Below, piece after piece: positions 1 to 64,000 of a DNA stretch of 64,000 bases. The translations under genes were made by a program, and so were the position numbers. Under the pieces are notes generated by a model. The model made no database searches and was not told where the DNA came from. It was given only the letters and a program-made list of their open reading frames with translations. Each line of letters opens with the position of its first letter. The stretch's first letter is position 1. Source of the DNA: a virus. The DNA is taken from the IMG/VR virus record IMGVR_UViG_3300044825_000714, positions 1-64,000 of that record; one strand, written 5' to 3'.

Positions 1-2
1 AA

Positions 3-68
3 ATCGTGGATGTCGCTGACATCCCGACCGATCGCACGTTCCGCGCAGCATGGGAGTACGCAGCATGA
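3..68 (+). CDS. Tail-fibre-associated protein, C-terminal fragment (5' end outside window)
   Basis: An open frame entering from the left edge reads IVDVADIPTDRTFRAAWEY and stops at 66-68. The DIPTDRTFR...W signature is a recurrent C-terminus of small phage proteins encoded next to tail fibres. Its TGA overlaps the ATG of the next gene (ATGA), which suggests translational coupling. Only 21 residues are visible, so function is inferred from motif and place. Confidence 0.6.
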   Translation: MVDVADIPTDRTFRAAWEYAA

Positions 69-304
69 TCACCATCAACATCGACAAAGCCAAGGCCATC
101 GGCCATGACATGCGCCGTGCTGCGCGTGCTGCCGAGTTCGCGCCATACGACGACGCTATTGCGAAGCAGATTCCCGGTCAGGCAGAAGGTGCTGAAGCAG
201 CCCGTCAGTTAATCCGTGAGAAGTATGCTGCCATCCAGACGGCGATTGATGCGGCTGTTACCCCGGATGAAATCAAGGCCGCGCTTGAAGGAGCCGCACA
301 ATGA
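65..304 (+). CDS. Small conserved phage protein next to tail fibre genes
   Basis: A 79-residue protein beginning MITINIDKAKAIGHDMRRAA. I chose ATG 65 over the upstream ATG 50 because 65 overlaps the preceding stop as ATGA and because relatives start at this point. It is mostly helical and charged, with no signal peptide or membrane segment. Proteins of this type usually sit directly after the DRTFR-type protein in tail-fibre cassettes. A role in fibre assembly is possible but not shown. It overlaps the following endonuclease gene by 4 nt. Confidence 0.7.
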   Translation: MITINIDKAKAIGHDMRRAARAAEFAPYDDAIAKQIPGQAEGAEAARQLIREKYAAIQTAIDAAVTPDEIKAALEGAAQ

Positions 305-870
305 GCCAAGTGTTCGGCGTCTACTTGCACTGCCGACCAAACGGGGAGCCTTTTTATGTAGGCAAGGGCACGCGCAAGCGCGCACGCGATTTTTATTCTG
401 GGCGTAATTCGCATCACAAGCGGATTGTTGCCAAGTACGGCAAGGGTGCCATTCTTGCGCGGTTCATGGAGTGTGACAGCGAAGACTCCGCGTTGTCGCT
501 GGAGGCGTGTTTGATAGCTGCATTCAAGAATGCGGGTTTTGACATGGCCAACTATTCTTCTGGTGGAGAAAGAGGCCGAGGCTGGGCGCTCAGCGAAGAA
601 GCCAAACAAGCCATGTCGCGTGCAAAACAAGGACGCCGTCATTCCGAAGAACACAAAGCCGCGATAGGCGCGGCGCTCCGTGGCAAAAGTAGGAAGCCGC
701 TTTCCGAAGAGCGACGGGCGCAAATCGGGGTGTACGCAAAAGGCAAGGCTTGGTTTAATAACGGTGCAGCAACTGTTTTTTGTAAGCCAGAACTTGCACC
801 AGAAGGCTACGTGCCGGGGCGAATTGCGCCGTGGCTAAAACGCGAAAGGAAACAACGTGTCACAAATTAA
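301..870 (+). CDS. GIY-YIG homing endonuclease with NUMOD3 repeats
   Basis: A 189-residue protein. The N-terminus carries the GIY-YIG nuclease signature (GVYLHC...FYVGKGTRKRARDF, about residues 6-30) with a downstream glutamate region (SLEACLIAAF). The centre and C-terminal part carry NUMOD3-type DNA-binding repeats (LSEEAKQAMSRAKQGRRHSEEH, then a second SEERRAQIG copy, residues 95-150). Such free-standing enzymes cut DNA at intron- or gene-less alleles and spread by repair. It starts in an ATGA overlap with the gene before and overlaps the next gene by 14 nt. That tight packing is unusual for a mobile gene and suggests long residence. Confidence 0.88.
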   Translation: MSQVFGVYLHCRPNGEPFYVGKGTRKRARDFYSGRNSHHKRIVAKYGKGAILARFMECDSEDSALSLEACLIAAFKNAGFDMANYSSGGERGRGWALSEEAKQAMSRAKQGRRHSEEHKAAIGAALRGKSRKPLSEERRAQIGVYAKGKAWFNNGAATVFCKPELAPEGYVPGRIAPWLKRERKQRVTN

Positions 871-1714
871 AGTTCAAGGCAACGCCTCGGGCACGGGCAT
901 CTTCACGATTACCTCGCCCAACAGCAACAACAACCAGACCCTGACGCTGCCGGACAGCACGGGGACGGTGCTGACAAAATCTGGCACCTACGTCGCGACT
1001 TCTGATTTAGGCTCAGGAACCGCAAACAGCAGCACTTATCTTCGTGGTGACCAGACGTGGGCGACGGTTACTTCGCTCCCCGGCGCACAAGCGCAGGTCT
1101 TTACTGGCAACGGCACGTTCACCATCCCGACGGGCATAACCGCGATTAAGGTCACTGTTCAAGGCGGTGGTGGAGGCGGTGGCGGGTCTACCTATGCTAA
1201 TTGCTCTGTTGGATACGGAGGAAGTGGTGGTGGCGGCGGGTGTGCTATTACATGGCTTACCGGACTAACACCCGGCAATACGTTGAGTGTCACTGTTGGT
1301 GGTGCGGGGTCAGCAGGTTCATCTAGTGCTGGTGCTGGCGGTACTGGTGGTACTTCTTCTGTTGCCTCTGGGACGCAGACAATTACAACGATTAGTGGCA
1401 CCGGAGGCAGCGGGGGCGCCGGGGGCGCTGGTGGTGCGTCGCAAGGGAATGGCGGTGCTGGTGGCGGGACTTCGGGCGGCACCATTTCTTTTACTGGGCA
1501 AAGTGGAAGAAGCGGTTTGTCTCTGCAAAATGCAGGAAGCTCCACGGGTGGTCACTCGCTTTTTGGCCTTGGGGGGCAACAAACAACAGCGAGTCGCACT
1601 GTGTCGTCTGTTGGAACTGGTTATGGTGCTGGCGGTACTGGTGCAGGTTCTAGTAATCAATCGAATTACGCTGGCGCGGCGGGCACTGCGGGCCTTGTTA
1701 TTTTTGAATGGTGA
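857..1714 (+). CDS. Glycine-rich tail fibre protein
   Basis: A 285-residue protein. It begins with a typical fibre attachment segment (MSQIKVQGNASGTGIFTITSP, then LTLPDSTGTVL), a central segment VTSLPGAQAQVFTGNGTFTIP, and a long polyglycine sandwich region from about residue 110 to the end. It closes with AGTAGLVIFEW, a common fibre-tip ending. The start is GTG with AAGGAA upstream. It probably binds the host surface. Gly-rich tips evolve quickly and set host range in other phages (established for several fibre families); the specific receptor cannot be read. Confidence 0.8.
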   Translation: MSQIKVQGNASGTGIFTITSPNSNNNQTLTLPDSTGTVLTKSGTYVATSDLGSGTANSSTYLRGDQTWATVTSLPGAQAQVFTGNGTFTIPTGITAIKVTVQGGGGGGGGSTYANCSVGYGGSGGGGGCAITWLTGLTPGNTLSVTVGGAGSAGSSSAGAGGTGGTSSVASGTQTITTISGTGGSGGAGGAGGASQGNGGAGGGTSGGTISFTGQSGRSGLSLQNAGSSTGGHSLFGLGGQQTTASRTVSSVGTGYGAGGTGAGSSNQSNYAGAAGTAGLVIFEW

Positions 1715-1719
1715 TCAGC

Positions 1720-2016
1720 ATGAACAAAAACTACTGCATGGTTAACGTCGAGACCAGCATTTGCGACAACATCTGTTTGTGGGACGGCAACCCTGACACT
1801 TGGACACCGCCATCTGGCTACTTAATGCTTCCTCAAGCTACGACCCCCGCAAAGAATTGGGTGTGGATTGACAACGCGTGGGTGATAGCAAATGAGGGTG
1901 AGGGACAGATCGGCTTTACGTGGGACGGCACCTACCTGACCACCAACGAACCCGAACCCGAGAATGCCGCCATTACCCCAGACGGCGGGGTCACAACCGG
2001 AGCCAAGACGCTGTGA
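1720..2016 (+). CDS. Small tail-fibre-associated protein
   Basis: A 98-residue protein rich in Trp: NICLWDGNPDTWTPPSGY, then WVWIDNAWVIA and GFTWDGTYL. This layout (variable head, WDG..TWTPP, IG/GFTWDG) is common in short proteins between fibre genes. ATG 1720 is preferred; an in-frame ATG at 1708 would overlap the previous gene and add four residues. Function is unknown. A fibre-cap or assembly role is inferred from position only. Confidence 0.7.
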   Translation: MNKNYCMVNVETSICDNICLWDGNPDTWTPPSGYLMLPQATTPAKNWVWIDNAWVIANEGEGQIGFTWDGTYLTTNEPEPENAAITPDGGVTTGAKTL

Positions 2017-2294
2017 CGGCAATGATCGCCCCCCGGTTCATCGTCACGCAAGACGGCACCTCGCTGAACGTGTTCCATGCCAACAAAGGGCAGGGCCTGC
2101 CGCGTCACGAGCACGCCTACGCACACCTGACCATGTGCCACGCGGGAAGCTGCATCGTACGCAAGGAAGGCCGGGAGTTGGTGATGACCAAGGACACGCA
2201 GCCGGTGAATCTCGTGGGCAACGAGTGGCATGAAATCGAAGCACTTGAGGACGGCACGGTGTTCGTGAACGTCTTTGCAGAAGGGAAATACTAA
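2013..2294 (+). CDS. Cupin-domain protein in the fibre cassette
   Basis: About 93 residues forming one small beta-barrel cupin. Metal-type positions are visible in LPRHEHAYAHLTMCHAGSC and later NEWHEIEALEDGTVFVN, which fit cupin motif 1 (H-x-H) and motif 2. GTG 2013 overlaps the previous TGA as GTGA; ATG 2022 is an alternative three codons in. Cupins in phage fibre loci may bind or modify sugars, but no substrate can be read from the sequence. It ends directly before the next ATG. Confidence 0.7.
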   Translation: MTAMIAPRFIVTQDGTSLNVFHANKGQGLPRHEHAYAHLTMCHAGSCIVRKEGRELVMTKDTQPVNLVGNEWHEIEALEDGTVFVNVFAEGKY

Positions 2295-3416
2295 ATGTCC
2301 GTCGTAAAAGCAAACACCTACCAAGACGCCAGCGGCGGCAGCAACGCTGTCTTCAGTGGTGTCGCCTCGCCGCCCAACTCGATGGGGTTCAGGAATCGCA
2401 TCATCAATGGGGATATGCGGATCGACCAGAGGAATGCTGGGGCGAGTGTGACGCCTGCGGACGGGGCTTACACTTTAGACCGATGGTCTGTGTATCAGTT
2501 TGTTGCGTCGAAATTTTCTGTGCAGCAAAACGCAGGCGCTGTCACGCCACCAACGGGGTTTTCTAACTACCTTGGGGTGACTTCATTGTCCGCGTACACC
2601 GTGCTGTCTGGTGGGGCCAATACTGTCCAGCAAGCAATTGAGGGTTTTAATACTGCGGATTTAGCGTGGGGAACCGCAAATGCTCAAGCAGTCACTTTGT
2701 CATTTTGGGTTCGTTCAAGCCTGACAGGAACTTTTGGTGGTGCTATACAAAACTCTGCCGCCAATAGAAGCTACCCATTTTCTTTCACCATCAGTGCTGC
2801 AAGTACTTGGGAATACAAGACCATCACCATTTCGGGCGACACAACCGGCACTTGGGTAGGTGCAACCAACGGCGTTGGGCTGAGAGTGTTTTTTGGTCTT
2901 GGCGTTGGCTCTACTTATAGCGGAACTGCGGGGGCATGGGCTGGCGCACAATATTTTTCAGCCACCGGCGCAACCAGCGTAGTCGGCACCAACGGAGCCA
3001 CCTTCTACATCACCGGCGTCCAGCTTGAAGCTGGCACTGTGGCCTCGCCGTTTGAGCGCAGGGACTACGGGCGTGAGTTGGCGATGTGTCAGCGGTATTA
3101 CTGGAAAATGACTAGTGTTGTCGTAGATACGATTGTTACGGCTTCTGGGGTACTTGGAAGCGCGACCAACGCGCAGGTTTATTTTAAGTATCCCCAGACA
3201 ATGCGGTCGTCTCCAACGTTTTCGCAGAACTTGATGAATATCAGCAACGGTGTAAATGGCCAGCCAATTTTAAGTTTCGGAGGGGCTTTTGGTTTGGATT
3301 CCGCATTCTTGAGCTGCACCACTTCATCGATTGGCAGTGGCGCTGCGACGCAAGCCGCAATCATGTACATGAACAACAACGCCAGCGCATTTGTTGCTGC
3401 CAGCGCGGAGCTTTGA
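2295..3416 (+). CDS. Tail fibre / receptor-type virion protein
   Basis: A 373-residue protein. Near residue 30 it has MGFRNRIINGDMRIDQRNAG, then YTLDRWSVYQ, an arrangement seen in many phage fibre proteins. The middle is beta-rich with jelly-roll character (FWVRSSLTGTFGGAI...YPFSFTI), and FYITGVQLEAGTVASPFERR follows. The carbohydrate-binding-like centre suggests a role in surface recognition. No catalytic residues of a depolymerase are obvious. The stop at 3414-3416 lies just before the next start. Confidence 0.78.
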   Translation: MSVVKANTYQDASGGSNAVFSGVASPPNSMGFRNRIINGDMRIDQRNAGASVTPADGAYTLDRWSVYQFVASKFSVQQNAGAVTPPTGFSNYLGVTSLSAYTVLSGGANTVQQAIEGFNTADLAWGTANAQAVTLSFWVRSSLTGTFGGAIQNSAANRSYPFSFTISAASTWEYKTITISGDTTGTWVGATNGVGLRVFFGLGVGSTYSGTAGAWAGAQYFSATGATSVVGTNGATFYITGVQLEAGTVASPFERRDYGRELAMCQRYYWKMTSVVVDTIVTASGVLGSATNAQVYFKYPQTMRSSPTFSQNLMNISNGVNGQPILSFGGAFGLDSAFLSCTTSSIGSGAATQAAIMYMNNNASAFVAASAEL

Positions 3417-3418
3417 CT

Positions 3419-3676
3419 ATGTATAAATTACCTGATGTCTTACTTCTTGGGGCTGTTCCGCCATGCGTCACTCGCCTTGCGGATGGCGCAGTCATCCCCT
3501 TCGACCCCGCCAACACCGATGCCAAGGAGTTCGCTAAGTGGCTTCAGGCTGGAAACAAGCCTGACCCCGCTGAAGAGGGTGGCGTGGTGACGGACGAGTG
3601 GGTTGCAGAGACCATCGCGAAGTTGATCCCTGCCGAAGGAAACCAGCCGCTGCCTGCGGATGAGCCGACGGAGTAA
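3419..3676 (+). CDS. Hypothetical small tail-region protein
   Basis: An 85-residue acidic protein (MYKLPDVLLLGAVPPCVTRL...IPFDPANTDAKEFAKWLQAG). A TTG at 3413 would also be in frame and overlap the previous stop, but ATG 3419 is the simpler start. No domain is recognised. It resembles the short acidic proteins that sit between fibre and lysis genes. No signal peptide or membrane helix. Confidence 0.6.
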   Translation: MYKLPDVLLLGAVPPCVTRLADGAVIPFDPANTDAKEFAKWLQAGNKPDPAEEGGVVTDEWVAETIAKLIPAEGNQPLPADEPTE

Positions 3677-3682
3677 ACCGGT

Positions 3683-4099
3683 ATGGAAGATACCCAGCAC
3701 CAGATCGCCCTGCTGAAAGCGCAGGCGCGGGCGGAGTTGAACCGCCTCGAAGCCCAGAGCACCGCCAAGGATGTTGCGGGCAAAGCCATCGGCAAGCACG
3801 GGCTTGCGTACATCACGGCCATCGTCGTTGTGGGCGTAGGTGCCAGTCTGGCGCTGGAGGAGTCCAAGATCGCTGCGGTGATCGGTCTGGTGTCTGCCGC
3901 CCTGACGGCGCTGATCTCCATGCTCAACGGAATTGCAGGTGCGTCTCCCAAACAGGACAAGCCCGAGTTCGAGATCATGAAGCAACTGATTGACAAGCTG
4001 GACCGGCTGGACCGCCAAGAGCAGCCCATGCGTGTGGATGTTGAAGGCACCAAGGTCACCGTCACCAAGGGCGACGACAAGGTCACGGCAGGGGGATGA
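3683..4099 (+). CDS. Membrane protein upstream of the holin
   Basis: A 138-residue protein. A charged N-terminal helix (about 1-38) is followed by two hydrophobic helices (AYITAIVVVGVGASLAL and AAVIGLVSAALTALISML) and a soluble tail with a helix and a short beta end (VDVEGTKVTVTK). It lies directly upstream of the 3-TM holin and endolysin. It could be a second holin, an antiholin or another envelope protein. Nothing in the sequence decides between these. Confidence 0.65.
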   Translation: MEDTQHQIALLKAQARAELNRLEAQSTAKDVAGKAIGKHGLAYITAIVVVGVGASLALEESKIAAVIGLVSAALTALISMLNGIAGASPKQDKPEFEIMKQLIDKLDRLDRQEQPMRVDVEGTKVTVTKGDDKVTAGG

Positions 4100-4100
4100 C

Positions 4101-4589
4101 ATGGATTGGCTCAAACAAATTGCCCCCACTGTGGCGTCTGCGCTGGGCGGCCCTCTTGCGGGCATGGCAGTCGCTGCCATTTCTAAAGCCATCGGCGTCG
4201 AAGAGGACAAGGTCAACGACCTGATCTCCAGCAACAAAATGTCCGCCGAGCAGATCGCGCAGTTGAAGATTGCCGAGATCGAACTCCAAAAGCAGGCCAA
4301 CGAACTCGGTCTGAACTTCGAGAAGTTGGCGGTGGATGACAGGAAGAGCGCCCGTGAGATGCAGATGACGACGCGCTCGCTAGTGCCTCCAATTCTGGCT
4401 GGGACCATTACGCTGGGCTTCTTCGGCATCCTGATCCTGCTGCTGCTGGGCAAGGTCGAGGGCGACAACAACACCATCCTGATCATGCTGGGCTCGCTTT
4501 CTACCGCATGGACTGGGATCATTGCTTACTATTTTGGTTCTAGCGCAGGTTCGCAAGCCAAGACGGAACTCATGGCCGGTAAAAAATGA
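4101..4589 (+). CDS. 3-TM holin
   Basis: A 162-residue protein matching the 3-TM/GTA-type holin layout: hydrophobic N-terminal segment (APTVASALGGPLAGMAVAAI), a long amphipathic middle (EEDKVNDLI...QKQANELGLNFEKLAVDDRKSAREM), then two hydrophobic helices (LVPPILAGTITLGFFGILILL and ILIMLGSLSTAWTGIIAYYFG). Holins form inner-membrane lesions that let the endolysin reach the cell wall. ATG 4101 was chosen because it is where family members begin. Its stop overlaps the endolysin start as ATGA. Confidence 0.85.
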   Translation: MDWLKQIAPTVASALGGPLAGMAVAAISKAIGVEEDKVNDLISSNKMSAEQIAQLKIAEIELQKQANELGLNFEKLAVDDRKSAREMQMTTRSLVPPILAGTITLGFFGILILLLLGKVEGDNNTILIMLGSLSTAWTGIIAYYFGSSAGSQAKTELMAGKK

Positions 4590-5194
4590 CCATCCTCGCC
4601 CTGACTGAGACCCTGACCAAACTCAAGATCGACCCGTCGTGGGCCGAGCCGCTGGCGGAAGTCTTCCATCGCTACGAGATCAACACCCCGGCGCGGCAGG
4701 CTGCGTTCATTGGGCAGTGTGCGCATGAGTCCATGAACTTCAAGGTGCTGGAGGAGAACCTCAACTACTCCGCCGAGGCGCTGATGCGTACGTGGCCGAG
4801 CCGTTTCCCGACGCTGGAGTTCGCCCAGCAGTACGCCCGCAACCCTGAAAAAATCGCCAACCGGGTCTATGGTGGGCGCATGGGCAACGGCACGGAAGAG
4901 ACTGGGGACGGCTGGCTGTATCACGGCAGGGGGCTGATTCAGCTTACCGGCAAGGACAACTACATGCTGGCCTCGGACGCCCTGAACCAAGACTTCATTC
5001 ACTCCCCGGATTACTTGCTGGTGCCGCGCTGGGCCGCGCTGTCTGCTGGGTGGTATTGGAACAAGCGCAACCTCAATAAAGAGGCCGACGCCAAGGACTT
5101 CGTCGGGATGACCAAAAAGATCAACGGCGGTACGATTGGGCTTGACGACCGGATTGCGCACATCAAGCATGCGCAAGAGGTGCTGACCGCTTAA
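4586..5194 (+). CDS. Endolysin, glycoside hydrolase family 19
   Basis: A 202-residue single-domain enzyme. The first catalytic glutamate is in FIGQCAHESMNF (about residue 49) and the second in the following EENLNYSAE segment. The downstream YGGRMGNG...GDGWLYHGRGLIQLTGKDNY block is diagnostic for GH19 lysozyme/chitinase-like endolysins. It should cleave the glycan backbone of peptidoglycan. No signal peptide is present, so release depends on the holin it is coupled to by a 4-nt overlap. Confidence 0.93.
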   Translation: MTILALTETLTKLKIDPSWAEPLAEVFHRYEINTPARQAAFIGQCAHESMNFKVLEENLNYSAEALMRTWPSRFPTLEFAQQYARNPEKIANRVYGGRMGNGTEETGDGWLYHGRGLIQLTGKDNYMLASDALNQDFIHSPDYLLVPRWAALSAGWYWNKRNLNKEADAKDFVGMTKKINGGTIGLDDRIAHIKHAQEVLTA

Positions 5195-5203
5195 AGGCCA
5201 TCC

Positions 5204-7549
5204 ATGCCGCTTCAGAAAATCCTTTTCAAACCCGGAGTCAACCGCGAGAACACGCGGTATACGACCGAAGGCGGGTGGTACGACTGCGACAAGGTTCGCT
5301 TTCGCCAAGGCACGCCAGAAAAGGTGGGCGGTTGGGAACGCATCTCTGCCTACACCTACGAAGGCGTGTGTCGTTCGCTGTGGACTTGGGGCACGATCAC
5401 CAACCCCACGGTACTCACGGGCGTGGGCACCAACAAGAAGTTTTACATTGCAGAGGGCGGCGCGTACAACGACATCACGCCGATCCGCGACTATGAAGGG
5501 CCGCTAAGCAATCCGTTTGCTGCTACCACCGGGTCCACGACGATCACAGTCACTGACAACGCGCATGGATGCCAGACGGGCGACTACGTGACGTTCCTCG
5601 GGGCGCAAGCGCTGAGTACGCAGACTTTCACGCGGTCCTCGGCTACGGACTTTGTCCTGTCCACGGCGCTGGCGAACAACACCCCGGTACTGCTGTCTGT
5701 TTCTGCTGGCGGGTCTTTGCCGACCGGCTTGCTCACGGGGGTGCAGTATTTTGTGAAGGTGGTCTCGGGCACCACGATTAACTTTACCAACGTGGTGGAC
5801 GGCGCGGCGATTAACACCACCACGGCGGGTTCGGGAACGTTCTCTCTGGAAGTGAACCAAGGCATCACCTCGGCGGTACTCAACCAGAACTTCGAAGTCA
5901 CCGTCGTCAACACCAACAGCTACACGATTCAAAGCCCGGTGGCTGCGACGGCCTACGATGTGGGCGGGGGCGGCACGTCTGTCTACGCGGCTTACGAAGT
6001 TCCCACGGGCAGCGAGATTGTCACACCGCTCAGTGGTTGGGGCGCTGGCACTTGGAGTTCCGGTCCGTGGGGCATCGGCACTACGACGCTGATCGGTGCG
6101 CGGCTTTGGTATCAGAACAACTTTGGTGAAGACCTCATCTTCGGGTATCGGGGCGGCGCTCTGTACTACTGGAATGCCAAGATTGGCGTGACGCCCGAAG
6201 TCTTCACAGTGACGATTGCCTCTCCAGCGGTGGTGACGTTTGCCAGTTCAGAGTTGGTGGACGGCACAGCAGTGGTGCTGGAAACGACGGGCGCGCTGCC
6301 CACGGGCCTCACGGTGGGTACGGTCTACTACGTGCGCAACGCCTCGGGCAGCACCTGTAATCTATCGGCTACACCCAGCGGCGCGCTGATCAACACGTCG
6401 GGCTCTCAGTCTGGCACGCACTACGTGTCGCCTCGCGGCATCCCGGTCACGAGTTTGGCAGGCGCGTCGGACGTGCCGACGGTGGTCAACAACATGATCG
6501 TCTCGGATGTGAGTCGGTTCGTGATTGCGTTTGGCTGCAACCCGCTGGGCGAGACAGTCGTGGACCCGATGCTCATTCGTTGGTCGGATCAGGAATCGGT
6601 GGTGGACTGGACGCCTTCGTCCACAAACCAAGCGGGCGGCGTGCGGCTGTCGCACGGCTCGGAGATTCGTACAGGCGTTCAGTCCCGGCAAGAAGTGCTG
6701 GTCTACACCGACGCGGCGCTGTACTCGCTGCAATACCTTGGGCCTCCGTTTGTTTGGGGTGCGCAGCTTCTGGGCGATAACATCTCGATTGCCGGAGTGA
6801 ACACCGCCATCGTTGCGTCGGGCGTTGCGTACTGGATGGGCGTGGACAAGTTCTACCGCTACGATGGGCGCGTTCAGACCCTGCGTTGTGATCTTCGCCA
6901 GTACATCTACAACGATATCAACCTCGACCAGCAGGACTTGTTCTTCGCGGGGACCAACGAGGGCTTCAACGAGGTCTGGTGGTTTTACTGCTCATCTGGC
7001 TCCACCGTGGTGGATCGCTACGTCGTCTACAACTACGCCGAGGACATCTGGTACTACGGCACGATGGGGCGCACTGCATGGGTGGACTCGGGGCTGAACC
7101 AGTATCCGGTGGGTGCGACGTACGCCAACAATCTTGTGTATCACGAGCTTGGCGTGGACGACAACGTCTCTGGGACCCCCGTGGCGATTGACTCGTACAT
7201 CACCTCGTCGCAGTTCGACATTGGTGACGGCCACGCGTTTGGCTTTATCTGGCGTTTGATTCCAGACATCACATTCCGTGGCTCGACTGCGGCCAGCCCC
7301 CAAGTCACCATGACGCTGCTGCCCCTGCAAAACTCAGGCTCAGGCTACAACTCGCCGCCTTCTGTCGGCGGGGTGGACAACGCCTCTGTGGTGCGCAGCG
7401 CCACGGTCCCGATAGAACAGTTCACGGGGCAGGTCTACATCCGGGTGCGTGGGCGGCAGATGTCGTTCAAGGTGGCGGGCAACCAGCTTGGCCTTCAGTG
7501 GCAGCTTGGCGCGCCGCGTATCGACATCAAGCCTGATGGGAGGAGATGA
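5204..7549 (+). CDS. Large virion protein (tail hub / gp10-like, tentative)
   Basis: A 781-residue protein. The N-terminus (MPLQKILFKPGVNRENTRY, then GGWYDCDKVRFRQGTPEKVGGW) is characteristic of a large structural protein of P22-like and environmental podoviruses. The rest is beta-rich with propeller-like repeats and a segment VVDRYVVYNYAEDIWYYG. By size and place it could be the tail-closing protein analogous to P22 gp10, but this rests on architecture and position. No enzyme motif is seen. Confidence 0.7.
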   Translation: MPLQKILFKPGVNRENTRYTTEGGWYDCDKVRFRQGTPEKVGGWERISAYTYEGVCRSLWTWGTITNPTVLTGVGTNKKFYIAEGGAYNDITPIRDYEGPLSNPFAATTGSTTITVTDNAHGCQTGDYVTFLGAQALSTQTFTRSSATDFVLSTALANNTPVLLSVSAGGSLPTGLLTGVQYFVKVVSGTTINFTNVVDGAAINTTTAGSGTFSLEVNQGITSAVLNQNFEVTVVNTNSYTIQSPVAATAYDVGGGGTSVYAAYEVPTGSEIVTPLSGWGAGTWSSGPWGIGTTTLIGARLWYQNNFGEDLIFGYRGGALYYWNAKIGVTPEVFTVTIASPAVVTFASSELVDGTAVVLETTGALPTGLTVGTVYYVRNASGSTCNLSATPSGALINTSGSQSGTHYVSPRGIPVTSLAGASDVPTVVNNMIVSDVSRFVIAFGCNPLGETVVDPMLIRWSDQESVVDWTPSSTNQAGGVRLSHGSEIRTGVQSRQEVLVYTDAALYSLQYLGPPFVWGAQLLGDNISIAGVNTAIVASGVAYWMGVDKFYRYDGRVQTLRCDLRQYIYNDINLDQQDLFFAGTNEGFNEVWWFYCSSGSTVVDRYVVYNYAEDIWYYGTMGRTAWVDSGLNQYPVGATYANNLVYHELGVDDNVSGTPVAIDSYITSSQFDIGDGHAFGFIWRLIPDITFRGSTAASPQVTMTLLPLQNSGSGYNSPPSVGGVDNASVVRSATVPIEQFTGQVYIRVRGRQMSFKVAGNQLGLQWQLGAPRIDIKPDGRR

Positions 7550-7552
7550 CCC

Positions 7553-8944
7553 ATGACTCTGATCGTCACCTCGCAATACGAACTCAACCGCGTTACAGCG
7601 CCGCGCCTGCCTAACGCACCAGCGGAGTATCGCCAGCAGTATCACGATCAGTTCGCCGACGTTCTGCGTCTGTACTTCAACCGGCTGGACAACATTCTGG
7701 GGCAACTGGTAGCTTCTATGGAAACAATCCCCGTATCAATCGGCGGCACCAACACGGACGCCTTCGGGCGATTGCGGGTCAGCCAGCCTTACACTCTCTT
7801 TGACAGCCAAAACCGCTACGCGGCAGACAATCAGTTTGATGTCTCCACCACCGGGACGGGCACCACGACGTTCCTCTCCAACGAGGCGGCGGTCAAGATG
7901 GAGGTCACCGGGGCAGGTGTGGGGTCAGTGCTGCGCCAGTCCTACCGCTCGTTCCCGTATCAGCCGGGTAAGGGCCTACTGGTCTTGGCGACGTTTGTCA
8001 TGGACAGCAGTCAGAGCTTGAACCTCACCCAGCGGGTGGGCTACTACAACGACGACAACGGCGTGTTCTTTCAGCGCGTGGACGGTACGTACTCTTTTGT
8101 TCTACGTTCTAGCTCCACCCCCACTCCGGGCACCCCCAGCGATGTTCGCACGGTCACGCAGGCTAACTGGAACGGCGACAAGCTGGATGGCACCGGGGCT
8201 TCTGGGCTGACGCTGGACCCCTCCAAGGCGCAGATTCTGTGGATGGACTTTGAGTGGCTGGGTGTTGGATCGGTGCGTTGCGGCTTCATCATTAATGGTG
8301 AGTACATCGTCTGCCACACCTTTGAGAACGCCAACGATATCACCAGCGTATACATGACGACGGCTATCCTGCCGGTTCGTTACGAAATTAAGACTACAAC
8401 GTCAGCGGTGGCAGCGTCCATGAAGGCGATCTGCTGCTCTGTGGTGTCTGAGGGTGGCTTTGAGCAAACCTCCATCGACCATGTGGCGCGGCGCACCACA
8501 TCGTTTACCAACATCGACACCGCCGCGTTCTATCCCATTGTGTCTATCCGTCTGGCGTCGGGCCGCACGGGCGCGGTGGTGTTGCCCAACCGAGTTCAAT
8601 TCCTGCCTCTAACCAGCCAGAACTATGAAGTGGCGCTGATCAAAAATGCTACCCTGACTGGAGCGACTTGGGCGGCGACGGTGCCTTCGGATTCCAACGT
8701 GGATTTTGATGTTGCGGCCACCGCCATGACAGGCGGGACTATTGCCCAGACAGATTATGTAACCTCTACCGGTAGCGGCGGCACGGTAAATACCTCCATA
8801 GCTACCGGCTACAACTGGGACCTTCAGCTTGGGGTGTCGATTGCCGGGGTCAGCGACATTTACACGCTGGGCGTGCGCACGGTCTCCGGGGCAACCAAAG
8901 GAGACGGCGTTGGGTCCCTCTCCTTCTACGACCTGACGCAGTAA
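7553..8944 (+). CDS. Virion structural protein
   Basis: A 463-residue protein. A helical N-terminus (YRQQYHDQFADVLRLYFNRL) is followed by DAFGRLRVSQPYTLFDSQ, a segment seen in many environmental phage virion proteins, and then a beta-sandwich-rich body. It follows the previous virion gene by 3 nt. It probably forms part of the tail or a tail appendage. It is predicted structural from motif and neighbours; the exact location in the particle is unknown. Confidence 0.7.
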   Translation: MTLIVTSQYELNRVTAPRLPNAPAEYRQQYHDQFADVLRLYFNRLDNILGQLVASMETIPVSIGGTNTDAFGRLRVSQPYTLFDSQNRYAADNQFDVSTTGTGTTTFLSNEAAVKMEVTGAGVGSVLRQSYRSFPYQPGKGLLVLATFVMDSSQSLNLTQRVGYYNDDNGVFFQRVDGTYSFVLRSSSTPTPGTPSDVRTVTQANWNGDKLDGTGASGLTLDPSKAQILWMDFEWLGVGSVRCGFIINGEYIVCHTFENANDITSVYMTTAILPVRYEIKTTTSAVAASMKAICCSVVSEGGFEQTSIDHVARRTTSFTNIDTAAFYPIVSIRLASGRTGAVVLPNRVQFLPLTSQNYEVALIKNATLTGATWAATVPSDSNVDFDVAATAMTGGTIAQTDYVTSTGSGGTVNTSIATGYNWDLQLGVSIAGVSDIYTLGVRTVSGATKGDGVGSLSFYDLTQ

Positions 8945-8973
8945 TTGCCTCTGAAAACCCCCCATGTTAGACT
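8945..8973 (+). promoter_or_regulatory. Candidate sigma70 promoter before the ejection genes
   Basis: TTGCCT (8945-8950), 17 nt, TAGACT (8968-8973) lies in the only gap (57 nt) between the virion and ejection genes. Match to consensus is modest, so this is a weak call supported by spacing and location. Confidence 0.3.
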
Positions 8974-9001
8974 CAATTAACCCCTTTTCCGTGAGGCCCC
9001 A

Positions 9002-10291
9002 ATGAGCCTTCAACTTGCTGCACAACACCTTGCATCCAAGGGCCGTGGTCCGGACACCATGCTCGTCCACATGGCTCCGGGCGAAGTCAAAAGCCTACAA
9101 GCTCTGGCACGCGCCCATGGCGGCACGCTGACCACCAACCCAGATACCGGTCTGCCTGAAGCGGGCTTTTTGTCCGCGATCCTTCCGATTGTTGCTGGTG
9201 CTGCGCTAGGTCCCGCAGGCATGGGCTTGACCGCAATGCAGGCGGGGCTTGCAGCGGGGGCGCTAGGCACTGTTATGACCGGCAGTCTACAGAAAGGTCT
9301 GATGGCCGGTCTTGGCGCGTACGGCGGTGCGGGGATTGGCAACGTGATTGGTAACGCAGGCACTGCGGCGATTGAGGCTGGGGCTACTGGGGCTGCGCCA
9401 GCGCTTCCTCCGGTGACGGATGTAAGCACTATGGCGGCGCAAGCGCCAAGTGCTGGGCTAGTACCCACCGGAGCAGTTACACCGCCAGCTTATCCAGCGG
9501 GAACTCTAGGAAGCGGTATGTACGACCCAACCGGTGGGGGCGTTTTGAATACCGGCGCTACTACTCCTCTTCGGTATGCAGATGTGGCGGTGCCTACGGC
9601 CCCTAATGTCACGCCTATGCCGACTGCATCTGTTACGCCGATGCGAGTTCCCAATGTTCCTAATCAGATGGACTTGATGAGCGACAAAGCTGCTGCGCTG
9701 CGCGAAGCGGGTCCGATGGGTCGGTTTACTAGGGGACTGAGCGAAATTTCTGAGAAACCGTCGCTACTCTTCAACAAAGAAAACATGCGGTACGGTCTCG
9801 CTGCCGCTGCGCCTCTTGCCGCCGCTGCGATGGAGCCTCCCAAAGCGCCTGTTTATCAAGGCAGCGGTCCCAACCCGTATGCGTATTCGTATGACCCCGG
9901 GACGCAGACCTATGCGCCTCTTCCCTCCTCATCTGCGGAGCGGCAGTACTTTGATCCGCAATTCCGTCGCATGGCCGAGGGCGGTATGGCGCGCGGTGGT
10001 ATCTCGCATCTGGGTGACTATTCTGACGGCGGTCGTCTCCTGCGCGGCCCCGGTGATGGCGTGTCTGACTCCATCCCTGCAACGATTGCTGACAAGCGCC
10101 CCGCGCGTCTTGCTGATGGTGAGTTTGTGGTTCCCGCCCGCATCGTCTCTGAGTTGGGCAATGGCTCGACCGAAGCGGGTGCCCGTAAGCTGTACGCCAT
10201 GATGGACCGTGTTCAGAAGCGTCGCGCTAAAACTGTTGGTAAAGGAAAAGTGGCTGTGAACAGCCGTGCTGATAAATTGCTTCCGGCATGA
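9002..10291 (+). CDS. Ejection-type virion protein with membrane-active Gly/Ala segment
   Basis: A 429-residue protein. Residues 55-115 form a long Gly/Ala hydrophobic stretch (LPIVAGAALGPAGMGLTAMQ...). The middle is Pro/Thr-rich. The C-terminus has GGRLLRGPGDGVSDSIPATI followed by PARLADGEFVVPARIVSELG and GARKLYAMMDRV, a block widely shared by phage internal or ejection proteins. It may help the DNA cross the envelope (inference). It also carries AEGGMARGG-type motifs found in the next virion proteins. Overlaps the GNAT gene by 4 nt. Confidence 0.7.
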   Translation: MSLQLAAQHLASKGRGPDTMLVHMAPGEVKSLQALARAHGGTLTTNPDTGLPEAGFLSAILPIVAGAALGPAGMGLTAMQAGLAAGALGTVMTGSLQKGLMAGLGAYGGAGIGNVIGNAGTAAIEAGATGAAPALPPVTDVSTMAAQAPSAGLVPTGAVTPPAYPAGTLGSGMYDPTGGGVLNTGATTPLRYADVAVPTAPNVTPMPTASVTPMRVPNVPNQMDLMSDKAAALREAGPMGRFTRGLSEISEKPSLLFNKENMRYGLAAAAPLAAAAMEPPKAPVYQGSGPNPYAYSYDPGTQTYAPLPSSSAERQYFDPQFRRMAEGGMARGGISHLGDYSDGGRLLRGPGDGVSDSIPATIADKRPARLADGEFVVPARIVSELGNGSTEAGARKLYAMMDRVQKRRAKTVGKGKVAVNSRADKLLPA

Positions 10292-10752
10292 CCGTTGTAT
10301 ATGCTGTTGAGGACCCGGGGTCCTTTATCGAAGAGTTCAAGGTGATTGCACCTGCGCACTATGACGAACTGTGTGTCACCAAAGACTTTCCGATGGACCC
10401 GGACCTTGAGGCGTACGGCAGGTTGTGGACAGCGGGAATGCTCAAGTGCATCACGGCGCGGACCGATGGAGCGTTGATTGGGTATGTGATCTTCATCGTC
10501 CAACCGCATTTGCACTACAGGACATGCAAGACAGCGTTTGAGGATTTGTATTTCCTCAAGAAAGAACATCGACTGGGGCGTACCGGTATCCGGCTCTTCC
10601 AGTTTGCAGAGGAGGCACTGCGTGCCGATGGCGTCAATCGCGTCATCTTCCACACGAAGGTGCACTTGGACAACTCGCGGCTGTTTGAGTACTTGGGCTA
10701 CAAGCACACGGACAAGCTGTATACGAAAATTTTGAGCACGGAGCCGCTATGA
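10288..10752 (+). CDS. GNAT-family acetyltransferase-like protein
   Basis: A 154-residue protein with the GNAT fold order: beta strands CITARTDGALIGYVIFIVQPH, then EDLYFLKKEHRLGRTGIRLFQFAEEAL, where the acetyl-CoA loop normally reads Q/RxxGxG/A and here reads RLGRTG, then NRVIFHTKVHLDNSRLFEYLGY. Acetyl-CoA dependence and substrate are unproven. It is joined by 4-nt overlaps to ejection-protein genes on both sides, so it is likely made late. It may modify a virion or host protein. Confidence 0.75.
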   Translation: MTVVYAVEDPGSFIEEFKVIAPAHYDELCVTKDFPMDPDLEAYGRLWTAGMLKCITARTDGALIGYVIFIVQPHLHYRTCKTAFEDLYFLKKEHRLGRTGIRLFQFAEEALRADGVNRVIFHTKVHLDNSRLFEYLGYKHTDKLYTKILSTEPL

Positions 10753-12881
10753 GCTACTCTCGTCAACAGCTTTACGCCATGGGGGAACCCTTTGGCGAGT
10801 GCGCTACCCGCAAAGAAGGCGGGCGAATCATCTACGGCGGTGGCGGTGGCGGCAGCGCTCCCCCGGCTACTCAAACGCAGGTTTCTGACCTGCCGGACTG
10901 GGCCAAACCTTCTGCGCAAAAGCTGCTCGGTAAAGCCGAGGCACTCACTGAGGCCGGAAGATACCAGCCGTTCCAAGGCGAGCGCGTTGCCGGTTTTTCT
11001 CCGCTTCAGCAGCAAGCGTTCCAAGGCGCGGCGCGTATGGATACCGGCCCTCAAGGCTTTGCGCAGCAGGTTCCGCAGTACATGTCCCCGTACATGCAGA
11101 ACGTCATCGATCGCGAGAAGATGGAGGCCGCTCGTGCCTCGCAGATTCTGGGCATGCAGCAGCAGGCTAAGGCTACGCAAGCCGGTGCGTTTGGCGGTTA
11201 TCGGGAAGGTATTGAGCGCGCTGAGCGTGAGCGGGGGCTGCGCACCCAGTTGGCTGACATCCAGACTCGTGGTTTGCAGTCGGCATACGACCGCGCCGCT
11301 GATCAGTTCCGTACCGGCATCACGCAGGGTCTGGCCGTGGGCCAGCAACAGGCGCAGCTTGGCGGCGTTCAACAGCAGCGTGAACAGAGCATCCTGTCTC
11401 AGCAGTATCAGGACTTCCTGAACCAGCAGCGCTATCCGTACCAGCAGCTTGAGTTCATGTCCAACATCCTGCGCGGCACTCCGATGGGCACGGTCCAGAC
11501 GCTGTACGGCGGACAGCCTAACGTGTTTGGTCAAATTGCTGGTCTTGGCGCTGGCTTGTATGGCGCATTTGGTCGTGCCGAGGGTGGCATGGTCAACTCT
11601 TATGCCGAAGGCGGTGTCACCAGCGATGCAAACGTCGAAGATATCCTGAGCAAACTCAGCGACCAGCAGTTGATGCAGGCCAAACAGGTTGCTTTGGCTC
11701 AGCGCGACGTAGAACGTGCGCAAATGATTGATGCTGAGTTGGCTGAGCGCGCTTCGTTGCGCGGCGGTCTGGGTGGCGCGTTCAACATGCTGCCGCAGGA
11801 GCAGCAGGATGCTGTGACCGAGATGGCTGGTGGCGGCATCGTGGCGTTTTCAAACGGCGGAGATATTGATCCGTTGTCTTTGATTGGAGGAAATCCTCCC
11901 GAAAGCCGGAGCGTGAACCCGTTGGATCTTGGCCGAATTGCTCGTGGTGGCAAGTCGATTGAAGAGTACTACAGCGAGCCGCCGCCCCCGACCCCCGGCA
12001 TCCCTCGCATGGCTGCTGCGCAGCCCGCTGCGCAAACTTACACCCGAAGAATGGGCGCACTCGCTCCGTCTGAGCGTCCGTCTGAGCGTCCAGTCGATGT
12101 TGTCAAAGGTCCGGCCAAAACCAAACCCGTCAATGATGTTACTGCCGCTGCTAACGCAGTAGCGAATGCTGCTGCTCAGACCACGGGCGTGAGCCGCACG
12201 GGCATGAAAGAGGCTTTCGAGGAAGGTCTCAGGCTCGTGAAAGACGAGAGGGGTGAAGCTGACTCCAAGCGGATGACTGAACTGATCAACCGGATCAGTA
12301 AGTCTGACGCGCCGGACAAGATGGACATGCTGGCCAACTTTGGCTTCAAGATGGCTGAGGCCGCTACTGAAGGCGGAACGCTCCTGTCTGCCGCGTCAAA
12401 AGGCGCGCAAGTTATTCCGCAGATGCGCGCACAGGCTAAGAAAGAAGCCAAGGAAGCCCAACGTCTCGGTATTACGCTGGAGATGGAGAAGCTCAAACTT
12501 GACGCTGCTAACCGCAAGGGCGACCGCACTGCTGCATTGCAGCACGCGCAGAACATCCGGATCATGGAAGGCCAAGAAGCTCAACTGGCTGAAAATATCC
12601 GCGCTAACCGCGAACGTGAACGCCTGCAAGGACGCCAAATCGCTGCAACTGAAAAGCGCTACGCCGCACAGCAGGACCGGATGGCGCAGGCCATGCTGGC
12701 TACTCGTAGATCGAACGCGCAGAAAGCGCTGGCGCAAGCCACCAAGGATTGGGGCGATCCGCTTAAAAATCAGGAACTGAAGAAACAGTACCCCACCATG
12801 CAGGCATACCAGAAGGCACTTTTTGATGCGCTGCAACTACAATCATTGCCAGAGATGCGAGTGCTTCCGGATGAGGATTGA
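10749..12881 (+). CDS. Internal virion / ejection protein
   Basis: A 710-residue, Gln/Ala-rich, largely helical protein. It has an N-terminal Gly run (IIYGGGGGGS) and then QKLLGKAEALTEAGRYQPFQGERVAGFSPLQQ-type helices. Motifs EGGMVNSYAEGGVTSD and MAGGGIVAFSNGGDIDPLSLIG precede a Pro-rich linker and a C-terminal coiled coil (about 540-680). This arrangement is typical of the middle ejection protein in podovirus-like genomes. No catalytic motif is seen. Start ATG overlaps the GNAT stop. Confidence 0.7.
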   Translation: MSYSRQQLYAMGEPFGECATRKEGGRIIYGGGGGGSAPPATQTQVSDLPDWAKPSAQKLLGKAEALTEAGRYQPFQGERVAGFSPLQQQAFQGAARMDTGPQGFAQQVPQYMSPYMQNVIDREKMEAARASQILGMQQQAKATQAGAFGGYREGIERAERERGLRTQLADIQTRGLQSAYDRAADQFRTGITQGLAVGQQQAQLGGVQQQREQSILSQQYQDFLNQQRYPYQQLEFMSNILRGTPMGTVQTLYGGQPNVFGQIAGLGAGLYGAFGRAEGGMVNSYAEGGVTSDANVEDILSKLSDQQLMQAKQVALAQRDVERAQMIDAELAERASLRGGLGGAFNMLPQEQQDAVTEMAGGGIVAFSNGGDIDPLSLIGGNPPESRSVNPLDLGRIARGGKSIEEYYSEPPPPTPGIPRMAAAQPAAQTYTRRMGALAPSERPSERPVDVVKGPAKTKPVNDVTAAANAVANAAAQTTGVSRTGMKEAFEEGLRLVKDERGEADSKRMTELINRISKSDAPDKMDMLANFGFKMAEAATEGGTLLSAASKGAQVIPQMRAQAKKEAKEAQRLGITLEMEKLKLDAANRKGDRTAALQHAQNIRIMEGQEAQLAENIRANRERERLQGRQIAATEKRYAAQQDRMAQAMLATRRSNAQKALAQATKDWGDPLKNQELKKQYPTMQAYQKALFDALQLQSLPEMRVLPDED

Positions 12882-12884
12882 CGT

Positions 12885-15800
12885 ATGGCCATTTATACCT
12901 ACAAGGCTCCGGGCGGTAAAACGATCCGACTTGAAGGACCTGCGGGGTTAACACAGGCCGACGTAAATCTTTACGGCGACAACATGTTCAAGACGGAGCC
13001 TGTTGCGGCTCCGGTGCCCGCTCCCGCTCCCAAGGGTGAGTCTGGCTTTATCCCGTCCATCATGCGCGCTGGCTACCAGACCAGTGCACTGCTTGGCGAC
13101 GTGCTACCTGCCATGGCGGCAAAAGCTGTCGGGGCGGAAGAGTATGCCAAGCGGCAGATGGGCGAAGCTGCGGCAACAATGCAGCGCGCGCAGGAGTTGT
13201 ACCCTGCGGAAGTCCCGTCGTACAAAGACATCAAAGGCGTAGGCGATGCGCTCACCTACGTAAAAGAAGCTATTGGCGAGATGATTCCCTCGATCATCCC
13301 GTCTGTTTTGACTGGTGGTCTGGCAGGGGTTGCGGCACGTCCGGCGGTGGCTGCAGCGACGGCTGCGGCTAAAGAATATGCCGAGAAGCAGGTTGTAGAG
13401 GCTTTTGCAAAAGGGCCGATGCAGCAAGCCGTGCTCGAAAAGATTAAAAAAGATGCTCTTGCAGAGGGCATGAAGGCGGCGCAGAGGACCGCGCTCAAGT
13501 ACCAAGCTGCGGGCGCGCTCACGGGTTCTGCGGCGCAGAACGTCCCTGAAGTCTTCCAGAACATCTACGAAGAGACTGGGAAGATGGAGCTTGCTCCCGC
13601 GTTGGTGGCGGGTGGCTTCAATTCGGTGCTGGATGCAATCATGCCGATCCAGCTTCTGCGCAAAGTCAATACGGCTGGCATCCCCAGAGAACAGATTATC
13701 GGTGCGTGGTACAAGCGTGCTGGCAAAGGGGCGGTAACTGGCTTCTTAACTGAGGGCGGCACGGAAGCCGTCCAAGAAATGTCCAGCGCAGCGGCTGAGA
13801 AGTTTGTTGATCAGAACAAGGACTTCTTCACCGAGAAGAACTTTGAGCGCTTTATCAATTCTGGCTTGAAGGGTGGCTTTGGTGGCGCTGCGGTCACCGC
13901 TACGGCAGATGTCCTGACGGGCAAAGCGCCAGAGAAAGTCACGCCCCCGAGCGAGAAGGAAGAAGTCGAGACTGAGCGCGAACTGCCCCCGCCGCCCGCA
14001 GGTGAGAAGAAGGTAAGACTGTCCAAGCTGGAGAGACTGCGCGAAGACCTCGCCGCGACTCAGGCCAGACTAAACGAGAACCTTGCCAAAGGGCGCAGGG
14101 GGACGATGATCACTCGGTCTGAAGGCAAGATCGAGCGGCTCAAACGAGAGATTGCGGATGAGGAAGCCAAGGCGGCTGCTGAAGGAGCACCAAGTGTTGC
14201 AGAACCTATCCCGGGAGCAGGTGGAGCAGGCTTTGAAATTCTTAGCCCAACCGATGCCGGAGTCAGTGCCCCCGCCCCTCAAGGACCTGAACTTACTGGA
14301 GTGGCACCTGCTCCAGCAACTGCTGGAGAACTTGCTGGAGGAAAAGCAGCAGCACCCGCTACAGTAACTCCGCCTCCCGCACCTCCGCCTCCCGCGCCTC
14401 CGCCTCCAAAGCCCCCGGCCCAAACCGACGAAGAACGTCTCAACAAACTGCTTGATGACGATCTGTTTTCTCGTGGTAGTGCCGCAGCACCTAGCCGCGC
14501 CGCGCAGATCAATGAAATAGGCAAGAAGTTTGGCCTGACCCGTAACGCTGGCGAAACTGATGAGGCGTTTGGTACGCGCATCAAAAATGCAATTGCGTTT
14601 GAGAAGCAGCGTGAGCCTGCTCCGGGCGAGACTGTGCCTCTGTCCGCGCTTCCGACCGAAGTTGTTGCGGCGCAGGAAGTCAAACCGTCTAAACCGTACC
14701 GCCCTGCCAAAGAGCAGCGCGAACTCTACGAAGAAACGCGCCAAGAGTTCAACCAGTACGTCGAGCCAGACGATCAACTGCCTGAGTACGAAGCGCTGAC
14801 CGACGATGAGCGGCGCGAGTACTTTCAGAACTACATCCAACGTAACACGCAGGAAGAGCACGATCAGGCAGCAGATGCGCTGTCCAACTACATCGCTGCC
14901 AAGCGTTCGGAGAGCCGCTCTCGTGGCGACGTTGATCTTGTCCGTGCCCGTCAGTCGTATCAGGCAAACCGCGATTCGTTTGGTCGGCAGACTGGGCTGG
15001 CCTATAACTTTCCGGCATGGGGCGATCTGTCCCCTGAGTCCCAGCGTGCCTACGCAGCGATCAACAAGACCGACTCTGTCCAAGAACAGCATCTCGCATT
15101 TAGTACGCTGAAGAAACAAATCCAGCGTGAGAAGGCGGAACAATCCAGCCGCGAAGCGCTGGAGCAAGCCGAAACCGACGCCACGCGCCAGATGCTGGCA
15201 GCGGCAGAGCGCGCCCGGAAGTCTCAGCCCGCAGGTAAGGGGGACATTCTTCCGGACAACATTCTCCAGAAGCTGCTGGCAGGTGACATCACTGCTGTAC
15301 TGGACTACATCAAGAACGAAGGTAATGGCCTTGCGCTCAAGCGCGGCTACGACCTGTTCCGTGTCAGAGGTCCGGGTGGCAAGCCCGTGCTGCGTCGTGG
15401 TGTGGTCAACATCCGTGACTCCGTAGCGATGGGCATCTTCCGTAGTCTGGCCTCGCGTCTGCTGGACGTGAGCGGGCTGAAGGTCAACGTCGTCTTTGAC
15501 GAAAACATGGTCTACGGAGATGTCGCCAAGTACGACGCCGCGACCAATACTCTCTACGTCGGCCCGAATGGTCTGGACGAAGCCACAGTCCTGCATGAAC
15601 TAACTCATGCGGCGACGGTCAAGATTATCCACCAGTACTTCACCGACAAATCCAAGCTGGCTCCGCATGTCGTCAAGGCAGTGGAGCAGATGCAGAACAT
15701 CGCGTCCGCAGCGCAGGCGCGGCTCGGCTCCAAGTACCTTAGCGCGTTTGAGAACCTGTACGAGTTCGTGGCCTACGCCATGACCGACATGGACTTCCAG

Positions 15801-18800
15801 TATGACTTGGCGCAGATTCAAGTCTCCAAGCTGGCAACGGCCACCGAGAAAACTACCGAGACATTCTCTCCTATCCAGACTGAACTGGAGGCGCAACGCG
15901 AAGGCAAAGAAGGCGCGAAGCAGTACGACGGGTTCATGGATAACCTGTGGAACTCGTTCGTGGGCACGATGGCCTACATGTACAAGCTGTTCCGCCCCGG
16001 GCAGACTGCGACCAAGATTCTGATGCCGACCGAGAAGTCTCGGCTTACGACCGCCAAGACGCAGCGTCAAGCAAAGCGGGAAGAAATCAGAGAAGAGATC
16101 GAGACTAAGAAGGTTGGCGAGGAAGAAGTCAAGGGCCTCACTGACAAAGAAAAAGCAGAGCTTGGCCTAGCGGAAAAGGAAGCGTTTGCTCCCGAGACTT
16201 TGTTTGATAACCCCGAACAAATGCAAGAGGCCAAGATCAAGCCTCTACCCGGGGAGCTAAAGACCAAGGCTGGGATTACTAACCTCAAGCGCGAAATCCT
16301 GCGTGAACCCGGCTATAAGGGTAACCTTCTGCTGGAGGCTGCGGCTGCGTTTGAAGTCCTGCTGGCAGCACCAGAAGGCGGCATTCAGCGGCTGGCTGGG
16401 CGTGAGGGCATCGGGGCTGAACTACCGTCTAGAGGCGCGGCGGCTGCTCCTACCGCTGGACCAAGAACCGACGAAGAAATTGCCGCCGAAGCCCTCAAGC
16501 AAGTTGAGATCAAAGAGCATGGGCTGAAGTCTCTGCGACAACTGCTGTTCTCCCGCCGTGGGTACGAGTGGTTCGTCAAGCAGTTCCAGAACGAGCGTCG
16601 TGTGGTCAAGCAAATCTCTGAGCGCGCTGAGCGCTTTGGGATGCTCCAGCGCGTGGGCGCAGGCATTAACGATGTTTGGGGCCAACTGACCCGCTCGACT
16701 GGCATGGCGGTTGACCTATACAACGTGCACGTGCGCGGGCTGTCGGAAGATGCTGACCGCGCTATCGAGGCGTACGCCAAGAAGAAAGGCATCCCGGTCA
16801 AGGAAGCGCTGTCTCGGTTGCACTTGATCTTTGAAGCGCGGCATGAGCCTGAGCGTCGGCAGGTGAAGTACCTGTTGCGCGTACCGCTGGACAACGATAC
16901 CAAAAACATCAACCTCGATGGACGAGCGTACACCCCTCAAGCGGCACGTGAAGAAATTCTGCGGAGGCTGGCTGATAACGATCTGAAGGGACGCACCCCC
17001 CAAGACTATCGAGCCATGCTCGATCAAATTATTGCCGCCGGGTTGTTTGACAAAGCTGCGCCTGCCGCAGAACTTGACCCAAACAACTCCAAGTACAACG
17101 TCATTGCAGACCGCCCCGCATCGGAGATTGCTGCAATTAAAAACACGTTTGATCTTCCGGCAGATCGAGCTGAGATCGACGCGATTGACGCGGCGCTCAA
17201 GAAGCTGACCGAGAAGACCAAAGACCTGAACCGCGTGGCCAACTACTGGTCGCAGCCCGTGAATAACGTGGCGGAGTTCTACGGCTTCAAGAACTACGTG
17301 CCGTTCAAGGGTCGCAAGGGACTGGAGACTAGCGACCCCGAGATTGATTTGGGTAGCCAACGTCTGGGCGGCGAACTGCAAGATGCCCAGAACGCATTTG
17401 AAGGACGCCTGACCGAATCCGAAAACCCGCTGCTTCAGATCAAAGCTGATGCAGCTACTGCCGCCATGCGCGCCGGACGCCGGGAACTGACGCTCGCCAT
17501 CAAGAACGCCGTCGAGCAAGGTATTCTCAAGGGTGATGTCGTCAAAACGATTGACTTCAAAGACCGCTACCTCAACACCGAACTGAAAAAAGAGTTTGGC
17601 GGTGAAAACAGCATCTTCCACTACAACAACGATGGCACCGTAGACATCATTAAGCTCGATGACAAGAACCAGCGTGAGGCAATTCGCCGCACGTACCGTG
17701 AGTCTTCGCCAATTCTTGATGTAGTCAACCAAATCACCAGTGGTATTGGTCAGAGCCACACCCGCTACAACCCGGCGTTTGCGCCGATGAACTATGTGCG
17801 TGACGCGCTCACAAACGCATTTACTCTGGGTGCCGAGATGGGTCCGGCTGCTGCTGGGCGCTTCCTGACCACGATTGCGCAGGACACGGTGTCCGGCGGA
17901 TTCAAAAGCGCATTTCAGTTCTCCCGTCTGTATTCGGACGGCAAGTTCAACGAGCTTGAGCGCCTTGCCAGCAGGGACCCGTACTTTGCTGACATGCTGG
18001 AGTACGTCACTCTGGGTGGGCGCGTTTCGTACCTGCAAGGCGTAGCTGCCAAAGGCGCGCTAGATGGTCTGATGAAGGAAGTGGGCCGCAGCGGTGTGCT
18101 GCGCACCAAAGATCAGATTGACAAGTTCTTCGACATCTACAACGACATCTTCGAACTGTCGGCCCGTACTTCCGCGTTCCGCACGATGAAGCAGCAGTTC
18201 CTCGCCAAAGGTGAGAGTCCGCAGGAGGCGGCGGTGCATGCTGCCGAATACGCCAAGAACTTCGCCAACTTCGAACAAGTCGGTCGCTGGGGCAAGGGCG
18301 CTGGTGCGCTGTTCATGTTCTTCCGTCCCGCCGCCACTGGCGCGGTGCGCGCTATCGATGCATTGCGTCCGGTCTTCGGGTTCAATGAAGATAAGTTCCG
18401 TGAAGAGGCCAAAGCTGAAGGTCGTACCGACGAACAGATTGATCGTGCAGTTGCCCAGATAAAGGTTGAACAGCGCAACGCCAGAGTCATGTCTGCGACG
18501 TTGGCTGGCTTCGGTGTCGCCATGTACATGCTGGCGGCAGCAATGTCTGGTGATGATGAAGAGAAGCGCAATAAAGTCGCTACGGATGACATGGCGCGCT
18601 GGACCCGTTTCGCACGGTTCCACATCCCCGGCACGGACATGATCATTCAGATTCCCTGGGGCTTCGGTCTGGGCGCGTTTGGTGCTGCCGGGGCGCAGAT
18701 CGCTGCGGTTATGGGGGGCAACGCCACTATCAAGGACGCTCTGTCCAACATGACCACCATCGGTCTGGACTCGTTCCTGCCGCTGCCGTTCTCCCGCATC

Positions 18801-19505
18801 AGCCCGATTGACAACTTCCCTGCGTTCATGATCGACTCGGTGACGCCCAGCATGGCGCGTCCGTTCCTTGAGTACGTGATGAACCTCGATGGTCTGGGCC
18901 GCGAGATTTACAACAATCGGCAGTCGCGCTACGGCGACGCCTACACGGGCGGTGACAACATCCCCGAGATGTACAAGCTGGCAGCGCGTAAGCTGTTCGA
19001 ACTGACGGACGGGGCGGTGGACTGGAGCCCCAACACGATGTACTTCTTTGCCAGTAACTTCTTTGATGGCGGGGCCAAGATCGCAAGTACGGGGGTCAAC
19101 CTTGCGCTCACGATGTCAGGCGAGAAGGACTTCGACCCCAAGAACGACACGCTGTTCCTGAGCAGCTTCATCGGCACCAAGTCCAACGTTGATGCCCGAG
19201 AGTTCAGCAAGGCAGAAGACTACATCAAGGGATTGGACAAGCGCATCAAATCGCTGGAGTCCAACCCAGACGCTCTGGCGCGGTTCGTGGAGAACAATCC
19301 TGAGCAGTACATGCTCGTGAAGTTCTACAACCAAGAAGTCAACGGCGCGCTCAAGAAGATTCGTGCCGCTGCTAACCAAGTCCGAGCCGACCCCGACATG
19401 TCCATCAAGGAGCGCAAGGCGCAGCTTCAGGAACTGATCCAGATGCAGAACACTGTCAAGCGCCGCCTCCTTGAAGGCTTTGAGACGCTAGGCTACGAAC
19501 GCTAG
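12885..19505 (+). CDS. Giant ejection-type polyvalent protein with HExxH metallopeptidase motif
   Basis: A 2206-residue protein. It has helical N-terminal regions (about 1-330), coiled coil, and a Pro-rich linker near 500 (APPPPAPPPPKPP). A zincin-like module around residues 860-910 contains HELTH (904-908) preceded by YDAATNTLYVGPNG. A long helical C-terminal half follows, with GIGQSHTRYNPAFAPMNYVRD and FEQVGRWGKGAGALFMFFRP, typical of large polyvalent protein-associated domains, and a hydrophobic segment (TLAGFGVAMYMLAAAM, about 1870). Probably packaged and injected. The peptidase could trim the cell wall or virion proteins (inference). Its stop shares bases with the convergent gene. Confidence 0.8.
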   Translation: MAIYTYKAPGGKTIRLEGPAGLTQADVNLYGDNMFKTEPVAAPVPAPAPKGESGFIPSIMRAGYQTSALLGDVLPAMAAKAVGAEEYAKRQMGEAAATMQRAQELYPAEVPSYKDIKGVGDALTYVKEAIGEMIPSIIPSVLTGGLAGVAARPAVAAATAAAKEYAEKQVVEAFAKGPMQQAVLEKIKKDALAEGMKAAQRTALKYQAAGALTGSAAQNVPEVFQNIYEETGKMELAPALVAGGFNSVLDAIMPIQLLRKVNTAGIPREQIIGAWYKRAGKGAVTGFLTEGGTEAVQEMSSAAAEKFVDQNKDFFTEKNFERFINSGLKGGFGGAAVTATADVLTGKAPEKVTPPSEKEEVETERELPPPPAGEKKVRLSKLERLREDLAATQARLNENLAKGRRGTMITRSEGKIERLKREIADEEAKAAAEGAPSVAEPIPGAGGAGFEILSPTDAGVSAPAPQGPELTGVAPAPATAGELAGGKAAAPATVTPPPAPPPPAPPPPKPPAQTDEERLNKLLDDDLFSRGSAAAPSRAAQINEIGKKFGLTRNAGETDEAFGTRIKNAIAFEKQREPAPGETVPLSALPTEVVAAQEVKPSKPYRPAKEQRELYEETRQEFNQYVEPDDQLPEYEALTDDERREYFQNYIQRNTQEEHDQAADALSNYIAAKRSESRSRGDVDLVRARQSYQANRDSFGRQTGLAYNFPAWGDLSPESQRAYAAINKTDSVQEQHLAFSTLKKQIQREKAEQSSREALEQAETDATRQMLAAAERARKSQPAGKGDILPDNILQKLLAGDITAVLDYIKNEGNGLALKRGYDLFRVRGPGGKPVLRRGVVNIRDSVAMGIFRSLASRLLDVSGLKVNVVFDENMVYGDVAKYDAATNTLYVGPNGLDEATVLHELTHAATVKIIHQYFTDKSKLAPHVVKAVEQMQNIASAAQARLGSKYLSAFENLYEFVAYAMTDMDFQYDLAQIQVSKLATATEKTTETFSPIQTELEAQREGKEGAKQYDGFMDNLWNSFVGTMAYMYKLFRPGQTATKILMPTEKSRLTTAKTQRQAKREEIREEIETKKVGEEEVKGLTDKEKAELGLAEKEAFAPETLFDNPEQMQEAKIKPLPGELKTKAGITNLKREILREPGYKGNLLLEAAAAFEVLLAAPEGGIQRLAGREGIGAELPSRGAAAAPTAGPRTDEEIAAEALKQVEIKEHGLKSLRQLLFSRRGYEWFVKQFQNERRVVKQISERAERFGMLQRVGAGINDVWGQLTRSTGMAVDLYNVHVRGLSEDADRAIEAYAKKKGIPVKEALSRLHLIFEARHEPERRQVKYLLRVPLDNDTKNINLDGRAYTPQAAREEILRRLADNDLKGRTPQDYRAMLDQIIAAGLFDKAAPAAELDPNNSKYNVIADRPASEIAAIKNTFDLPADRAEIDAIDAALKKLTEKTKDLNRVANYWSQPVNNVAEFYGFKNYVPFKGRKGLETSDPEIDLGSQRLGGELQDAQNAFEGRLTESENPLLQIKADAATAAMRAGRRELTLAIKNAVEQGILKGDVVKTIDFKDRYLNTELKKEFGGENSIFHYNNDGTVDIIKLDDKNQREAIRRTYRESSPILDVVNQITSGIGQSHTRYNPAFAPMNYVRDALTNAFTLGAEMGPAAAGRFLTTIAQDTVSGGFKSAFQFSRLYSDGKFNELERLASRDPYFADMLEYVTLGGRVSYLQGVAAKGALDGLMKEVGRSGVLRTKDQIDKFFDIYNDIFELSARTSAFRTMKQQFLAKGESPQEAAVHAAEYAKNFANFEQVGRWGKGAGALFMFFRPAATGAVRAIDALRPVFGFNEDKFREEAKAEGRTDEQIDRAVAQIKVEQRNARVMSATLAGFGVAMYMLAAAMSGDDEEKRNKVATDDMARWTRFARFHIPGTDMIIQIPWGFGLGAFGAAGAQIAAVMGGNATIKDALSNMTTIGLDSFLPLPFSRISPIDNFPAFMIDSVTPSMARPFLEYVMNLDGLGREIYNNRQSRYGDAYTGGDNIPEMYKLAARKLFELTDGAVDWSPNTMYFFASNFFDGGAKIASTGVNLALTMSGEKDFDPKNDTLFLSSFIGTKSNVDAREFSKAEDYIKGLDKRIKSLESNPDALARFVENNPEQYMLVKFYNQEVNGALKKIRAAANQVRADPDMSIKERKAQLQELIQMQNTVKRRLLEGFETLGYER

Positions 19506-19726
19506 GCGATACGCCAAGCCCGCACACCGAGGACATCGTCCTCTGTGCGGGTGTATACCTTCATCTTGTAGCCCTGCTTCTTCGCCGCCGTGTCGATCAC
19601 GTAGGACATGTAAGCGGGTTGCATTGTCGGGATGAAGAAGCTGTCCCCGACCCCCATGCCGGGGAACGGGAATATCCAGACAGGCTCGTCATACGACAGG
19701 TTCTGCGGGGGCGGCTTCTTGCTCAT
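19502..19726 (-). CDS. Small conserved phage protein
   Basis: A 74-residue protein MSKKPPPQNLSYDEPVWIFP followed by GMGVGDSFFIP and Y.MKVYTRTEDDVLGVRAWRIA. The ATG at 19726 is preferred over 19756 because the SKKPPP start is natural. It overlaps the primase 3' end by 38 nt. The compact beta-rich fold with a C-terminal VRVWRI-type end recurs in phages beside replication genes. Function unknown. Its TAG stop shares CTAG with the giant ejection gene on the other strand. Confidence 0.7.
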   Translation of the reverse strand: MSKKPPPQNLSYDEPVWIFPFPGMGVGDSFFIPTMQPAYMSYVIDTAAKKQGYKMKVYTRTEDDVLGVRAWRIA

Positions 19727-22544
19727 TTTGGAAGAGATGCGAAACGTCCATCGCAATTTCGTACGCTTGCACGTTGGTTGACCCTAGCGCATCGCGCCAG
19801 CCAGCCGCCATCTGTTTGCGCACTTTCTCGCGCAGAATGCCCGCCTTGGACAGCCGGGTCTCAAACTGCTTGATGTCCATCTTGATGTCTTTGAGGTACT
19901 GCTTCATCGCAGAAGTCGAGACGTAGATCAGGCCGTTATCCACCTCAGCACGGATCAGCAGCGGGCCACGGGGTTCAGTCGTGACCTTGCCCTCGCGCAC
20001 TACCAGACAACTCTGGATGTTCTTGTTGATGAAGTCACCCAGCGTGTCGGAGCGGTTGTTCTCGTCATCGGCGCGCTTGCCAGCAATCACGTCGTCAAAG
20101 TGCTTGCCCACCACGTCAAAGATGCGGTCAAGGTCGAACGACACGATGCCCAACTGATTGATGATCTCGCCTGCGACCCGAGGCAGTGAGATTAGGTTAG
20201 ACAGAAAGCGGTACTCGGCATTGGCCGAATAGTGTTCAGCCACACGCAGATATTCTTTCTTGGCGCGCGTGCGTATCTCCTCGACCCCAAGCCTGAAGAG
20301 TTCCTTAACGTAGATGGGACCGGCGTGGCCGTAGTTGAACTTCAGGGGATCAAACATCTCCACACCGCGTTCCATGGTCAGTTCGTACCCCGGCACACTT
20401 GGCTTGCCCACTTCCGGCTCCAGCAGACGGACGTTCTCGGCAGCGTTGTTGGCCTTGTGCTCAGACAGAATGCTGCGCATCGGCTTGTTGGTCGTCATGA
20501 TGGCGATCAGCCGAGAGTTGTACGCCGCTTCGCGTTCCTGATTGTTAGAAGCCATCAGACGAATCTTCGATTTGCCTGAGCTAATGTTGTACAGAAGTGG
20601 GGAGACGACATCGGATTTGAGGTTCCCCTGTTCGTCCAAGCCATACACGATGTTCTTACTGGTGATCATCCGCTGCACCAGACCGTTGCCCGTGCCCTCG
20701 TAGACCGACAACTGCTCCGGGTTGCCCCAGATACTGAGCGCGCCGTACAACGCCCCGGTCTTGCCGGTGCCGGGGCCTTCGCTGTACAGCGAGAGAGTTA
20801 CGCCGTTGACGTTACTCAACTCCATCAGTGGCGACGCGAACCCGCACAGGACGGTGAACGCATGCAGTTCGTAGCCCGGATCGTTGAACATCTGAATGCA
20901 CTGCTGCCATATCTCGTAGTTGCCCTTTTCGTGGATGTGGCGCACAACGCCCTTGGACATGGGAGACGGCGGGCAGTACCGCTCTTCGCCAGCGGTTATC
21001 TCTCGGGTGCCGATAACAAAAGACTTGAGGTCTTCAGTCCAGCCTTGCTGAACGCGCATGGTGTCCGCGCGCCCGGTCTCCATCAGGTAAGCAGTCCATT
21101 TCATGAGGTAACTCGCTAGTCTGGGGGCCACATTTGGCTCAAACACAACTCCGTTAGATGCCAGCGTGGCGCGCAGCTTGTCTAACGACGCAACGTCCCG
21201 CAGTGGTAGGAGAAACTCCCGGCTGGCGTCTTGTGGCAGGCGCAGATACATCAACAAGCATTCGCCATCGTGCGGGCTGTAGATGCGCTTGATCGGGAAG
21301 ACATCGTTCGGAGTAAGTAGCTCCGGGTCGTCTTGGATCAGCTTTCCCTTTTTGTCTCGTCGGGGAGGTGGGGTGTAGTAGATGCCTCCGTTGACTCCAC
21401 GGCTGTAGGGTAGGAGGAAGTCTGGGAAGAAAACATCTTCGGGACCCTGCGGACTCCGAATTGGTTCCTCTTCATCTTCGGCTTCTGCGACGAACTGAGC
21501 TTCGGCGGTTTTGAGTACTTTTCCAAGGTCAATCGGTCCTGTAATTTGTCCACGGTAGGGGCACCCTTCGCATCCAGCGCGGTTCTCTTTAGCGAACGCT
21601 TCACACCCGTGCGCCCAGTTGGCTTCGCGCAGAGACTGCGCTGCCTTCAGTTCTGTCTCGTCGTACGAATAGCCGGGGTAGTCCTCAGACATCTGGTGGA
21701 TAGCCGTCGCCCCATCCCGGCAACGCACCGCCACGGAGATGCCCGCGTACCATAACGGTTCAGGGCACTCTGAAGCGTTCTCTAAGATGTACTTGATCTG
21801 CGCACAGCCATCGCCCTCCAGACTCGTGGTGGCGATCCTGCCAAAGTCATACTCAAAGTTGCCGTTGCGCTTGTCGTAGATGGCCTTGGTGTCTTCGTCC
21901 AGACCGCGCTCCACATCGCGCAGATCAAACTTCTTCTGTACGTTGCCCAGCGCAGGCTTGAGTTCTTCAAAGTCGTAGGTGTAGACCTCGGTCAGCATCG
22001 TCGATGCCGTAGGAGGGTCATACCGGTAGTTCATCGTTCCCGGCACGCGCATCAACCGCGCAGAGTCGGCAGGCACAGCCTCGTCGATGATCATGCCCTT
22101 CTCGACGCACAACTGCTTGAACTTCTCCGCGTAGAGCGTCCAGTCTTCGGCGGGCAGCGCCTCGTTGAGAATCCAGTACGCGTGGATGCCCCCTCCCGAG
22201 TCAATCAGTACGGGCATCGGCCAGTCGATCTCTTGGCAGAATCGCTGGAGGTCTTCTACCGCTGCCTGCTTCGACTCGTAGCGGTTCTTGCCATGCTCTA
22301 CGTCAAGGTCGAGAAAGAATGACTTCACGTACAGGCACTCAGCCTGTCGTCGGCGGTTGCCGGAGTACGTCCCCGGCGTGAAGTACACGTTGTACTTCTG
22401 TTTGATGAAATTTTGCGCTACGGTCAGCGCAGCTTCGATGTCGGAGGGGAACCTCGGAATCGTTGTACCGTCATCGGGCCGGATAGCCGCGATACACAAA
22501 TTCCCCTGCGTCGGAAATACTTTCTCGAAAAATTCTTTGTTCAT
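19689..22544 (-). CDS. Primase-helicase (AEP primase fused to DUF927-type helicase)
   Basis: A 951-residue protein. The N-terminal archaeo-eukaryotic primase domain shows FFLDLD (catalytic D79, D81) and DSGGGIHAYW (H121). A cysteine cluster with HGCEAF...AGCEGCPY (313-328) could bind zinc. The C-terminal half is a DUF927-like ATPase with Walker A GPGTGKT (590-596) and Walker B VYGLDEQG (D637, E638). It should make primers and unwind DNA at the fork. It ends the leftward replication operon but for one small gene. Confidence 0.88.
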   Translation of the reverse strand: MNKEFFEKVFPTQGNLCIAAIRPDDGTTIPRFPSDIEAALTVAQNFIKQKYNVYFTPGTYSGNRRRQAECLYVKSFFLDLDVEHGKNRYESKQAAVEDLQRFCQEIDWPMPVLIDSGGGIHAYWILNEALPAEDWTLYAEKFKQLCVEKGMIIDEAVPADSARLMRVPGTMNYRYDPPTASTMLTEVYTYDFEELKPALGNVQKKFDLRDVERGLDEDTKAIYDKRNGNFEYDFGRIATTSLEGDGCAQIKYILENASECPEPLWYAGISVAVRCRDGATAIHQMSEDYPGYSYDETELKAAQSLREANWAHGCEAFAKENRAGCEGCPYRGQITGPIDLGKVLKTAEAQFVAEAEDEEEPIRSPQGPEDVFFPDFLLPYSRGVNGGIYYTPPPRRDKKGKLIQDDPELLTPNDVFPIKRIYSPHDGECLLMYLRLPQDASREFLLPLRDVASLDKLRATLASNGVVFEPNVAPRLASYLMKWTAYLMETGRADTMRVQQGWTEDLKSFVIGTREITAGEERYCPPSPMSKGVVRHIHEKGNYEIWQQCIQMFNDPGYELHAFTVLCGFASPLMELSNVNGVTLSLYSEGPGTGKTGALYGALSIWGNPEQLSVYEGTGNGLVQRMITSKNIVYGLDEQGNLKSDVVSPLLYNISSGKSKIRLMASNNQEREAAYNSRLIAIMTTNKPMRSILSEHKANNAAENVRLLEPEVGKPSVPGYELTMERGVEMFDPLKFNYGHAGPIYVKELFRLGVEEIRTRAKKEYLRVAEHYSANAEYRFLSNLISLPRVAGEIINQLGIVSFDLDRIFDVVGKHFDDVIAGKRADDENNRSDTLGDFINKNIQSCLVVREGKVTTEPRGPLLIRAEVDNGLIYVSTSAMKQYLKDIKMDIKQFETRLSKAGILREKVRKQMAAGWRDALGSTNVQAYEIAMDVSHLFQNEQEAAPAEPVV

Positions 22545-22597
22545 TTTCGCAGAGACAAAAATAGCGGAGTCGCCCCCGCTAGGGTGAACTGACAGGG

Positions 22598-22939
22598 TCA
22601 GTCCTGCTTCTCTTTCGTTGCCGCCGTGACTATCGGTTTGTCCGACATCTCTCCCAGATACTCTCGCGCTTCAGCGAGAGTTCGCACGGGCAGCACCCCT
22701 TTGTTCATATCGTCTTGTACGATGTCGATAAACACGTTGACCCGTTCGCGTTTGCTCGGACGAATCGCGCCGCCCCTGAACCATGTGTGCAGAGCCATGC
22801 GCGATACGCCGAGAACTTGCGCTACGTAGGTGGCTGGAAGATTGGCCGCGATACAGGTGTTCGCAAGCTCAATCCCCAGTTTGTAGTCCGTGTTTCCGCG
22901 TACAGCCTCAATCAATTTTGCGCTGTACTTCGCCACCAT
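22598..22939 (-). CDS. HTH DNA-binding protein (putative regulator)
   Basis: A 113-residue protein with a helix-turn-helix at about residues 40-60 (LPATYVAQVLGVSRMALHTWFRGG). The ATG at 22939 forms TAATG with the stop of the gene before. It sits in the replication operon between the ssDNA-binding candidate and the primase, and could regulate phage promoters or act in replication. It is a candidate binder of the inverted repeat at the operon promoter (25941-25960), which is inference only. Confidence 0.7.
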   Translation of the reverse strand: MVAKYSAKLIEAVRGNTDYKLGIELANTCIAANLPATYVAQVLGVSRMALHTWFRGGAIRPSKRERVNVFIDIVQDDMNKGVLPVRTLAEAREYLGEMSDKPIVTAATKEKQD

Positions 22940-23796
22940 TACGCTTTCGTCCACTTCTTGACGATGTCAGACACGTCCGAGACTTTCTCAGGCGCGGCCT
23001 TCTTAGTCTTGTGCACGGCGGGTTCCGGCACTTCTTCGTTGGAGCCAGCGGGTGCCTGCGGTTCTTCCTCAGCACCTTTGTCCGCTTTGTACACGGTCAG
23101 CTTCACCGCAGTTTCCGCAGCGGCAGACTTGGCCTGACGCATGACGATCTCTTTGGTCTCCTCGGGCACTGCGGACTCCGGAGAGAACAGCAGGCGGGGG
23201 ACGGGAGAGTTAATGTCGAACTGCATCCGGGTCACAACGCGCCCAGCGGACACATTGTTATTGGCCAGCATCTGGATGTAGGGGCGGAACGGCCAGCGAC
23301 CATTCTCTTCCTTGCCAAAGCAGGACGTAGCAGGCAGCACAAGCTGGTACACATCGCCGTTCGGATCACCGGGCAGAATGACCGCAGTGCGCCACGACAG
23401 ACGGCAGGCCGTGCCCTGACCACCTTGACCAGAACCCTTGACCGAGTTCGGGCACTCAGCGCAAGACGCCGCAGGGGGGTTCGCCACATCTGCGTCGGGG
23501 GTCTTGGAGTCGGACGACCAGCAGGTCGGAGCCAGTTTGACGCCTTTCTTGTACGACGACGCGTAGAAGGTGCGCGAGGCATCGTGGGCCATCTTCACAA
23601 AGATGATGCCCATGTCGTTGTTAGTGTTCACCGATTGCTCTTTACCGCCAACAATCTTGCGGAAGACGCGGCCCTCGATGGAGATGCGTTTGTTCTGCTT
23701 CGTGTTGCCAGCAACGGCAAGGGTATCTTCATCAAGCCCCTCAGCGCCGAGAGCGGCAAGAGCGGAAGGGTTCAGGGTTGCGAGTTCGTTAGCCAT
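22939..23796 (-). CDS. Probable single-stranded DNA-binding protein
   Basis: A 285-residue protein: ordered N-terminal core with cysteines (PTCWSSDS, SCAECPNS, GTACRLSW) that could bind zinc, beta-rich OB-like segments (DVYQLVLPATS), and an acidic/Pro-rich linker. It ends in a short helix SDIVKKWTKA. ATG 23796 follows a Shine-Dalgarno-like AGGAAATT. Location between helicase and primase fits a ssDNA-binding role, but no firm family match can be made by eye. Confidence 0.55.
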   Translation of the reverse strand: MANELATLNPSALAALGAEGLDEDTLAVAGNTKQNKRISIEGRVFRKIVGGKEQSVNTNNDMGIIFVKMAHDASRTFYASSYKKGVKLAPTCWSSDSKTPDADVANPPAASCAECPNSVKGSGQGGQGTACRLSWRTAVILPGDPNGDVYQLVLPATSCFGKEENGRWPFRPYIQMLANNNVSAGRVVTRMQFDINSPVPRLLFSPESAVPEETKEIVMRQAKSAAAETAVKLTVYKADKGAEEEPQAPAGSNEEVPEPAVHKTKKAAPEKVSDVSDIVKKWTKA

Positions 23797-23803
23797 AATT
23801 TCC

Positions 23804-24217
23804 TCAGACTGTAGTTGCACTGGTTGACGGAGCCTTGCGCACGACGATGTCGTACTCACGCAGGCTATTCACACCGGGCGGCAGACCTTCTCCGCTACGC
23901 TCGGCCATGAATTCTTTGAAGTTGCGCTGATGGATACGGCGCTCCAGCAAGTCAATCGAGCCTTCGGTCTCGACGAACTTTTTGAAGTTGTCCCAGTCAG
24001 TGCAGAAGTATCGGTCTTTCACTTGGCGGGTCACAGTGCCGTGATTGGTACGGAACCCGTTGGTGTTGGTTTGGTTGCAGATGTCGAGCAACGCACTCTC
24101 CAGCTTCTCGATGTCGGCTTTGAGCGCGTCGTCTTGCGCTTCGTATTCGGCCTTGAGCGTCTCACGCTTGCGGCGAATCGTCAAGTAGGTTTCCACTAGG
24201 GCTTCGGCGTCAGTCAT
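23804..24217 (-). CDS. Coiled-coil DNA metabolism protein (Gam/Gp157-like, tentative)
   Basis: A 137-residue protein: long N-terminal coiled coil (EALVETYLTIRRKRETLKAE...LKADIEKLESALLDICNQT), then RTNHGTVTRQVKDRYFCTDW and LERRIHQRNFKEFM, ending with LPPGVNSLREYDIVVRK. The latter block recurs in phage proteins beside recombination or replication genes. Host-nuclease inhibition or annealing are possible roles. ATG 24217 overlaps the helicase 3' end by 8 nt. Confidence 0.65.
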   Translation of the reverse strand: MTDAEALVETYLTIRRKRETLKAEYEAQDDALKADIEKLESALLDICNQTNTNGFRTNHGTVTRQVKDRYFCTDWDNFKKFVETEGSIDLLERRIHQRNFKEFMAERSGEGLPPGVNSLREYDIVVRKAPSTSATTV

Positions 24218-25784
24218 CACTGTTCTCCACTTCATCAACGAAAAGGTCCACTAATTTCGTGTGCATGTCCACCTTGTTCTGCAACATCTTGTACATGCGT
24301 TTCTCCACCTCGGACCCTTGGAGGTGAACCACGGTCATCTTGTTCTGCTGTCCCACGCGGTCGATCCGTGCAATGCACTGCAAATACGTTTCGACTGACA
24401 TCACAGGAGACCAGAACACGATAGTGTCAGCGGCGGTGAGCGTGACGCCATGCGACGCCGCCTGCGGTTGGATCAGTAGCACCCGAGGGTTGGCTACTGT
24501 CTGGAAGTTATTGAACACGCGCCCACGCTCCGATGCACTCACGTCACCTGAGATGATCTCGTTGGTTACGCCTTCTCCATCAAGATATTTCTTGACGACG
24601 TTGAGCGTGTGCTTGTACGGGATGAAGATGATGATCTTGTTGCGCGTCTCGTCCAGCACTTCGCTGAGAACTTTTAGACGTGGCGTGATATCAAACTCCA
24701 CCACGTTGGAGTCGTCGGTGTAGACCGCGCCGCCGGACAGTTGCAGTAGGCGGGACAGCGCCGCTGCCGCGTTGACCGTACTGATGGTCTCGCCCGCTGC
24801 CTCAATCTGCATCTCTTTGACCAACTCGCGGTAGTACTTCGTTGCCTGCGGTGTGAGCGGAACATCTCTCGTAACAGACACCAGATCAGGCAGGTCCAAA
24901 CACTGCGCCTTCTCGTACCGGATCGCGGGTTGCAGCGCGTTGAACACGGTAGCCTGCGAGTCAGCCTTGGGCACCCACTTGAACTTGCTGACTTGGCGCA
25001 TGACCTTGTCTTTCCAAGCGGTCTTGAACTTGGGCACGCCCTGCGGGTTGATCATCTTGGCCAGACCAAATGCATCTTCAGGAGACTGCGCGGCGGGAGT
25101 GCCCGTCATCATCCACAGATACGTGTCGGCCTTGACGATTCGTGAAAGAGTTTTCCAGCGTACGGTGGACGGGTTCTTGTAGGCGTTGGCCTCGTCCACG
25201 ATGATCAGATCAAAGTCGGCTTTCTTGATCGCCTCTTCAACGACACCCACGCCGTCAAAGTTGATGATCACGAACTCGTACATGCCGTTGATGATCTTCT
25301 CGCGCTTGGCAGCGGAGCCATGCGCCACGCCGCAGGAGCGGTGCATCGCGGACTTGAAGAGGTCTCCCTGCCACGCGCTGTACATGATCGACAGCGGACA
25401 GATCACTAAACAACGCTTCACCCTACCCTGACGCATTAGGTAGTCAGCGGCCCAGATGGCAGCGGAGGTCTTGCCCGTGCCTGCTTCGTTGAAGCAGAAC
25501 GCGCGCTTGTGCAGAGTCAGAAACCGAGCGGTGTCACGCTGATGGTCAAAGGGCTTGTACATCCCCGGCCAGTTGTAGTCACGCTCGATGGGTGAGGGAA
25601 TTTTGATCGAGGCAGGCGCGACACGCGAGAGACGTTGCATCTCATCGAGGCCCCAATACACGGCGACCTCCGCGACTTCGCCCATGTCCCGCAGTACCTC
25701 ACTCTTGTCGATGTAGCTCTCGATGGTGTAGGCAACGCTGCTGGGGCAGACGAATTTCAGAACTGAATTCTCAACTATCTCCAT
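24210..25784 (-). CDS. SNF2-type DEAD-box-like helicase
   Basis: A 524-residue superfamily 2 helicase. Motif I is NEAGTGKTSAA (GTGKT at 102-106). Motif II is LIIVDEAN (197-200), so DEAN replaces the usual DEAH. Motif III is WMMTGTP (226-230). The C-terminal lobe has SHGVTLTAADTIVFWSP and QCIARIDRVGQQ (motif VI). Phage enzymes of this type remodel replication or recombination intermediates. It is the first gene of the leftward operon, with AAGGA placed before its ATG. Confidence 0.9.
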   Translation of the reverse strand: MEIVENSVLKFVCPSSVAYTIESYIDKSEVLRDMGEVAEVAVYWGLDEMQRLSRVAPASIKIPSPIERDYNWPGMYKPFDHQRDTARFLTLHKRAFCFNEAGTGKTSAAIWAADYLMRQGRVKRCLVICPLSIMYSAWQGDLFKSAMHRSCGVAHGSAAKREKIINGMYEFVIINFDGVGVVEEAIKKADFDLIIVDEANAYKNPSTVRWKTLSRIVKADTYLWMMTGTPAAQSPEDAFGLAKMINPQGVPKFKTAWKDKVMRQVSKFKWVPKADSQATVFNALQPAIRYEKAQCLDLPDLVSVTRDVPLTPQATKYYRELVKEMQIEAAGETISTVNAAAALSRLLQLSGGAVYTDDSNVVEFDITPRLKVLSEVLDETRNKIIIFIPYKHTLNVVKKYLDGEGVTNEIISGDVSASERGRVFNNFQTVANPRVLLIQPQAASHGVTLTAADTIVFWSPVMSVETYLQCIARIDRVGQQNKMTVVHLQGSEVEKRMYKMLQNKVDMHTKLVDLFVDEVENSDD

Positions 25785-25947
25785 ACTGTCCTTCTACTGT
25801 TTTGGGGTTGCCAGCCCTGACGTGGGAGTAATGTCGTTCGGGGGAGAAAGCGCCCACCGGCTGGCTGATGCGGTTTGAGGCTGAAGCTGACCTCTTTTGG
25901 GATCTCTAGTACCCGTGGCCCACTCACACCTAACAGCCACGCATCCA
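25785..25947 (-). promoter_or_regulatory. Long 5' leader of the replication operon
   Basis: About 150 nt between the promoter at 25948-25975 and the helicase start hold no gene. On the plus strand GCCAGCC (25810-25816) and GGCTGGC (25859-25865) are inverted repeats 42 nt apart, so the leader RNA can fold. Function is unknown. Confidence 0.4.
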
Positions 25948-25960
25948 ATTATGCGGATGC
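25941..25960. promoter_or_regulatory. Inverted repeat across the -10 box (operator candidate)
   Basis: GCATCC at 25941-25946 and GGATGC at 25955-25960 are perfect complements with an 8-nt spacer that contains the -10. A dimeric repressor bound here would block polymerase. The HTH protein of the same operon is an obvious candidate, unproven. Confidence 0.5.
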
Positions 25961-25975
25961 CGATTCAAATGTCAA
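25948..25975 (-). promoter_or_regulatory. Strong sigma70-like promoter of the replication operon
   Basis: On the minus strand TTGACA (25970-25975), 16 nt, CATAAT (25948-25953): 11 of 12 consensus positions. The -10 lies inside an inverted repeat GCATCC-N8-GGATGC (25941-25960), a likely operator. The -35 overlaps the stop codon of the upstream gene. It reads toward helicase, ssDNA-binding candidate, HTH gene and primase. Confidence 0.75.
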
Positions 25976-26286
25976 GTTCTCTTTCGCTCTTTTTTGCTGG
26001 TCTCCGACACCAGCGCGCCCGACGCAGCACGACGGAACGAACGATTGGCACTCGGTGATTGAATGAACACACCATGCTTGTTGGAGCCGCCCTTGGACAG
26101 CGCCTTGCGGTGCGCAATGTCTTTGCCTTCTCGCGCATCGGCCTTGCCGTTGCCGTTGGCATCGCGTCCCTTCTTGTCCATGGCACGGCGCGCTCGTTGG
26201 CGCTCCATGCGGTCGGCGTGTTCGCCCCGCGCCTTCTGCTGGGCATATTCAAGTTTGTACGGTCGCTTCTTGTTTACGTAGGGCAT
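25972..26286 (-). CDS. Small basic HNH-like protein
   Basis: A 104-residue Lys/Arg-rich protein: MPYVNKKRPYKLEYAQQ, a basic helix (ERQRARRAMDKKGRDANGNGK), then GKDIAHRKALSKGGSN and SANRSFRR. The D-x-x-H...L..GGSN..SNR order is like the beta-beta-alpha metal finger of small HNH proteins seen in phages. Start ATG has AAGGAG upstream. Nuclease activity is uncertain because the classical second His/Asn is not clearly placed. Overlaps the next gene by 38 nt. Confidence 0.6.
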   Translation of the reverse strand: MPYVNKKRPYKLEYAQQKARGEHADRMERQRARRAMDKKGRDANGNGKADAREGKDIAHRKALSKGGSNKHGVFIQSPSANRSFRRAASGALVSETSKKERKRT

Positions 26287-26452
26287 CTCGTTGCTCCTTC
26301 ATGTGCTTGAGCGCGTTGAGCGTCATGCGGGTTTCTGTCAGCGCGGTGAGGCAGTGCTCCATCGCAGTGTCGAGGTCGTTCTCGATAGCTGCCCAGTGCA
26401 TATCTTTCATGGCGCGCTCAGCGCTCATCGCGGGTTGTGCGTAGTCGATCAT
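26249..26452 (-). CDS. Hypothetical small helical protein
   Basis: A 67-residue protein MIDYAQPAMSAERAMKDMHW then NDLDTAMEHCLTALTETRMTLNALKHM, two helices with a charged tail. Its start overlaps the stop of the exonuclease gene (ATGA) and its end overlaps the next gene, which supports it being coded. Function unknown. Confidence 0.65.
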   Translation of the reverse strand: MIDYAQPAMSAERAMKDMHWAAIENDLDTAMEHCLTALTETRMTLNALKHMKEQRDALRKQEATVQT

Positions 26453-27111
26453 CTTTCTTTATAGAACTCACAGGTTTGGACAGGACACCAGCCGCACAGC
26501 GGAGTTGGGTTGGGCATCCAGTGATCATTTTCGTGGGACAGACGCAGACGTTCAAGGTCAAACCAGAAGTCCTGCCAAAGTTTTTCCTCGTCAGCCCTCG
26601 CGTACTCGCTGGTTACAAAGTGTTCATGTGCCACAAACAGCAGGCCCGCCTTGAAGTGCTTGACCTCGGGGAAGTGTTTGAATCCCATGAGCGCCATAAG
26701 TTGCAACTGCTTGGGGTCGGGATAACGATTACTACCCGTCTTGTAATCAACAATAAAGCCTTGATCGCCGTTGACTACAACAAGGTCTGCAACCCCTCGT
26801 ACCCAGTAGTTCGGGTCTCTGAAGCCGCACGGCACTTTGTCTGCGGTCAGCGCCATCTCGTGCTCAGGGTACTTCGTGCCCTCCATCTCGCGTAGGGGAT
26901 CGAGTTGCTTCTGGTACCGCTGGTAGTTTTTCAGTAAAGGGGTCCCATCCCGGACGTAGTCCTCCAGCGCCTTGTGTACTTCCGTGCCGTACAGCATCTG
27001 TTCTGTTTGCTTTTTGGTGAAGTTCTTTAGCACCTTCACCTGCTGATACTGCCGGGGGCAGTTCTTGTAGTCCTTGAGACCCGAGTACGACCACTGAATC
27101 TTGACTGTCAT
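26449..27111 (-). CDS. PD-(D/E)XK exonuclease, Cas4/RecB-like
   Basis: A 220-residue protein with SYSGLKDYKNCPRQY at the N-terminus (C18), YGTEVHKALEDYV (H46), GVADLVV (D109), GFIVDYKTG (D122, K124) and a C-terminal CGWCPVQTCEFY (C206, C209, C214). The core is a RecB-family nuclease. The one-plus-three cysteine layout matches the iron-sulfur cluster of AddB/Cas4-type enzymes. It probably resects DNA ends for recombination or recycling. Its ATG is nested in the stop of the preceding gene in that gene's shifted frame. Confidence 0.85.
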   Translation of the reverse strand: MTVKIQWSYSGLKDYKNCPRQYQQVKVLKNFTKKQTEQMLYGTEVHKALEDYVRDGTPLLKNYQRYQKQLDPLREMEGTKYPEHEMALTADKVPCGFRDPNYWVRGVADLVVVNGDQGFIVDYKTGSNRYPDPKQLQLMALMGFKHFPEVKHFKAGLLFVAHEHFVTSEYARADEEKLWQDFWFDLERLRLSHENDHWMPNPTPLCGWCPVQTCEFYKER

Positions 27112-27739
27112 GGAGAGACTTCCGTTCTTTCTTTGATCCGGTAGAACATACCATATTCAGGCGCTTTTCATTGAAGCCTTTGTCCTGCGTCCAAAATGCT
27201 GCACCGCGCAAAAACAGGAACCAGTATGGCTCGTTCCCAGCCATGCGTTGTAGATCGTTCTGCTTATGTACGATTAAAGTCCCAACATTGGACCGCCCAC
27301 CAAAGATATTCAGCGCAGCCACCGAGTCGATGTTGATCCCGCCCGTGCAGGCGGTCATCGGGGTCATGTTCTTTTGCACCGGGCCGAGGAAGACAGGCAT
27401 CTCAAGATCGGCAGAGTACGCAGCGGCTTGTTCCAGATAGTCAGCCAGCGTCGTCGCGTTCAGGCCGTTGTTGTGGTAGACGGACATCCGGCGCTTGCAC
27501 TCGATAGCGAACGTCGCCTCGTAGGTGCGTACAACAAAGTCCACCTTCTTACCGCTCTTGGTGCGCACTTGCTCGTCGAATGCCCAGCCTTGTGCGTTAA
27601 GCAACTCTCGAATGAACTGTGAAGCTTTGTCTTCGGTGTCGTACTGCGCCGCGTTTTTAAGCGCCAAGTCGCGCATCGCGTAGTGGTACCCGTTGTGATC
27701 AATCCGATAGGCTTCAGGGTCAAAATCAAACGTCGCCAT
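27108..27739 (-). CDS. PD-(D/E)XK nuclease-like protein with an apparent frameshift near its 3' end
   Basis: Frame zero from ATG 27739 gives a nuclease-like N-terminal 190 residues: SGKKVDFVVRTYEATFAIECKRR (D67, E80-x-K82). Around 27160-27170 it should move to the -1 frame: there the protein continues APEYGMFYRIKERTEVSP and stops at 27108-27110, making ATGA with the exonuclease start. Without the shift the frame runs 248 nt into the next gene with low-complexity nonsense. A lost base in a short A or C run, or genuine -1 frameshifting, would explain it. A helper in DNA recombination is likely. Confidence 0.65.
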
Positions 27740-29606
27740 ACGTCGCTCCTACTTTGGCTTCACACGCAACGGGAAGACCCGTGGCCCACGCTGGAGCCTT
27801 GGACATGATGCCAGTTATAAATGCCTTGGCTTCATCAGCCTCGTCGGCAGGGGCAACGATCACAGCCGCGTCATGCACAGTCAGCGCCACGCGTAGCTTC
27901 TCGTTGATCTCCACCATCTGCGTACCAACGATGATCCGGGCCAGCGCCTGCACCACGTTCTCTACGACAGTCCCACCCCAGATACTAACGGGGCCTTTGC
28001 GAGAGTCATAGACGATTTGGTTTTTGCCGTCTTTGTCTTCCCGACGCAGTCCTGGGTAGCGGATGCGTAGACCGTTGGGCAGGATGATTCCCTCGTTGTC
28101 GTAATGAACACACCCATGTTGACCCAGCGGCAGCGGGGCTTTGATCTTGGAGTTCATCATCGTGTCGAGCATGGAGTCACACTCGCCCCACAGATCGACC
28201 ACCTTGTGGTTCTTGTCCCGGTACACGCCTACGATCCGCTTGGATTCCTCCAAGTCGAGCTTCACGCTCACCGGCTGAGATGTAGCCAGCGTCCCCTGTA
28301 ACTTCGCCGCGCCAGTGCCGTAGCCCAGTCCAAGTACGCATGTCTTGCCCACGAACCGCTCGGTCTCGTCGGCCTTGGTGATGGTGCGCCCGTAGACGGA
28401 CGATGCAAAGATGGAGTACACATCCTCTTTGTTGGCGAACTGTTTCACCACATCTTCCTGCCCCGCCCACCATGCCAGCACCCGCGCCTCGATCTGCGAT
28501 GAGTCTGAGTTGATGACCACGTAGCCCTCGGGGGGCACGATGGCGCGCTTGAGCGCCTTTTTCTTTTTGTCACGGCTCGGCAGGTTCTGGAAGTTCACCT
28601 TGTCCGTGCCCGACCAGCGCCCGGTGTGTGCTCCATAGTACTTCAGGGGCACCGGAATCGCTCCCTTGTGCCGCCGTCCAATGTCCATGAACCGCTCGAT
28701 GCGCTTCTCTTCCAGAGTGGACTTGGTTCCAAGGCGCACCGCGCAGAGTTGTTGGATGAACGGGTCTTCGTGTTCACACAGTGCGAGGAAGCCCTCGTCC
28801 TTCTTGGCCAGCGCCCATGTCTCTTTGCCCGTGGTGGGAGAGACTTTCTTGGGAGGCTCGATGTTCAGGTCCAGTAATACTTGAGCAAATTGCTTGTTGC
28901 TCGACAGCTTGGCGCGAACATCTTCTTCGGTAGCGCACTCCAGCTTCTGCATGAGCGAGGACAGTAGCTCAGACTTCTCTTGACGTAGCGCGATCAGTCG
29001 CTCCTCCAGCGCACCCTCGTCCACGTACAACTGCGGATGCGTAAACATACGCAGCGTCATGTCGATCAGCTTGAGTTCTTCGCCGGGGAAGTCCGCGATC
29101 ATCCGCGTGAGCAGCTTGTAGGTCAGCGTCACGTCGTTCTTGCAGTACTCGCCGTACCGAGCGAGTTCATCAGGGGTGAAGTCCAGACGGCGCTTGTTGA
29201 TGGCGTTAAGCACTTCGTCGCCCTTGGCTCCGATCTCGTAGCGTTCAGCCAGCTTCGCCAGTGAACCGCCTACCTCCACGCCGTGCAGCGCACGGGCCAT
29301 GCACAGCGTATCAAGGTACGCCATGGGAGTAATCCCAAAATGCCAGTGCAGAATCGCCCCGTCGAACAGGGTGTTGTGCGCCAGCATGAGCGCGTTCTTC
29401 CAGTCGTATTTCAGAAGGAACTTGCGTATCTCTTCATGGGACCCTGAGAACCAAACTGGCTCACCGGGTGTAACTCCATCGTCCACCTGCACGGACACAC
29501 CGATGACCTCAAAGTTGGGGTCACGGATGTACTCCTCCGTCGTCTGGGTCTTGAAGCCCAGCCCCTTGTCGGTGTAGTAAGTCTCCATGTCTACTGTAAT
29601 AATCAC
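27726..29606 (-). CDS. Family A DNA polymerase with 3'-5' exonuclease
   Basis: A 626-residue protein, GTG start. Exonuclease motifs: VDMET (D6, E8), AHNTLFDGAIL (77-87) and YCKNDVTLTY (D158). Polymerase motif A is NSDSSQIEAR (D368, E373), motif B spans R417 to YG (429-430) with K421, and motif C is LTVHDAAVI (H578, D579). The usual motif C glutamate is alanine (A580). It lacks the 5'-3' exonuclease domain. It is the replicative polymerase of the phage and partners the primase-helicase of this operon. Confidence 0.95.
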   Translation of the reverse strand: MIITVDMETYYTDKGLGFKTQTTEEYIRDPNFEVIGVSVQVDDGVTPGEPVWFSGSHEEIRKFLLKYDWKNALMLAHNTLFDGAILHWHFGITPMAYLDTLCMARALHGVEVGGSLAKLAERYEIGAKGDEVLNAINKRRLDFTPDELARYGEYCKNDVTLTYKLLTRMIADFPGEELKLIDMTLRMFTHPQLYVDEGALEERLIALRQEKSELLSSLMQKLECATEEDVRAKLSSNKQFAQVLLDLNIEPPKKVSPTTGKETWALAKKDEGFLALCEHEDPFIQQLCAVRLGTKSTLEEKRIERFMDIGRRHKGAIPVPLKYYGAHTGRWSGTDKVNFQNLPSRDKKKKALKRAIVPPEGYVVINSDSSQIEARVLAWWAGQEDVVKQFANKEDVYSIFASSVYGRTITKADETERFVGKTCVLGLGYGTGAAKLQGTLATSQPVSVKLDLEESKRIVGVYRDKNHKVVDLWGECDSMLDTMMNSKIKAPLPLGQHGCVHYDNEGIILPNGLRIRYPGLRREDKDGKNQIVYDSRKGPVSIWGGTVVENVVQALARIIVGTQMVEINEKLRVALTVHDAAVIVAPADEADEAKAFITGIMSKAPAWATGLPVACEAKVGATYGDV

Positions 29607-29720
29607 GCTTCATCTTCCCCGGAAAGGTGGGGGTACTCGCTGCGTCTGGGCGGGTTCTGATCCCCGCGATTCAACTGTTAGCTTTCGCCAACTTCTCAGC
29701 ATCCGCTTTCCCCCCGAAAC

Positions 29721-30137
29721 TCAAACGCTCTTGGCGATCTCGCGCTCCAGATACCACTGAGCTTTCTTCAGGTTCTCAAGGCGGTTGCCTTTGTGGTCTG
29801 CGCGGGTCACGTACTTTACGACGTTGCCGAGGTGGTAGTTCAAGCTCTTGGCCTCGATGAAGTCGATGGTCTCGATGCCTCCGGTCTTATAGTGCGGCGG
29901 GTGGTTGACCATGTCGGGTGCGACGGGCGCAGGGGCAGGGGTCTCCGCGCTTTGCAGTCGAATCTTCGGCGTCCCATCGGGTCGCAGAAACTTGCTCACT
30001 GCTTGCTTCATCTTCGAACGGATCACGTACACGTACTGAGCTTTCACGCCGAACTTCGCTGCCACGTCTGCGGGCTTTGCGTCGGGGTGTGCGGCCAGAT
30101 ACGCACGGATCTTTGCTGCATTGGATTTTTTAGCCAC
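29721..30137 (-). CDS. DUF3310 protein with N-terminal HTH
   Basis: A 138-residue protein. Residues 1-50 form a helix-turn-helix-like unit (KPADVAAKFGVKAQYVYVIRSK). Residues 75-135 are the DUF3310 domain (VNHPPHYKTGGIETIDFIEA, then LGNVVKYVTRADHKGNRLENLKKAQWYLEREI), shared with the T7 nucleotide kinase gp1.7. DUF3310 proteins are usually without the DNA-binding part. GTG start with AAGGAG upstream. A 114-nt gap without a gene separates it from the polymerase. Confidence 0.8.
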   Translation of the reverse strand: MAKKSNAAKIRAYLAAHPDAKPADVAAKFGVKAQYVYVIRSKMKQAVSKFLRPDGTPKIRLQSAETPAPAPVAPDMVNHPPHYKTGGIETIDFIEAKSLNYHLGNVVKYVTRADHKGNRLENLKKAQWYLEREIAKSV

Positions 30138-30156
30138 GATGATTCTCCTTACTAAA

Positions 30157-30303
30157 TTAAAACGGGGCTGGTTGAATTGGGATTGGTTTGGACTGTTTCA
30201 AGTACTCACGGTGCATCCTTTCTAGAATCTTGGCGTCCACGCGAGTGAACGGCCAGAGTTCGTTTGGTTTGGGTAACGGCTTCTTGGGTTGTTTGGCTTT
30301 CAA
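30157..30303 (-). CDS. Small basic hypothetical protein
   Basis: A 48-residue frame starting TTG at 30303, overlapping the previous stop as TTGA: KAKQPKKPLPKPNELWPFTR then AKILERMHREYLKQSKP. The overlap style matches the rest of the operon, and the peptide is balanced in composition. Short and without a family, so moderate confidence. Confidence 0.5.
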   Translation of the reverse strand: MKAKQPKKPLPKPNELWPFTRVDAKILERMHREYLKQSKPIPIQPAPF

Positions 30304-30560
30304 AGTTTCTGTCCTGCCCGAGAAAAAATGTTGAACTCCCTGACGTTTATGCGGTTGGGTATCTTGGATGACTTCTCTGACATGCCGGGGAAGTGACTGA
30401 TGTCCCTGCCCTTCTCGCGTTCGCGCTCGATGACCAGCGTCTGGCTCTGGGATAACTTTGCTCCCGCAGTAAACAGCGAGTCTCTTGCGAATACGGACGG
30501 ACGCGGGTTGTGCTTCCAATGAAACGGGCTGTCCTCGTGGCACTTGCACTTGTATTTCAT
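30300..30560 (-). CDS. Hypothetical protein
   Basis: An 86-residue basic protein MKYKCKCHEDSPFHWKHNPRP..., with an N-terminal C-x-C-H pattern that could bind metal. It starts in an ATGA overlap with the upstream gene. No family recognised. Composition is Ser/Arg/Glu-rich and may be partly disordered. Confidence 0.5.
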   Translation of the reverse strand: MKYKCKCHEDSPFHWKHNPRPSVFARDSLFTAGAKLSQSQTLVIEREREKGRDISHFPGMSEKSSKIPNRINVREFNIFSRAGQKL

Positions 30561-30805
30561 TTTTTTCTCCTACCTTCAGGTTTTGGACAGTTCGGCGGCG
30601 GGATGACGACACACCACACAGCGATGACGCGCTTGCCGTCCTTGACCCAGCGGTCGATGTACGCATCGGGCATGGACTTCAATATCCTGTAGATGTGCGG
30701 CAGGTTGCCGTAGTCAAACGCATCATCGATCTGTCTGGCGGTCAGGCCGTCGGGGTTGTTTCTTAAAAGCTCTCTTGTTTTGTTTATGCGGACATTGCTA
30801 CCCAT
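30557..30805 (-). CDS. Small winged-helix-like protein
   Basis: An 82-residue protein MGSNVRINKTRELLRNNPDG then LTARQIDDAFDYGNLPHIYRILKSMPDAYIDRW, the order of a compact winged helix, with a beta end (KRVIAVWCVVIPP). Start 30805 was chosen for this motif; it overlaps the membrane gene by 22 nt. It may bind DNA or act on a host regulator. Confidence 0.6.
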   Translation of the reverse strand: MGSNVRINKTRELLRNNPDGLTARQIDDAFDYGNLPHIYRILKSMPDAYIDRWVKDGKRVIAVWCVVIPPPNCPKPEGRRKK

Positions 30806-30960
30806 GCCACACCCACCCAACACGAAACAACGATGAACCAGAATTTGATGTTCGCCCAGATGTCAGGCCAATCGTCCGGGGCAATCAGCATGGTCAGGGG
30901 AATGGCTAACAGCATGATGACGGTGATGGCTAACAGAAACAGGATGATGGCGAGGGTCAT
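30784..30960 (-). CDS. Small membrane protein
   Basis: A 58-residue protein with two hydrophobic helices (LAIILFLLAITVIMLLAIPL and FWFIVVSCWVGVAWVAM) and a short acidic loop (PDDWPDIW). Starts at 30960 in an ATGA overlap. Likely inner membrane; function unknown. Confidence 0.65.
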   Translation of the reverse strand: MTLAIILFLLAITVIMLLAIPLTMLIAPDDWPDIWANIKFWFIVVSCWVGVAWVAMSA

Positions 30961-31172
30961 TCTCCGTGCTCCAGACATTGATGCAAGCATTGCAGCTTTG
31001 CGAGTTCAAACATCCACACAGCATGCTCGTGCGTCACATGGGACGACAAAGAGCACAGCTTCTCATCCTCGTAGAACAACACCACACATGGCTGATCGTC
31101 TTCAATACGCTCCAGCGCATGGGCCAGCATGGCCTTGGCACCCCAGTTGTTTCTGATCTGCTCAACTTTCAT
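30957..31172 (-). CDS. Hypothetical protein
   Basis: A 71-residue protein MKVEQIRNNWGAKAMLAHAL then PCVVLFYEDEKLCSLSSHVTHEHAVWMFELAKLQ. ATG 31172 is inside an ATGA overlap. Small alpha/beta, no family recognised. Confidence 0.6.
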   Translation of the reverse strand: MKVEQIRNNWGAKAMLAHALERIEDDQPCVVLFYEDEKLCSLSSHVTHEHAVWMFELAKLQCLHQCLEHGE

Positions 31173-31393
31173 TCCTGCCCCCTTGCGCGTATCTGTTTGG
31201 CACACCAGTTCGCTGCGTTCCATCCCGGCTCCTCACACACCTTCGCACACGCCTCGCGCTCGGCTGCGGCGACAAGGGCGGCGAAGCGTTCAAGTTCTTC
31301 CTGCGTGACCGTCCAAAAACCGTTATGCCATGCGTCCACCTTGTCGGTATCGCAAGCCTCCCGCGCCATGCGGATGATGTCGTCGCGGGTCAT
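31169..31393 (-). CDS. Hypothetical protein
   Basis: A 74-residue protein MTRDDIIRMAREACDTDKVD, WTVTQEELERFAALVAAAEREACAKVCEEPG. The EREACAKVCEE pattern recurs in small phage proteins of unknown role. ATGA overlaps at both ends. Confidence 0.65.
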   Translation of the reverse strand: MTRDDIIRMAREACDTDKVDAWHNGFWTVTQEELERFAALVAAAEREACAKVCEEPGWNAANWCAKQIRARGQE

Positions 31394-31569
31394 GCGTTCT
31401 CCTTTTGTTCGCTGGCGTTCATCCACAGCACTCCTGCGGCCATCAGGCCTAGCAGCGCACAAACAAAGCGCCCGTCATCAGTCCAGTTTCCGGGATTGAG
31501 ATCCCACGCAATGAACCCGCACAGCAGGTACGCGAGCAGCGGGCCAGCCAGCACGATCAGATACTTCAT
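31390..31569 (-). CDS. Small two-helix membrane protein
   Basis: A 59-residue protein MKYLIVLAGPLLAYLLCGFI, acidic turn (DLNPGNWTDDG), then FVCALLGLMAAGVLWM and a charged tail. It starts at 31569 and stops at 31390-31392, with ATGA overlaps on both sides, which supports it despite its size. Function unknown. Confidence 0.65.
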   Translation of the reverse strand: MKYLIVLAGPLLAYLLCGFIAWDLNPGNWTDDGRFVCALLGLMAAGVLWMNASEQKENA

Positions 31570-31775
31570 GCGTTCTTCTCCCGCAGCTTGGCTGCTTTTG
31601 GCTCATGCGTACAAGCGTCTTCGTACTCCAGCACGTCTTGCATCTTGTAGCGGATCAATCCACCAATCTTCAGGTATCGACACCCTTGTTTCAGTGACCT
31701 GTCGCGCTCCAGTGTGGCTTCGCTGATCTTCCATCGGAAGGCCAACTCCTCTTGTGTCATCAGTTGCTCGCTCAT
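31566..31775 (-). CDS. MerR/excisionase-like HTH protein
   Basis: A 69-residue protein with a winged HTH: LMTQEELAFRWKISEATLERDRS, CRYLKIGGLIRYKMQDVLEYE. This is the helix_turn_helix_17/excisionase-like fold. No integrase is visible, so a regulatory role is more likely than excision. ATGA overlaps at both ends. Confidence 0.78.
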   Translation of the reverse strand: MSEQLMTQEELAFRWKISEATLERDRSLKQGCRYLKIGGLIRYKMQDVLEYEDACTHEPKAAKLREKNA

Positions 31776-31894
31776 TGCGGATTCTCCTCATCGTCAAACG
31801 CCATATCCGGGTGCGGTATGTCGTCATGCACGATCACACCATTGACGGCCTCGATGAATTTGCCACAGACCACGCAGTAGTAACCTTCATCCAT
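31772..31894 (-). CDS. Small CxxC protein
   Basis: A 40-residue protein MDEGYYCVVCGKFIEAVNGV, then acidic HDDIPHPDMAFDDEENPQ. A zinc knuckle (C-x2-C plus His) is likely. ATGA overlap with the HTH gene. Function unknown. Confidence 0.6.
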   Translation of the reverse strand: MDEGYYCVVCGKFIEAVNGVIVHDDIPHPDMAFDDEENPQ

Positions 31895-32051
31895 TGTTCT
31901 TCTCCTCTTTGATCGGCTCACTCACAATGCGTCCACAAATCTTGCAGTCTTTGTGGAAGTAGCCGTTGTAAATCCAGCCGCTACGCGCCCCAAGGTGGCC
32001 CGTCTTTTCACAAAGCCACATACAAAATCTGTATAGCCACGGTTGATTCAT
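31887..32051 (-). CDS. Small Cys-rich protein
   Basis: A 54-residue protein MNQPWLYRFCMWLCEKTGHL..., YFHKDCKICGRIVSEPI. It has CKICG zinc-like spacing and an aromatic N-terminal helix. It starts at 32051 in an ATGA overlap and ends 8 nt inside the next gene. Confidence 0.6.
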   Translation of the reverse strand: MNQPWLYRFCMWLCEKTGHLGARSGWIYNGYFHKDCKICGRIVSEPIKEEKNNG

Positions 32052-32503
32052 GCGTTCTTCTCCCGCAGCCTGTCTTCGATGGCACGGGCAAACTGCAAAT
32101 GCCAATCCTCGCATCCATCAATGTCGTCTGACAGCTTGAAAATTTCCTCCTGCGTCAGCCCCACCCACTCGCGGCGCGGCGGGATGAATTCGCCAACCTC
32201 AATGCCTACGCCATAAACGGCACCCGGCTCCTGTTCCGGCTGCTTTGGCTTAAACCGTGGAATGCCGCCCGGAGTTCTCCATGTCGGCTCCTGCTTCGGC
32301 AGATGCCGCGCATCGCAGGCAACACAGCCAGCGCCAGCACAGTGGCTACACGTTCCATCCTGCTCCGCCAGCCGCTCGCGCAGGGCGGCGATGGCAACCC
32401 GCGACCGGGTGTTTGCCCCTCGGCGTGTGACCGAGTCATACGGGCCTTGGCACCACATCTCCAGCGTCTCCAGCGCCTGCTGCATCAATTCGCGGTCAGT
32501 CAT
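32048..32503 (-). CDS. MTDREL-type protein with zinc-knuckle cysteines
   Basis: A 151-residue protein. The N-terminus MTDRELMQQALETLEMW is shared with the neighbour at 32500-32739, and ALRERLAEQDG follows. The centre holds CSHCAGAGCVACDA, a DnaJ-like cysteine pattern; the C-terminal half has WVGLTQEEIFKLSDD and FARAIEDRLREKNA. Starts in an ATGA overlap. Likely a DNA/RNA or protein-binding adaptor; function unknown. Confidence 0.65.
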   Translation of the reverse strand: MTDRELMQQALETLEMWCQGPYDSVTRRGANTRSRVAIAALRERLAEQDGTCSHCAGAGCVACDARHLPKQEPTWRTPGGIPRFKPKQPEQEPGAVYGVGIEVGEFIPPRREWVGLTQEEIFKLSDDIDGCEDWHLQFARAIEDRLREKNA

Positions 32504-32739
32504 GGATACATCCTTTCGTGGCAACGGGCGCAATAGCCGTCTGCGCCGCGCTCGCAAACCGCGCTCTTTAAACATGATTGGGGCTGCGCCAGCCGATCGC
32601 GCAGGGCGGTGATAGCCTGTTCGACATCGTATTGCTCGTTTGCAAAGTCGAATCCAATTTCCTGACGGCACTCAGCCATCCCGTACTTTGCAGACTCCAG
32701 CGCCTCCAGCGCCTGCTGCATTAACTCTCTATCCGTCAT
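32500..32739 (-). CDS. MTDREL-type small protein (paralogue of neighbour)
   Basis: A 79-residue protein. It shares MTDRELMQQALE with the next gene, then EQAITALRDRLAQPQ and a Cys region (CERGADGYCARCHE). The tandem pair suggests duplication with divergence. ATGA overlaps at both ends. Confidence 0.65.
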   Translation of the reverse strand: MTDRELMQQALEALESAKYGMAECRQEIGFDFANEQYDVEQAITALRDRLAQPQSCLKSAVCERGADGYCARCHERMYP

Positions 32740-33059
32740 GTCCCCCTCCCCGATCTTTGGGCGCAGGGCCACGTTGACTTGAGAACGTGCAGCACCAGCA
32801 GGTCGGCAGACAAATGCCGTACCGCCGGGTTGCTTGTTAGGTAGTTGCGCACCATGTCCCGCACCTGCCCCGCTGTCACGCCCTCCGGCGCGCACTGAGA
32901 GACGTTGTGGTGTGCGTCGGCCACGCCCATGACGTAGCCGATGGCAGCATTCTGTTCACCCATCGTCCCACCCATGCGCGACAGCAGCGTGTTGCCATCC
33001 CAGAACTCAGCGTGTGCAGAGACACTAAGCAGAGACAAACACAGGACAAGCGCTTTCAT
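32736..33059 (-). CDS. Secreted Rap1a/Tai-like protein
   Basis: A 107-residue protein with a clean signal peptide (MKALVLCLSLLSVSAHA, likely cut before EFWDG). The mature part has FWDGNTLL, GYVMGVADAHH, CAPEGVTAGQVRDMV, LTSNPAVRHLSADLL and a last cysteine in STWPC, the order of the Rap1a/Tai immunity family. The two cysteines can form a disulfide in the periplasm. In bacteria these proteins protect against T6SS effectors. Here they could serve superinfection exclusion or host protection (inference). Confidence 0.72.
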   Translation of the reverse strand: MKALVLCLSLLSVSAHAEFWDGNTLLSRMGGTMGEQNAAIGYVMGVADAHHNVSQCAPEGVTAGQVRDMVRNYLTSNPAVRHLSADLLVLHVLKSTWPCAQRSGRGT

Positions 33060-33502
33060 GTCTTCCTATCCTCCTGTTCCCATTCAGCCTTCTCGGCCTC
33101 ATACCTACGCATGAACTCGTCCCACGTGATGGGCGGTGGGGCTTCCATCTTCAAGCCCGGGTACTCGTACCAGCCAGCCAGAACAAGCTGAACGTATCTA
33201 GTCTCCAGCCCAAACGCTTCAGCTACGGTGTCCCACACGCCTTCCGCGCTTGCGGCAGTGCCTGCGCTGAAGATCGCGTCGATAGGGGAGTCATGTTCCG
33301 GCAGCTCGTTGAACATTCGCACCCATATGCCGCGCATGTCGTCACGCACATCTAGCCAGTCGCGGGGCCGCGCTGCGTCAAAGTACCGGTGCAAGGCGTC
33401 ACCAATGTCGAGGTTTTCGTCCTCTTCCCAGTAATACCCAACGTAGTCCAGCAACTGCTCGGGGGGTATCTCCCAATAATTTTCAACCATGTCCGGAATC
33501 AC
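33056..33502 (-). CDS. Hypothetical acidic protein
   Basis: A 148-residue protein, Trp/Glu/Asp-rich (MIPDMVENYWEIPPEQLLDY, DWLDVRDDMRGIWVRMF, FGLETRYVQLVLAGWYEYPG, WDEFMRRYEAEKAEWEQEDRK). A second Met at 33490 is possible. Acidic small phage proteins can mimic DNA or inhibit host nucleases, but nothing specific is visible. Confidence 0.65.
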   Translation of the reverse strand: MIPDMVENYWEIPPEQLLDYVGYYWEEDENLDIGDALHRYFDAARPRDWLDVRDDMRGIWVRMFNELPEHDSPIDAIFSAGTAASAEGVWDTVAEAFGLETRYVQLVLAGWYEYPGLKMEAPPPITWDEFMRRYEAEKAEWEQEDRKT

Positions 33503-33714
33503 TTCACCCTCCGCATCTCACGCGGCTCCCATTGCGTGTCGGGGATATATTCCTTCTCAGGGGGAGGTGGGGTCATAGTTGCGCTGGGCGGGGTCCAGCC
33601 AAACCTACGCCATGTGGCTTGCACATCAGCGCCACGCTGATACCTGAAGTCCGGGTGGGTGACATGGGTCGTCGGCTCCACGCGGGTCTGTTCACGCTTT
33701 CCACTGTTCTTCAT
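33499..33714 (-). CDS. Hypothetical protein
   Basis: A 71-residue basic, Pro-rich protein (MKNSGKREQTRVEPTTHVTH, TWRRFGWTPPS, PPPPEKEYIPDTQWEPREMRR). Probably partly disordered. Its stop overlaps the next start as ATGA. Confidence 0.55.
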   Translation of the reverse strand: MKNSGKREQTRVEPTTHVTHPDFRYQRGADVQATWRRFGWTPPSATMTPPPPEKEYIPDTQWEPREMRRVK

Positions 33715-34009
33715 TTGACAATCTCCATTGAAGATACTGATTCAAATACTCAAGGTTGTGTTCATCAATCAACAGCGCCACGCCCCCCGCATGCTTGATT
33801 TGCGCCAAGTTCGATATCTGCAACTTGGTGGGCTTGCCGCCGTTGGCCTTGCACTCGATGCCAAAGAAAGTGCCGCGATAACAAGCGAGGATGTCAGGCA
33901 CCCCCGCGTTACCGAACCCCGAGGCGACGGGCATTGTGTAATATGCTCCCGCCGTCTTCAAGATGTCAATCACTTTCTTCTTGACCTTGCGCTCTGGGGT
34001 GTCAGCCAT
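33692..34009 (-). CDS. VRR-NUC nuclease, Holliday-junction-resolvase-like
   Basis: A 105-residue PD-(D/E)XK protein: ERKVKKKVIDILKTAG, GNAGVPDILACYRG (D39), FFGIECKANGGKPTKLQ (E52, K54), then QISNLAQIKHAGG. This is a single VRR-NUC domain. Phage versions may resolve branched DNA before packaging. It is the third PD-(D/E)XK protein of the window. Confidence 0.85.
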   Translation of the reverse strand: MADTPERKVKKKVIDILKTAGAYYTMPVASGFGNAGVPDILACYRGTFFGIECKANGGKPTKLQISNLAQIKHAGGVALLIDEHNLEYLNQYLQWRLSNEEQWKA

Positions 34010-34367
34010 CGCCTGCTCCTTTGAGATACATGTCTTCTAGACATTTATTGCTCAACACCAAGATGTACATCTTGTCGTTTATACGCCAGCCGACCTCTGA
34101 TTGTTTCGGATCAGGCGGTACGTAAACAGCGACCACTTGTACTCCTTCTTGATACGGCACGTAAGGGAACGCGTTGACCATCGTCACACCAGCTTTGACT
34201 TCTTTCGGTACTGTTTTGTCGTTGAAGTAACGATGTACGTTCTCCGACACGCACACTGTGTATGAGTCAGGTTCAACCCACACGGGGGTGCGATAGTACG
34301 CATCAAGCGTCGGGTGACGAATAGGTACAAACGATGAGCGGTTGATCATGTCGATGACAACACTCAT
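34002..34367 (-). CDS. Hypothetical protein
   Basis: A 121-residue beta-rich protein (MSVVIDMINRSSFVPIRHP, WVEPDSYTVCVSENVHRYF, VVAVYVPPDPKQSEVGWRI). ATG 34367 is in an ATGA overlap. No family recognised. Confidence 0.6.
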   Translation of the reverse strand: MSVVIDMINRSSFVPIRHPTLDAYYRTPVWVEPDSYTVCVSENVHRYFNDKTVPKEVKAGVTMVNAFPYVPYQEGVQVVAVYVPPDPKQSEVGWRINDKMYILVLSNKCLEDMYLKGAGDG

Positions 34368-35317
34368 GCCCGCTCCGGCAGCAGCGCCCACAGCATCGTG
34401 TCACCAGCGTAGCCCGTCGCCACTTCGATCTCGTTGTAGTAATGATCTCTGCGCGGCAGACCAAAGTCATTGCTCTCGTCATACCTACCTGCCTGCCCCT
34501 GCATGTACGTGCGAATGATCGCCGCGTCCGTCTCCAGCCCGGTGCCGTCCAGAGATGTATAACGCTTCACCTCACCCTGAAGCTCTACCGTATGGTCGTT
34601 GCGACGCCCGTTGCTTTCGAACTTCACCTTGCCGATGAAGTAGTGCGTCTTGCCCGTAGCATGCTCAAATAGTCCAACTGCCGTGCAGCCACGCTCAAAC
34701 AGCTTGATCGACGCAGTAGCCTCCTCGTAGGTCTCCCGCTCCTTCATGAACTGCGCATAGGCGCGCTGCGCATCCATGCGGAGCATCTCGGGAAACGCTA
34801 TCCCCTCAAGTACGGAACGCGCAACCGAGTCCACCATGTCATGCTCGATAACAAGTTTGGGCTTCGGGTGCCGCTCCATTCTGGCCTGCACACGGTGCAT
34901 CGCGTAACCTAATGCGCGCGCTTCGTGTTCGAACGCGTTCGCGTCAGTGATCATCTCTTTCTTCATGCGCAGTACTTTGATCAAGTCTTTGATCTTGTTG
35001 GCCGCACGGGCGTTCCGGTCAGAGCGCGCATCGCTTCTGCTTTTCTTGACCGCGCGTGAGACATACTTGAAGTACCACTCCTTCTCGCCCACGCTGTACT
35101 CGTAGGCATACATCAGACGACCAGCCACCCAGCCATTGGGCGTGATCAGCCACACGTCGTTTATCGAGGGAGCCGCGCGCTGCACGACATCTGCCTTCAG
35201 GTTGAAGGCAGCGCACATATCAAACACACCACGCTTGAAGGCAGGGGCGCTGCCGTCAAGTGCTGCGGTCAACGACGCAAGGTCGGTGTACGGGGAACAG
35301 ATGCTCTCGATGTTCAT
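34364..35317 (-). CDS. Hypothetical protein
   Basis: A 317-residue protein. N-terminal alpha/beta part (DVWLITPNGWVAGRLMYAYEYSVG, WYFKYVSRAVKKSRSD), basic helix (RNARAANKIKDLIKVLRMKKE), central helical part, and a C-terminal beta part (AVGLFEHATGKTHYFIGKVKFES, VELQGEVKRYTSLDGTGLETD). Possibly a nucleic-acid-related protein given the basic middle. No motif is decisive. ATGA overlaps at both ends. Confidence 0.6.
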   Translation of the reverse strand: MNIESICSPYTDLASLTAALDGSAPAFKRGVFDMCAAFNLKADVVQRAAPSINDVWLITPNGWVAGRLMYAYEYSVGEKEWYFKYVSRAVKKSRSDARSDRNARAANKIKDLIKVLRMKKEMITDANAFEHEARALGYAMHRVQARMERHPKPKLVIEHDMVDSVARSVLEGIAFPEMLRMDAQRAYAQFMKERETYEEATASIKLFERGCTAVGLFEHATGKTHYFIGKVKFESNGRRNDHTVELQGEVKRYTSLDGTGLETDAAIIRTYMQGQAGRYDESNDFGLPRRDHYYNEIEVATGYAGDTMLWALLPERA

Positions 35318-35451
35318 TTACTTTCTCCGGTTAGTTTCTCTTCCAACGCGCGATCACGCTCGCAATCGCGCTGCTCTTCGGCTTGCTGCCACAAAATCTC
35401 TTCGGCTTCATCCCATGTGAAGCCCTCATCCATCAGGTCTTGCCTCCTCAT
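35314..35451 (-). CDS. Small acidic helical protein
   Basis: A 45-residue protein MRRQDLMDEGFTWDEAEEIL, WQQAEEQRDCERDRALEEKLTG. ATGA overlaps on both sides support it. One or two helices; function unknown. Confidence 0.6.
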   Translation of the reverse strand: MRRQDLMDEGFTWDEAEEILWQQAEEQRDCERDRALEEKLTGESK

Positions 35452-35816
35452 TTCAATTCCTCCGGCACGTCTACCTCGTCACCGAGTTGGCTTGCCACAT
35501 AGCAGCGCATCGCTGCGATTAGGACGGTCGGCCCATCCATGCAGAACGTCCGGTTCAAGCCCCCGAGACTTGGCTTTCGTGCGCCGTACTGGTGGGCCTT
35601 GTCAGAAGCGGGTAGCCATTGCCACTCGATCTTTTCACGCTCAATGATCGGGCCGCCTTGTGCCCAGTCGTCAGAGAAGTGGAACATAGGCTCAATGAAG
35701 TCGTGATACAGCAGCACAAACTGCTCTGCGTCTTCAAAACAGATCTCGTCGTTCATACCCTCACACTTCGCCACCGCCCAATCAAGGGCGGCCCCGGTCA
35801 GTTCACTTGTCTTCAT
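35448..35816 (-). CDS. NinX-like protein (DUF2591)
   Basis: A 122-residue protein beginning MKTSELTGAALDWAVAKCEG, a DUF2591/NinX signature, with YHDFIEPMFHFSDDWAQGGP, WLPASDKAHQYGA and GPTVLIAAMRCYVASQLGDE downstream. In lambda-like phages the family is encoded in the nin region; function is unknown. ATG 35816 lies inside the VWA gene stop (ATGA). Confidence 0.82.
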   Translation of the reverse strand: MKTSELTGAALDWAVAKCEGMNDEICFEDAEQFVLLYHDFIEPMFHFSDDWAQGGPIIEREKIEWQWLPASDKAHQYGARKPSLGGLNRTFCMDGPTVLIAAMRCYVASQLGDEVDVPEELK

Positions 35817-37063
35817 TTCTCCACCACAACTTTCTGCCCAGCGGGCGGGGTCCAAGTCTTGTTCGCTGTCACCAACCACAGGGTCGGCACGTTGATGTCC
35901 CACTTGATGTTGTTCTCCACGAACCCATCGGTGAACACGATCACACACTCAGCCTTGATCTCATGCTTGTTGATGTGACGGCTCACGCAGCCCACCTCGG
36001 TACCCCCGCCGCCCAGCGGCTTCAAGAGTTGCCCGATCTGGTCGTACTTCTCAGGCGTAAACAACTGCTCACCGTGGACCATCGTGTCCCACCACAGGAC
36101 GCGCACCGCCTCGGGCGTGACGACAGAACAGATAGATGCCAGTTCCGAGGCGAACTCGTTGATCTGCGCCTGACCAATCGATCCCGACGTATCAATCGCC
36201 ACGACAACCTCGCCTATCGTCTCAGCCTCGACTGAAGGCAAATACAAGTCATTGGGCAACTGACGACGGTTGAACTTGCGCCACGTGTATTCATCCTTGC
36301 CCGAGCACGACGCGGACACGAACTCGGACAACTCCTTGCGCCAGTCAACGCTTGGCTCAAGCAACTCTTGGATCTGCCGGGGCAGCTTCAGACCCAGCCG
36401 CCCAGCCAGCAACGCACCTTCGCGCATCGCCCGGTCAATCTGGCTCTCCAGAGCTTGAGCTTCCTCGACAGAGCCGGGGCCACCGCTGATGTCGTGCTCG
36501 TCGAACTGATAGGGATCAGCTTTGCCGCCGTTGCCGGGACCGGGCTGGCCTTGACCGCCACCGTCCTCACCGTCGCCATCTTGCGGTTCACCCTCGGATG
36601 AAGTCTTATCTTTCTCCTGCTCCTGCTGCTCTTGTTCAAGGATCGAGTACACCTGCCGCATGTTCATGTTGTGGAACCTCGGGTCGTGCAGTCCCCCCTT
36701 GGGCAGCGTGATGAACTTCTTGTCGTTGATCGACATGATCACGTCGTTGACCACATAGTCTGCCGCCATGTTGGCGAGTTGTTTGTTCTTGTTGAACAGA
36801 TCACGACTGTGCAGCAGATGACGGAACGCAATGTGCAAGTTCTCGTGCAGGATCAGGCCACGCAGATCAGAGTCCTCTGCGCAGACCGCCTCGATGAACG
36901 CCCTGCCGTACTTCTTGTTCACGCCGTCGGTGTACGCAGTCACTTGACTGTCCACGACCTCGGTCTCGCCCATCATCATCACGCCCGAATAGAACGCAGT
37001 CTCGGGGTGCTTCATCATGGACACGTGCGCACGCTTGATGCGCTGCTCGGTTGTCAGTTCCAT
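35813..37063 (-). CDS. VWA/metallopeptidase-like protein (DUF2201-type)
   Basis: A 416-residue protein. The N-terminal HExxH-like site is ILHENLHIAFRH (H73-H77). A disordered Gly/Gln-rich acidic linker (EEQEQEKDKTSSEGEPQDGDG region) follows. The C-terminal von Willebrand A domain has a MIDAS start VVVAIDTSGSIG and later GGGGTEV and VIVFTDGFV. This layout matches the partners of MoxR/CobS-type ATPases. The MoxR gene lies two genes upstream. The pair probably remodels or inserts metal into a target, as in chelatases; the target is unknown. Confidence 0.82.
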   Translation of the reverse strand: MELTTEQRIKRAHVSMMKHPETAFYSGVMMMGETEVVDSQVTAYTDGVNKKYGRAFIEAVCAEDSDLRGLILHENLHIAFRHLLHSRDLFNKNKQLANMAADYVVNDVIMSINDKKFITLPKGGLHDPRFHNMNMRQVYSILEQEQQEQEKDKTSSEGEPQDGDGEDGGGQGQPGPGNGGKADPYQFDEHDISGGPGSVEEAQALESQIDRAMREGALLAGRLGLKLPRQIQELLEPSVDWRKELSEFVSASCSGKDEYTWRKFNRRQLPNDLYLPSVEAETIGEVVVAIDTSGSIGQAQINEFASELASICSVVTPEAVRVLWWDTMVHGEQLFTPEKYDQIGQLLKPLGGGGTEVGCVSRHINKHEIKAECVIVFTDGFVENNIKWDINVPTLWLVTANKTWTPPAGQKVVVEK

Positions 37064-37158
37064 CACTTCCTCCAGATAAAAACGTCCAGCAGTAGGACGA
37101 TCAGAGCGGCAGCAAAGGCTGCCCGCTCCACCTTTTCGTACAGGGTTAGTTTTCTCAC
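37063..37158 (-). CDS. Single-TM micropeptide
   Basis: A 31-residue protein starting GTG 37158: RKLTLYEKVERAAFAAALIV, LLLDVFIWRK. It overlaps the upstream stop as GTGA and the next start as TGATG, so it is embedded in the coupled chain. One hydrophobic helix; function unknown. Confidence 0.55.
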   Translation of the reverse strand: MRKLTLYEKVERAAFAAALIVLLLDVFIWRK

Positions 37159-37421
37159 TCATCCCCCAAACCCACGACCCACTCAGTCATGGAAAGTTTC
37201 TTGGTACGCAGCTTCATCTTCTTGGTGATGCGCACATGGCAATTGAATGCTTTGATCATCGCGTTACCCGACGGAGTGTTCTCGCGGGGGTCGGTCTGAA
37301 TCAGCATCCACTTCTGTTTCTGAAGCATGGCGAACCAAGCATCGTGGTCTATCACCAGCTTTACTGGCGGATACACAGCCTGCGCCTCCAACAATTCGGT
37401 GGGCACTTCGCTCCATTTCAT
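37155..37421 (-). CDS. Hypothetical protein
   Basis: An 88-residue alpha/beta protein (MKWSEVPTELLEAQAVYPPV, WFAMLQKQKWMLIQTDPRE, FNCHVRITKKMKLRTKKLS). Between the MoxR ATPase and its VWA partner, so it may be part of that system. No family recognised. Confidence 0.6.
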   Translation of the reverse strand: MKWSEVPTELLEAQAVYPPVKLVIDHDAWFAMLQKQKWMLIQTDPRENTPSGNAMIKAFNCHVRITKKMKLRTKKLSMTEWVVGLGDE

Positions 37422-37429
37422 CCCTCACC

Positions 37430-38500
37430 TCACAGCATGTAGTTGTTGGCTGCAGCCCAGTTGGTGATCTCTTGGTTGAAACGCGCCAGCTTGGGTTTGC
37501 TGCGCAGCATCATCGTAAAGAACAGCGACTGCACCTCGCCACGCGGGATGCGATTCACGAACTTCATATAAGCGTTCAGGTCATCCTGAGTCTTAAGATA
37601 GTCACACGCCTCCAGCATCATCATGATCAGCGCCGAGGTGTCATCGGGCACGGGGGTTGTGTCCGGGGACTTGATGATGTCAGCAGTCAGGGTGAGCTTG
37701 CTCTCCAGCGCAATGAACGCAGCCATCGACTTCGCAGCAGCCTCACCGATGGTGCCGGCCAAGCCCACCGCCAGAGCGTTCTCCGTGATCTGAGACTTCC
37801 TCTTCACAAACACATCGCACTTCGCCAGGGAGCGGGGCGACACGAACTGCCGACCCTTCTGGCTGGGCTTGAAGATGTACGGGTTGTCGTCCTGATCACC
37901 GTCCAGATACGACGCGAACGCCTTGGGGTTCATCGCCGCCCACGCACGGATCGGACGCGCAATGCCCTGCTTGCTGGCCCAGTCGTTCCACTCATCAAAG
38001 TTGGGCTTGCGCATCTCCACCTTGCACACCCGGTTGCCAGCGTGGTCGAGCATCGCATCACCTACTCCATCGCTCGTATTGTTCGACGTGGCAAACACAA
38101 TGCTTCCTTCAGGCAGGGGCACGTCGCCCACAGTCCGCTCCAGCATCAGCCGGGTGAAGATCACCTGCAGCAGCTTGGGTGCCTTCATGAACTCGTCGAG
38201 CATGATCACCTTCTTCTTGCCGTTGCCCAGCTTGAAGAGACTGGAGACGTAGTACTCAAGGGACTTGGTCTCGTGGTTGGGGATCGACGCAGCAATGTCC
38301 ATCATGTCCTTGACCGGGCAGTCAACGTAGATGAAGTCGTAGTCGTCCTCGCCCATCTCAGCGCGCAGGGTGTTCAGGATCGAGGACTTGCCCACGCCCG
38401 GTTCGCTGATGACGATGTGGGTGATCTGGTCGCCCATGATCTTGATCATGTCTTTGACTTCGCTGATGGACGCGGTCATGCGGAAATTTACTTTGCTCAT
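37430..38500 (-). CDS. MoxR/CobS-like AAA+ ATPase
   Basis: A 356-residue ATPase. Walker A SEPGVGKSS (about 32-40), Walker B VIMLDEFMK (about 94-102), sensor 1 IVFATSNN and an arginine region DHAGNRVCKVEM. The order is that of CbbQ/NorQ/MoxR proteins. It lies near the VWA/HExxH gene and the DUF3150 gene. Such ATPases act on VWA partners to mature or remodel metalloenzymes. In a phage the target is unknown. Confidence 0.88.
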   Translation of the reverse strand: MSKVNFRMTASISEVKDMIKIMGDQITHIVISEPGVGKSSILNTLRAEMGEDDYDFIYVDCPVKDMMDIAASIPNHETKSLEYYVSSLFKLGNGKKKVIMLDEFMKAPKLLQVIFTRLMLERTVGDVPLPEGSIVFATSNNTSDGVGDAMLDHAGNRVCKVEMRKPNFDEWNDWASKQGIARPIRAWAAMNPKAFASYLDGDQDDNPYIFKPSQKGRQFVSPRSLAKCDVFVKRKSQITENALAVGLAGTIGEAAAKSMAAFIALESKLTLTADIIKSPDTTPVPDDTSALIMMMLEACDYLKTQDDLNAYMKFVNRIPRGEVQSLFFTMMLRSKPKLARFNQEITNWAAANNYML

Positions 38501-38527
38501 GGCTTTCTCTCGGTTGGTTGATCAACG

Positions 38528-38545
38528 GTTCAGGGTGGGGTGAGG
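38528..38545. repeat. Palindromic 18-nt element, copy 1 (degenerate)
   Basis: GTTCAGGGTGGGGTGAGG in the leader of the MoxR gene, related to the family CTTCAGG-N4-CCTGAAG. The right arm is decayed. Confidence 0.45.
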
Positions 38546-38547
38546 CT

Positions 38548-38748
38548 TTATCTCACCATGGAATTCACAAGCTCGTCCAGGGACTTCGCTGACGCTTTGA
38601 TCTCGTAGCCCAGCTTCTTGATCTGGGCGAGAGTATCTTCGGTCAGGGTCTTCGTGCCTGCAATCGCAGCGAACGCTTTCGCGTTCTCGCACGATGGGTA
38701 GTACACCCACTTGCCGTACTTCGGCTCGATGATGACTTCAATCTTCAT
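38548..38748 (-). CDS. Hypothetical small protein
   Basis: A 66-residue alpha/beta protein (MKIEVIIEPKYGKWVYYPSC, AIAGTKTLTEDTLAQIKKLGYEIKA). Short enzyme-like or binding fold. ATGA overlap with the gene upstream. Function unknown. Confidence 0.65.
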   Translation of the reverse strand: MKIEVIIEPKYGKWVYYPSCENAKAFAAIAGTKTLTEDTLAQIKKLGYEIKASAKSLDELVNSMVR

Positions 38749-38978
38749 TTCGCTTTCTCCTTGTGTTTGCGCAGAGCTTCTCGCCCCGCATCGGTTAATC
38801 TATCCACGGCGATCAGGTTCCCGTCCGAGCGCCGCACAGTCTTACCCGATGAGAGTAGTCCACGCCTGCGCAGTGACCAGTACGTGTTCCAACTCCCGGG
38901 CTTGTCGTTGTACATCTTGAATCCCCAGCCCTTCTCAAACATGCACAGCATGGAGATTTGTTTAGGGCTCAGGGTCAT
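38745..38978 (-). CDS. Winged-helix-like protein
   Basis: A 77-residue protein MTLSPKQISMLCMFEKGWGF, NTYWSLRRRGLLSS, DGNLIAVDRLTDAGREAL. The order helix-helix-(L.RRGLL)-wing-LTDAGREAL is that of compact winged helices. Probable DNA-binding regulator. Confidence 0.65.
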   Translation of the reverse strand: MTLSPKQISMLCMFEKGWGFKMYNDKPGSWNTYWSLRRRGLLSSGKTVRRSDGNLIAVDRLTDAGREALRKHKEKAK

Positions 38979-38979
38979 C

Positions 38980-39144
38980 TCATTTCATCTCCTCAACGGA
39001 TTCAACTTCCCATGTGGCATGGCCCGTGTCGGCTCGGTTGTCCAACTCTTTCCACGCTAGCTCTTCAGCCTCGTCTTGGGTTTCTGCCTGCACAGCGATC
39101 ACGATGTAGCTCGTGCGGCGCAGTTCAACTTCAAAGGTCTTCAT
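38980..39144 (-). CDS. Small acidic beta/alpha protein
   Basis: A 54-residue protein MKTFEVELRRTSYIVIAVQA, ETQDEAEELAWKELDNR, ATWEVESVEEM. This ferredoxin-like order (strand, helix EAEELA, strand) is common in tiny phage proteins. Stop 1 nt from the next start. Confidence 0.65.
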   Translation of the reverse strand: MKTFEVELRRTSYIVIAVQAETQDEAEELAWKELDNRADTGHATWEVESVEEMK

Positions 39145-39147
39145 GGT

Positions 39148-40074
39148 TTACTCCTCGTCGGTAGTTAAAGTCAAAGGGGCGAACTTGCTCAAAATGTCAT
39201 CGAGGCCATCCTTGACCTGAGCACGCGCCGAGGGCGACTCGCGCAGGTCGTCCAGCGTAATCCCGTCCAGCGTCTGCTCCAGCTTCATCCGGGCCTGTTC
39301 TAATTCTTGGTTGCCAGTCAGGTTGAAGTTACGCAGCAGGTCGATCATCCCCTTGGCCTGATTCACCGTGCTCTCGTAGATGCGCTTGCGCTTAACCTTC
39401 CCTTCATCGTCAGCCTGAACCTCAATACAGGCGTTACGCAGTCGGCTGGCGTACTCGATGAGTTGGTCCGTCGCATCGCCCATCACACGCTCGATGATGT
39501 CCTTGGTCTGCTGCTCGTAGTGGTTCTTCAGATCATCAGCCAGCGCCTGAGCGATCCCGCCCGAGCGGAAGTCACCAGCGGGCACCGTGGTTGTGATCAA
39601 CTTCATACGGAACTTGCGCCGCACATCTTTCACGTCAGGGTACTCTGAACGGTCAAACATGTCGCCCTGCTTGAACGCAGCGTCAGAGACAAGGCTCGGG
39701 TACGCCTGTTCGAACTCGTCCAAGAGCTTGCTGAACGTCGCTTCATGCTCGGCATACTCCTTCTTGAACTGCTCCAGTCGGAAGGTCGGCAGCAGGCGCA
39801 TCGACCCGGCCCAGTCATAGGTGCATCGCTGCAGCCAGTTGTACACAGTCTGCCGATGGTTCAAAAGCGCTTTGTGTTGGGGGCAGTTGGCCAGCAGGTG
39901 CTTGGTGAACTTGCCAGCGTCTGCAGAGGCATTCTTCTGCAGCGTGACCTCGTTGGAGATCTGCTTGTCCTGCTTGGTCGCAGTCCAGACGTTGACCTCG
40001 GCGCTGACGATGAGAGCGGAGGAAGACAGCGAGATCAGGTGCTGCGGGGCAGTGAGGGAGATTGGTGCGTTCAT
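39148..40074 (-). CDS. DUF3150 protein, partner of MoxR/VWA genes
   Basis: A 308-residue helical protein: NVWTATKQDKQISNEVTL, KFTKHLLANCPQHKALLNHRQTV, then long helices with RRKFRMKLITTTVPAGDF, ending in coiled coil. DUF3150 genes recur beside MoxR-type ATPases and VWA proteins in phages. It is therefore likely to act with 37430-38500 and 35813-37063. Confidence 0.75.
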   Translation of the reverse strand: MNAPISLTAPQHLISLSSSALIVSAEVNVWTATKQDKQISNEVTLQKNASADAGKFTKHLLANCPQHKALLNHRQTVYNWLQRCTYDWAGSMRLLPTFRLEQFKKEYAEHEATFSKLLDEFEQAYPSLVSDAAFKQGDMFDRSEYPDVKDVRRKFRMKLITTTVPAGDFRSGGIAQALADDLKNHYEQQTKDIIERVMGDATDQLIEYASRLRNACIEVQADDEGKVKRKRIYESTVNQAKGMIDLLRNFNLTGNQELEQARMKLEQTLDGITLDDLRESPSARAQVKDGLDDILSKFAPLTLTTDEE

Positions 40075-40096
40075 GGTTTACTTTCTTTAGGTTACG

Positions 40097-40114
40097 GGTC
40101 AGGGTTGGGTGAAG
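40097..40114. repeat. Palindromic 18-nt element, copy 2
   Basis: GGTCAGGGTTGGGTGAAG in the leader before the DUF3150 gene. One arm is changed; followed by GGTTAG on the plus strand. Confidence 0.5.
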
Positions 40115-40116
40115 GG

Positions 40117-40353
40117 TTAGTTGACTGGTACGTATTTGCTGTTGATGCCACGGGCGAGGTCACGCGCACTCTCGGCGGTGAAGAACATCGCCCCCTGCTT
40201 GTGGGGAGTCAGGATGCACCATGACTCTCGTTGTTTGATTGATTGACCCTCCCCACACGGCATGCACAGGTGATACCCGGCGTTCGCCCGTTTGGGGCTG
40301 TACGGGTCGCCGCATGCGGCGCAGATCGGCTTGAGTCTTCGGTTGTGTCCCAT
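40117..40353 (-). CDS. Zinc-ribbon small protein
   Basis: A 78-residue protein with CAACGDPYSP, then HLCMPCGEG (two C-x2-C pairs), and a helix EGQSIKQRESW. A classical four-cysteine zinc ribbon, with C-terminal alpha/beta part (GAMFFTAESARDLARGI). AAGGAG-type site before ATG 40353. Confidence 0.7.
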   Translation of the reverse strand: MGHNRRLKPICAACGDPYSPKRANAGYHLCMPCGEGQSIKQRESWCILTPHKQGAMFFTAESARDLARGINSKYVPVN

Positions 40354-40403
40354 AATGCTTTCTCCTTGGTTGATGATTGAGACGGGTTGGTTGCCAGGTG
40401 TTG

Positions 40404-40421
40404 CTTCAGGGTTGGGTGAAG
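40404..40421. repeat. Palindromic 18-nt element, copy 3
   Basis: CTTCAGGGTTGGGTGAAG; 5-bp outer arms CTTCA/TGAAG with an 8-nt centre. It lies in the leader of the zinc-ribbon gene. Confidence 0.6.
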
Positions 40422-40427
40422 CGTTGT

Positions 40428-40709
40428 TTAGGTGTAGTCCACACGCATCATGCGAATCTGATACGTTGCCTCGTACCCATCGCGTGCATCTCCCTCGCGC
40501 AGCGTCGCCATATCGCGCTGCGCGGTTTCTTCCTTGGTGTAGACGGACAGCGGCTTGCCGTTCATCGTGAGGATGAACACGAACCGGGGAGCGAGGGCGT
40601 TGGGGGAGGGGTGGCCGGACGCGGGGAAAGTCACCGCATCGCGGGGAGCCGAGGCATAGTTGCCCGGCTGCATCATCAACTCAAAAAACTGACGTTTGAC
40701 TGCACTCAT
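40428..40709 (-). CDS. Hypothetical protein
   Basis: A 93-residue protein (MSAVKRQFFELMMQPGNYAS, RFVFILTMNGKPLSVYTKEE, RDMATLREGDARDGYEATY). Small alpha/beta; the only notable region is the FILTMNGKPLSVY hairpin. ATG preceded by AGGAGT. Confidence 0.6.
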   Translation of the reverse strand: MSAVKRQFFELMMQPGNYASAPRDAVTFPASGHPSPNALAPRFVFILTMNGKPLSVYTKEETAQRDMATLREGDARDGYEATYQIRMMRVDYT

Positions 40710-40736
40710 ACTGACTCCTGACTGGTTGATACTGCA

Positions 40737-40754
40737 CTTCAGGGTGGCCTGAAG
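40737..40754. repeat. Palindromic 18-nt element, copy 4
   Basis: CTTCAGG (40737-40743), GTGG, CCTGAAG (40748-40754). A perfect 7-bp palindrome in a promoter-leader cassette. Confidence 0.7.
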
Positions 40755-40764
40755 TCTTAACTAA

Positions 40765-40790
40765 GCTGGGTTGCATTGCGCTTTCCCAGC
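40765..40790 (-). promoter_or_regulatory. Leader hairpin GCTGGG...CCCAGC
   Basis: A 6-bp stem just after the promoter at 40797-40825 and before the palindrome at 40737. On the minus strand the loop begins AAAGC, as in the equivalent hairpin at 41510-41536, but the stem bases differ while pairing is kept. Confidence 0.55.
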
Positions 40791-40796
40791 GTCTCC

Positions 40797-40825
40797 ATTG
40801 TACCGTAACTTGACACTTGGTGCAA
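40797..40825 (-). promoter_or_regulatory. Candidate promoter TTGCAC-N17-TACAAT
   Basis: -35 TTGCAC at 40820-40825, 17-nt spacer, -10 TACAAT at 40797-40802 on the minus strand. It shares TACAATG and leader design with the promoter at 41544-41572. Confidence 0.55.
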
Positions 40826-40843
40826 GGGTTTCACGCAAGTTTT

Positions 40844-41080
40844 TTATCTGGGTGGGCTGAGTTGGTTCAGCGCCTCGACCATCGCTTGCGCCTCGTGCCG
40901 GAACAGGCATGGGTACGTGATCTCTTCGTCGCCGCGCCCCACGACGTAGGTCGGGCCTGCGCCTTCTTCGTCTGTTCGGGCGAACCAGTAGACGGGCATC
41001 TGAAATGCATCTGAAATGGCGGCTCCCCCTGACTCCTTGACTTTGGCCCCGGGAGGAGGGGGTAACTTTGCTTCATTCAT
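40844..41080 (-). CDS. Hypothetical protein
   Basis: A 78-residue protein MNEAKLPPPPGAKVKESGGA, PVYWFARTDEEGAGPTYVVG, FRHEAQAMVEALNQLS. Pro-rich start, small alpha/beta. ATG preceded by AGAGAAAG. Function unknown. Confidence 0.55.
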   Translation of the reverse strand: MNEAKLPPPPGAKVKESGGAAISDAFQMPVYWFARTDEEGAGPTYVVGRGDEEITYPCLFRHEAQAMVEALNQLSPPR

Positions 41081-41102
41081 GGTGTGTTGCTTTCTCTGGG
41101 GA

Positions 41103-41453
41103 TTACAGAACGTCGTAGCCGGTGCAGAACCGGAACAACTCGACCTCGTCCATCGGGGCGGTGATCGTCAGCCCGTCGTACTCGTTGTCAACGTCGTGGA
41201 AGGCATCGGCGTGCTCCCCTGCGGTTTCGAGGTTGACGAGGTAGGCGTCATCCACCCGGTACTCGATGTTGGCCAGATGTTTGTCCACCGCTTCAGGCAA
41301 GGCTGAGGCGTTGTTCGTGGGCTTGGTCCTCTGGGTTGCGAGGCGCAACGTCTTGCGCATGGGGCGGGGGAAGGCAGCGTGATGCGCTGTGGCATCGGTG
41401 GAGGAGGAGGAGGAGGTGGGGGGCCAAGAAGTGGAAACAAACGATGCGTTCAT
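41103..41453 (-). CDS. Hypothetical protein
   Basis: A 116-residue protein. Ser/Thr-rich, probably disordered N-terminus (MNASFVSTSWPPTSSSSSTD), then a folded helical part (EAVDKHLANIEYRVDDAYLV, ETAGEHADAFHDVDNEYDG). Start 41453 follows ACCGGAGAAAGC, a leader shared with neighbours. Function unknown. Confidence 0.65.
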   Translation of the reverse strand: MNASFVSTSWPPTSSSSSTDATAHHAAFPRPMRKTLRLATQRTKPTNNASALPEAVDKHLANIEYRVDDAYLVNLETAGEHADAFHDVDNEYDGLTITAPMDEVELFRFCTGYDVL

Positions 41454-41482
41454 GATGCTTTCTCCGGTTGGGTTGGGATGTA

Positions 41483-41500
41483 CTTCAGGGTACCCTGAAG
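41483..41500. repeat. Palindromic 18-nt element, copy 5 (perfect)
   Basis: CTTCAGGGTACCCTGAAG is an 18-bp perfect palindrome in the leader of the gene at 41103-41453. Confidence 0.75.
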
Positions 41501-41508
41501 CGTTAAAT

Positions 41509-41537
41509 TGTGGGGCTGTGTAGATGCTTTCCCCACA
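41509..41537 (-). promoter_or_regulatory. Leader hairpin TGTGGGG...CCCCACA
   Basis: A 7-bp perfect stem (41509-41515 with 41531-41537). On the minus strand the loop starts AAAGC. It corresponds to 40765-40790 with changed stem bases and kept pairing, which suggests the RNA structure matters. Confidence 0.6.
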
Positions 41538-41543
41538 GAGGTC

Positions 41544-41572
41544 ATTGTACCACGGGCGGTTCTTCAAAGCAA
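41544..41572 (-). promoter_or_regulatory. Candidate promoter TTGCTT-N17-TACAAT
   Basis: -35 TTGCTT at 41567-41572, 17 nt, -10 TACAAT at 41544-41549, for the gene at 41103-41453. Same architecture as 40797-40825. Confidence 0.6.
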
Positions 41573-41770
41573 GTCTTTGTGTAAAAAAGTTAGATGGGGA
41601 GCCGGCGGGAGCTGGAATCGCTGAGCGTAGAAAAAGCTTTTGCTTAAAGTTCGTTTGGGGGTGTTTTTGTAAGTTTCGCGTAAATCGAAGAAAGTATTCA
41701 AATTTCACATTATGGTGAAAATATGTAAAGAGTGTCAGAATAGGGTTGGAACTGGAACAAAAATTGGAAC

Positions 41771-41779
41771 TGTGGATAA
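41771..41779 (-). other. DnaA box (R1/R4 type)
   Basis: TGTGGATAA is the complement of TTATCCACA, the perfect host DnaA box. Confidence 0.65.
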
Positions 41780-41833
41780 GAGGAAAAGTGAAGAAAAAGA
41801 TCAATGAAATCAATAGGATAGAGAGTAGTGTAG

Positions 41834-41842
41834 TGTGTATAA
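41834..41842 (-). other. DnaA box (R2 type)
   Basis: TGTGTATAA is the complement of TTATACACA, the oriC R2-type box, in the same orientation as the box 63 nt to its left. Confidence 0.6.
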
Positions 41843-42181
41843 GTTGTTGATATTCCATATTCCAGCTTTTTTTAAAGAACGGCGGGTTGCGGACCGTCTT
41901 TTTTTTGCCTATTTTTTAAGCACCTGCAAAACAGCCCTTGCGATCACGAAACTCTCCAAAGTCCAGCTTTACACAAAACTGCTGGAATCTTGGAATTTTG
42001 GAATTTTTCAGGCAAAAACCTAATAAAATCAAGCACTTACGCGGTTCCAATTTTGGAATCGTGGTCAAAATGACTTGGAACGCTGGAACTTAGTCTTCAC
42101 TAACTTCCAATGAGAAATTCCAAGATTCCAACTCGATTCCAATTCCGCTGGAACAAATTCCAATTGGCTGGAACGGCGGGA

Positions 42182-42199
42182 CTTCAGGCTACCCTGAAG
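42182..42199. repeat. Palindromic 18-nt element, copy 6
   Basis: CTTCAGGCTACCCTGAAG, 7-bp arms, followed by TGTTAAATA. No promoter of the TTGAYT type is seen beside it. Confidence 0.7.
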
Positions 42200-42269
42200 T
42201 GTTAAATAACTTTCTTGTGCCAGGCATTGGCATCAGCAGGCTCACGCAGGCTCAAGTACGCGCGCGAAG

Positions 42270-42288
42270 ACATATAACTGGCATCAAA
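42270..42288. repeat. 19-nt intergenic repeat, copy 1
   Basis: ACATATAACTGGCATCAAA, two changes from copies at 43106-43124 and 43944-43962. It lies between the terminator and palindrome 6. Confidence 0.55.
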
Positions 42289-42296
42289 CAGGGCGC

Positions 42297-42334
42297 AAAA
42301 AAGCCCCGACCCAGCCGGAGCCAGATCGGGGCTT
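42297..42334 (-). terminator. Intrinsic terminator of the 205-residue gene A
   Basis: AAGCCCCGA (42301-42309) pairs with TCGGGGCTT (42326-42334), and the A tract at 42297-42302 is a T tract on the minus strand. Confidence 0.8.
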
Positions 42335-42341
42335 GTAGTGA

Positions 42342-42959
42342 TTAGGTGTTATACACCTTCCAGAAGGCATCGACCGCCATCCGGAACTTCACAGGGTCGG
42401 CTGTCGAGTCCGACAGAGTGCGAGATTGCGCAACCTTCACTCGCTTGTCGAGTGCGGCAAAGGCATCTTTCAGGGCCTCCGCGAATACCTTGTTTTGGGC
42501 ACGCTCTTTCGGAGCGTCTCCATTCACGATCCGCTTGCAGGCACTACGCAGGTCAGCCATGCAATTGCTGGCGTACTTAGAGAATTTCTCACGCCATTGT
42601 TTGACAATGGAGTGCAGGGCCGGATTCTCTTCCTTGAGCTTGCCGTAGGATTGTGCTGTGTACGCCATGGCCACATTCACATCGATGCTGATGCCGCCAT
42701 CTGCCGCAGGGATCAAGGTACCACCCTCACCCAGCCGGAAGGCTTGTGCTCCCCAGAGTTCGTGAGCACGAAGCTGGAAGCCAGCGAAGAGTTCAGCCTT
42801 CACTTCCGCCGGACAATCGTCGAGGAAGTCCGGGCACTGCTCCAGCACGAACTGAGCGATTGCCTTGCGGCCCTCACCGATCTGCGCGGTTTGATACCCG
42901 GCATCTTTGAGGGAGCGGGGAGCGACAGCCTGTTGCACAGGGGTTTGTTTTGCTTTCAT
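42342..42959 (-). CDS. Duplicated phage protein of unknown function, copy A
   Basis: A 205-residue soluble protein MKAKQTPVQQAVAPRSLKDA, then DFLDDCPAEVKAELFAGFQLR, a variable segment (residues 70-92), ISIDVNVAMAYTAQSYGKL, and a helical C-terminus SKYASNCMADLRSACKRI, TADPVKFRMAVDAFWKVY. It is about 78% identical to copy B and the same length. It has its own promoter, leader hairpin and terminator, as expected for an abundant product. No family is recognised. Confidence 0.8.
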   Translation of the reverse strand: MKAKQTPVQQAVAPRSLKDAGYQTAQIGEGRKAIAQFVLEQCPDFLDDCPAEVKAELFAGFQLRAHELWGAQAFRLGEGGTLIPAADGGISIDVNVAMAYTAQSYGKLKEENPALHSIVKQWREKFSKYASNCMADLRSACKRIVNGDAPKERAQNKVFAEALKDAFAALDKRVKVAQSRTLSDSTADPVKFRMAVDAFWKVYNT

Positions 42960-42983
42960 GATTTCTCCATAAAGCAGGTTGAT

Positions 42984-43006
42984 CCGGCCAGCACCTTGCT
43001 GTCCGG
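42984..43006 (-). promoter_or_regulatory. 5' hairpin in leader of copy A
   Basis: CCGG-C-CAGCA / TGCTG-T-CCGG, one mismatch, about 8 nt after the -10 box, so it would form at the very 5' end of the RNA. Counterpart of 43819-43840. Confidence 0.55.
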
Positions 43007-43013
43007 TAATTAT

Positions 43014-43043
43014 GTTATGCCACATCACAGGCGAGATAATCAA
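43014..43043 (-). promoter_or_regulatory. Promoter of copy A: TTGATT-N18-CATAAC
   Basis: -35 TTGATT at 43038-43043, 18 nt, -10 CATAAC at 43014-43019. The palindromic element lies 2 bp upstream of the -35, exactly as at copy B. Confidence 0.65.
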
Positions 43044-43045
43044 GG

Positions 43046-43063
43046 TTTCAGGGGGACCTGAGA
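43046..43063. repeat. Palindromic 18-nt element, copy 7
   Basis: TTTCAGGGGGACCTGAGA; TCAGG/CCTGA arms. Two base pairs upstream of the copy A promoter. Confidence 0.6.
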
Positions 43064-43105
43064 CGTTAAATAGCCCGGCTGACTCGCGCCCGGGCGCGCG
43101 CGAAA

Positions 43106-43124
43106 ACACATAACTGGTATCAAA
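43106..43124. repeat. 19-nt intergenic repeat, copy 2
   Basis: ACACATAACTGGTATCAAA, identical to the copy at 43944-43962. Confidence 0.65.
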
Positions 43125-43133
43125 AAACGGGCA

Positions 43134-43168
43134 CAAAAAAACCCCGCATGGCGCGAACCATGCGGGGT
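43134..43168 (-). terminator. Intrinsic terminator of copy B
   Basis: An 11-bp perfect stem ACCCCGCATGG / CCATGCGGGGT (43141-43151, 43158-43168), with A7 at 43134-43140 forming the T tract on the minus strand. Confidence 0.85.
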
Positions 43169-43176
43169 TAGGGCGA

Positions 43177-43794
43177 TTAGCCGTTGTAGACTTTCCAGAA
43201 CGCGTCAACCGCCATGCGGTATTTAACCGGGTCAGCAGTCGAGTCGGTCAACGTACGGGCCTGCGCTACTTTCACCCGTTTATCGAGTGACGCGAACGCA
43301 TCCTTCAGCGCCTCAGCGAATGTCTTATTGGATGCCCGTTCACGCGGCGTGTCTTCGTTCAGGATACGCTTACACGCCGTTCTCAAGTCTGCCATGCAGT
43401 TGCTAGCGTACTTGCTGAAGCGGTCGCGCCAGACGCGAATCAGACCATGCAGCGCCGGGTTTTCATCCTTCAGTTTCCCGTAGGACTGCGCGGTATAGGC
43501 CATGGCGACGTTCACGTCGATATTGATCCCGCCGTTCGGGTCTTCAATCAGCGCGCCCGTATCGCCGTTGCGGTAGGTCTTGCTGCCCCAAAGTTCGTTC
43601 GCGCGCAGTTGAAAACCCGCGAACAATTCCTCTTTCACCTCTTTCGGGCAGTCGTCCAGAAACGTCGGGCATTGCTGCAGGACGTACTGCGCTACCGCTT
43701 TGCGGCCTTCGCCCAGTTGGGCGGTCTGGTAACCCGCATCCTTCAGAGAACGGGGGGACACTGCGGCCTGGATGGCCGTTTGCTTTGCTTTCAT
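43177..43794 (-). CDS. Duplicated phage protein of unknown function, copy B
   Basis: A 205-residue protein, paralogue of copy A. Differences cluster at residues 70-92 (SKTYRNGDTGALIEDPN against AQAFRLGEGGTLIPAAD). The blocks LDDCPxEVKxELFAGFQLRA, DVNVAMAYTAQSYGKLK and DSTADPVK are conserved. Monocistronic with its own promoter, leader hairpin and terminator. Function unknown. A gene-dosage or divergent-function duplication is possible. Confidence 0.8.
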   Translation of the reverse strand: MKAKQTAIQAAVSPRSLKDAGYQTAQLGEGRKAVAQYVLQQCPTFLDDCPKEVKEELFAGFQLRANELWGSKTYRNGDTGALIEDPNGGINIDVNVAMAYTAQSYGKLKDENPALHGLIRVWRDRFSKYASNCMADLRTACKRILNEDTPRERASNKTFAEALKDAFASLDKRVKVAQARTLTDSTADPVKYRMAVDAFWKVYNG

Positions 43795-43818
43795 TTCACT
43801 ATCTCCTAGTGGGTTGAC

Positions 43819-43840
43819 CCGGGTAGCGACCGCTACCCGG
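43819..43840 (-). promoter_or_regulatory. 5' hairpin in leader of copy B
   Basis: CCGGGTAGCG and CGCTACCCGG form a 10-bp perfect stem with a 2-base loop, about 8 nt after the -10 box. Confidence 0.65.
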
Positions 43841-43847
43841 TAATGAT

Positions 43848-43877
43848 GTTATGCCCCATATCACCCGGGAAAGTCAA
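43848..43877 (-). promoter_or_regulatory. Promoter of copy B: TTGACT-N18-CATAAC
   Basis: -35 TTGACT at 43872-43877, 18 nt, -10 CATAAC at 43848-43853. Palindrome 8 is 2 bp upstream of the -35. Confidence 0.7.
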
Positions 43878-43879
43878 AA

Positions 43880-43897
43880 CTTCAGGGGGGACTGAAG
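43880..43897. repeat. Palindromic 18-nt element, copy 8
   Basis: CTTCAGGGGGGACTGAAG, 6-bp arms CTTCAG/CTGAAG. On the plus strand it is followed by CGTTAAATAG, as in copies 5-7. Confidence 0.65.
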
Positions 43898-43943
43898 CGT
43901 TAAATAGCGCGCTTGTCCGGCCTCGCGCCCGACGCACGCGGCG

Positions 43944-43962
43944 ACACATAACTGGTATCAAA
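43944..43962. repeat. 19-nt intergenic repeat, copy 3
   Basis: ACACATAACTGGTATCAAA, adjacent to the terminator at 43963-43978. Confidence 0.65.
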
Positions 43963-43978
43963 GGGAGCCGAAGCTCCC
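43963..43978 (-). terminator. UUCG-loop terminator-like hairpin
   Basis: GGGAGC-TTCG-GCTCCC on the minus strand, followed by TTT. Located 6 nt after the stop at 43984. Confidence 0.65.
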
Positions 43979-43983
43979 AATGA

Positions 43984-44091
43984 TCAGGCCTCGTTGTGCC
44001 AGCGCCAGCAGAGCAGACGCTTGGCCTTGATGGCCTCGTTGAGTGCCAGATGCACGTGGTGTCGCCAGAGGTTGATCTGTCCTACTGTCAT
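43984..44091 (-). CDS. 35-residue hypothetical peptide
   Basis: MTVGQINLWRHHVHLALNEA then IKAKRLLCWRWHNEA. Start ATG 44091 has the GGAGAAAGCA ribosome site shared by neighbours, and a stable hairpin and terminator flank it. Basic, His/Trp-rich; function unknown. Confidence 0.6.
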   Translation of the reverse strand: MTVGQINLWRHHVHLALNEAIKAKRLLCWRWHNEA

Positions 44092-44108
44092 TGCTTTCTC
44101 CAGTTGAT

Positions 44109-44124
44109 GGGGGCCGAAGCCCCC
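44109..44124 (-). promoter_or_regulatory. UUCG tetraloop leader hairpin
   Basis: GGGGGC-TTCG-GCCCCC on the minus strand, without a T tract, 17 nt before the ATG at 44091. Flanks match those of 44450-44468. Confidence 0.6.
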
Positions 44125-44129
44125 GGGTT

Positions 44130-44432
44130 TCACATCTCGCCGGTATCCCGCAGGTAGGCCCCATTGAATGTTGCCTTGTAGAAACCGAAGCCTGAGATGT
44201 ACTGCTCAGGGTCAGTGCCGTACCGCGCCCCGATATAGCCACCATTGGGGTCGGTGATGTAGAACAGCACACGGGGATGCTGCGTGGTTCCTGCAATAGC
44301 AGCCATGCGCTGATAGCGTTGGTCAGCGTCAGGCGCTGAGTGTGCCCAGAACAAGAGCATGTAGGGCTTGAGTTGCACGCTGTTGGGCCACTCGCGCAGT
44401 TGCGCGTTAAGCAGTTCTTTGTATGTCTTCAT
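44130..44432 (-). CDS. Hypothetical protein
   Basis: A 100-residue protein MKTYKELLNAQLREWPNSVQ, LKPYMLLFWAHSAPDADQRY, GTTQHPRVLFYITDPNGGYI, GFGFYKATFNGAYLRDTGEM. Alpha/beta, aromatic. Starts after CTGGAGAATGAA. No family recognised. Confidence 0.65.
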   Translation of the reverse strand: MKTYKELLNAQLREWPNSVQLKPYMLLFWAHSAPDADQRYQRMAAIAGTTQHPRVLFYITDPNGGYIGARYGTDPEQYISGFGFYKATFNGAYLRDTGEM

Positions 44433-44449
44433 TTCATTCTCCAGTTGAT

Positions 44450-44468
44450 GGGGGGCACAAGGCCCCCC
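44450..44468 (-). promoter_or_regulatory. Leader hairpin of the gene at 44130-44432
   Basis: GGGGGGC / GCCCCCC 7-bp stem with a 5-nt loop. Flanking GTGAAACC and ATCAACTGGAG are the same as around 44109-44124, so the intergenic cassette is duplicated. Confidence 0.6.
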
Positions 44469-44473
44469 GGGTT

Positions 44474-44542
44474 TCACATCATCAGGATGCAGGCTACTGC
44501 AACCATCCAGACAAAGCAGGCGATGCCTGCGATGGTGCTCAT
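44474..44542 (-). CDS. 22-residue membrane micropeptide
   Basis: MSTIAGIACFVWMVAVACIL plus MM, one hydrophobic helix with no charge. Start overlaps the previous stop as ATGA. Very short, so it needs protein-level proof. Confidence 0.4.
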   Translation of the reverse strand: MSTIAGIACFVWMVAVACILMM

Positions 44543-44730
44543 TGCTCGCTCCAGCGTGCAGCGATCAACTTGCCGCGTTTACCTACCATGCCCAGCCCGT
44601 CGGGGTAGCAGGCCAGCCACTCACGCGCTTCGCGCTCCGTCTTGGCCCAGTGGGTTATCTCTTGTCCCTCCCACTCAATCGCTACCATGTAGCGGGTTAG
44701 CCAGAACCAAAGGGTTTGGATCGTTTCCAT
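44539..44730 (-). CDS. Hypothetical protein, first gene of the leftward accessory region
   Basis: A 63-residue protein METIQTLWFWLTRYMVAIEW, EGQEITHWAKTEREAREWLA, GMVGKRGKLIAARWSEQ. Amphipathic, aromatic N-terminus. It follows the promoter at 44776-44805 and the GGAGAAAGC site. Confidence 0.65.
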   Translation of the reverse strand: METIQTLWFWLTRYMVAIEWEGQEITHWAKTEREAREWLACYPDGLGMVGKRGKLIAARWSEQ

Positions 44731-44747
44731 TTGCTTTCTCCGGTTGT

Positions 44748-44768
44748 GATGCAGCACCGCGCTGCATC
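44748..44768 (-). promoter_or_regulatory. 5' leader hairpin
   Basis: GATGCAGC / GCTGCATC 8-bp stem, 5-nt loop, about 8 nt after the -10 of the promoter at 44776-44805. Confidence 0.6.
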
Positions 44769-44775
44769 TGCATCT

Positions 44776-44805
44776 CTTATGCCCCGTACCCCCTTCAAGA
44801 GTCAA
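44776..44805 (-). promoter_or_regulatory. Promoter TTGACT-N18-CATAAG
   Basis: -35 TTGACT at 44800-44805, 18 nt, -10 CATAAG at 44776-44781. Same class as the promoters of copies A and B; reads into 44539-44730. Confidence 0.7.
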
Positions 44806-45066
44806 GTTTCCACGGGGATCGGACCCCCCACCACCCAGATTCGCGCAAGGGTCCCCCCGCCGCCCCATACACCAAGACCTGCACAAATCACGCAACACTT
44901 TTACTACTTTTAGCCTAATTACTTTACACATACCCCCCTCCCCCTTCGTTTTTCCGGACCACATTTATTTTTACTTCGCCCCAGAAACACCCCCCGGGTA
45001 GGAGTCCCACGAGTCAAAAATGCGTGGTATATTTCGCGCAATTCACGGAGTGCCTCCTTTCCTCCT
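44806..45066. promoter_or_regulatory. Divergent intergenic region before terminase genes
   Basis: AT-rich noncoding DNA between leftward and rightward halves. An extended -10 TGGTATATT (45025-45033) reads rightward without a clear -35. CCTCC and CCTCCT (45053-45057, 45061-45066) lie directly before the terminase start, with GGAG at 45047-45050 able to pair with them. No gene is seen. Confidence 0.5.
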
Positions 45067-45654
45067 ATGGACAACGCAAACATTGCGGAATATGTTCCTG
45101 ACATCGACCACGATGTCCCACTTCCGGCTAACGCCACGGAAGCAATGCCCGAGCTATCGCCACGCGAGGAGCTTGATATGCGGGCAAGGACAGTCAAGCT
45201 GCTGTCCGATTTGACAGGCAACCCAATAGAACCAAGTGAGAATGAGCGCGGAAATGCGCTGGATTTGGCGCGTCAGATGATGACCAACCCGGGACAAGCC
45301 CCTGCTTTGCAGAACTATTCCAATCCCACGATTGCCTATCTGGCCGGGATGGTTGCGCAGCACGACACACTGGTCGTCAAAGAGTTGGCGGACCTGAAGA
45401 TTTATATCGTCAACAAGCTGGTTGCCGAGACCGAACACCCCGACGGCAAGATTCGCATGCAGGCGCTGCGCAGTCTGGGCGAGATTGATGGTGTGGATGC
45501 GTTCAAGAAACGCTCTGAGATGACAGTCAAGCAGCAATCCATTGAAGAAGTGGAAAAAGAACTGCTTGAGACGCTGGAAAAGCTGGAAAAACGCACCGTC
45601 GATGTTCAGGCAAGGGTCATTGCAAGCCCTCCCAGCGATGAAAATCACGCCTGA
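45067..45654 (+). CDS. terS: Probable small terminase subunit
   Basis: A 195-residue protein: disordered acidic start (MDNANIAEYVPDIDHDVPLP), helical core with ENERGNALDLARQMMTNPGQ, ADLKIYIVNKLVAETEHPDG, and a C-terminal coiled coil (EEVEKELLETLEKLEKRTVD). It is directly before the large subunit and overlaps it by 17 nt. No Shine-Dalgarno of usual strength precedes ATG 45067. It should recognise the packaging site. Confidence 0.75.
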   Translation: MDNANIAEYVPDIDHDVPLPANATEAMPELSPREELDMRARTVKLLSDLTGNPIEPSENERGNALDLARQMMTNPGQAPALQNYSNPTIAYLAGMVAQHDTLVVKELADLKIYIVNKLVAETEHPDGKIRMQALRSLGEIDGVDAFKKRSEMTVKQQSIEEVEKELLETLEKLEKRTVDVQARVIASPPSDENHA

Positions 45655-47152
45655 ACAGATTCAAACGCTGAAAAACCTGCTGCCGACCATGTCGGTGGAG
45701 GACAAAAAGCGCACGCTAGAGCTATTAAAGGCGTGGGACGCGGAGTCTGCTCAAATTTTAGGCAGGGATTCCCTGCTTTCCTTCGCTCAGCACGTCTATC
45801 AGGGCTACAAGGTGGGTCCGCACCACCGCAGACTGGCCAAATTGTTCGAAGACATCGCTGCTGGACGCAAAAAACGGGTGATCGTGAACATCGCGCCCCG
45901 TCACGGCAAGTCAGAATTGATCTCGTACCTCGCTCCAGCGTGGTTTTTGGGCAAGTTTCCGCATAAAAAGGTCATCATGGCCTCCCACACTGCCGATTTG
46001 GCGGTGAACTTTGGTCGTCGGGTGCGAAATCTGGTCGGATCAGACTCGTACAAGGACATTTTTCCGCAGGTTGAGCTTCAGGCGGACTCCAAATCAGCTT
46101 CGCGCTGGGGAACCAACTTCCAAGGCGAGTATTTTGCGATTGGCGTGGGCGGTGCGTTGGCTGGGCGAGGGGCGGACCTGTTCATCATTGATGACCCACA
46201 CTCTGAGCAGGAAGCCAAGTTGGGAAAACCGGATGTTTTCCTACCTGCGTGGGAGTGGTTCCAGTCTGGCCCTATTCAGCGTCTGATGCCCGGTGGCGCG
46301 ATCATCGTGGTGATGACTCGGTGGTCCAAGTTGGACTTGACTGGGCAGATATTGAACCAGATGGCCCGCGAGGAGGGCGTCGAGCCGTGGGAGGTGATGG
46401 AGTTCCCGGCGATTTTGAACGACAAGCCGCTGTGGCCTGAGTTCTGGTCGCTGGAGGAATTGCTGGCCAAGAAGGCCGGGATGGACGTGCGCTATTGGGA
46501 AGCGCAGTACATGCAGAACCCGGTCTCCGAGGAGGGCGCTCTTATTAAGCGCGAATGGTGGCAGATTTGGGACAAGGATGAGCCGCCCCAGTGCGAGTTC
46601 ACGATCATGAGTCTGGACGCGGCGCAGGAGTCCAACAACCGCTCTGACTACAACGCCCTGACGACGTGGGGTGTCTTCATGAACGAGGAGACCAACGCGT
46701 ACAACATCATCCTCCTGAACGCGATCAAGCAGCGTCTGGAGTTCCCGGAGCTTAAGAAGTTAGTCCTTGAGGAGTACAAGGAGTGGCAGCCGGACGCGTT
46801 CGTGGTGGAGAAGAAGAGTAACGGCGCGGCGCTGTATCAGGAGCTTCGCAGGATGGGCGTGCCTGTCGGAGAGTTTACTCCCGGCAAGGGGCAGGATAAG
46901 ATCAGCCGGGTTAATGCCGTCGCTGATATGTTTTCTTCAGGGATGGTGTGGGCACCCGACCGGCGTTGGGCGCGGGAGGTCATTGAGGAGTGCAACGACT
47001 TTCCCAGCGGGACGAACGACGACTTGGTGGACTCCACGACTCAGGCGCTCATGCGGTTTAGGCAGGGCGGGTTTATTCGACTTCCGTCCGATGAGCCGGA
47101 AGAGATTCAATGGTTCAAAAGTCCGCGCAGAGAGCGGTACTACACGGTTTAA
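45638..47152 (+). CDS. terL: Large terminase subunit
   Basis: A 504-residue motor-nuclease. Walker A APRHGKSELIS (about 86-96), Walker B LFIIDDPHSEQE (D185, D186), nuclease acidic residues in IMSLDAAQESN and FVVEKKSNGAA, and a C-terminal NDDLVDSTTQALMRF. This is the ATPase/endonuclease that packages DNA through the portal. ATG 45638 was chosen because the upstream extension overlaps the small subunit in another frame. Confidence 0.95.
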   Translation: MKITPEQIQTLKNLLPTMSVEDKKRTLELLKAWDAESAQILGRDSLLSFAQHVYQGYKVGPHHRRLAKLFEDIAAGRKKRVIVNIAPRHGKSELISYLAPAWFLGKFPHKKVIMASHTADLAVNFGRRVRNLVGSDSYKDIFPQVELQADSKSASRWGTNFQGEYFAIGVGGALAGRGADLFIIDDPHSEQEAKLGKPDVFLPAWEWFQSGPIQRLMPGGAIIVVMTRWSKLDLTGQILNQMAREEGVEPWEVMEFPAILNDKPLWPEFWSLEELLAKKAGMDVRYWEAQYMQNPVSEEGALIKREWWQIWDKDEPPQCEFTIMSLDAAQESNNRSDYNALTTWGVFMNEETNAYNIILLNAIKQRLEFPELKKLVLEEYKEWQPDAFVVEKKSNGAALYQELRRMGVPVGEFTPGKGQDKISRVNAVADMFSSGMVWAPDRRWAREVIEECNDFPSGTNDDLVDSTTQALMRFRQGGFIRLPSDEPEEIQWFKSPRRERYYTV

Positions 47153-47161
47153 GGAGCCACC

Positions 47162-49663
47162 ATGGCAACAAGCGGAATTGACAAATCTCTTTACGGCGCA
47201 CCCATGGGGCTGGAGGCAGTCATGCCCGAGCCACCGATTGAAATTGAGATCGAGAACCCGGACGAGGTCAACATTGGCCTAGGCGACATTGAGATCAGCC
47301 TGACCCCGGAGCCCAAGACGAACGACAAGGACTTCGACGCGAACCTCGCGGAGTACATGGACGAGTCCGCGCTTCAGAGGCTGGGCGAAGAGCTAGTAGA
47401 AGACTTCAGCAAAGACATCAACGACCGCAAGGAGTGGATGCAGACGTATGTCGAGGGTCTGAAGCTGCTGGGCCTGAAGTACGAAGAGCGTACCGAGCCG
47501 TGGAATGGCGCGTGTGGCGTGTTCCACCCGATGCTCACCGAGTCCGTTGTGCGTTTCCAGTCCGAGGGCATCACGGAGACGTTCCCGGCTGCTGGCCCTG
47601 TCAAGACGGTGATCATTGGCAAGGACACTCCGCAGAAGGAAGAAGCCGCGATGCGCGTGCGCGCGGATATGAACTACCAGCTTACCGAGGTGATGTACGA
47701 GTATCGCCCGGAGCACGAGAAGATGCTGTGGAACCTGCCGATTGCAGGGTCCGCGTTCAAGAAGGTGTACTACGACCCGAGTCTGGGGCGTCAGGCTGCG
47801 GTGTTCATCCCCGCCGAGGACATCGTCGTGCCGTATGGCGCGAGCAACCTTGAGACCGCTGAGCGTGTGACGCACGTCATGCGTAAGACCGAGAACGAAG
47901 TGGCCAAGCTGATCGAGGCCGGGTTCTACCGCGACGTTGAACTGGGTGAGCCGACCTACCAGCTAGACGACATCGAGAAGCAGAAGGCCGAAGAGATGGG
48001 CATGAGCGCCATCGACGATGCGCGCTATCGCATGCTTGAGATGCACGTCAACCTAGACCTCAAAGGCTATGAAGACAAGGACAAGAAGGGGCGTCTTACG
48101 GGGATTGCGCTTCCTTACGTGGTTACTGTGGAGAAGGGTACTCGCAAGATTCTGGCGATCCGCAGGAATTGGTACGAGGAAGACGCTCTCAAGCTCAAGC
48201 GACAACACTTCGTCCATTATCAATACATTCCCGGGTTTGGTTTCTATGGCTATGGCCTCATCCACCTCATCGGGGGCTATGCCAAGAGCGCGACGATGCT
48301 TATCCGCCAGCTTGTTGACGCTGGCACTTTGTCTAACCTCCCCGGTGGTCTCAAATCGCGGGGTCTTCGCATCAAGGGAGATGACACCCCCATCGCTCCG
48401 GGAGAGTTCCGAGACGTAGACGTCCCGTCCGGTTCCATCCGCGACAACATTCTGCCGCTGCCGTACAAGGAGCCGAGCCAAGTTCTGATGTCGCTGTTCA
48501 ACCAGATCGTGCAGGAAGGCCGTGCGTTTGCGTCCGCTGGCGATATGAAGGTCAGCGATATGTCCAGCCAAGCGCCGGTGGGTACCACCTTGGCCATCCT
48601 TGAGCGCACGCTGAAGGTGATGGGCGCAGTTCAAGCGCGGATGCACTACACGATGAAGCAGGAGTTCAAGCTCCTGAAGACCATCATCGCTGACTACACC
48701 GCCGAGGACTACAGCTACGAGCCGGAGGAGGGTAGCCCCCGTGCCAAGCGCAGCGACTACGACATGGTGGAGGTGATCCCCGTGTCCGACCCGAACGCTG
48801 CCACGATGGCGCAGAAGATCGTGCAGTACCAAGCGGTGTTCCAGCTTGCACAGAGTGCTCCGCAGTACTACGACATGCCCCTGCTGCACCGCCAGATGAT
48901 TGAGGTGCTGGGTATCAAGAACGCGTCCAAGCTCGTGCCCATTGAAGAGGACATGGTGCCCACCGACCCGGTGCAGGAGAACCAGAACCTGCTGACCATG
49001 AAGCCGGTCAAGGCGTTCATCGAGCAGAACCATCAGGCGCACATTCAGACGCACATGGCTGCGATCCAGAACCCGAAGATTCAGCAGCTCATGCAGATGA
49101 ATCCGCAGGCGCAGGCGATCATGGCCGCAGCCATGGCGCATATCAACGAGCACATCGCGCTGGAGTACCGCCGTCAGGTGGAAGAGCAGATTGGCGTTCT
49201 GCCCAGCGAAGAGCAGAACAAGCAGGTGCCCCCAGAGATGGCCGACCAGATCGCCATCGCAGCCGCTCAGGCCACTGCCCAGATCACTCAGCGCGATACG
49301 CAGCAGGCTCAGCAGGCCGCAGCCCAGCAGCAGATGCAGGACCCCGTGGTCCAGATGCAGATGCAGGAGTTGCAGCTCAAGCAGCAGGACCTCCAGCTGA
49401 AGGCCCAGAAGCAGCAGATCGAGGCCGCAGCCAAGGCCGATCAGATTCGGATCGAAGAAGCTCGCATCGCGGCTCAGAAAGAGATCGCTGCCATGCAGGT
49501 CGCGGCAAGTGCCGCTGCACAGAAAGACAAAGCGAATCGTCAGCAAGAGACGGAAGGAGCACGCATGGGCTTGGACGCTGCCAAACACCGCGCCCAGATG
49601 GCCATGCAAGCAGCGCAACGGGCCGCGCAACAAAGGCCCAAACCTAGGAAGGAGAACGATTGA
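47162..49663 (+). CDS. P22-type portal protein
   Basis: An 833-residue protein. Acidic N-terminus, then wing/stem regions (ERTEPWNGACGVFHPMLTESVV, HYQYIPGFGFYGYGLIHLIGG, PVGTTLAILERTLKVMGAVQ), and a long Gln/Ala-rich coiled-coil barrel (about 630-820: QITQRDTQQAQQAAAQQQMQ). This is the P22-like portal layout. It makes the dodecameric DNA channel at the capsid vertex. AAGGAG precedes the start. Confidence 0.9.
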   Translation: MATSGIDKSLYGAPMGLEAVMPEPPIEIEIENPDEVNIGLGDIEISLTPEPKTNDKDFDANLAEYMDESALQRLGEELVEDFSKDINDRKEWMQTYVEGLKLLGLKYEERTEPWNGACGVFHPMLTESVVRFQSEGITETFPAAGPVKTVIIGKDTPQKEEAAMRVRADMNYQLTEVMYEYRPEHEKMLWNLPIAGSAFKKVYYDPSLGRQAAVFIPAEDIVVPYGASNLETAERVTHVMRKTENEVAKLIEAGFYRDVELGEPTYQLDDIEKQKAEEMGMSAIDDARYRMLEMHVNLDLKGYEDKDKKGRLTGIALPYVVTVEKGTRKILAIRRNWYEEDALKLKRQHFVHYQYIPGFGFYGYGLIHLIGGYAKSATMLIRQLVDAGTLSNLPGGLKSRGLRIKGDDTPIAPGEFRDVDVPSGSIRDNILPLPYKEPSQVLMSLFNQIVQEGRAFASAGDMKVSDMSSQAPVGTTLAILERTLKVMGAVQARMHYTMKQEFKLLKTIIADYTAEDYSYEPEEGSPRAKRSDYDMVEVIPVSDPNAATMAQKIVQYQAVFQLAQSAPQYYDMPLLHRQMIEVLGIKNASKLVPIEEDMVPTDPVQENQNLLTMKPVKAFIEQNHQAHIQTHMAAIQNPKIQQLMQMNPQAQAIMAAAMAHINEHIALEYRRQVEEQIGVLPSEEQNKQVPPEMADQIAIAAAQATAQITQRDTQQAQQAAAQQQMQDPVVQMQMQELQLKQQDLQLKAQKQQIEAAAKADQIRIEEARIAAQKEIAAMQVAASAAAQKDKANRQQETEGARMGLDAAKHRAQMAMQAAQRAAQQRPKPRKEND

Positions 49664-49857
49664 ACGAGTACCGAGTTTTAGCTCTCGTACAGGCGGAGAT
49701 TGAAAAAATTCGCCAAGAACAAACCGCGTTCTTGGCTGCTAGTCGCGCCGATACGTACGACGAGTACAAGAAAGTCTGCGGGGTAATCCGAGGTCTATAC
49801 CTTGCAGACAACATCATTAACGACCTCGTGCAACGAATGGAAAAAGCCGATGACTGA
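49660..49857 (+). CDS. Small helical protein after the portal
   Basis: A 65-residue helical protein (TTG start overlapping the portal stop as TTGA): NEYRVLALVQAEIEKIRQEQ, YDEYKKVCGVIRGLYLADNI, INDLVQRMEKAD. Head-completion or scaffolding accessory is possible. No family recognised. Confidence 0.65.
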   Translation: MNEYRVLALVQAEIEKIRQEQTAFLAASRADTYDEYKKVCGVIRGLYLADNIINDLVQRMEKADD

Positions 49858-50260
49858 ATTTGACGTGCAGGCGATTGACTTATCCGGGCTGCTGAACAAG
49901 CCTGCCGAGGAGAAGGCCAAGCAGCTTCCTGATCCCAAAACGTTCCACCTTCTGTGCGTTGTTCCGGAAGCGATGGAAGAGTACGCGGATAGCGACGTGG
50001 GCATCATTAAGGACGCCAAGACGATGCACTACGAAGAGGTGCTGACTCCCGTGCTGTTTGTGGTCAAGGTCGGCCCCGACGCCTACAAGGACACCACCCG
50101 GTTCCCCAGTGGCCCGTCATGCAAACAAGGTGACTTTGTCATCGTGCGCCCCAATTCAGGCACCCGCTTGAAGATTCATGGCCGAGAGTTCCGCATCATT
50201 AATGATGATTCGGTCGAAGCCGTCGTTGAAGACCCGCGTGGGATCACCCGCGCTGCTTAA
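49850..50260 (+). CDS. Co-chaperonin GroES-like protein (tentative)
   Basis: A 136-residue beta-rich protein. The C-terminal part TRFPSGPSCKQGDFVIVRP, LKIHGREFRIINDDSVEAVV resembles the cpn10/gp31 fold, with a mobile loop-like segment (ASVGIIKDAKTMHYEEVLTP region). Phage cpn10-like proteins help fold the capsid. It sits directly before scaffold and capsid genes, which fits. Start 49850 overlaps the upstream gene. Confidence 0.6.
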   Translation: MTEFDVQAIDLSGLLNKPAEEKAKQLPDPKTFHLLCVVPEAMEEYADSDVGIIKDAKTMHYEEVLTPVLFVVKVGPDAYKDTTRFPSGPSCKQGDFVIVRPNSGTRLKIHGREFRIINDDSVEAVVEDPRGITRAA

Positions 50261-50269
50261 GGAGTGAAC

Positions 50270-51289
50270 ATGCCCCTGCCGAAGTTTGAAGGCGAAGAAT
50301 TCGAGTTCCCGGACGAGAAGGAAGCCAAGGAAAAAGTCAAAGCCGCTGATGAGCAGCTAGACGACGATTTCAAGATTGAGATCGAAGACGACACCCCTCC
50401 CGAGGATCGTGGTCGCAAACCCGCACCGCCTCCGGAAGACCCCACCGAAGAGGAACTCTCGTCCTACGACGAAAAAGTTCAGGCGCGTATCAAGAAGTTC
50501 ACTCGTGGTTACCACGACGAGCGTCGCGCCAAGGAAGCTGCTCTGCGTGAGCGTGAAGCCGCTGAACTGTTTGCCAAGCAGGTCTACGAAGAGAACAAGC
50601 GCCTGCAAAAGCAGCTTGCCGAGGGCAGTCAGGTCTTCATCGAGCAGTCCAAAACCAGCGCGGCTACCGAACTTGAAATAGCCAAAAAGAAGTACAAAGA
50701 AGCTTACGAGTCGGCAGATCCTGATGCTTTGGTGGAAGCGCAAGAGGCTATCGCCAAGGCTACGCTCAAATTAGAGCGTGCTGGGCAGATGAAGCCGATT
50801 GAGGAGAGCGAGTTCAAGCCTGCCGCTGCGCCCGCCGCCTCTCCCGAAGATAACATGACCCCTCGCACCAAGCAGTGGGTCAATTCCAACAAATCGTGGT
50901 TCGGCCAGCCCGGCTACGAAGATATGACTATGATGGCTATGGGGCTTGACAAAAAGCTACAGCAGCAATATGGTCCCGATTACGTTGGTAGTGAGGAATA
51001 CTTCCGCACCATCGACAAAGTGATGCGCAAACGATTCCCCGAACACTTCGAAGACGAAGACGGGAGCTATGAGGAAGAACCGCCGCCTCGGAAAAGGGCA
51101 GAACCGGCAGACGAAGATGATTCTCCGCGCCGTGCAACAAAACCCGCTGCTGTTGTGGCCCCGGCTACTCGCAGCACACCGCCTAACCGCGTGAAGCTCA
51201 AGGCTTCTCAAGTTTCGCTGGCGCGCAAACTTGGGATTACCCCAGAGGCGTACGCTAAACAGGTTGCTCTACTTGGAAGGAATGAATAA
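50270..51289 (+). CDS. Scaffold protein
   Basis: A 339-residue acidic, coiled-coil protein: MPLPKFEGEEFEFPDEKEAK, a Pro-rich linker, long helices (RAKEAALREREAAELFAKQVYEE, SAATELEIAKKKYKEAYESAD), a middle folded part (NSNKSWFGQPGYEDMTMMAMG) and a basic end with RVKLKASQVSLARKLGIT. It has the composition of phage scaffolds placed just before the capsid protein. GTG 50264 is possible; ATG 50270 has AAGGAG 5 nt upstream. Confidence 0.75.
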   Translation: MPLPKFEGEEFEFPDEKEAKEKVKAADEQLDDDFKIEIEDDTPPEDRGRKPAPPPEDPTEEELSSYDEKVQARIKKFTRGYHDERRAKEAALREREAAELFAKQVYEENKRLQKQLAEGSQVFIEQSKTSAATELEIAKKKYKEAYESADPDALVEAQEAIAKATLKLERAGQMKPIEESEFKPAAAPAASPEDNMTPRTKQWVNSNKSWFGQPGYEDMTMMAMGLDKKLQQQYGPDYVGSEEYFRTIDKVMRKRFPEHFEDEDGSYEEEPPPRKRAEPADEDDSPRRATKPAAVVAPATRSTPPNRVKLKASQVSLARKLGITPEAYAKQVALLGRNE

Positions 51290-51756
51290 TGGAACAGCAA
51301 GTTCAACCCCAAAACCGGCTCAAGCGTGAACTGGAAGCCCGCGAGAAGACGCAAATGCGTCCTCAAGCATGGCGTCCGCCCGAGACGCTACCCGCTCCGG
51401 ATGATCGTCCGGGCTGGAAGCATCGCTGGGTTCGTCTGAGCACGATGGGAACTTCTGATCCCAGCAACATCTCTTCCCGGTTGCGTGAAGGATACGAGCC
51501 CTGCAAAGCAGAGGACTATCCCGAACTCATGATGCACGCTACCACTGAAGGTCGCTTTAAGGGCGGCATTGAAGTGGGTGGACTGTTGCTCTGTCGCATC
51601 CCGACTGAGTTTTTGGATCAGCGTATGAAATACTACGAGGGTCAGAACAAAGCTCAGATGGAATCGGTGGACAACAATTTCCTTCGTGAAAATGATCCTC
51701 GTATGCCCCTTTTCTCTGAAAAGAAGACGAAGGTCACTTTCGGTTCAGGTTCTTAA
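51289..51756 (+). CDS. Hypothetical head-region protein
   Basis: A 155-residue protein MEQQVQPQNRLKRELEAREK, WRPPETLPAPDDRPGWKHRW, then a compact alpha/beta part (FKGGIEVGGLLLCRIPTEFL) and charged end. Between scaffold and capsid genes it may be a head decoration or assembly factor. Confidence 0.65.
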   Translation: MEQQVQPQNRLKRELEAREKTQMRPQAWRPPETLPAPDDRPGWKHRWVRLSTMGTSDPSNISSRLREGYEPCKAEDYPELMMHATTEGRFKGGIEVGGLLLCRIPTEFLDQRMKYYEGQNKAQMESVDNNFLRENDPRMPLFSEKKTKVTFGSGS

Positions 51757-51771
51757 ATCTAGGAGTCTTTA

Positions 51772-52476
51772 ATGGCTTATCCCACCATTGACAAGCCGTA
51801 TGGCTTGAAGCCGATCAATCTGATCGGTGGTCAGGTGTTCGCCGGACAAACTCGCCAATACCAAATCGACCCCGCTGGGTTCGCTGGTAACATCTTCTAC
51901 GGAGATGTGGTGAAGTTGGTTTCGACGGGCTACGTTGAAAAAGATACCGGTCAGGCGACCGCAACGCCGCTGGGCATCTTCCAAGGTTGCTCTTACGTGA
52001 ACGCGCAAGGGCAAACCATCTTCGCGCAGTACTACCCCACCGGGTACGCTGCCCCCACCGGCACCGTCATCACCGCCTACGTGCAGGATGACCCCGATCT
52101 GCTGTTCAAGGCAGTTCTGGTGTCTGGTCAAACCGAAGGTGGCAACGGCCTTGTTCCGGCTTATCTGAGCCGTAGCATTATCGGCACGAACGCTGAACTG
52201 GTGCAAAACGCCGGTTTGACCTCGACCGGTGATAGCCGTATCGGCGTGTACGCTACCACTAGCGCTACCACCGCTTCGCTGCCCATCCGCATCGTTGATG
52301 TGGTGCCTGATACCGCCAACTCGTCTGGTGATTTCGTGGAAGTGATTTGCAAGTGGAACGCTCCGTATGTGGTCTCTACCTCGACCACCACTGAGCCGAC
52401 CCCGGGCACCTTCGCCACTGTGACCACCAGCACTGTGACTGGCGGCCATCAGTATCTCAACCCCGTTGGCGTCTGA
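51772..52476 (+). CDS. Capsid-associated structural protein
   Basis: A 234-residue beta-rich protein (MAYPTIDKPYGLKPINLIGG, then TYPTGYAAPTGTVITAYVQD, PLPIRIVDVVPDTANSSGDF). This gene type immediately precedes the capsid gene in many environmental podoviruses. It could decorate the capsid. Confidence 0.7.
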   Translation: MAYPTIDKPYGLKPINLIGGQVFAGQTRQYQIDPAGFAGNIFYGDVVKLVSTGYVEKDTGQATATPLGIFQGCSYVNAQGQTIFAQYYPTGYAAPTGTVITAYVQDDPDLLFKAVLVSGQTEGGNGLVPAYLSRSIIGTNAELVQNAGLTSTGDSRIGVYATTSATTASLPIRIVDVVPDTANSSGDFVEVICKWNAPYVVSTSTTTEPTPGTFATVTTSTVTGGHQYLNPVGV

Positions 52477-52492
52477 TAAGGAGTAATTAAAA

Positions 52493-53404
52493 ATGGCTAT
52501 TTCACGCGCACAACTGCTGAAAGAGCTGCTCCCCGGTCTGAACGCCTTGTTCGGGATGGAGTACGCTCGCTACGGCGAAGAGCACAAAGAGATCTACGAA
52601 ACCGAGACCTCTGAGCGCTCGTTTGAAGAAGAAACCAAGCTGTCTGGCTTCTCCGCCGCTCCGGTGAAGAACGAAGGCTCTGCGATTGCTTATGACAACG
52701 CGCAGGAAGCTTGGAGCACCCGCTATACGCACGAAACCATTGCTCTGGGTTTCTCGATCACCGAAGAGGCGATTGAGGACAACCTGTACGACAGCCTGTC
52801 TGCTCGTTACACCAAGGCTCTGGCCCGCGCTATGGCGTATACCAAGCAGGTTAAAGCTGCTGCGGTTCTGAACAACGGCTTCTCCAACACCTACCCCGGT
52901 GGTGATGGCGTCTCCCTGTTCAACGCAAACCACCCGCTGGTGTCCGGCGGCGTGAACAGCAACACCCCCTCCACCCAAGTTGACCTGAACGAGACTTCTC
53001 TGGAAGCCGCCGTTATTCAGATCGCCGCTTGGACGGACGAGCGTGGCCTGCTGATCGCTGCCAAGCCCAAGAAGATGATTGTTCCCCCGTCGCTGATGTT
53101 CGTTGCCAAGCGTCTGCTTGATACCGAACTGCGCGTGGCAACTGCTGATAACGACATCAACGCTATCAAGCAGATGGGTGCAATCCCCGAGGGTTACACC
53201 GTGAACCACTTCCTGACCGACCCGAACGCATGGTTCCTGACCACTGACGTTCCCAACGGCATGAAGCACTTCGTGCGTACCCCGCTGCAGAATTCTATGG
53301 ACGGGGATTTTGACACGGGCAACGTCCGTTACAAGGCTCGCGAAAGGTATTCTTTTGGCTGGAGCGATCCGCTCGGGATGTGGGGTTCCTCTGGTTCGAC
53401 CTAA
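52493..53404 (+). CDS. Major capsid protein
   Basis: A 303-residue protein with the order of an HK97-fold capsid subunit: helical start (MAISRAQLLKELLPGLNALF), E-loop region (SAIAYDNAQEAWSTRYTHET), P-domain helix (LYDSLSARYTKALARAMAYT), A-domain (LLIAAKPKKMIVPPSLMFVA) and the end WGSSGST. The strong terminator directly downstream fits a highly expressed product. Assembles the icosahedral shell. Confidence 0.88.
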   Translation: MAISRAQLLKELLPGLNALFGMEYARYGEEHKEIYETETSERSFEEETKLSGFSAAPVKNEGSAIAYDNAQEAWSTRYTHETIALGFSITEEAIEDNLYDSLSARYTKALARAMAYTKQVKAAAVLNNGFSNTYPGGDGVSLFNANHPLVSGGVNSNTPSTQVDLNETSLEAAVIQIAAWTDERGLLIAAKPKKMIVPPSLMFVAKRLLDTELRVATADNDINAIKQMGAIPEGYTVNHFLTDPNAWFLTTDVPNGMKHFVRTPLQNSMDGDFDTGNVRYKARERYSFGWSDPLGMWGSSGST

Positions 53405-53424
53405 AAATCGAATACCAAAGGTAT

Positions 53425-53453
53425 CAAAAAAGGGGACTTCGGTCCCCTTTTTT
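53425..53453 (+). terminator. Terminator after the capsid gene
   Basis: A6, GGGGAC-TTCG-GTCCCC (53432-53447), T6. An extra-stable cUUCGg loop; the flanking A and T runs would let it work on both strands. Confidence 0.88.
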
Positions 53454-53511
53454 CTTTGGGGCTTGTGTTACTCGTTCAGCTTAGGGTACACTACGGGCAA
53501 AGGAGAAACCC

Positions 53512-54237
53512 ATGGCCCGAGGCATCTACAAGATCATCAATGTCGTCAACAACAAATTCTACGTGGGTAGCGCCGTAGACCTGAAGCGCCGCAAGGCGCG
53601 ACACTTTTCGGAGTTGCGCAACAACCGCCACAACAACCGCCACCTGCAAGCCGCGTGGCTCAAATACGGGGAGCAGGCGTTTATCTTTGTCGTTGTGGAA
53701 GAACTGCCGGACGAAGCCGACTTGCTCGCTGCCGAAAACGTCTGGCTCAAAGAGCACGTAGGCAAGGACTACTGCTACAACCTTGGAGTAGACGCCACTG
53801 CACCGATGCTTGGCGTTAGCGGAGAGCAGAGTCCGACATGGGGGTACAAACATTCCCCCGAAAATATTGAAGTCATTCGGGCCGCTTCCACTGGGCGTAA
53901 ACAGGACGCAGAAGTCATCCGTAAGAAGACCGAGCACCTCATCGGCAAACCCAAGTCCGCCGAAGTCCGCGCCAAAATCTCCGCTACCCTCTCAGGGGAG
54001 GGCAACTTCTGGTACGGCAAGAAGCGTCCTGACCACGGGGCCAAAGTCAGCAAGGCGGTCGAAGCAATAAGCCCGGAGGGCGAGGTGCTTCGGTACGCCA
54101 GTATCGCTGCACTGCGGGAAGCTGCGGGTATCAAACCTCCTACGGCTAACCGGGCGCTTAAATCGGGCAAGCCACTAGCTCGTGGACCCTATAAAGGCTG
54201 GCGGTTCAAATATGTTGACCCCGCCATCCCCGGGTGA
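53512..54237 (+). CDS. GIY-YIG homing endonuclease with NUMOD3 and intein-like end
   Basis: A 241-residue enzyme. GIYKIINVVNNKFYVGSAVD (GIY...YVG), then catalytic-region LLAAENVWLKEHVG. Repeated GYKHSPENIE, SAEVRAKISATLSGEGN and GKKRPDHGAKVS are NUMOD3-type DNA-binding units, and a C-terminal EGEVLRYASIAALREAAGI is a NUMOD1/HTH-like end. It sits between the capsid terminator and the next structural gene, a typical invasion site. Confidence 0.85.
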   Translation: MARGIYKIINVVNNKFYVGSAVDLKRRKARHFSELRNNRHNNRHLQAAWLKYGEQAFIFVVVEELPDEADLLAAENVWLKEHVGKDYCYNLGVDATAPMLGVSGEQSPTWGYKHSPENIEVIRAASTGRKQDAEVIRKKTEHLIGKPKSAEVRAKISATLSGEGNFWYGKKRPDHGAKVSKAVEAISPEGEVLRYASIAALREAAGIKPPTANRALKSGKPLARGPYKGWRFKYVDPAIPG

Positions 54238-54243
54238 TATATT
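54215..54243 (+). promoter_or_regulatory. Promoter TTGACC-N17-TATATT
   Basis: -35 TTGACC at 54215-54220, 17-nt spacer, -10 TATATT at 54238-54243. It lies over the end of the homing endonuclease gene and reads into 54335-54754. Ten of 12 consensus positions. Confidence 0.7.
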
Positions 54244-54334
54244 GGCCCCATCCCGGGGTCCCCGGCGTTTCTGACAGTCCCGGCTGACGACATGCAGACA
54301 GAGCGCCCAAACGAACACTCGCATGTGAGGAATC

Positions 54335-54754
54335 ATGGCACGTACTACGTTCAACGGCCCGGTCGTTTCGCAAAACGGCTTCATTGGTGGCCACCAAGTC
54401 GCTTCCGCTAACGCTGTCAACGCTACTGGCACTGCTTCTGCTGCGCAGGTTGCGTCTGGCTACATCACTTCCACTTCGGCTGCGCCGACGACCATCACTC
54501 TGCCCACCGGCACTGATCTGGGTGCGCTGATTGGTGCAACTCAAGGTACCACCCTTGACCTGTACATCGACAACACCGCTGGCGCGAGCACCGTGACTGT
54601 GGCTGTGAACACCAACGCAGTTCTGTCCAGCGCCGCTGTGGATACCGCTGGTTCGTTCGGTGATCTGACGATTGCTTCTGGCGCTACCGGCATCGGTCGC
54701 TTCACCCTGATGTTCTCCAGCCCCACCGCGTACACCTTCACCCGTACGGCTTAA
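54335..54754 (+). CDS. Head decoration-type protein
   Basis: A 139-residue Ala/Thr/Gly-rich beta protein (MARTTFNGPVVSQNGFIGGH, VTVAVNTNAVLSSAAVD, GIGRFTLMFSSPTAYTFTRT). It looks like a small surface decoration or fibre-base protein. It has its own promoter. No strict family recognised. Confidence 0.65.
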   Translation: MARTTFNGPVVSQNGFIGGHQVASANAVNATGTASAAQVASGYITSTSAAPTTITLPTGTDLGALIGATQGTTLDLYIDNTAGASTVTVAVNTNAVLSSAAVDTAGSFGDLTIASGATGIGRFTLMFSSPTAYTFTRTA

Positions 54755-54766
54755 TAGGAGGCCGAC

Positions 54767-55045
54767 ATGGCCATGCAAACTGACATCCTAGCGACTTCGC
54801 TGGCTGCGTCAGGTACTGCGTTTGCGGGGCGTACTCGTGTTCGCGGTGCTCTGATTGAGCCGGGCGGTAGCGCGGGTACGCTTGTCTTCAAAGATGGTGG
54901 CGCTAGTGGCACCACGAAGTTCACCATCAACACGACGGCCAACGGGGAATCGTTCTCGGTGGTGATCCCATCGGACGGCATCCTGTTCACGACGGACGTG
55001 TACGTGGCGCTGACGAACGCCAAGGTGACGGTGTTCTATGGCTAA
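54767..55045 (+). CDS. Hypothetical structural protein
   Basis: A 92-residue beta-sandwich-like protein (MAMQTDILATSLAASGTAFA, GRTRVRGALIEPGGSAGTL, FSVVIPSDGILFTTDVYVAL). AGGAGG precedes it. Likely a virion component next to the head genes. Overlaps the next gene by 8 nt. Confidence 0.65.
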   Translation: MAMQTDILATSLAASGTAFAGRTRVRGALIEPGGSAGTLVFKDGGASGTTKFTINTTANGESFSVVIPSDGILFTTDVYVALTNAKVTVFYG

Positions 55046-55283
55046 GTCCCCGGCATGGCAACGCAAAGAAGGCAAGAACCCCAAAGGTGGTCTGAACGCC
55101 AAGGGGCGCGCCTCTGCGAAGGCCCAAGGGATGAACCTAAAACCTCCGCAGCCCGAAGGCGGCAAGAGGCGCGACTCCTTCTGCGCTCGGATGAGTGGCA
55201 TGAAGAAGAAGCTCACATCCGCGAAGACTGCGAACGACCCAAACTCCCGGATTAACAAAGCCCTACGCGCATGGAACTGTTGA
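55038..55283 (+). CDS. DUF6321-type small basic protein
   Basis: An 81-residue protein with PAWQRKEGKNPKGGLNAKG, RASAKAQGMNLKPPQPEGG, MKKKLTSAKTANDPNSRIN. The KNPKGGLNAKGR block is the DUF6321 mark. Often encoded next to tail or head genes in phages; possibly binds DNA inside the head (inference). Confidence 0.7.
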   Translation: MAKSPAWQRKEGKNPKGGLNAKGRASAKAQGMNLKPPQPEGGKRRDSFCARMSGMKKKLTSAKTANDPNSRINKALRAWNC

Positions 55284-55292
55284 GGTCACGCG

Positions 55293-55541
55293 ATGGAGAT
55301 GATGGTTTGGAACGTGATTCTCACGGCCATTGTGGCGCTGTTGGGGTTCATCGTGAAAGAAAAGTTTGCCGAGCTTCAACGCATCAGCATTCTGCTTAAC
55401 CGCACCCGGGAAGAAGTGGCGCGTGATCACATCACACGCACGGAGTTCCGAGCGGACATGCAGCAGTTGATGGAGCGGTTCGACAGGATTGAACGCAAGA
55501 TCGACGCGATGCGAGGAGCCAAGAATGCCCAGCAAGACTAG
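55293..55541 (+). CDS. Small membrane/coiled-coil protein
   Basis: An 82-residue protein: N-terminal membrane helix (MEMMVWNVILTAIVALLGFI), then a coiled coil (LLNRTREEVARDHITRTEFR, LMERFDRIERKIDAMRG). Could be a spanin-like, holin-like or structural protein. No cysteine or lipobox is seen. Confidence 0.6.
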   Translation: MEMMVWNVILTAIVALLGFIVKEKFAELQRISILLNRTREEVARDHITRTEFRADMQQLMERFDRIERKIDAMRGAKNAQQD

Positions 55542-56007
55542 AGCGCAGCACAACTTGATGGCGATGGTCGCTAACGACCCCGCCGCTGCGAAGCGCGTGG
55601 GCATTCCTCAATCTGTCGGCAAAGAGTTCGTCAAAGCTGACAAGGGTCTGAAGTTTGGTAAAGGCAGTGGCAGCCGTGCCGATCTTCAGAAAATCAACCG
55701 CCCTGACACCCGTCAAGGCAAGATGGAACTTTTTGCAAAAGGTGGTGACATGAAAGAATCCAAGAAGATGGTTGGTAAAGAGTTGGCCTTCATGAAGAAG
55801 AAGGGCGCTCCCAAGTCCATGATCAAGCACGAGATGGCCGAAGCCGGTATGAAGTACGGCGGCAAGACCAAGAAGATGGCTTCTGGTGGTCTGGCTGCTG
55901 GTCACAAAGCTGCTGACGGCGTTGCTTCCAAAGGCAAGACCAAGGCAATGCAGGTCAAGATGGGCGCTGCCAAACCGCTGGGCATGAAAAAGGGCGGCTA
56001 CTGCTGA
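55525..56007 (+). CDS. Basic protein with tag-like C-terminal half
   Basis: A 160-residue protein MPSKTRAQHNLMAMVANDPA, then KESKKMVGKELAFMKKKGAP, and a Gly/Lys-rich end (GGKTKKMASGGLAAGHKAADG, VASKGKTKAMQVKMGAAKP). The ADGVASKGKTK segment is related to the ADGxAQRGKTxG tag of the next genes. The basic nature suggests binding to packaged DNA. Confidence 0.65.
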   Translation: MPSKTRAQHNLMAMVANDPAAAKRVGIPQSVGKEFVKADKGLKFGKGSGSRADLQKINRPDTRQGKMELFAKGGDMKESKKMVGKELAFMKKKGAPKSMIKHEMAEAGMKYGGKTKKMASGGLAAGHKAADGVASKGKTKAMQVKMGAAKPLGMKKGGYC

Positions 56008-56022
56008 TCTAAGGAGTCCATC

Positions 56023-56238
56023 ATGGACATGCTCGAAAAGAGAAAGCCTGCCGTTAAAGACGGCGTCTACGACCCCGACTCTGGCACTCCGCCTCCGCAA
56101 GACATTGATGGCGGCTCCGTGACCCCGTCCAAGCCGAAGCCCAAGGCGTCTAAGCCTAAAGCCATGGCCAAGGGTGGCTACGTCAAAGCTGCCGATGGCT
56201 GTGCCCAGCGCGGTAAAACCAAAGGACGGATGGTATGA
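56023..56238 (+). CDS. Small protein ending in ADGCAQRGKTKGRMV
   Basis: A 71-residue protein, Pro/Lys-rich linker then the C-terminal tag AKGGYVKAADGCAQRGKTKG. AGGAG precedes ATG 56023. Its end overlaps the next start as ATGA. Tag function unknown. Confidence 0.65.
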   Translation: MDMLEKRKPAVKDGVYDPDSGTPPPQDIDGGSVTPSKPKPKASKPKAMAKGGYVKAADGCAQRGKTKGRMV

Positions 56239-56480
56239 GCCTACTTCTGGGTGCGCTTGCTGATGAGGACAAGCTGAAAAGCCTTGCGTCCAAGGGCATG
56301 ATGGGAGCGATCCCGATGATGCTCACCCGGGACAGCCAGAAGGATTCTGCGGAAGCAGAACGTCAGAAAGCGATTGCTGCCTCTGCGCGTGGTGAGGGTA
56401 TGAAAAAAGGCGGCATGACTGCCTCCAAACGCGCGGATGGTATTGCCCAACGCGGTAAAACTCGCGGAAGGATGGTGTGA
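56235..56480 (+). CDS. Small protein ending in ADGIAQRGKTRGRMV
   Basis: An 81-residue protein. Helical N-terminus (MSLLLGALADEDKLKSLASK, AIAASARGEGMKKGG) with the tag at residues 57-81. ATGA overlap with the gene before. Confidence 0.65.
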   Translation: MSLLLGALADEDKLKSLASKGMMGAIPMMLTRDSQKDSAEAERQKAIAASARGEGMKKGGMTASKRADGIAQRGKTRGRMV

Positions 56481-56481
56481 C

Positions 56482-57075
56482 GTGAAAAAAGCTAGACGAT
56501 ACGCCGAAGGCGATGTAGTCGATGTCGATGAAGGCGCGATCTCTGGACCGGCTCCGAAAGAGGCGGTAGCAGAAGAAGCGCGATTGGTTTCTTCTGAAAA
56601 AGAAGAAAAGCCGGAGACCTTCAAAGAGGCGTTTAGCAAAGCGCGCCGCGCTGGTGACAAGACGTTTGAATGGAACGGCAAAACTTACTCCACGAAAGTG
56701 GCAGGTGAGTCCAAGTCAGAAACCAAATCGACTGCACCAGCAGAGCGCAAGTCCGCCGCAAGTGCGGAGTCTAAGCCTGCCACTCGCACCACGAATTTTC
56801 CTTCTGGCTCGTTGGCCGGTAGGATTGCCAGATCGCAAGGCGCGGTTAGTACTGTTCCGGAACCCACCTCTTCGGCGGGGGAGAAGAGTGCCCGACAGCG
56901 TCAAGAGACCATGGACATGTTCTCTCGCATGGGTAAAAAACTCCAGCGATACATGGGCACTCAAGAGACTCGGGATCGTCTGAAAGCCGAAGGCTATGCC
57001 AAGGGTGGAATGACCGCTTCCAAGCGTGCTGATGGTATTGCCCAGCGCGGCAAGACTCGCGGGAAGGTGTACTGA
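56482..57075 (+). CDS. Tag-bearing protein with FKEAF..ARRAG..TFEWNGK segment
   Basis: A 197-residue protein, GTG start. Residues 1-40 are acidic, and ETFKEAFSKARRAGDKTFEW, NGKTYSTKVAGE forms a recognisable internal-protein segment. A disordered region, a helix (RQETMDMFSRMGKKLQRYMG) and the ADGIAQRGKTRG tag follow. Possibly a minor head or ejection component. Confidence 0.65.
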   Translation: MKKARRYAEGDVVDVDEGAISGPAPKEAVAEEARLVSSEKEEKPETFKEAFSKARRAGDKTFEWNGKTYSTKVAGESKSETKSTAPAERKSAASAESKPATRTTNFPSGSLAGRIARSQGAVSTVPEPTSSAGEKSARQRQETMDMFSRMGKKLQRYMGTQETRDRLKAEGYAKGGMTASKRADGIAQRGKTRGKVY

Positions 57076-57076
57076 C

Positions 57077-57352
57077 ATGATGGCCAGCCGTGGGATGGGC
57101 GCAATCCGTCCGAGCAAGATGCCCAAGGGGGTCAAAAAGCCCCGGCGGGATGACACCGACTTCACTCAGTACGCTGAGGGCGGGAAGGTGAACGCGGCTG
57201 GCAATTACACGAAACCTGAACTCAGGAAACGCATCGTCAGCCAAGTTAAAGCCGCTGCCACTCACGGCACCGGGGCAGGCCAATGGTCGGCCCGTAAGGC
57301 TCAGCTTGTCGCTAAGAAGTACAAGGCCGCTGGCGGGGGATATCGTGACTAA
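57077..57352 (+). CDS. DUF5872-like basic protein
   Basis: A 91-residue protein: MPKGVKKPRRDDTDFTQYAE, GGKVNAAGNYTKPELRKRIV, then GTGAGQWSARKAQLVAKKYK, the DUF5872-type ending. The AEGGKVNAAG motif is related to the other Gly-rich tags. Likely DNA-associated. ATG 57077; 57080 is also possible. Confidence 0.7.
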   Translation: MMASRGMGAIRPSKMPKGVKKPRRDDTDFTQYAEGGKVNAAGNYTKPELRKRIVSQVKAAATHGTGAGQWSARKAQLVAKKYKAAGGGYRD

Positions 57353-57662
57353 AGACGAGTTGCCTGAGCGCGATCAGCCAAAAGCTGACGGTGTGCGGTT
57401 GACCCCGCATTTCGTGGCACTTGACAAAAATTTTAAGGGCGCGGGCGGACGGCTTTCGTACACAAAAGAATTAGACAAAAACTCCAGCATTCAGGCGTAT
57501 GTTGATGCTATGGCTGGCAAACCCGAAGGGCAGTCCGCGTTCATCAAACCTCAGAAAGTTGGCGTGGAGTACCGTCGTTCGTTTGCCAAGGGTGGCATGA
57601 CTGCCTCCAAACGAGCCGACGGAATTGCGCAGCGTGGTAAAACGCGGGGGAAGTTGGTGTGA
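57345..57662 (+). CDS. Tag-bearing protein ending in ADGIAQRGKTRGKLV
   Basis: A 105-residue protein, GTG start overlapping the upstream stop. TKDELPERDQPKADGVRLTP, HFVALDKNFKGAGGRLSYTK, SSIQAYVDAMAGKPEG, then the tag at residues 82-105. A beta-rich middle distinguishes it from its neighbours. Confidence 0.65.
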   Translation: MTKDELPERDQPKADGVRLTPHFVALDKNFKGAGGRLSYTKELDKNSSIQAYVDAMAGKPEGQSAFIKPQKVGVEYRRSFAKGGMTASKRADGIAQRGKTRGKLV

Positions 57663-57892
57663 AAGCGCCGCAAAAGTCTCTTAAAGACTGGACCGCGCAA
57701 AAGTGGAGGACCAAGAGTGGCAAACCGTCTAGTAAAACTGGTGAGCGATATCTTCCAGAAGCTGCGATCAAAAGCCTCAGCCCTGCTGAGTACGCTGCGA
57801 CAACTCGTGCAAAGCGTGCGGGGAAAGCTGCCGGGAAGCAGTTCGTAGCCCAGCCCAAAGGCATAGCTAAGAAAACAGCGAGGTTTCGATAA
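57659..57892 (+). CDS. Small conserved basic phage protein
   Basis: A 77-residue protein KAPQKSLKDWTAQKWRTKSG, then TGERYLPEAAIKSLSPAEYA, ATTRAKRAGKAAGKQFVAQP, KGIAKKTARFR. This KSL.DW...WRTKSGKPS type is frequent in environmental phages. GTGA overlap at the start, TAATG at the end. Possible DNA binder. Confidence 0.75.
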   Translation: MKAPQKSLKDWTAQKWRTKSGKPSSKTGERYLPEAAIKSLSPAEYAATTRAKRAGKAAGKQFVAQPKGIAKKTARFR

Positions 57893-58158
57893 TGGCAAAG
57901 TTTCCTGACCTGACGGGTGACGGCAAGGTCACTCAAGCTGACATCCTCAAAGGCCGTGGCGTTGAGGGAATGAAGAAGGGTGGCAGCACCAAATGGATTC
58001 AGTCCGCCATCAAGAAGCCCGGGGCTCTGCGCTCCGCGCTTGGTGCCAAAGAAGGCAAGCCGATTCCTGCAAAGAAGCTGGCCGCTGCCGCAAAGAAGCC
58101 GGGGAAACTTGGTCAGCGTGCGCGGCTTGCCCAAACCCTGAAGAAACTGGGGAAGTAA
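57892..58158 (+). CDS. Small protein with EF-hand-like loop
   Basis: An 88-residue protein. DLTGDGKVTQADILKGRGVE at residues 5-24 is a calcium-binding-like loop (D-x-T-G-D-G-x-V-x-x-A-D) as in dockerins. A basic helical end follows (KKPGKLGQRARLAQTLKKLG). Calcium binding is inferred from the loop only. Confidence 0.7.
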   Translation: MAKFPDLTGDGKVTQADILKGRGVEGMKKGGSTKWIQSAIKKPGALRSALGAKEGKPIPAKKLAAAAKKPGKLGQRARLAQTLKKLGK

Positions 58159-59091
58159 ATGGCTCAGACATCCGGCTCCTCCGCATTCAACCTTGACCTG
58201 ACCGAGTTGGTCGAGGAGGCGTTTGAGCGGGCGGGTTCGGAGCTTCGCACGGGTTACGACCTGCGTACCGCACGGCGGTCGCTCAACATCATGTTCGCGG
58301 ATTGGGCCAACCGTGGCATCAATCTGTGGACGATTGAGCAGGGTCTGATTGACCTTGTCCCGGGCCAGAACACCTACGCACTGCCAACGGATACGGTTGA
58401 TTTGCTGGAGCACGTCATCCGCACGGGCGCAAACGTGGCGGCGACTCAAGCCGACCTGACGATTACCCGGATCAGCGTCTCGACCTACGCCACGCTGCCC
58501 AACAAGCTACAGCAAGCCCGACCGATTCAGGTCTGGGTGCAGCGGTACAACGGCCAGCAGTCTCCGACGGGACTGACTCTGAGCGGCAGCATCAATGCTT
58601 CGGTAAACCAGATTACCCTGAACTCCGTGGTGGGCCTGCCTGCTACTGGGTTCGTGAAGATCGACTCTGAGATCATCAACTACGGGTACATCACCGGTAA
58701 CACTCTGTACAACTGCTTCCGGGGGCAGGACAACACAACTGCTGCGTCGCACAATAGTGGCGCGGCGGTCTATTGGCAGCAGCTTCCGGCAATTACGGTG
58801 TGGCCTACCCCGGACAACTCTCAGGCGTATCAGTTCGTGTACTGGCGACTGCGCCGCACGCAGGATGCTGGTGGCGGTGTGAACGTCATGGATGTACCAT
58901 TTAGGTTTATTCCGTGTATGGCTGCGGGGCTAGCGTACTACGTTGCTATGAAAGTGCCCGGTGGTGCTGAGCGTTTGGCGTTGTTGAAGGCGCAGTACGA
59001 CGAGGCATGGCAGCTTGCCGCTGATGAAGACCGTGAAAAGGCAGCCGTGCGGTTTGTGCCCCGGCAGCAGTTCATTGGGAGTTCTTACTGA
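58159..59091 (+). CDS. Head-tail adaptor-like protein 1
   Basis: A 310-residue protein: helical N-terminus (AFNLDLTELVEEAFERAGSE, LNIMFADWANRGINLWTIEQ), beta insert with a calcium-like or DUF region (QITLNSVVGLPATGFVKIDS), and helical end (AERLALLKAQYDEAWQLAAD). It resembles adaptors that join portal and tail (gp4/gp11-like). Position among neck genes fits. Shares TGATG with the next gene. Confidence 0.72.
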   Translation: MAQTSGSSAFNLDLTELVEEAFERAGSELRTGYDLRTARRSLNIMFADWANRGINLWTIEQGLIDLVPGQNTYALPTDTVDLLEHVIRTGANVAATQADLTITRISVSTYATLPNKLQQARPIQVWVQRYNGQQSPTGLTLSGSINASVNQITLNSVVGLPATGFVKIDSEIINYGYITGNTLYNCFRGQDNTTAASHNSGAAVYWQQLPAITVWPTPDNSQAYQFVYWRLRRTQDAGGGVNVMDVPFRFIPCMAAGLAYYVAMKVPGGAERLALLKAQYDEAWQLAADEDREKAAVRFVPRQQFIGSSY

Positions 59092-59513
59092 TGGGTAACC
59101 GGTTCGCCAGCGGTAAGTATGCAATTGCTCAGTGCGACCGCTGCGATCAGCGGTTCAAGCTGTCGTTGCTGCGCCGTGAGGTGATCAAGACCAAGAACTA
59201 CGAGTTGTTGGTCTGCCCGGAGTGCTGGGACCCTGATCAGCCGCAGTTGCAGTTGGGCATGTATCCTGTGGACGACCCGCAGGGTTTGCGTAATCCCCGC
59301 CCAGATCGCAGCTACCGGCTGTCTGGCACGAGTGGCTTGCAGATTCAGCCCGGAGGTGGCCCTCTGGGCACCGGGTCTGTGGAGGCGGGTAGCCGCATAT
59401 TTCAATGGGGCTGGGCACCGGTGGGTGGAGCCAGTTTGAACGACGCAGGTCTGACCCCTAACAACTTGGTTTTATCTGTGCAATTGGGTACAGTAACGGT
59501 ATCCACGACGTAA
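59091..59513 (+). CDS. Zinc-ribbon virion-region protein
   Basis: A 140-residue protein. CDRCDQRFKLSLLRREVIKT and LLVCPECWDPDQPQLQL give two C-x2-C pairs, a zinc ribbon. A Gly-rich middle and beta end (NNLVLSVQLGTVTVST) follow. This protein type recurs near tail-adaptor genes of environmental podoviruses. Confidence 0.72.
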   Translation: MGNRFASGKYAIAQCDRCDQRFKLSLLRREVIKTKNYELLVCPECWDPDQPQLQLGMYPVDDPQGLRNPRPDRSYRLSGTSGLQIQPGGGPLGTGSVEAGSRIFQWGWAPVGGASLNDAGLTPNNLVLSVQLGTVTVSTT

Positions 59514-59522
59514 GGAGTGAAC

Positions 59523-59699
59523 ATGGACGCGATGAAGAAAGTGGCTAAGGCCGAAGTCAAAGCCCACGAGAAGCGCATGCACGGCGCTAAAGGCATGCGG
59601 GCGGGCGGCAAGACCAACGCCGACATGCTCAAGATGGGCCGTAATCTGGCTAAGGTTGCCAACCAGATGAATCCGGGCCGCAAACAACGAGGGGTCTGA
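59523..59699 (+). CDS. Small basic helical protein
   Basis: A 58-residue protein MDAMKKVAKAEVKAHEKRMH, GAKGMRAGGKTNADMLKMGR, NLAKVANQMNPGRKQRGV. AAGGAG before ATG 59523. Strongly basic; a possible internal DNA-associated protein. Confidence 0.68.
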   Translation: MDAMKKVAKAEVKAHEKRMHGAKGMRAGGKTNADMLKMGRNLAKVANQMNPGRKQRGV

Positions 59700-59700
59700 T

Positions 59701-59952
59701 ATGCACAGCCAAGACGAATTCAAATATTTCCCGGCGGATACCAAAGATCCGATTGGGAAGTACGTCCAGCCCAAGGTCTATGCATCTGTTGTGGTAGGTG
59801 AAGAGCCCGCCAAAGAAACGATGCGCAAGGCCAACGTGAGTGTGGCCAACACTCGTAGCCAAGACTACCCGCCGACCAAAACCAGCGGCGAAAAGATTCG
59901 CGGCACCGGCGCGGCTACGAAGGGCACGATGTTCCGGGGTCCGTCGGCCTGA
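59701..59952 (+). CDS. Small protein with GTGAATKG C-terminus
   Basis: An 83-residue protein MHSQDEFKYFPADTKDPIGK, then TSGEKIRGTGAATKGTMFRG. The RGTGAATKGT...RGP ending is common in phages and acts like a second tag type. Function unknown. Confidence 0.65.
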   Translation: MHSQDEFKYFPADTKDPIGKYVQPKVYASVVVGEEPAKETMRKANVSVANTRSQDYPPTKTSGEKIRGTGAATKGTMFRGPSA

Positions 59953-59960
59953 GATAGACC

Positions 59961-60668
59961 ATGAACTACGCTTCGCTCGTCACTGCGATTCAGGATTACA
60001 CTGAGAATACGTTTCAGTATTCGACCACGCCGTCGATTATCAACACGTTCATTCAGCAGGCCGAGCAGCGTATTTTCAACTCGGTTCAGTTTCCTTCGCT
60101 TCGCAAGAACGTGACGGGCATCACAACTGCGGCCAACAAGTATCTCTCCGCTCCCACCGACTTTCTCGCGGTGTATTCTCTGGCGGTCGTGGATGGGTCT
60201 GGCAACTACGAGTACCTGCTCAACAAGGATGTGAACTTCATCCGGCAGGCGTACCCAAATCCGAACGATCAAGCGATCCCCAAGTACTACGCGCTGTTTG
60301 GTCCCACGACCACGGGCGGAGCCAACCCAGTGCTGACGGACGAGTTGTCGTTCATTCTGGGGCCGACCCCGGATGCGCAGTACACGGTGGAGCTTCACTA
60401 CTTCTTCTATCCGGAGTCCATCACCGTGGCTGCGGATGGGCAGACTTGGCTGGGCGATAACTTTGACTCGGTGCTGCTGTACGGTTCGCTGGTTGAGGCG
60501 TATACGTACATGAAGGGCGAGACCGACATGATGGCCTTGTACGACGGCAAGTACAAGGAAGCGCTGGCTCTGGCGCAACGTCTGGGTGATGGCCTTGAGC
60601 GTAGCGATGCGTACCGCAGTGGTCAGGCGCGTCTTGCACCGCTGCCGCAGAATAGCGGGGTCCGATAA
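59961..60668 (+). CDS. Head-tail adaptor-like protein 2
   Basis: A 235-residue protein MNYASLVTAIQDYTENTFQY, TPSIINTFIQQAEQRIFNSV, then PSLRKNVTGITTAANKYLSAP and helices at the end (DMMALYDGKYKEALALAQRL). This is the SU10/T7-type adaptor layout. It is more family-like than 58159-59091, so two neck proteins may stack. Confidence 0.78.
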   Translation: MNYASLVTAIQDYTENTFQYSTTPSIINTFIQQAEQRIFNSVQFPSLRKNVTGITTAANKYLSAPTDFLAVYSLAVVDGSGNYEYLLNKDVNFIRQAYPNPNDQAIPKYYALFGPTTTGGANPVLTDELSFILGPTPDAQYTVELHYFFYPESITVAADGQTWLGDNFDSVLLYGSLVEAYTYMKGETDMMALYDGKYKEALALAQRLGDGLERSDAYRSGQARLAPLPQNSGVR

Positions 60669-61091
60669 ATGGCGTTTACGGGCAATTACTCCTGCAACAC
60701 GCTGCGCTCTGGTCTTGCGAACGGGACGATTAACTTCGCCTCTGACACGTTTTATCTGGCGCTGTACACCAACTCAGCTACGCTGGATCAGACCACTACC
60801 GAGTACACCACGACTGGGGAAGCATCGGGCGGCAACTATGTTGCAGGTGGGCAGGTAGTCACAGCGACGATCTCTGAGCAGACGACTGCCAGCGGTAGCA
60901 TCACGTACATCAATTTCTCGGCTCCTGCGTGGACCGGCGCGATTACGGCGCGGGGGGCTCTGATCTACACACCCGGAGCCAACGGTGCTGTCTGCGTTCT
61001 GGACTTCGGTTCAGACAAAACCTCAACCAATTCTTTCACTGTGCAGATGCCCGCTAACACCAGCACGTCTGCTTTAATTCGGCTTGTTTAA
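60669..61091 (+). CDS. Fibre-base or tail structural protein
   Basis: A 140-residue beta-rich protein (MAFTGNYSCNTLRSGLANGT, FYLALYTNSATLDQTTTEYT, SGSITYINFSAPAWTGAITA, ALIYTPGANGAVCVLDFGSD). Typical immunoglobulin-like virion protein. Not an enzyme. Confidence 0.65.
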   Translation: MAFTGNYSCNTLRSGLANGTINFASDTFYLALYTNSATLDQTTTEYTTTGEASGGNYVAGGQVVTATISEQTTASGSITYINFSAPAWTGAITARGALIYTPGANGAVCVLDFGSDKTSTNSFTVQMPANTSTSALIRLV

Positions 61092-61100
61092 GGAGCAACC

Positions 61101-61622
61101 ATGTTCAACGAAAAAGTTAAAGCTGGCGGCGTGTTCACTGTGCAGTGTCACGACCAAGACGGCAACCTGAAATGGCAGGCTGAGAAGCACAACCTCGTGG
61201 TCAACGTCGGCCTCAAGGACATGAACGACAAGTACTTCCTCGGTAGCGGCTACACCGCTGCGTGGTACATCGGTCTGTACGGCGCGGCTTCTTCCAACAA
61301 CCCGGCGGCTGGCGACACCATGGCCTCGCACGCTGGCTGGACGGAGGTCACTGACTACAGCCAATCGACCCGCCCCGCTGCTACGTTCGCTGCGGCTACC
61401 ACCGCTGACCCGTCTGTGATCACGAACTCGGCGTCTCCGGCTACGTTCAGCATCAACGGCACGACCGTTGTGGGCGGCGCGTTCCTGACCAGCGACAACA
61501 CCAAGGGTGGCACGACCGGCATCCTGTTCTCGGCTTCGGACTTCCAGTCTCCCGGCGACCGCTCGGTTGTTAACGGCGATACGCTGACCGTCACCTACAC
61601 CTTCAGCCTCGACGCTGCTTAA
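61101..61622 (+). CDS. Virion structural protein
   Basis: A 173-residue beta-sandwich protein (MFNEKVKAGGVFTVQCHDQD, WYIGLYGAASSNNPAAGDTM, ASHAGWTEVTDYSQSTRPAA, DTLTVTYTFSLDAA). Belongs to the family of DTMASHAGWTE-containing tail proteins of environmental phages. AGGAGC precedes. Confidence 0.7.
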   Translation: MFNEKVKAGGVFTVQCHDQDGNLKWQAEKHNLVVNVGLKDMNDKYFLGSGYTAAWYIGLYGAASSNNPAAGDTMASHAGWTEVTDYSQSTRPAATFAAATTADPSVITNSASPATFSINGTTVVGGAFLTSDNTKGGTTGILFSASDFQSPGDRSVVNGDTLTVTYTFSLDAA

Positions 61623-61631
61623 GGAGGCCAC

Positions 61632-61811
61632 ATGGCTACCGCTTTCAAGAAGGGCGACGTTGTGAAGCTGACCACCGTAGTGCCGCAAGGCCCGGTGCTG
61701 GCTCTGCGTATGGACGACAGCGGCATCATCCAGTACCTCGTAGAGTGGGTGGATGCCAACGGTGTCACGCAACAACGCTGGTTCGACGAAGACCAACTGA
61801 CGGGGGCCTGA
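61632..61811 (+). CDS. DUF2158-like small protein
   Basis: A 59-residue protein MATAFKKGDVVKLTTVVPQG, PVLALRMDDSGIIQYLVEWV, DANGVTQQRWFDEDQLTGA. The KKGDVVKL...WF.E..L order is the YodC/DUF2158 fold. AAGGAGG before the ATG. Function unknown. Confidence 0.7.
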   Translation: MATAFKKGDVVKLTTVVPQGPVLALRMDDSGIIQYLVEWVDANGVTQQRWFDEDQLTGA

Positions 61812-61812
61812 T

Positions 61813-62271
61813 ATGGCCTTCGTCCTTGCGGACCGAGTCCGCGAGACCACGACAACGACCGGCACCGGTTCGGTGACGCTGGCGGGAGCCGTCACGGGGT
61901 TTCAGACCTTCGCGGCCATCGGCAACGGCAACATCACCTACTACACCATCGCGGGTCAGGGCACCTCTGAGTGGGAGGTGGGGATTGGCACGTATACGGC
62001 CTCGGGCACGACACTGTCTCGGGACACGGTGCTGGCGTCGAGCAACTCCGGGTCGCTGGTGAATTTCTCCGCTGGCACCAAGGACGTGTTTTGTGACTAC
62101 CCCGCTGGCCGCGCTGTGATTGGTGGCATGGGGTACATCGAGAACGCCGCCACGATCACAACGTCTTCGACAATCAACACGGGTAACAACGCTATCAGTG
62201 GTGGGCCGGTGACGGTCAACAGCGGCGTTACGGTGACGGTGCCCTCCGGGTCTACTTGGACGGTTGTCTGA
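61813..62271 (+). CDS. Tail fibre protein with TVNSGVTVTVPSGSTW tail
   Basis: A 152-residue protein. MAFVLADRVRETTTTTGTGS, VTLAGAVTGFQTFAAIGNGN, TYYTIAGQGTSEWEVGIGTY are typical fibre-region repeats, and the end PVTVNSGVTVTVPSGSTWTV recurs in 63357-63947. Its stop forms TGATG with the next gene. Confidence 0.72.
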   Translation: MAFVLADRVRETTTTTGTGSVTLAGAVTGFQTFAAIGNGNITYYTIAGQGTSEWEVGIGTYTASGTTLSRDTVLASSNSGSLVNFSAGTKDVFCDYPAGRAVIGGMGYIENAATITTSSTINTGNNAISGGPVTVNSGVTVTVPSGSTWTVV

Positions 62272-63356
62272 TGTTTGGCTTCTACGCGTTCTCTACTACC
62301 GCCTTCTCAGCGCTGGCGGGGAACGTGTTCACGGCTGCGGTTATTGAGTCCGCAACGGCAACGGATACCAACGTCGCCCAGATTTCTGTACCGGCTTCTG
62401 TCTCAGAGCTTGCTTCGGGGGTGGACGCCGTTGCGGCACGTATCACTTTTGGTACGGCAGTTTCGGAGTCTGCTACGGGCAGCGACGCGGTTGCATCTCT
62501 GGCGACGTTTGGTGGTGTGATCGCTGAGTCCGCTACGGGCAGCGAGACCGTGGCTGCTGCGGCGACGTTTGTGAGCGCGGTGAATGAGATTGCGACGGGT
62601 ACGGATACGGTTTCTTCTGTCCCGAACTACGCGGTGAGCGTAGCGGAGTCTGCTGCGGGTACAGATACTGTTCTGGCTGGCGCGGTGCTTACTTCAGCAA
62701 TTGCTGAAACCGCCGAGGGCACGGACTTCACTTTTACCCAGCATGCCGTGTTTGGTGTGGTGGACGAAGGAGCAACGGGTACCGACACAGTTTCTGCCGC
62801 TGTGACTTTCCCGGCGCGTGTGGCGGAGTCTGCTCAAGGCAGCGAAACAAATTCTGCGGCTGTAAACTTTGCGGTTAGTTTTGTAGCAGGTGTGACGGCG
62901 CAGGATACGGTTGCTTCGCTGCCCACCTACTCTGCCCAGATTGCTGAGACAGCTACCGGGTCGGATGCGACGATTCCGAGCCTTGTCTATTTTGGCTTTG
63001 TGGAAGAGACTGTGACAAGTACGGACACTGCCGCATCCCAAGTGGCATACGGGGCTTTAGTGGCTGAGGCGGCTACGGGCAGCGAGACCATGGTGGCTGC
63101 GGCCACCTTCCCGGCGTTTGTAGATGAGAGCGCCCAAGCGGCGGAAGCTTTTGCTGTGATCGCGGCGTTTGCTGCCCTGATCCGAGAAAACGTAAACGCG
63201 GCGGACCAGATTATGGCCCGCCTGAAGTGGGAACTGATTGCGGACGCGCAGTCTGCTGGGTGGACCGTTATTGATGACACGGGGCCTTCCTCGTGGCAAA
63301 ATGTTTCAACTTCGGCTGACGCTGGCTGGCGCAACATCGACACGAAGGAGCCTTAA
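62271..63356 (+). CDS. Fibre protein with about 15 near-identical beta repeats
   Basis: A 361-residue protein. After a short start (MFGFYAFSTTAFSALAGNVF) comes a chain of about 15 units of roughly 20 residues, consensus E-[SAT]-A-T-G-[ST]-[DE]-T-V. It ends with WTVIDDTGPSSWQNVSTSAD. The units give a beta-solenoid-like shaft. Slippage between units could change fibre length. Confidence 0.75.
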   Translation: MFGFYAFSTTAFSALAGNVFTAAVIESATATDTNVAQISVPASVSELASGVDAVAARITFGTAVSESATGSDAVASLATFGGVIAESATGSETVAAAATFVSAVNEIATGTDTVSSVPNYAVSVAESAAGTDTVLAGAVLTSAIAETAEGTDFTFTQHAVFGVVDEGATGTDTVSAAVTFPARVAESAQGSETNSAAVNFAVSFVAGVTAQDTVASLPTYSAQIAETATGSDATIPSLVYFGFVEETVTSTDTAASQVAYGALVAEAATGSETMVAAATFPAFVDESAQAAEAFAVIAAFAALIRENVNAADQIMARLKWELIADAQSAGWTVIDDTGPSSWQNVSTSADAGWRNIDTKEP

Positions 63357-63947
63357 ATGCCATCCGCATATACCTCGCTGCTCGGGTTCGTGCAGCCCGT
63401 CACCGGGGAGTTAAACAACACCTGGGGCAACGCGGTTAACAACCAACTCACGCAGTTGGTTGAAGATTCTATTGCTGCTACGTCTACCGCCAGCGTGACC
63501 GCTGGTGACTGGACCCTGTCCACCACCGCTGGTGGTGCGCAAAACGAAGCACGCACGGCCATTCTGATTGCTACCGGCACGCCCGGTACGGCTCGGGTGG
63601 TCTACGCGCCCAAGTCCAGCAAGACCTATGTGGTCATCAACAACAGCGACAGCGTCCTGACGCTCAAAGGCGGCCCGGCTTCCCCCACGACGGGTATTGC
63701 GCTGCCTGCTGGTGGCTCGGTGTTGGCTGCGTGGGACAGCAATGTGGGCGACTTCGTAAAGGTCGCCGGAGGTGGCGGTGGCGCTACGGGTGGCGGTGCC
63801 AACCAAGTGTTTTTTGAGAACGACCAGACGGTGACCAACGACTACACCATCCCCGGCAACAAGAATGCCGGTACGTTTGGCCCGATTACTGTTGACAGCG
63901 GCATCACGGTCACGGTCTCGTCCGGCGCTGTGTGGACTGTGGTTTAA
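63357..63947 (+). CDS. Tail fibre protein
   Basis: A 196-residue protein. MPSAYTSLLGFVQPVTGELN, NTWGNAVNNQLTQLVEDSIA (attachment domain) then a beta body (TYVVINNSDSVLTLKGGPAS) and a Gly stretch before the shared end ITVDSGITVTVSSGAVWTV. AAGGAG-type site in the 3' region of the next gene. Confidence 0.75.
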   Translation: MPSAYTSLLGFVQPVTGELNNTWGNAVNNQLTQLVEDSIAATSTASVTAGDWTLSTTAGGAQNEARTAILIATGTPGTARVVYAPKSSKTYVVINNSDSVLTLKGGPASPTTGIALPAGGSVLAAWDSNVGDFVKVAGGGGGATGGGANQVFFENDQTVTNDYTIPGNKNAGTFGPITVDSGITVTVSSGAVWTVV

Positions 63948-63958
63948 GGAGTAGAGAT

Positions 63959-64000
63959 ATGCCCATCACAATTTCTGGAACGACTGGTATTGCTGGAGTT
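63959..64000 (+). CDS. Tail fibre-region protein, 5' fragment (continues past window)
   Basis: ATG 63959 begins MPITISGTTGIAGV, a common start of small fibre proteins, with GGAGT upstream. Only 14 residues are visible. It may belong to the same fibre cassette as 1-304 if the genome is circular or permuted. Confidence 0.6.
   Translation, partial: MPITISGTTGIAGV

Follow-up and report, generated by a model that had tools for sequence, protein, structure and literature searches.

What is the function of a short AT-rich region, about 0.45 kb in size (41.74-42.18 kb), in which one five-base word is repeated again and again in both orientations? By the window we mean the whole stretch of DNA that was analysed, 64,000 nucleotides in length. 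The record is that of a tailed phage, with structural genes (terminase, portal, capsid) running rightward from about 45 kb. The early and replication genes point leftward and span about 44.5 down to 19.5 kb; they encode PolA, an SNF2 helicase, an ATPase/VWA pair and a DUF927 primase-helicase. The cluster sits within the leftward block and separates a 117-codon gene (41103-41453) from two 205-aa paralogues. A sequence-only reading had proposed it as a likely replication origin. The repeats, called iterons here, and the interval between them are arranged as follows.

41747-41769, plus strand: iteron set A, three TGGAA at 41747, 41753 and 41765
41780-41852, no strand: AT-rich interval, 31.5% GC, with a TAG-containing tract; candidate DNA unwinding element
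41853-41864, minus strand: iteron set B, two inverted TGGAA at 41853 and 41860
41983-42003, plus strand: iteron set C, three TGGAA at 8-nt spacing, TTGGAATC TTGGAATT TTGGAATT
42045-42173, no single strand: iteron sets D and E, eleven TGGAA in both orientations

The count of 19 copies of TGGAA or TTCCA between 41747 and 42173, given in the sequence-only reading, was reproduced exactly by a direct recount. No other 440-nt stretch of the window is as dense, and the runner-up non-overlapping cluster in the whole 64.5-kb record has 5 copies. The window contains 126 copies, from which about 0.9 would be expected in the cluster stretch, and 2000 dinucleotide-shuffled versions of the AT-rich region gave a mean of 2.0 and a maximum of 8, so that the expectation is 0.9-2 by the two estimates. 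The description of the region as an AT-rich gap without a supported gene was also borne out. Its GC content is 0.398 compared with 0.571 for the window (40% vs 57%), and its small ORFs are not conserved; a 62-aa ORF (41835-42023) is interrupted by stops in the relative L003 (92% identical), and therefore we place no gene in the region.

A terminase search yielded 80 loci for comparison. In the mapped loci where the region was covered, the same place, between the same two gene families, is occupied by a cluster. With a threshold of at least 9 copies per 450 nt, 32 loci including the window passed, 22 of TGGAA type and 10 of TAGAA type (extended to TAGAACA), a number that is itself not evidence because the loci were selected for having clusters; nor are locus counts independent, because the loci are related. 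The cluster of each relative holds 10-20 copies of TGGAA or, in other clades, of TAGAACA, and the commonest spacing of same-strand copies is 8 nt. The bases of the repeat word were found to be conserved above their surroundings in all 19 of the 19 alignable locus pairs (for example, 0.94 vs 0.80 and 0.97 vs 0.82). Between the window and L003, the pentamer bases are identical at 95 of 95 positions, and those outside the pentamers at 326 of 350. Four cultured phages with TerL relatives (023Pt_psg01, HTVC027P, DSL-LC04 and MinM2) showed no cluster in the stretches examined, and the annotation of 023Pt_psg01 includes a separate 'primase' gene. One relative, G002 (locus L118 and its record), has 62438 bases and is probably complete because its ends are identical over 75 bases. 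The bacterial genomes searched for a host gave two metagenome-assembled matches only, one of them in a Rhodocyclaceae bin, which does not by itself establish the host.

The arrangement of the copies was then read relative to the most AT-rich repeat-free 40-mer of each locus, taking the two nearest repeats on each side. In the TGGAA-type loci, 41 of the repeats to the left are forward and 1 is reverse, while to the right 36 are reverse and 5 are forward. The usual order in relatives is thus forward iterons, AT-rich element, reverse iterons, and the homologous element has 0-30% GC in TGGAA-type relatives. In the window, the automatic choice of the 40-mer fell just left of set A, and the homologous arrangement there is set A, the interval 41780-41852 and set B. 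Two blocks can be distinguished in the window: the first consists of forward set A, this interval and reverse set B, and the second of forward set C, an IHF site and mixed copies up to 42173.

Two IHF sites are found in the region; the consensus, WATCAANNNNTTR, was taken from PMC10380432. Like the inverted order of the iteron sets around the AT-rich interval and the palindromes described below, these sites had not been mentioned in the sequence-only reading.

41840-41852, minus strand: IHF consensus site 1, TATCAACAACTTA, matching the consensus WATCAANNNNTTR
42027-42039, plus strand: IHF consensus site 2, AATCAAGCACTTA, inside the conserved element AAATCAANNACTTAC

They are the only full matches to the consensus in the 64-kb window, and both are within the cluster. 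The same trend is followed by the relatives: cluster regions hold 28 consensus sites in 32 kb, the 445 kb outside them hold 21, and the reversed control gave 0. A site is present in 23 of the 31 loci. For a stricter element, AATCAANNNCTTA[CG], all 24 copies fall in cluster regions and none in the 445 kb outside. Its orientation relative to the genes is opposite in the TAGAA clade. We also considered AAATCAANNACTTAC as a novel origin element; this was rejected when the element proved to match the IHF consensus in full.

The region contains two DnaA boxes as well.

41771-41779, minus strand: DnaA box of R1 type, TGTGGATAA (the minus strand reads TTATCCACA)
41834-41842, minus strand: DnaA box of R2 type, TGTGTATAA (the minus strand reads TTATACACA)

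Their positions, their distance of 63 nt and their common orientation are as the sequence-only reading had them. They are the only TTATNCACA DnaA boxes in the 64-kb window, and none of the region shuffles produced two. In 31 cluster regions, 18 boxes were observed vs 1.3 in shuffles. The boxes had been put forward as a mark of an origin, and this stands insofar as they are present and enriched; however, they are not the constant part, being found in 14 of 31 loci, mostly of one clade (12 of 21 TGGAA-type and 2 of 10 TAGAA-type), and missing from 17. Iterons and the IHF site are more widespread among the loci than DnaA boxes, and dependence on host DnaA appears plausible but facultative from these sequences. 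DnaA-trio-like TAG runs number 12 in clusters and 3 outside. In the basal unwinding system, a DnaA box is followed by a spacer of up to 16 bp and then by DnaA-trios (PMC8287927). The TAG runs fit this arrangement poorly in relatives having both, where over 16 bp separate them from the DnaA boxes; in the window, the TAG-containing tract abuts the box at 41834-41842 and could have either polarity.

The immediate flanks of the region hold palindromes, and on the right the tandem paralogues.

41483-41500, no strand: palindrome of the left flank, CTTCAGGGTACCCTGAAG, some 30 nt before the start of the leftward gene 41103-41453
42182-42199, no strand: right flanking palindrome, CTTCAGGCTACCCTGAAG
42342-42959, minus strand: 205-aa protein adjoining the putative origin, tandem paralogue of 43177-43794 (78% identical)
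43177-43794, minus strand: 205-aa paralogue, with a confident predicted fold (pLDDT 87)

The palindrome TTCAGGSTACCCTGAA occurs at 40737-40754, 41483-41500 and 42182-42199, with one copy degenerate; copies precede two leftward early genes by some 30 nt and also border the region on either side. Palindromes of TTCA-N8-TGAA type flank it on both sides in the six relatives examined. It is possible that TTCAGGSTACCCTGAA is the operator of a phage regulator. The 205-aa family adjoins the region in most relatives; it belongs to no PHROG or Pfam family and has no match in cultured phages. This neighbour was tried as the initiator and set aside, the fold of the paralogue being confident yet without any match in the PDB.

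With its conserved position, the conservation of the repeats, the AT-rich element between inverted sets, the IHF sites and the helicase family described below, the proposal of a replication origin gained support, and we consider it very probable from this sequence evidence that 41.74-42.18 kb is the replication origin of the phage, of theta type. Of the other explanations, the one that survives best, though improbable, is a regulatory array, in which the repeats would be operators of a phage transcription factor for the early genes and the palindromes its promoters. The region does lie inside the leftward early block, with a palindrome on either side of it close to early gene starts, and short cooperatively bound repeats are known for regulators too. 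However, the 10-20 copies are arranged in inverted sets around a strongly AT-rich element and not at one promoter, IHF and DnaA sites accompany them, the orientation of the IHF element relative to the genes is reversed in the TAGAA clade, and there is one sigma-70-like match only, which equals the chance expectation.

It is very unlikely that the locus serves as a DnaA sink like datA, in which the boxes and IHF site would titrate or inactivate host DnaA while replication starts elsewhere. datA consists of DnaA boxes plus IHF sites, a composition that is matched here, and the boxes are facultative across relatives; but there are one or two boxes per locus only, no other iteron cluster exists in the genome, and the 19 conserved iterons, inverted around the AT-rich element, would be left unexplained. 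We give just as little credence to a role in partition (as a centromere-like site) or in packaging. In its favour, P1 parS is an example of a partition site that has an IHF site and short repeats, both direct and inverted. On the other hand, no ParA/ParB-like protein was seen among the proteins scanned (a subset of the ORFs), TerL is about 3 kb off with other genes between, and an AT-rich element between inverted sets is a hallmark of origins. Finally, a structured non-coding RNA, with the inverted TGGAA/TTCCA arms pairing in the transcript, has scarcely any probability and was rejected: although the region has no conserved ORF and its minus-strand RNA folds more stably than shuffled sequences (z -4.1, 0/100; plus strand z -2.7), inverted iterons alone yield such scores and account for them, copies also stand as same-strand tandems at 8 nt, the region has no Rfam match, and the conserved columns are the pentamers, with no evident compensatory change (alignment A5, by eye).

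An origin of this kind calls attention to the replication proteins, among which one candidate initiator is proposed.

19689-22544, minus strand: PrimPol-DUF927 primase-helicase, 951 aa, putative initiator

Its gene is about 20 kb from the cluster, a distance that counts against the proposal. The protein contains a DUF927 domain (E 1.7e-24), and a profile search of solved structures matched SaPI and SCCmec helicases. The best fold matches of its predicted model (mean pLDDT 75) are SCCmec Cch (5dgk, E 8.7e-19) and SaPIbov1 Rep (8tch, E 2e-15), and the N-terminus matches the AEP domain of the S-2L PrimPol (6zp9, E 9e-8). The model also suggests, with low to medium confidence, a winged-helix-like end at residues 832-931. 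The DUF927-containing Cch is related to SaPIbov1 Rep, the SaPI initiator is an MCM-like helicase, and the C-terminal domain of SaPI Rep recognises the origin iterons (PMC7581432). From fold and family, we infer that the 951-aa protein binds TTGGAAY iterons.

A mechanism of initiation can be proposed on this basis. The C-terminal domain of the helicase would bind the TTGGAAY iterons, and two hexamers may sit head to head on the inverted sets; IHF would bend the DNA and so bring the sets together. Host DnaA, where boxes exist, would aid the opening of the AT-rich interval. The helicase would then load itself, its PrimPol domain would make primers, and the family-A DNA polymerase of the phage (27726-29606) would extend them.

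When compared with known systems, the region shares features with several of them. In SaPI/PICI origins, two sets of short iterons flank an AT-rich melting region (PMC7581432), like sets A and B of the window around 41780-41852. These elements use an MCM-like or D5-like Rep helicase, and the window encodes the DUF927 helicase with its 5dgk and 8tch fold matches. However, the SaPI/PICI origin is immediately 3' of rep, whereas the helicase gene of the window is at the distance given above; the window is also that of a phage of about 64 kb, with a PrimPol-helicase fusion, many more iterons, and IHF and DnaA sites. In P4, the 8-bp type-1 repeats of crr are ordered + + (31% GC) - - +, resembling the layout of the window, and the alpha protein combines primase and helicase in one chain as the 951-aa protein does. 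The ori and crr of P4 are about 4.5 kb apart, the repeat is TGTTCACC, and crr is next to alpha, unlike in the window. No IHF-type element was found near P4 ori or crr, and no good copy in P4 or phage Ab18. Iteron plasmids (pSC101, P1, F, RK2, R6K) have origins built from the same parts as the cluster of the window: iterons and an AT-rich element together with DnaA boxes and IHF sites, IHF being required in pSC101 (PMC4980987). Plasmid iterons, however, are usually 17-22 bp in comparison with about 7 bp here, and no plasmid-type Rep initiator was seen in the window, where the candidate is a phage primase-helicase.

More distant phages carry the same helicase family. Pseudomonas phage Rollin and Rhizobium phage RHph_TM27A encode members with 26% and 22% identity, respectively, and the sequence read of each contains the IHF-type element once, within an AT-rich region that is noncoding. 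Neither record carries an origin annotation. In Rollin, where it is the sole strict match in the genome, it is found together with TATGCAA iterons and an AT-rich stretch. The Rollin record (L163) has about 100 N at 987-1086, inside the candidate origin, and the zero-GC stretch of the scan is this gap. A k-mer scan of TM27A gave no clear iteron; its annotation lists ATPase, metallopeptidase, PolA and SNF2 genes, as in the window. The iterons in these phages differ from those of the window, and there is no DnaA box in that region.

A scan of viral contigs with AAATCAAGCACTTAC gave at least 120 matches, compared with 33 for the reversed pattern. Among the matches listed, 25 of 120 are in significant short-repeat clusters (of several words) vs 0 of 33 in the control. 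DUF927 is encoded by 4 of the 5 records of at least 40 kb among these 25 clustered matches listed, and by 0 of 20 control records. For example, L206, whose record encodes DUF927, combines TGGTATGA repeats with an AT-rich stretch and a pair of IHF-type sites. P2/phiCTX-like prophages are also among the 25, with the repeats near an integrase gene. In these (L185 at 5950-6850, L275, L246 and L182), GGTAATTTT repeats occur with the same IHF-type element, and in L185 they lie between an integrase gene and a portal gene. The GGTAATTTT repeats are probably integrase arm sites. An IHF site with short repeats alone is therefore not proof of an origin, because these prophages have both beside the integrase, where they may form an attachment site.

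We hold it to be reasonably likely that a widespread phage lineage has a hybrid origin, with a PICI/P4-like core, host IHF and optional host DnaA sites, its helicase being encoded elsewhere, and that the word of the iterons has been replaced repeatedly (TGGAA, TAGAACA, TATGCAA, TGGTATGA) with the layout and the IHF-type element kept. Under the hybrid-origin reading, the word varies while the layout and element stay, and therefore the specificity of the initiator and the iterons would co-evolve. If it is true, the pairing of iteron and initiator could be decoded by comparison. The open-licence papers searched gave no description of an origin for phages of this lineage.

GC skew had been suggested as a check on the origin. 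The cumulative skew has its minimum no more than 4 kb from the cluster in 8 genomes, but this minimum often falls on the strand switch that precedes TerL. It agrees with an origin without deciding the matter, because the skew is confounded by gene strand and transcription.

The sequence offers a candidate pair of origin and initiator, and the natural sets of matched iterons and helicases are material for learning how DUF927 helicases recognise DNA. Through their origins, phage satellites would be linked to a family of large phages. If DnaA truly helps, a phage with its own primase-helicase would still need the host initiator, and its replication would be tied to the host cell cycle.

Two further observations concern other parts of the genome. 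A conserved three-gene module at 35813-40074 encodes an ATPase (of the MoxR family by the MinM2 annotation), a VWA-like protein and a 308-aa protein, the last with a distant homologue in phage MinM2 annotated as DUF3150. At 53512-54237, just after the capsid gene, there are matches to homing endonuclease families, one of them GIY-YIG.
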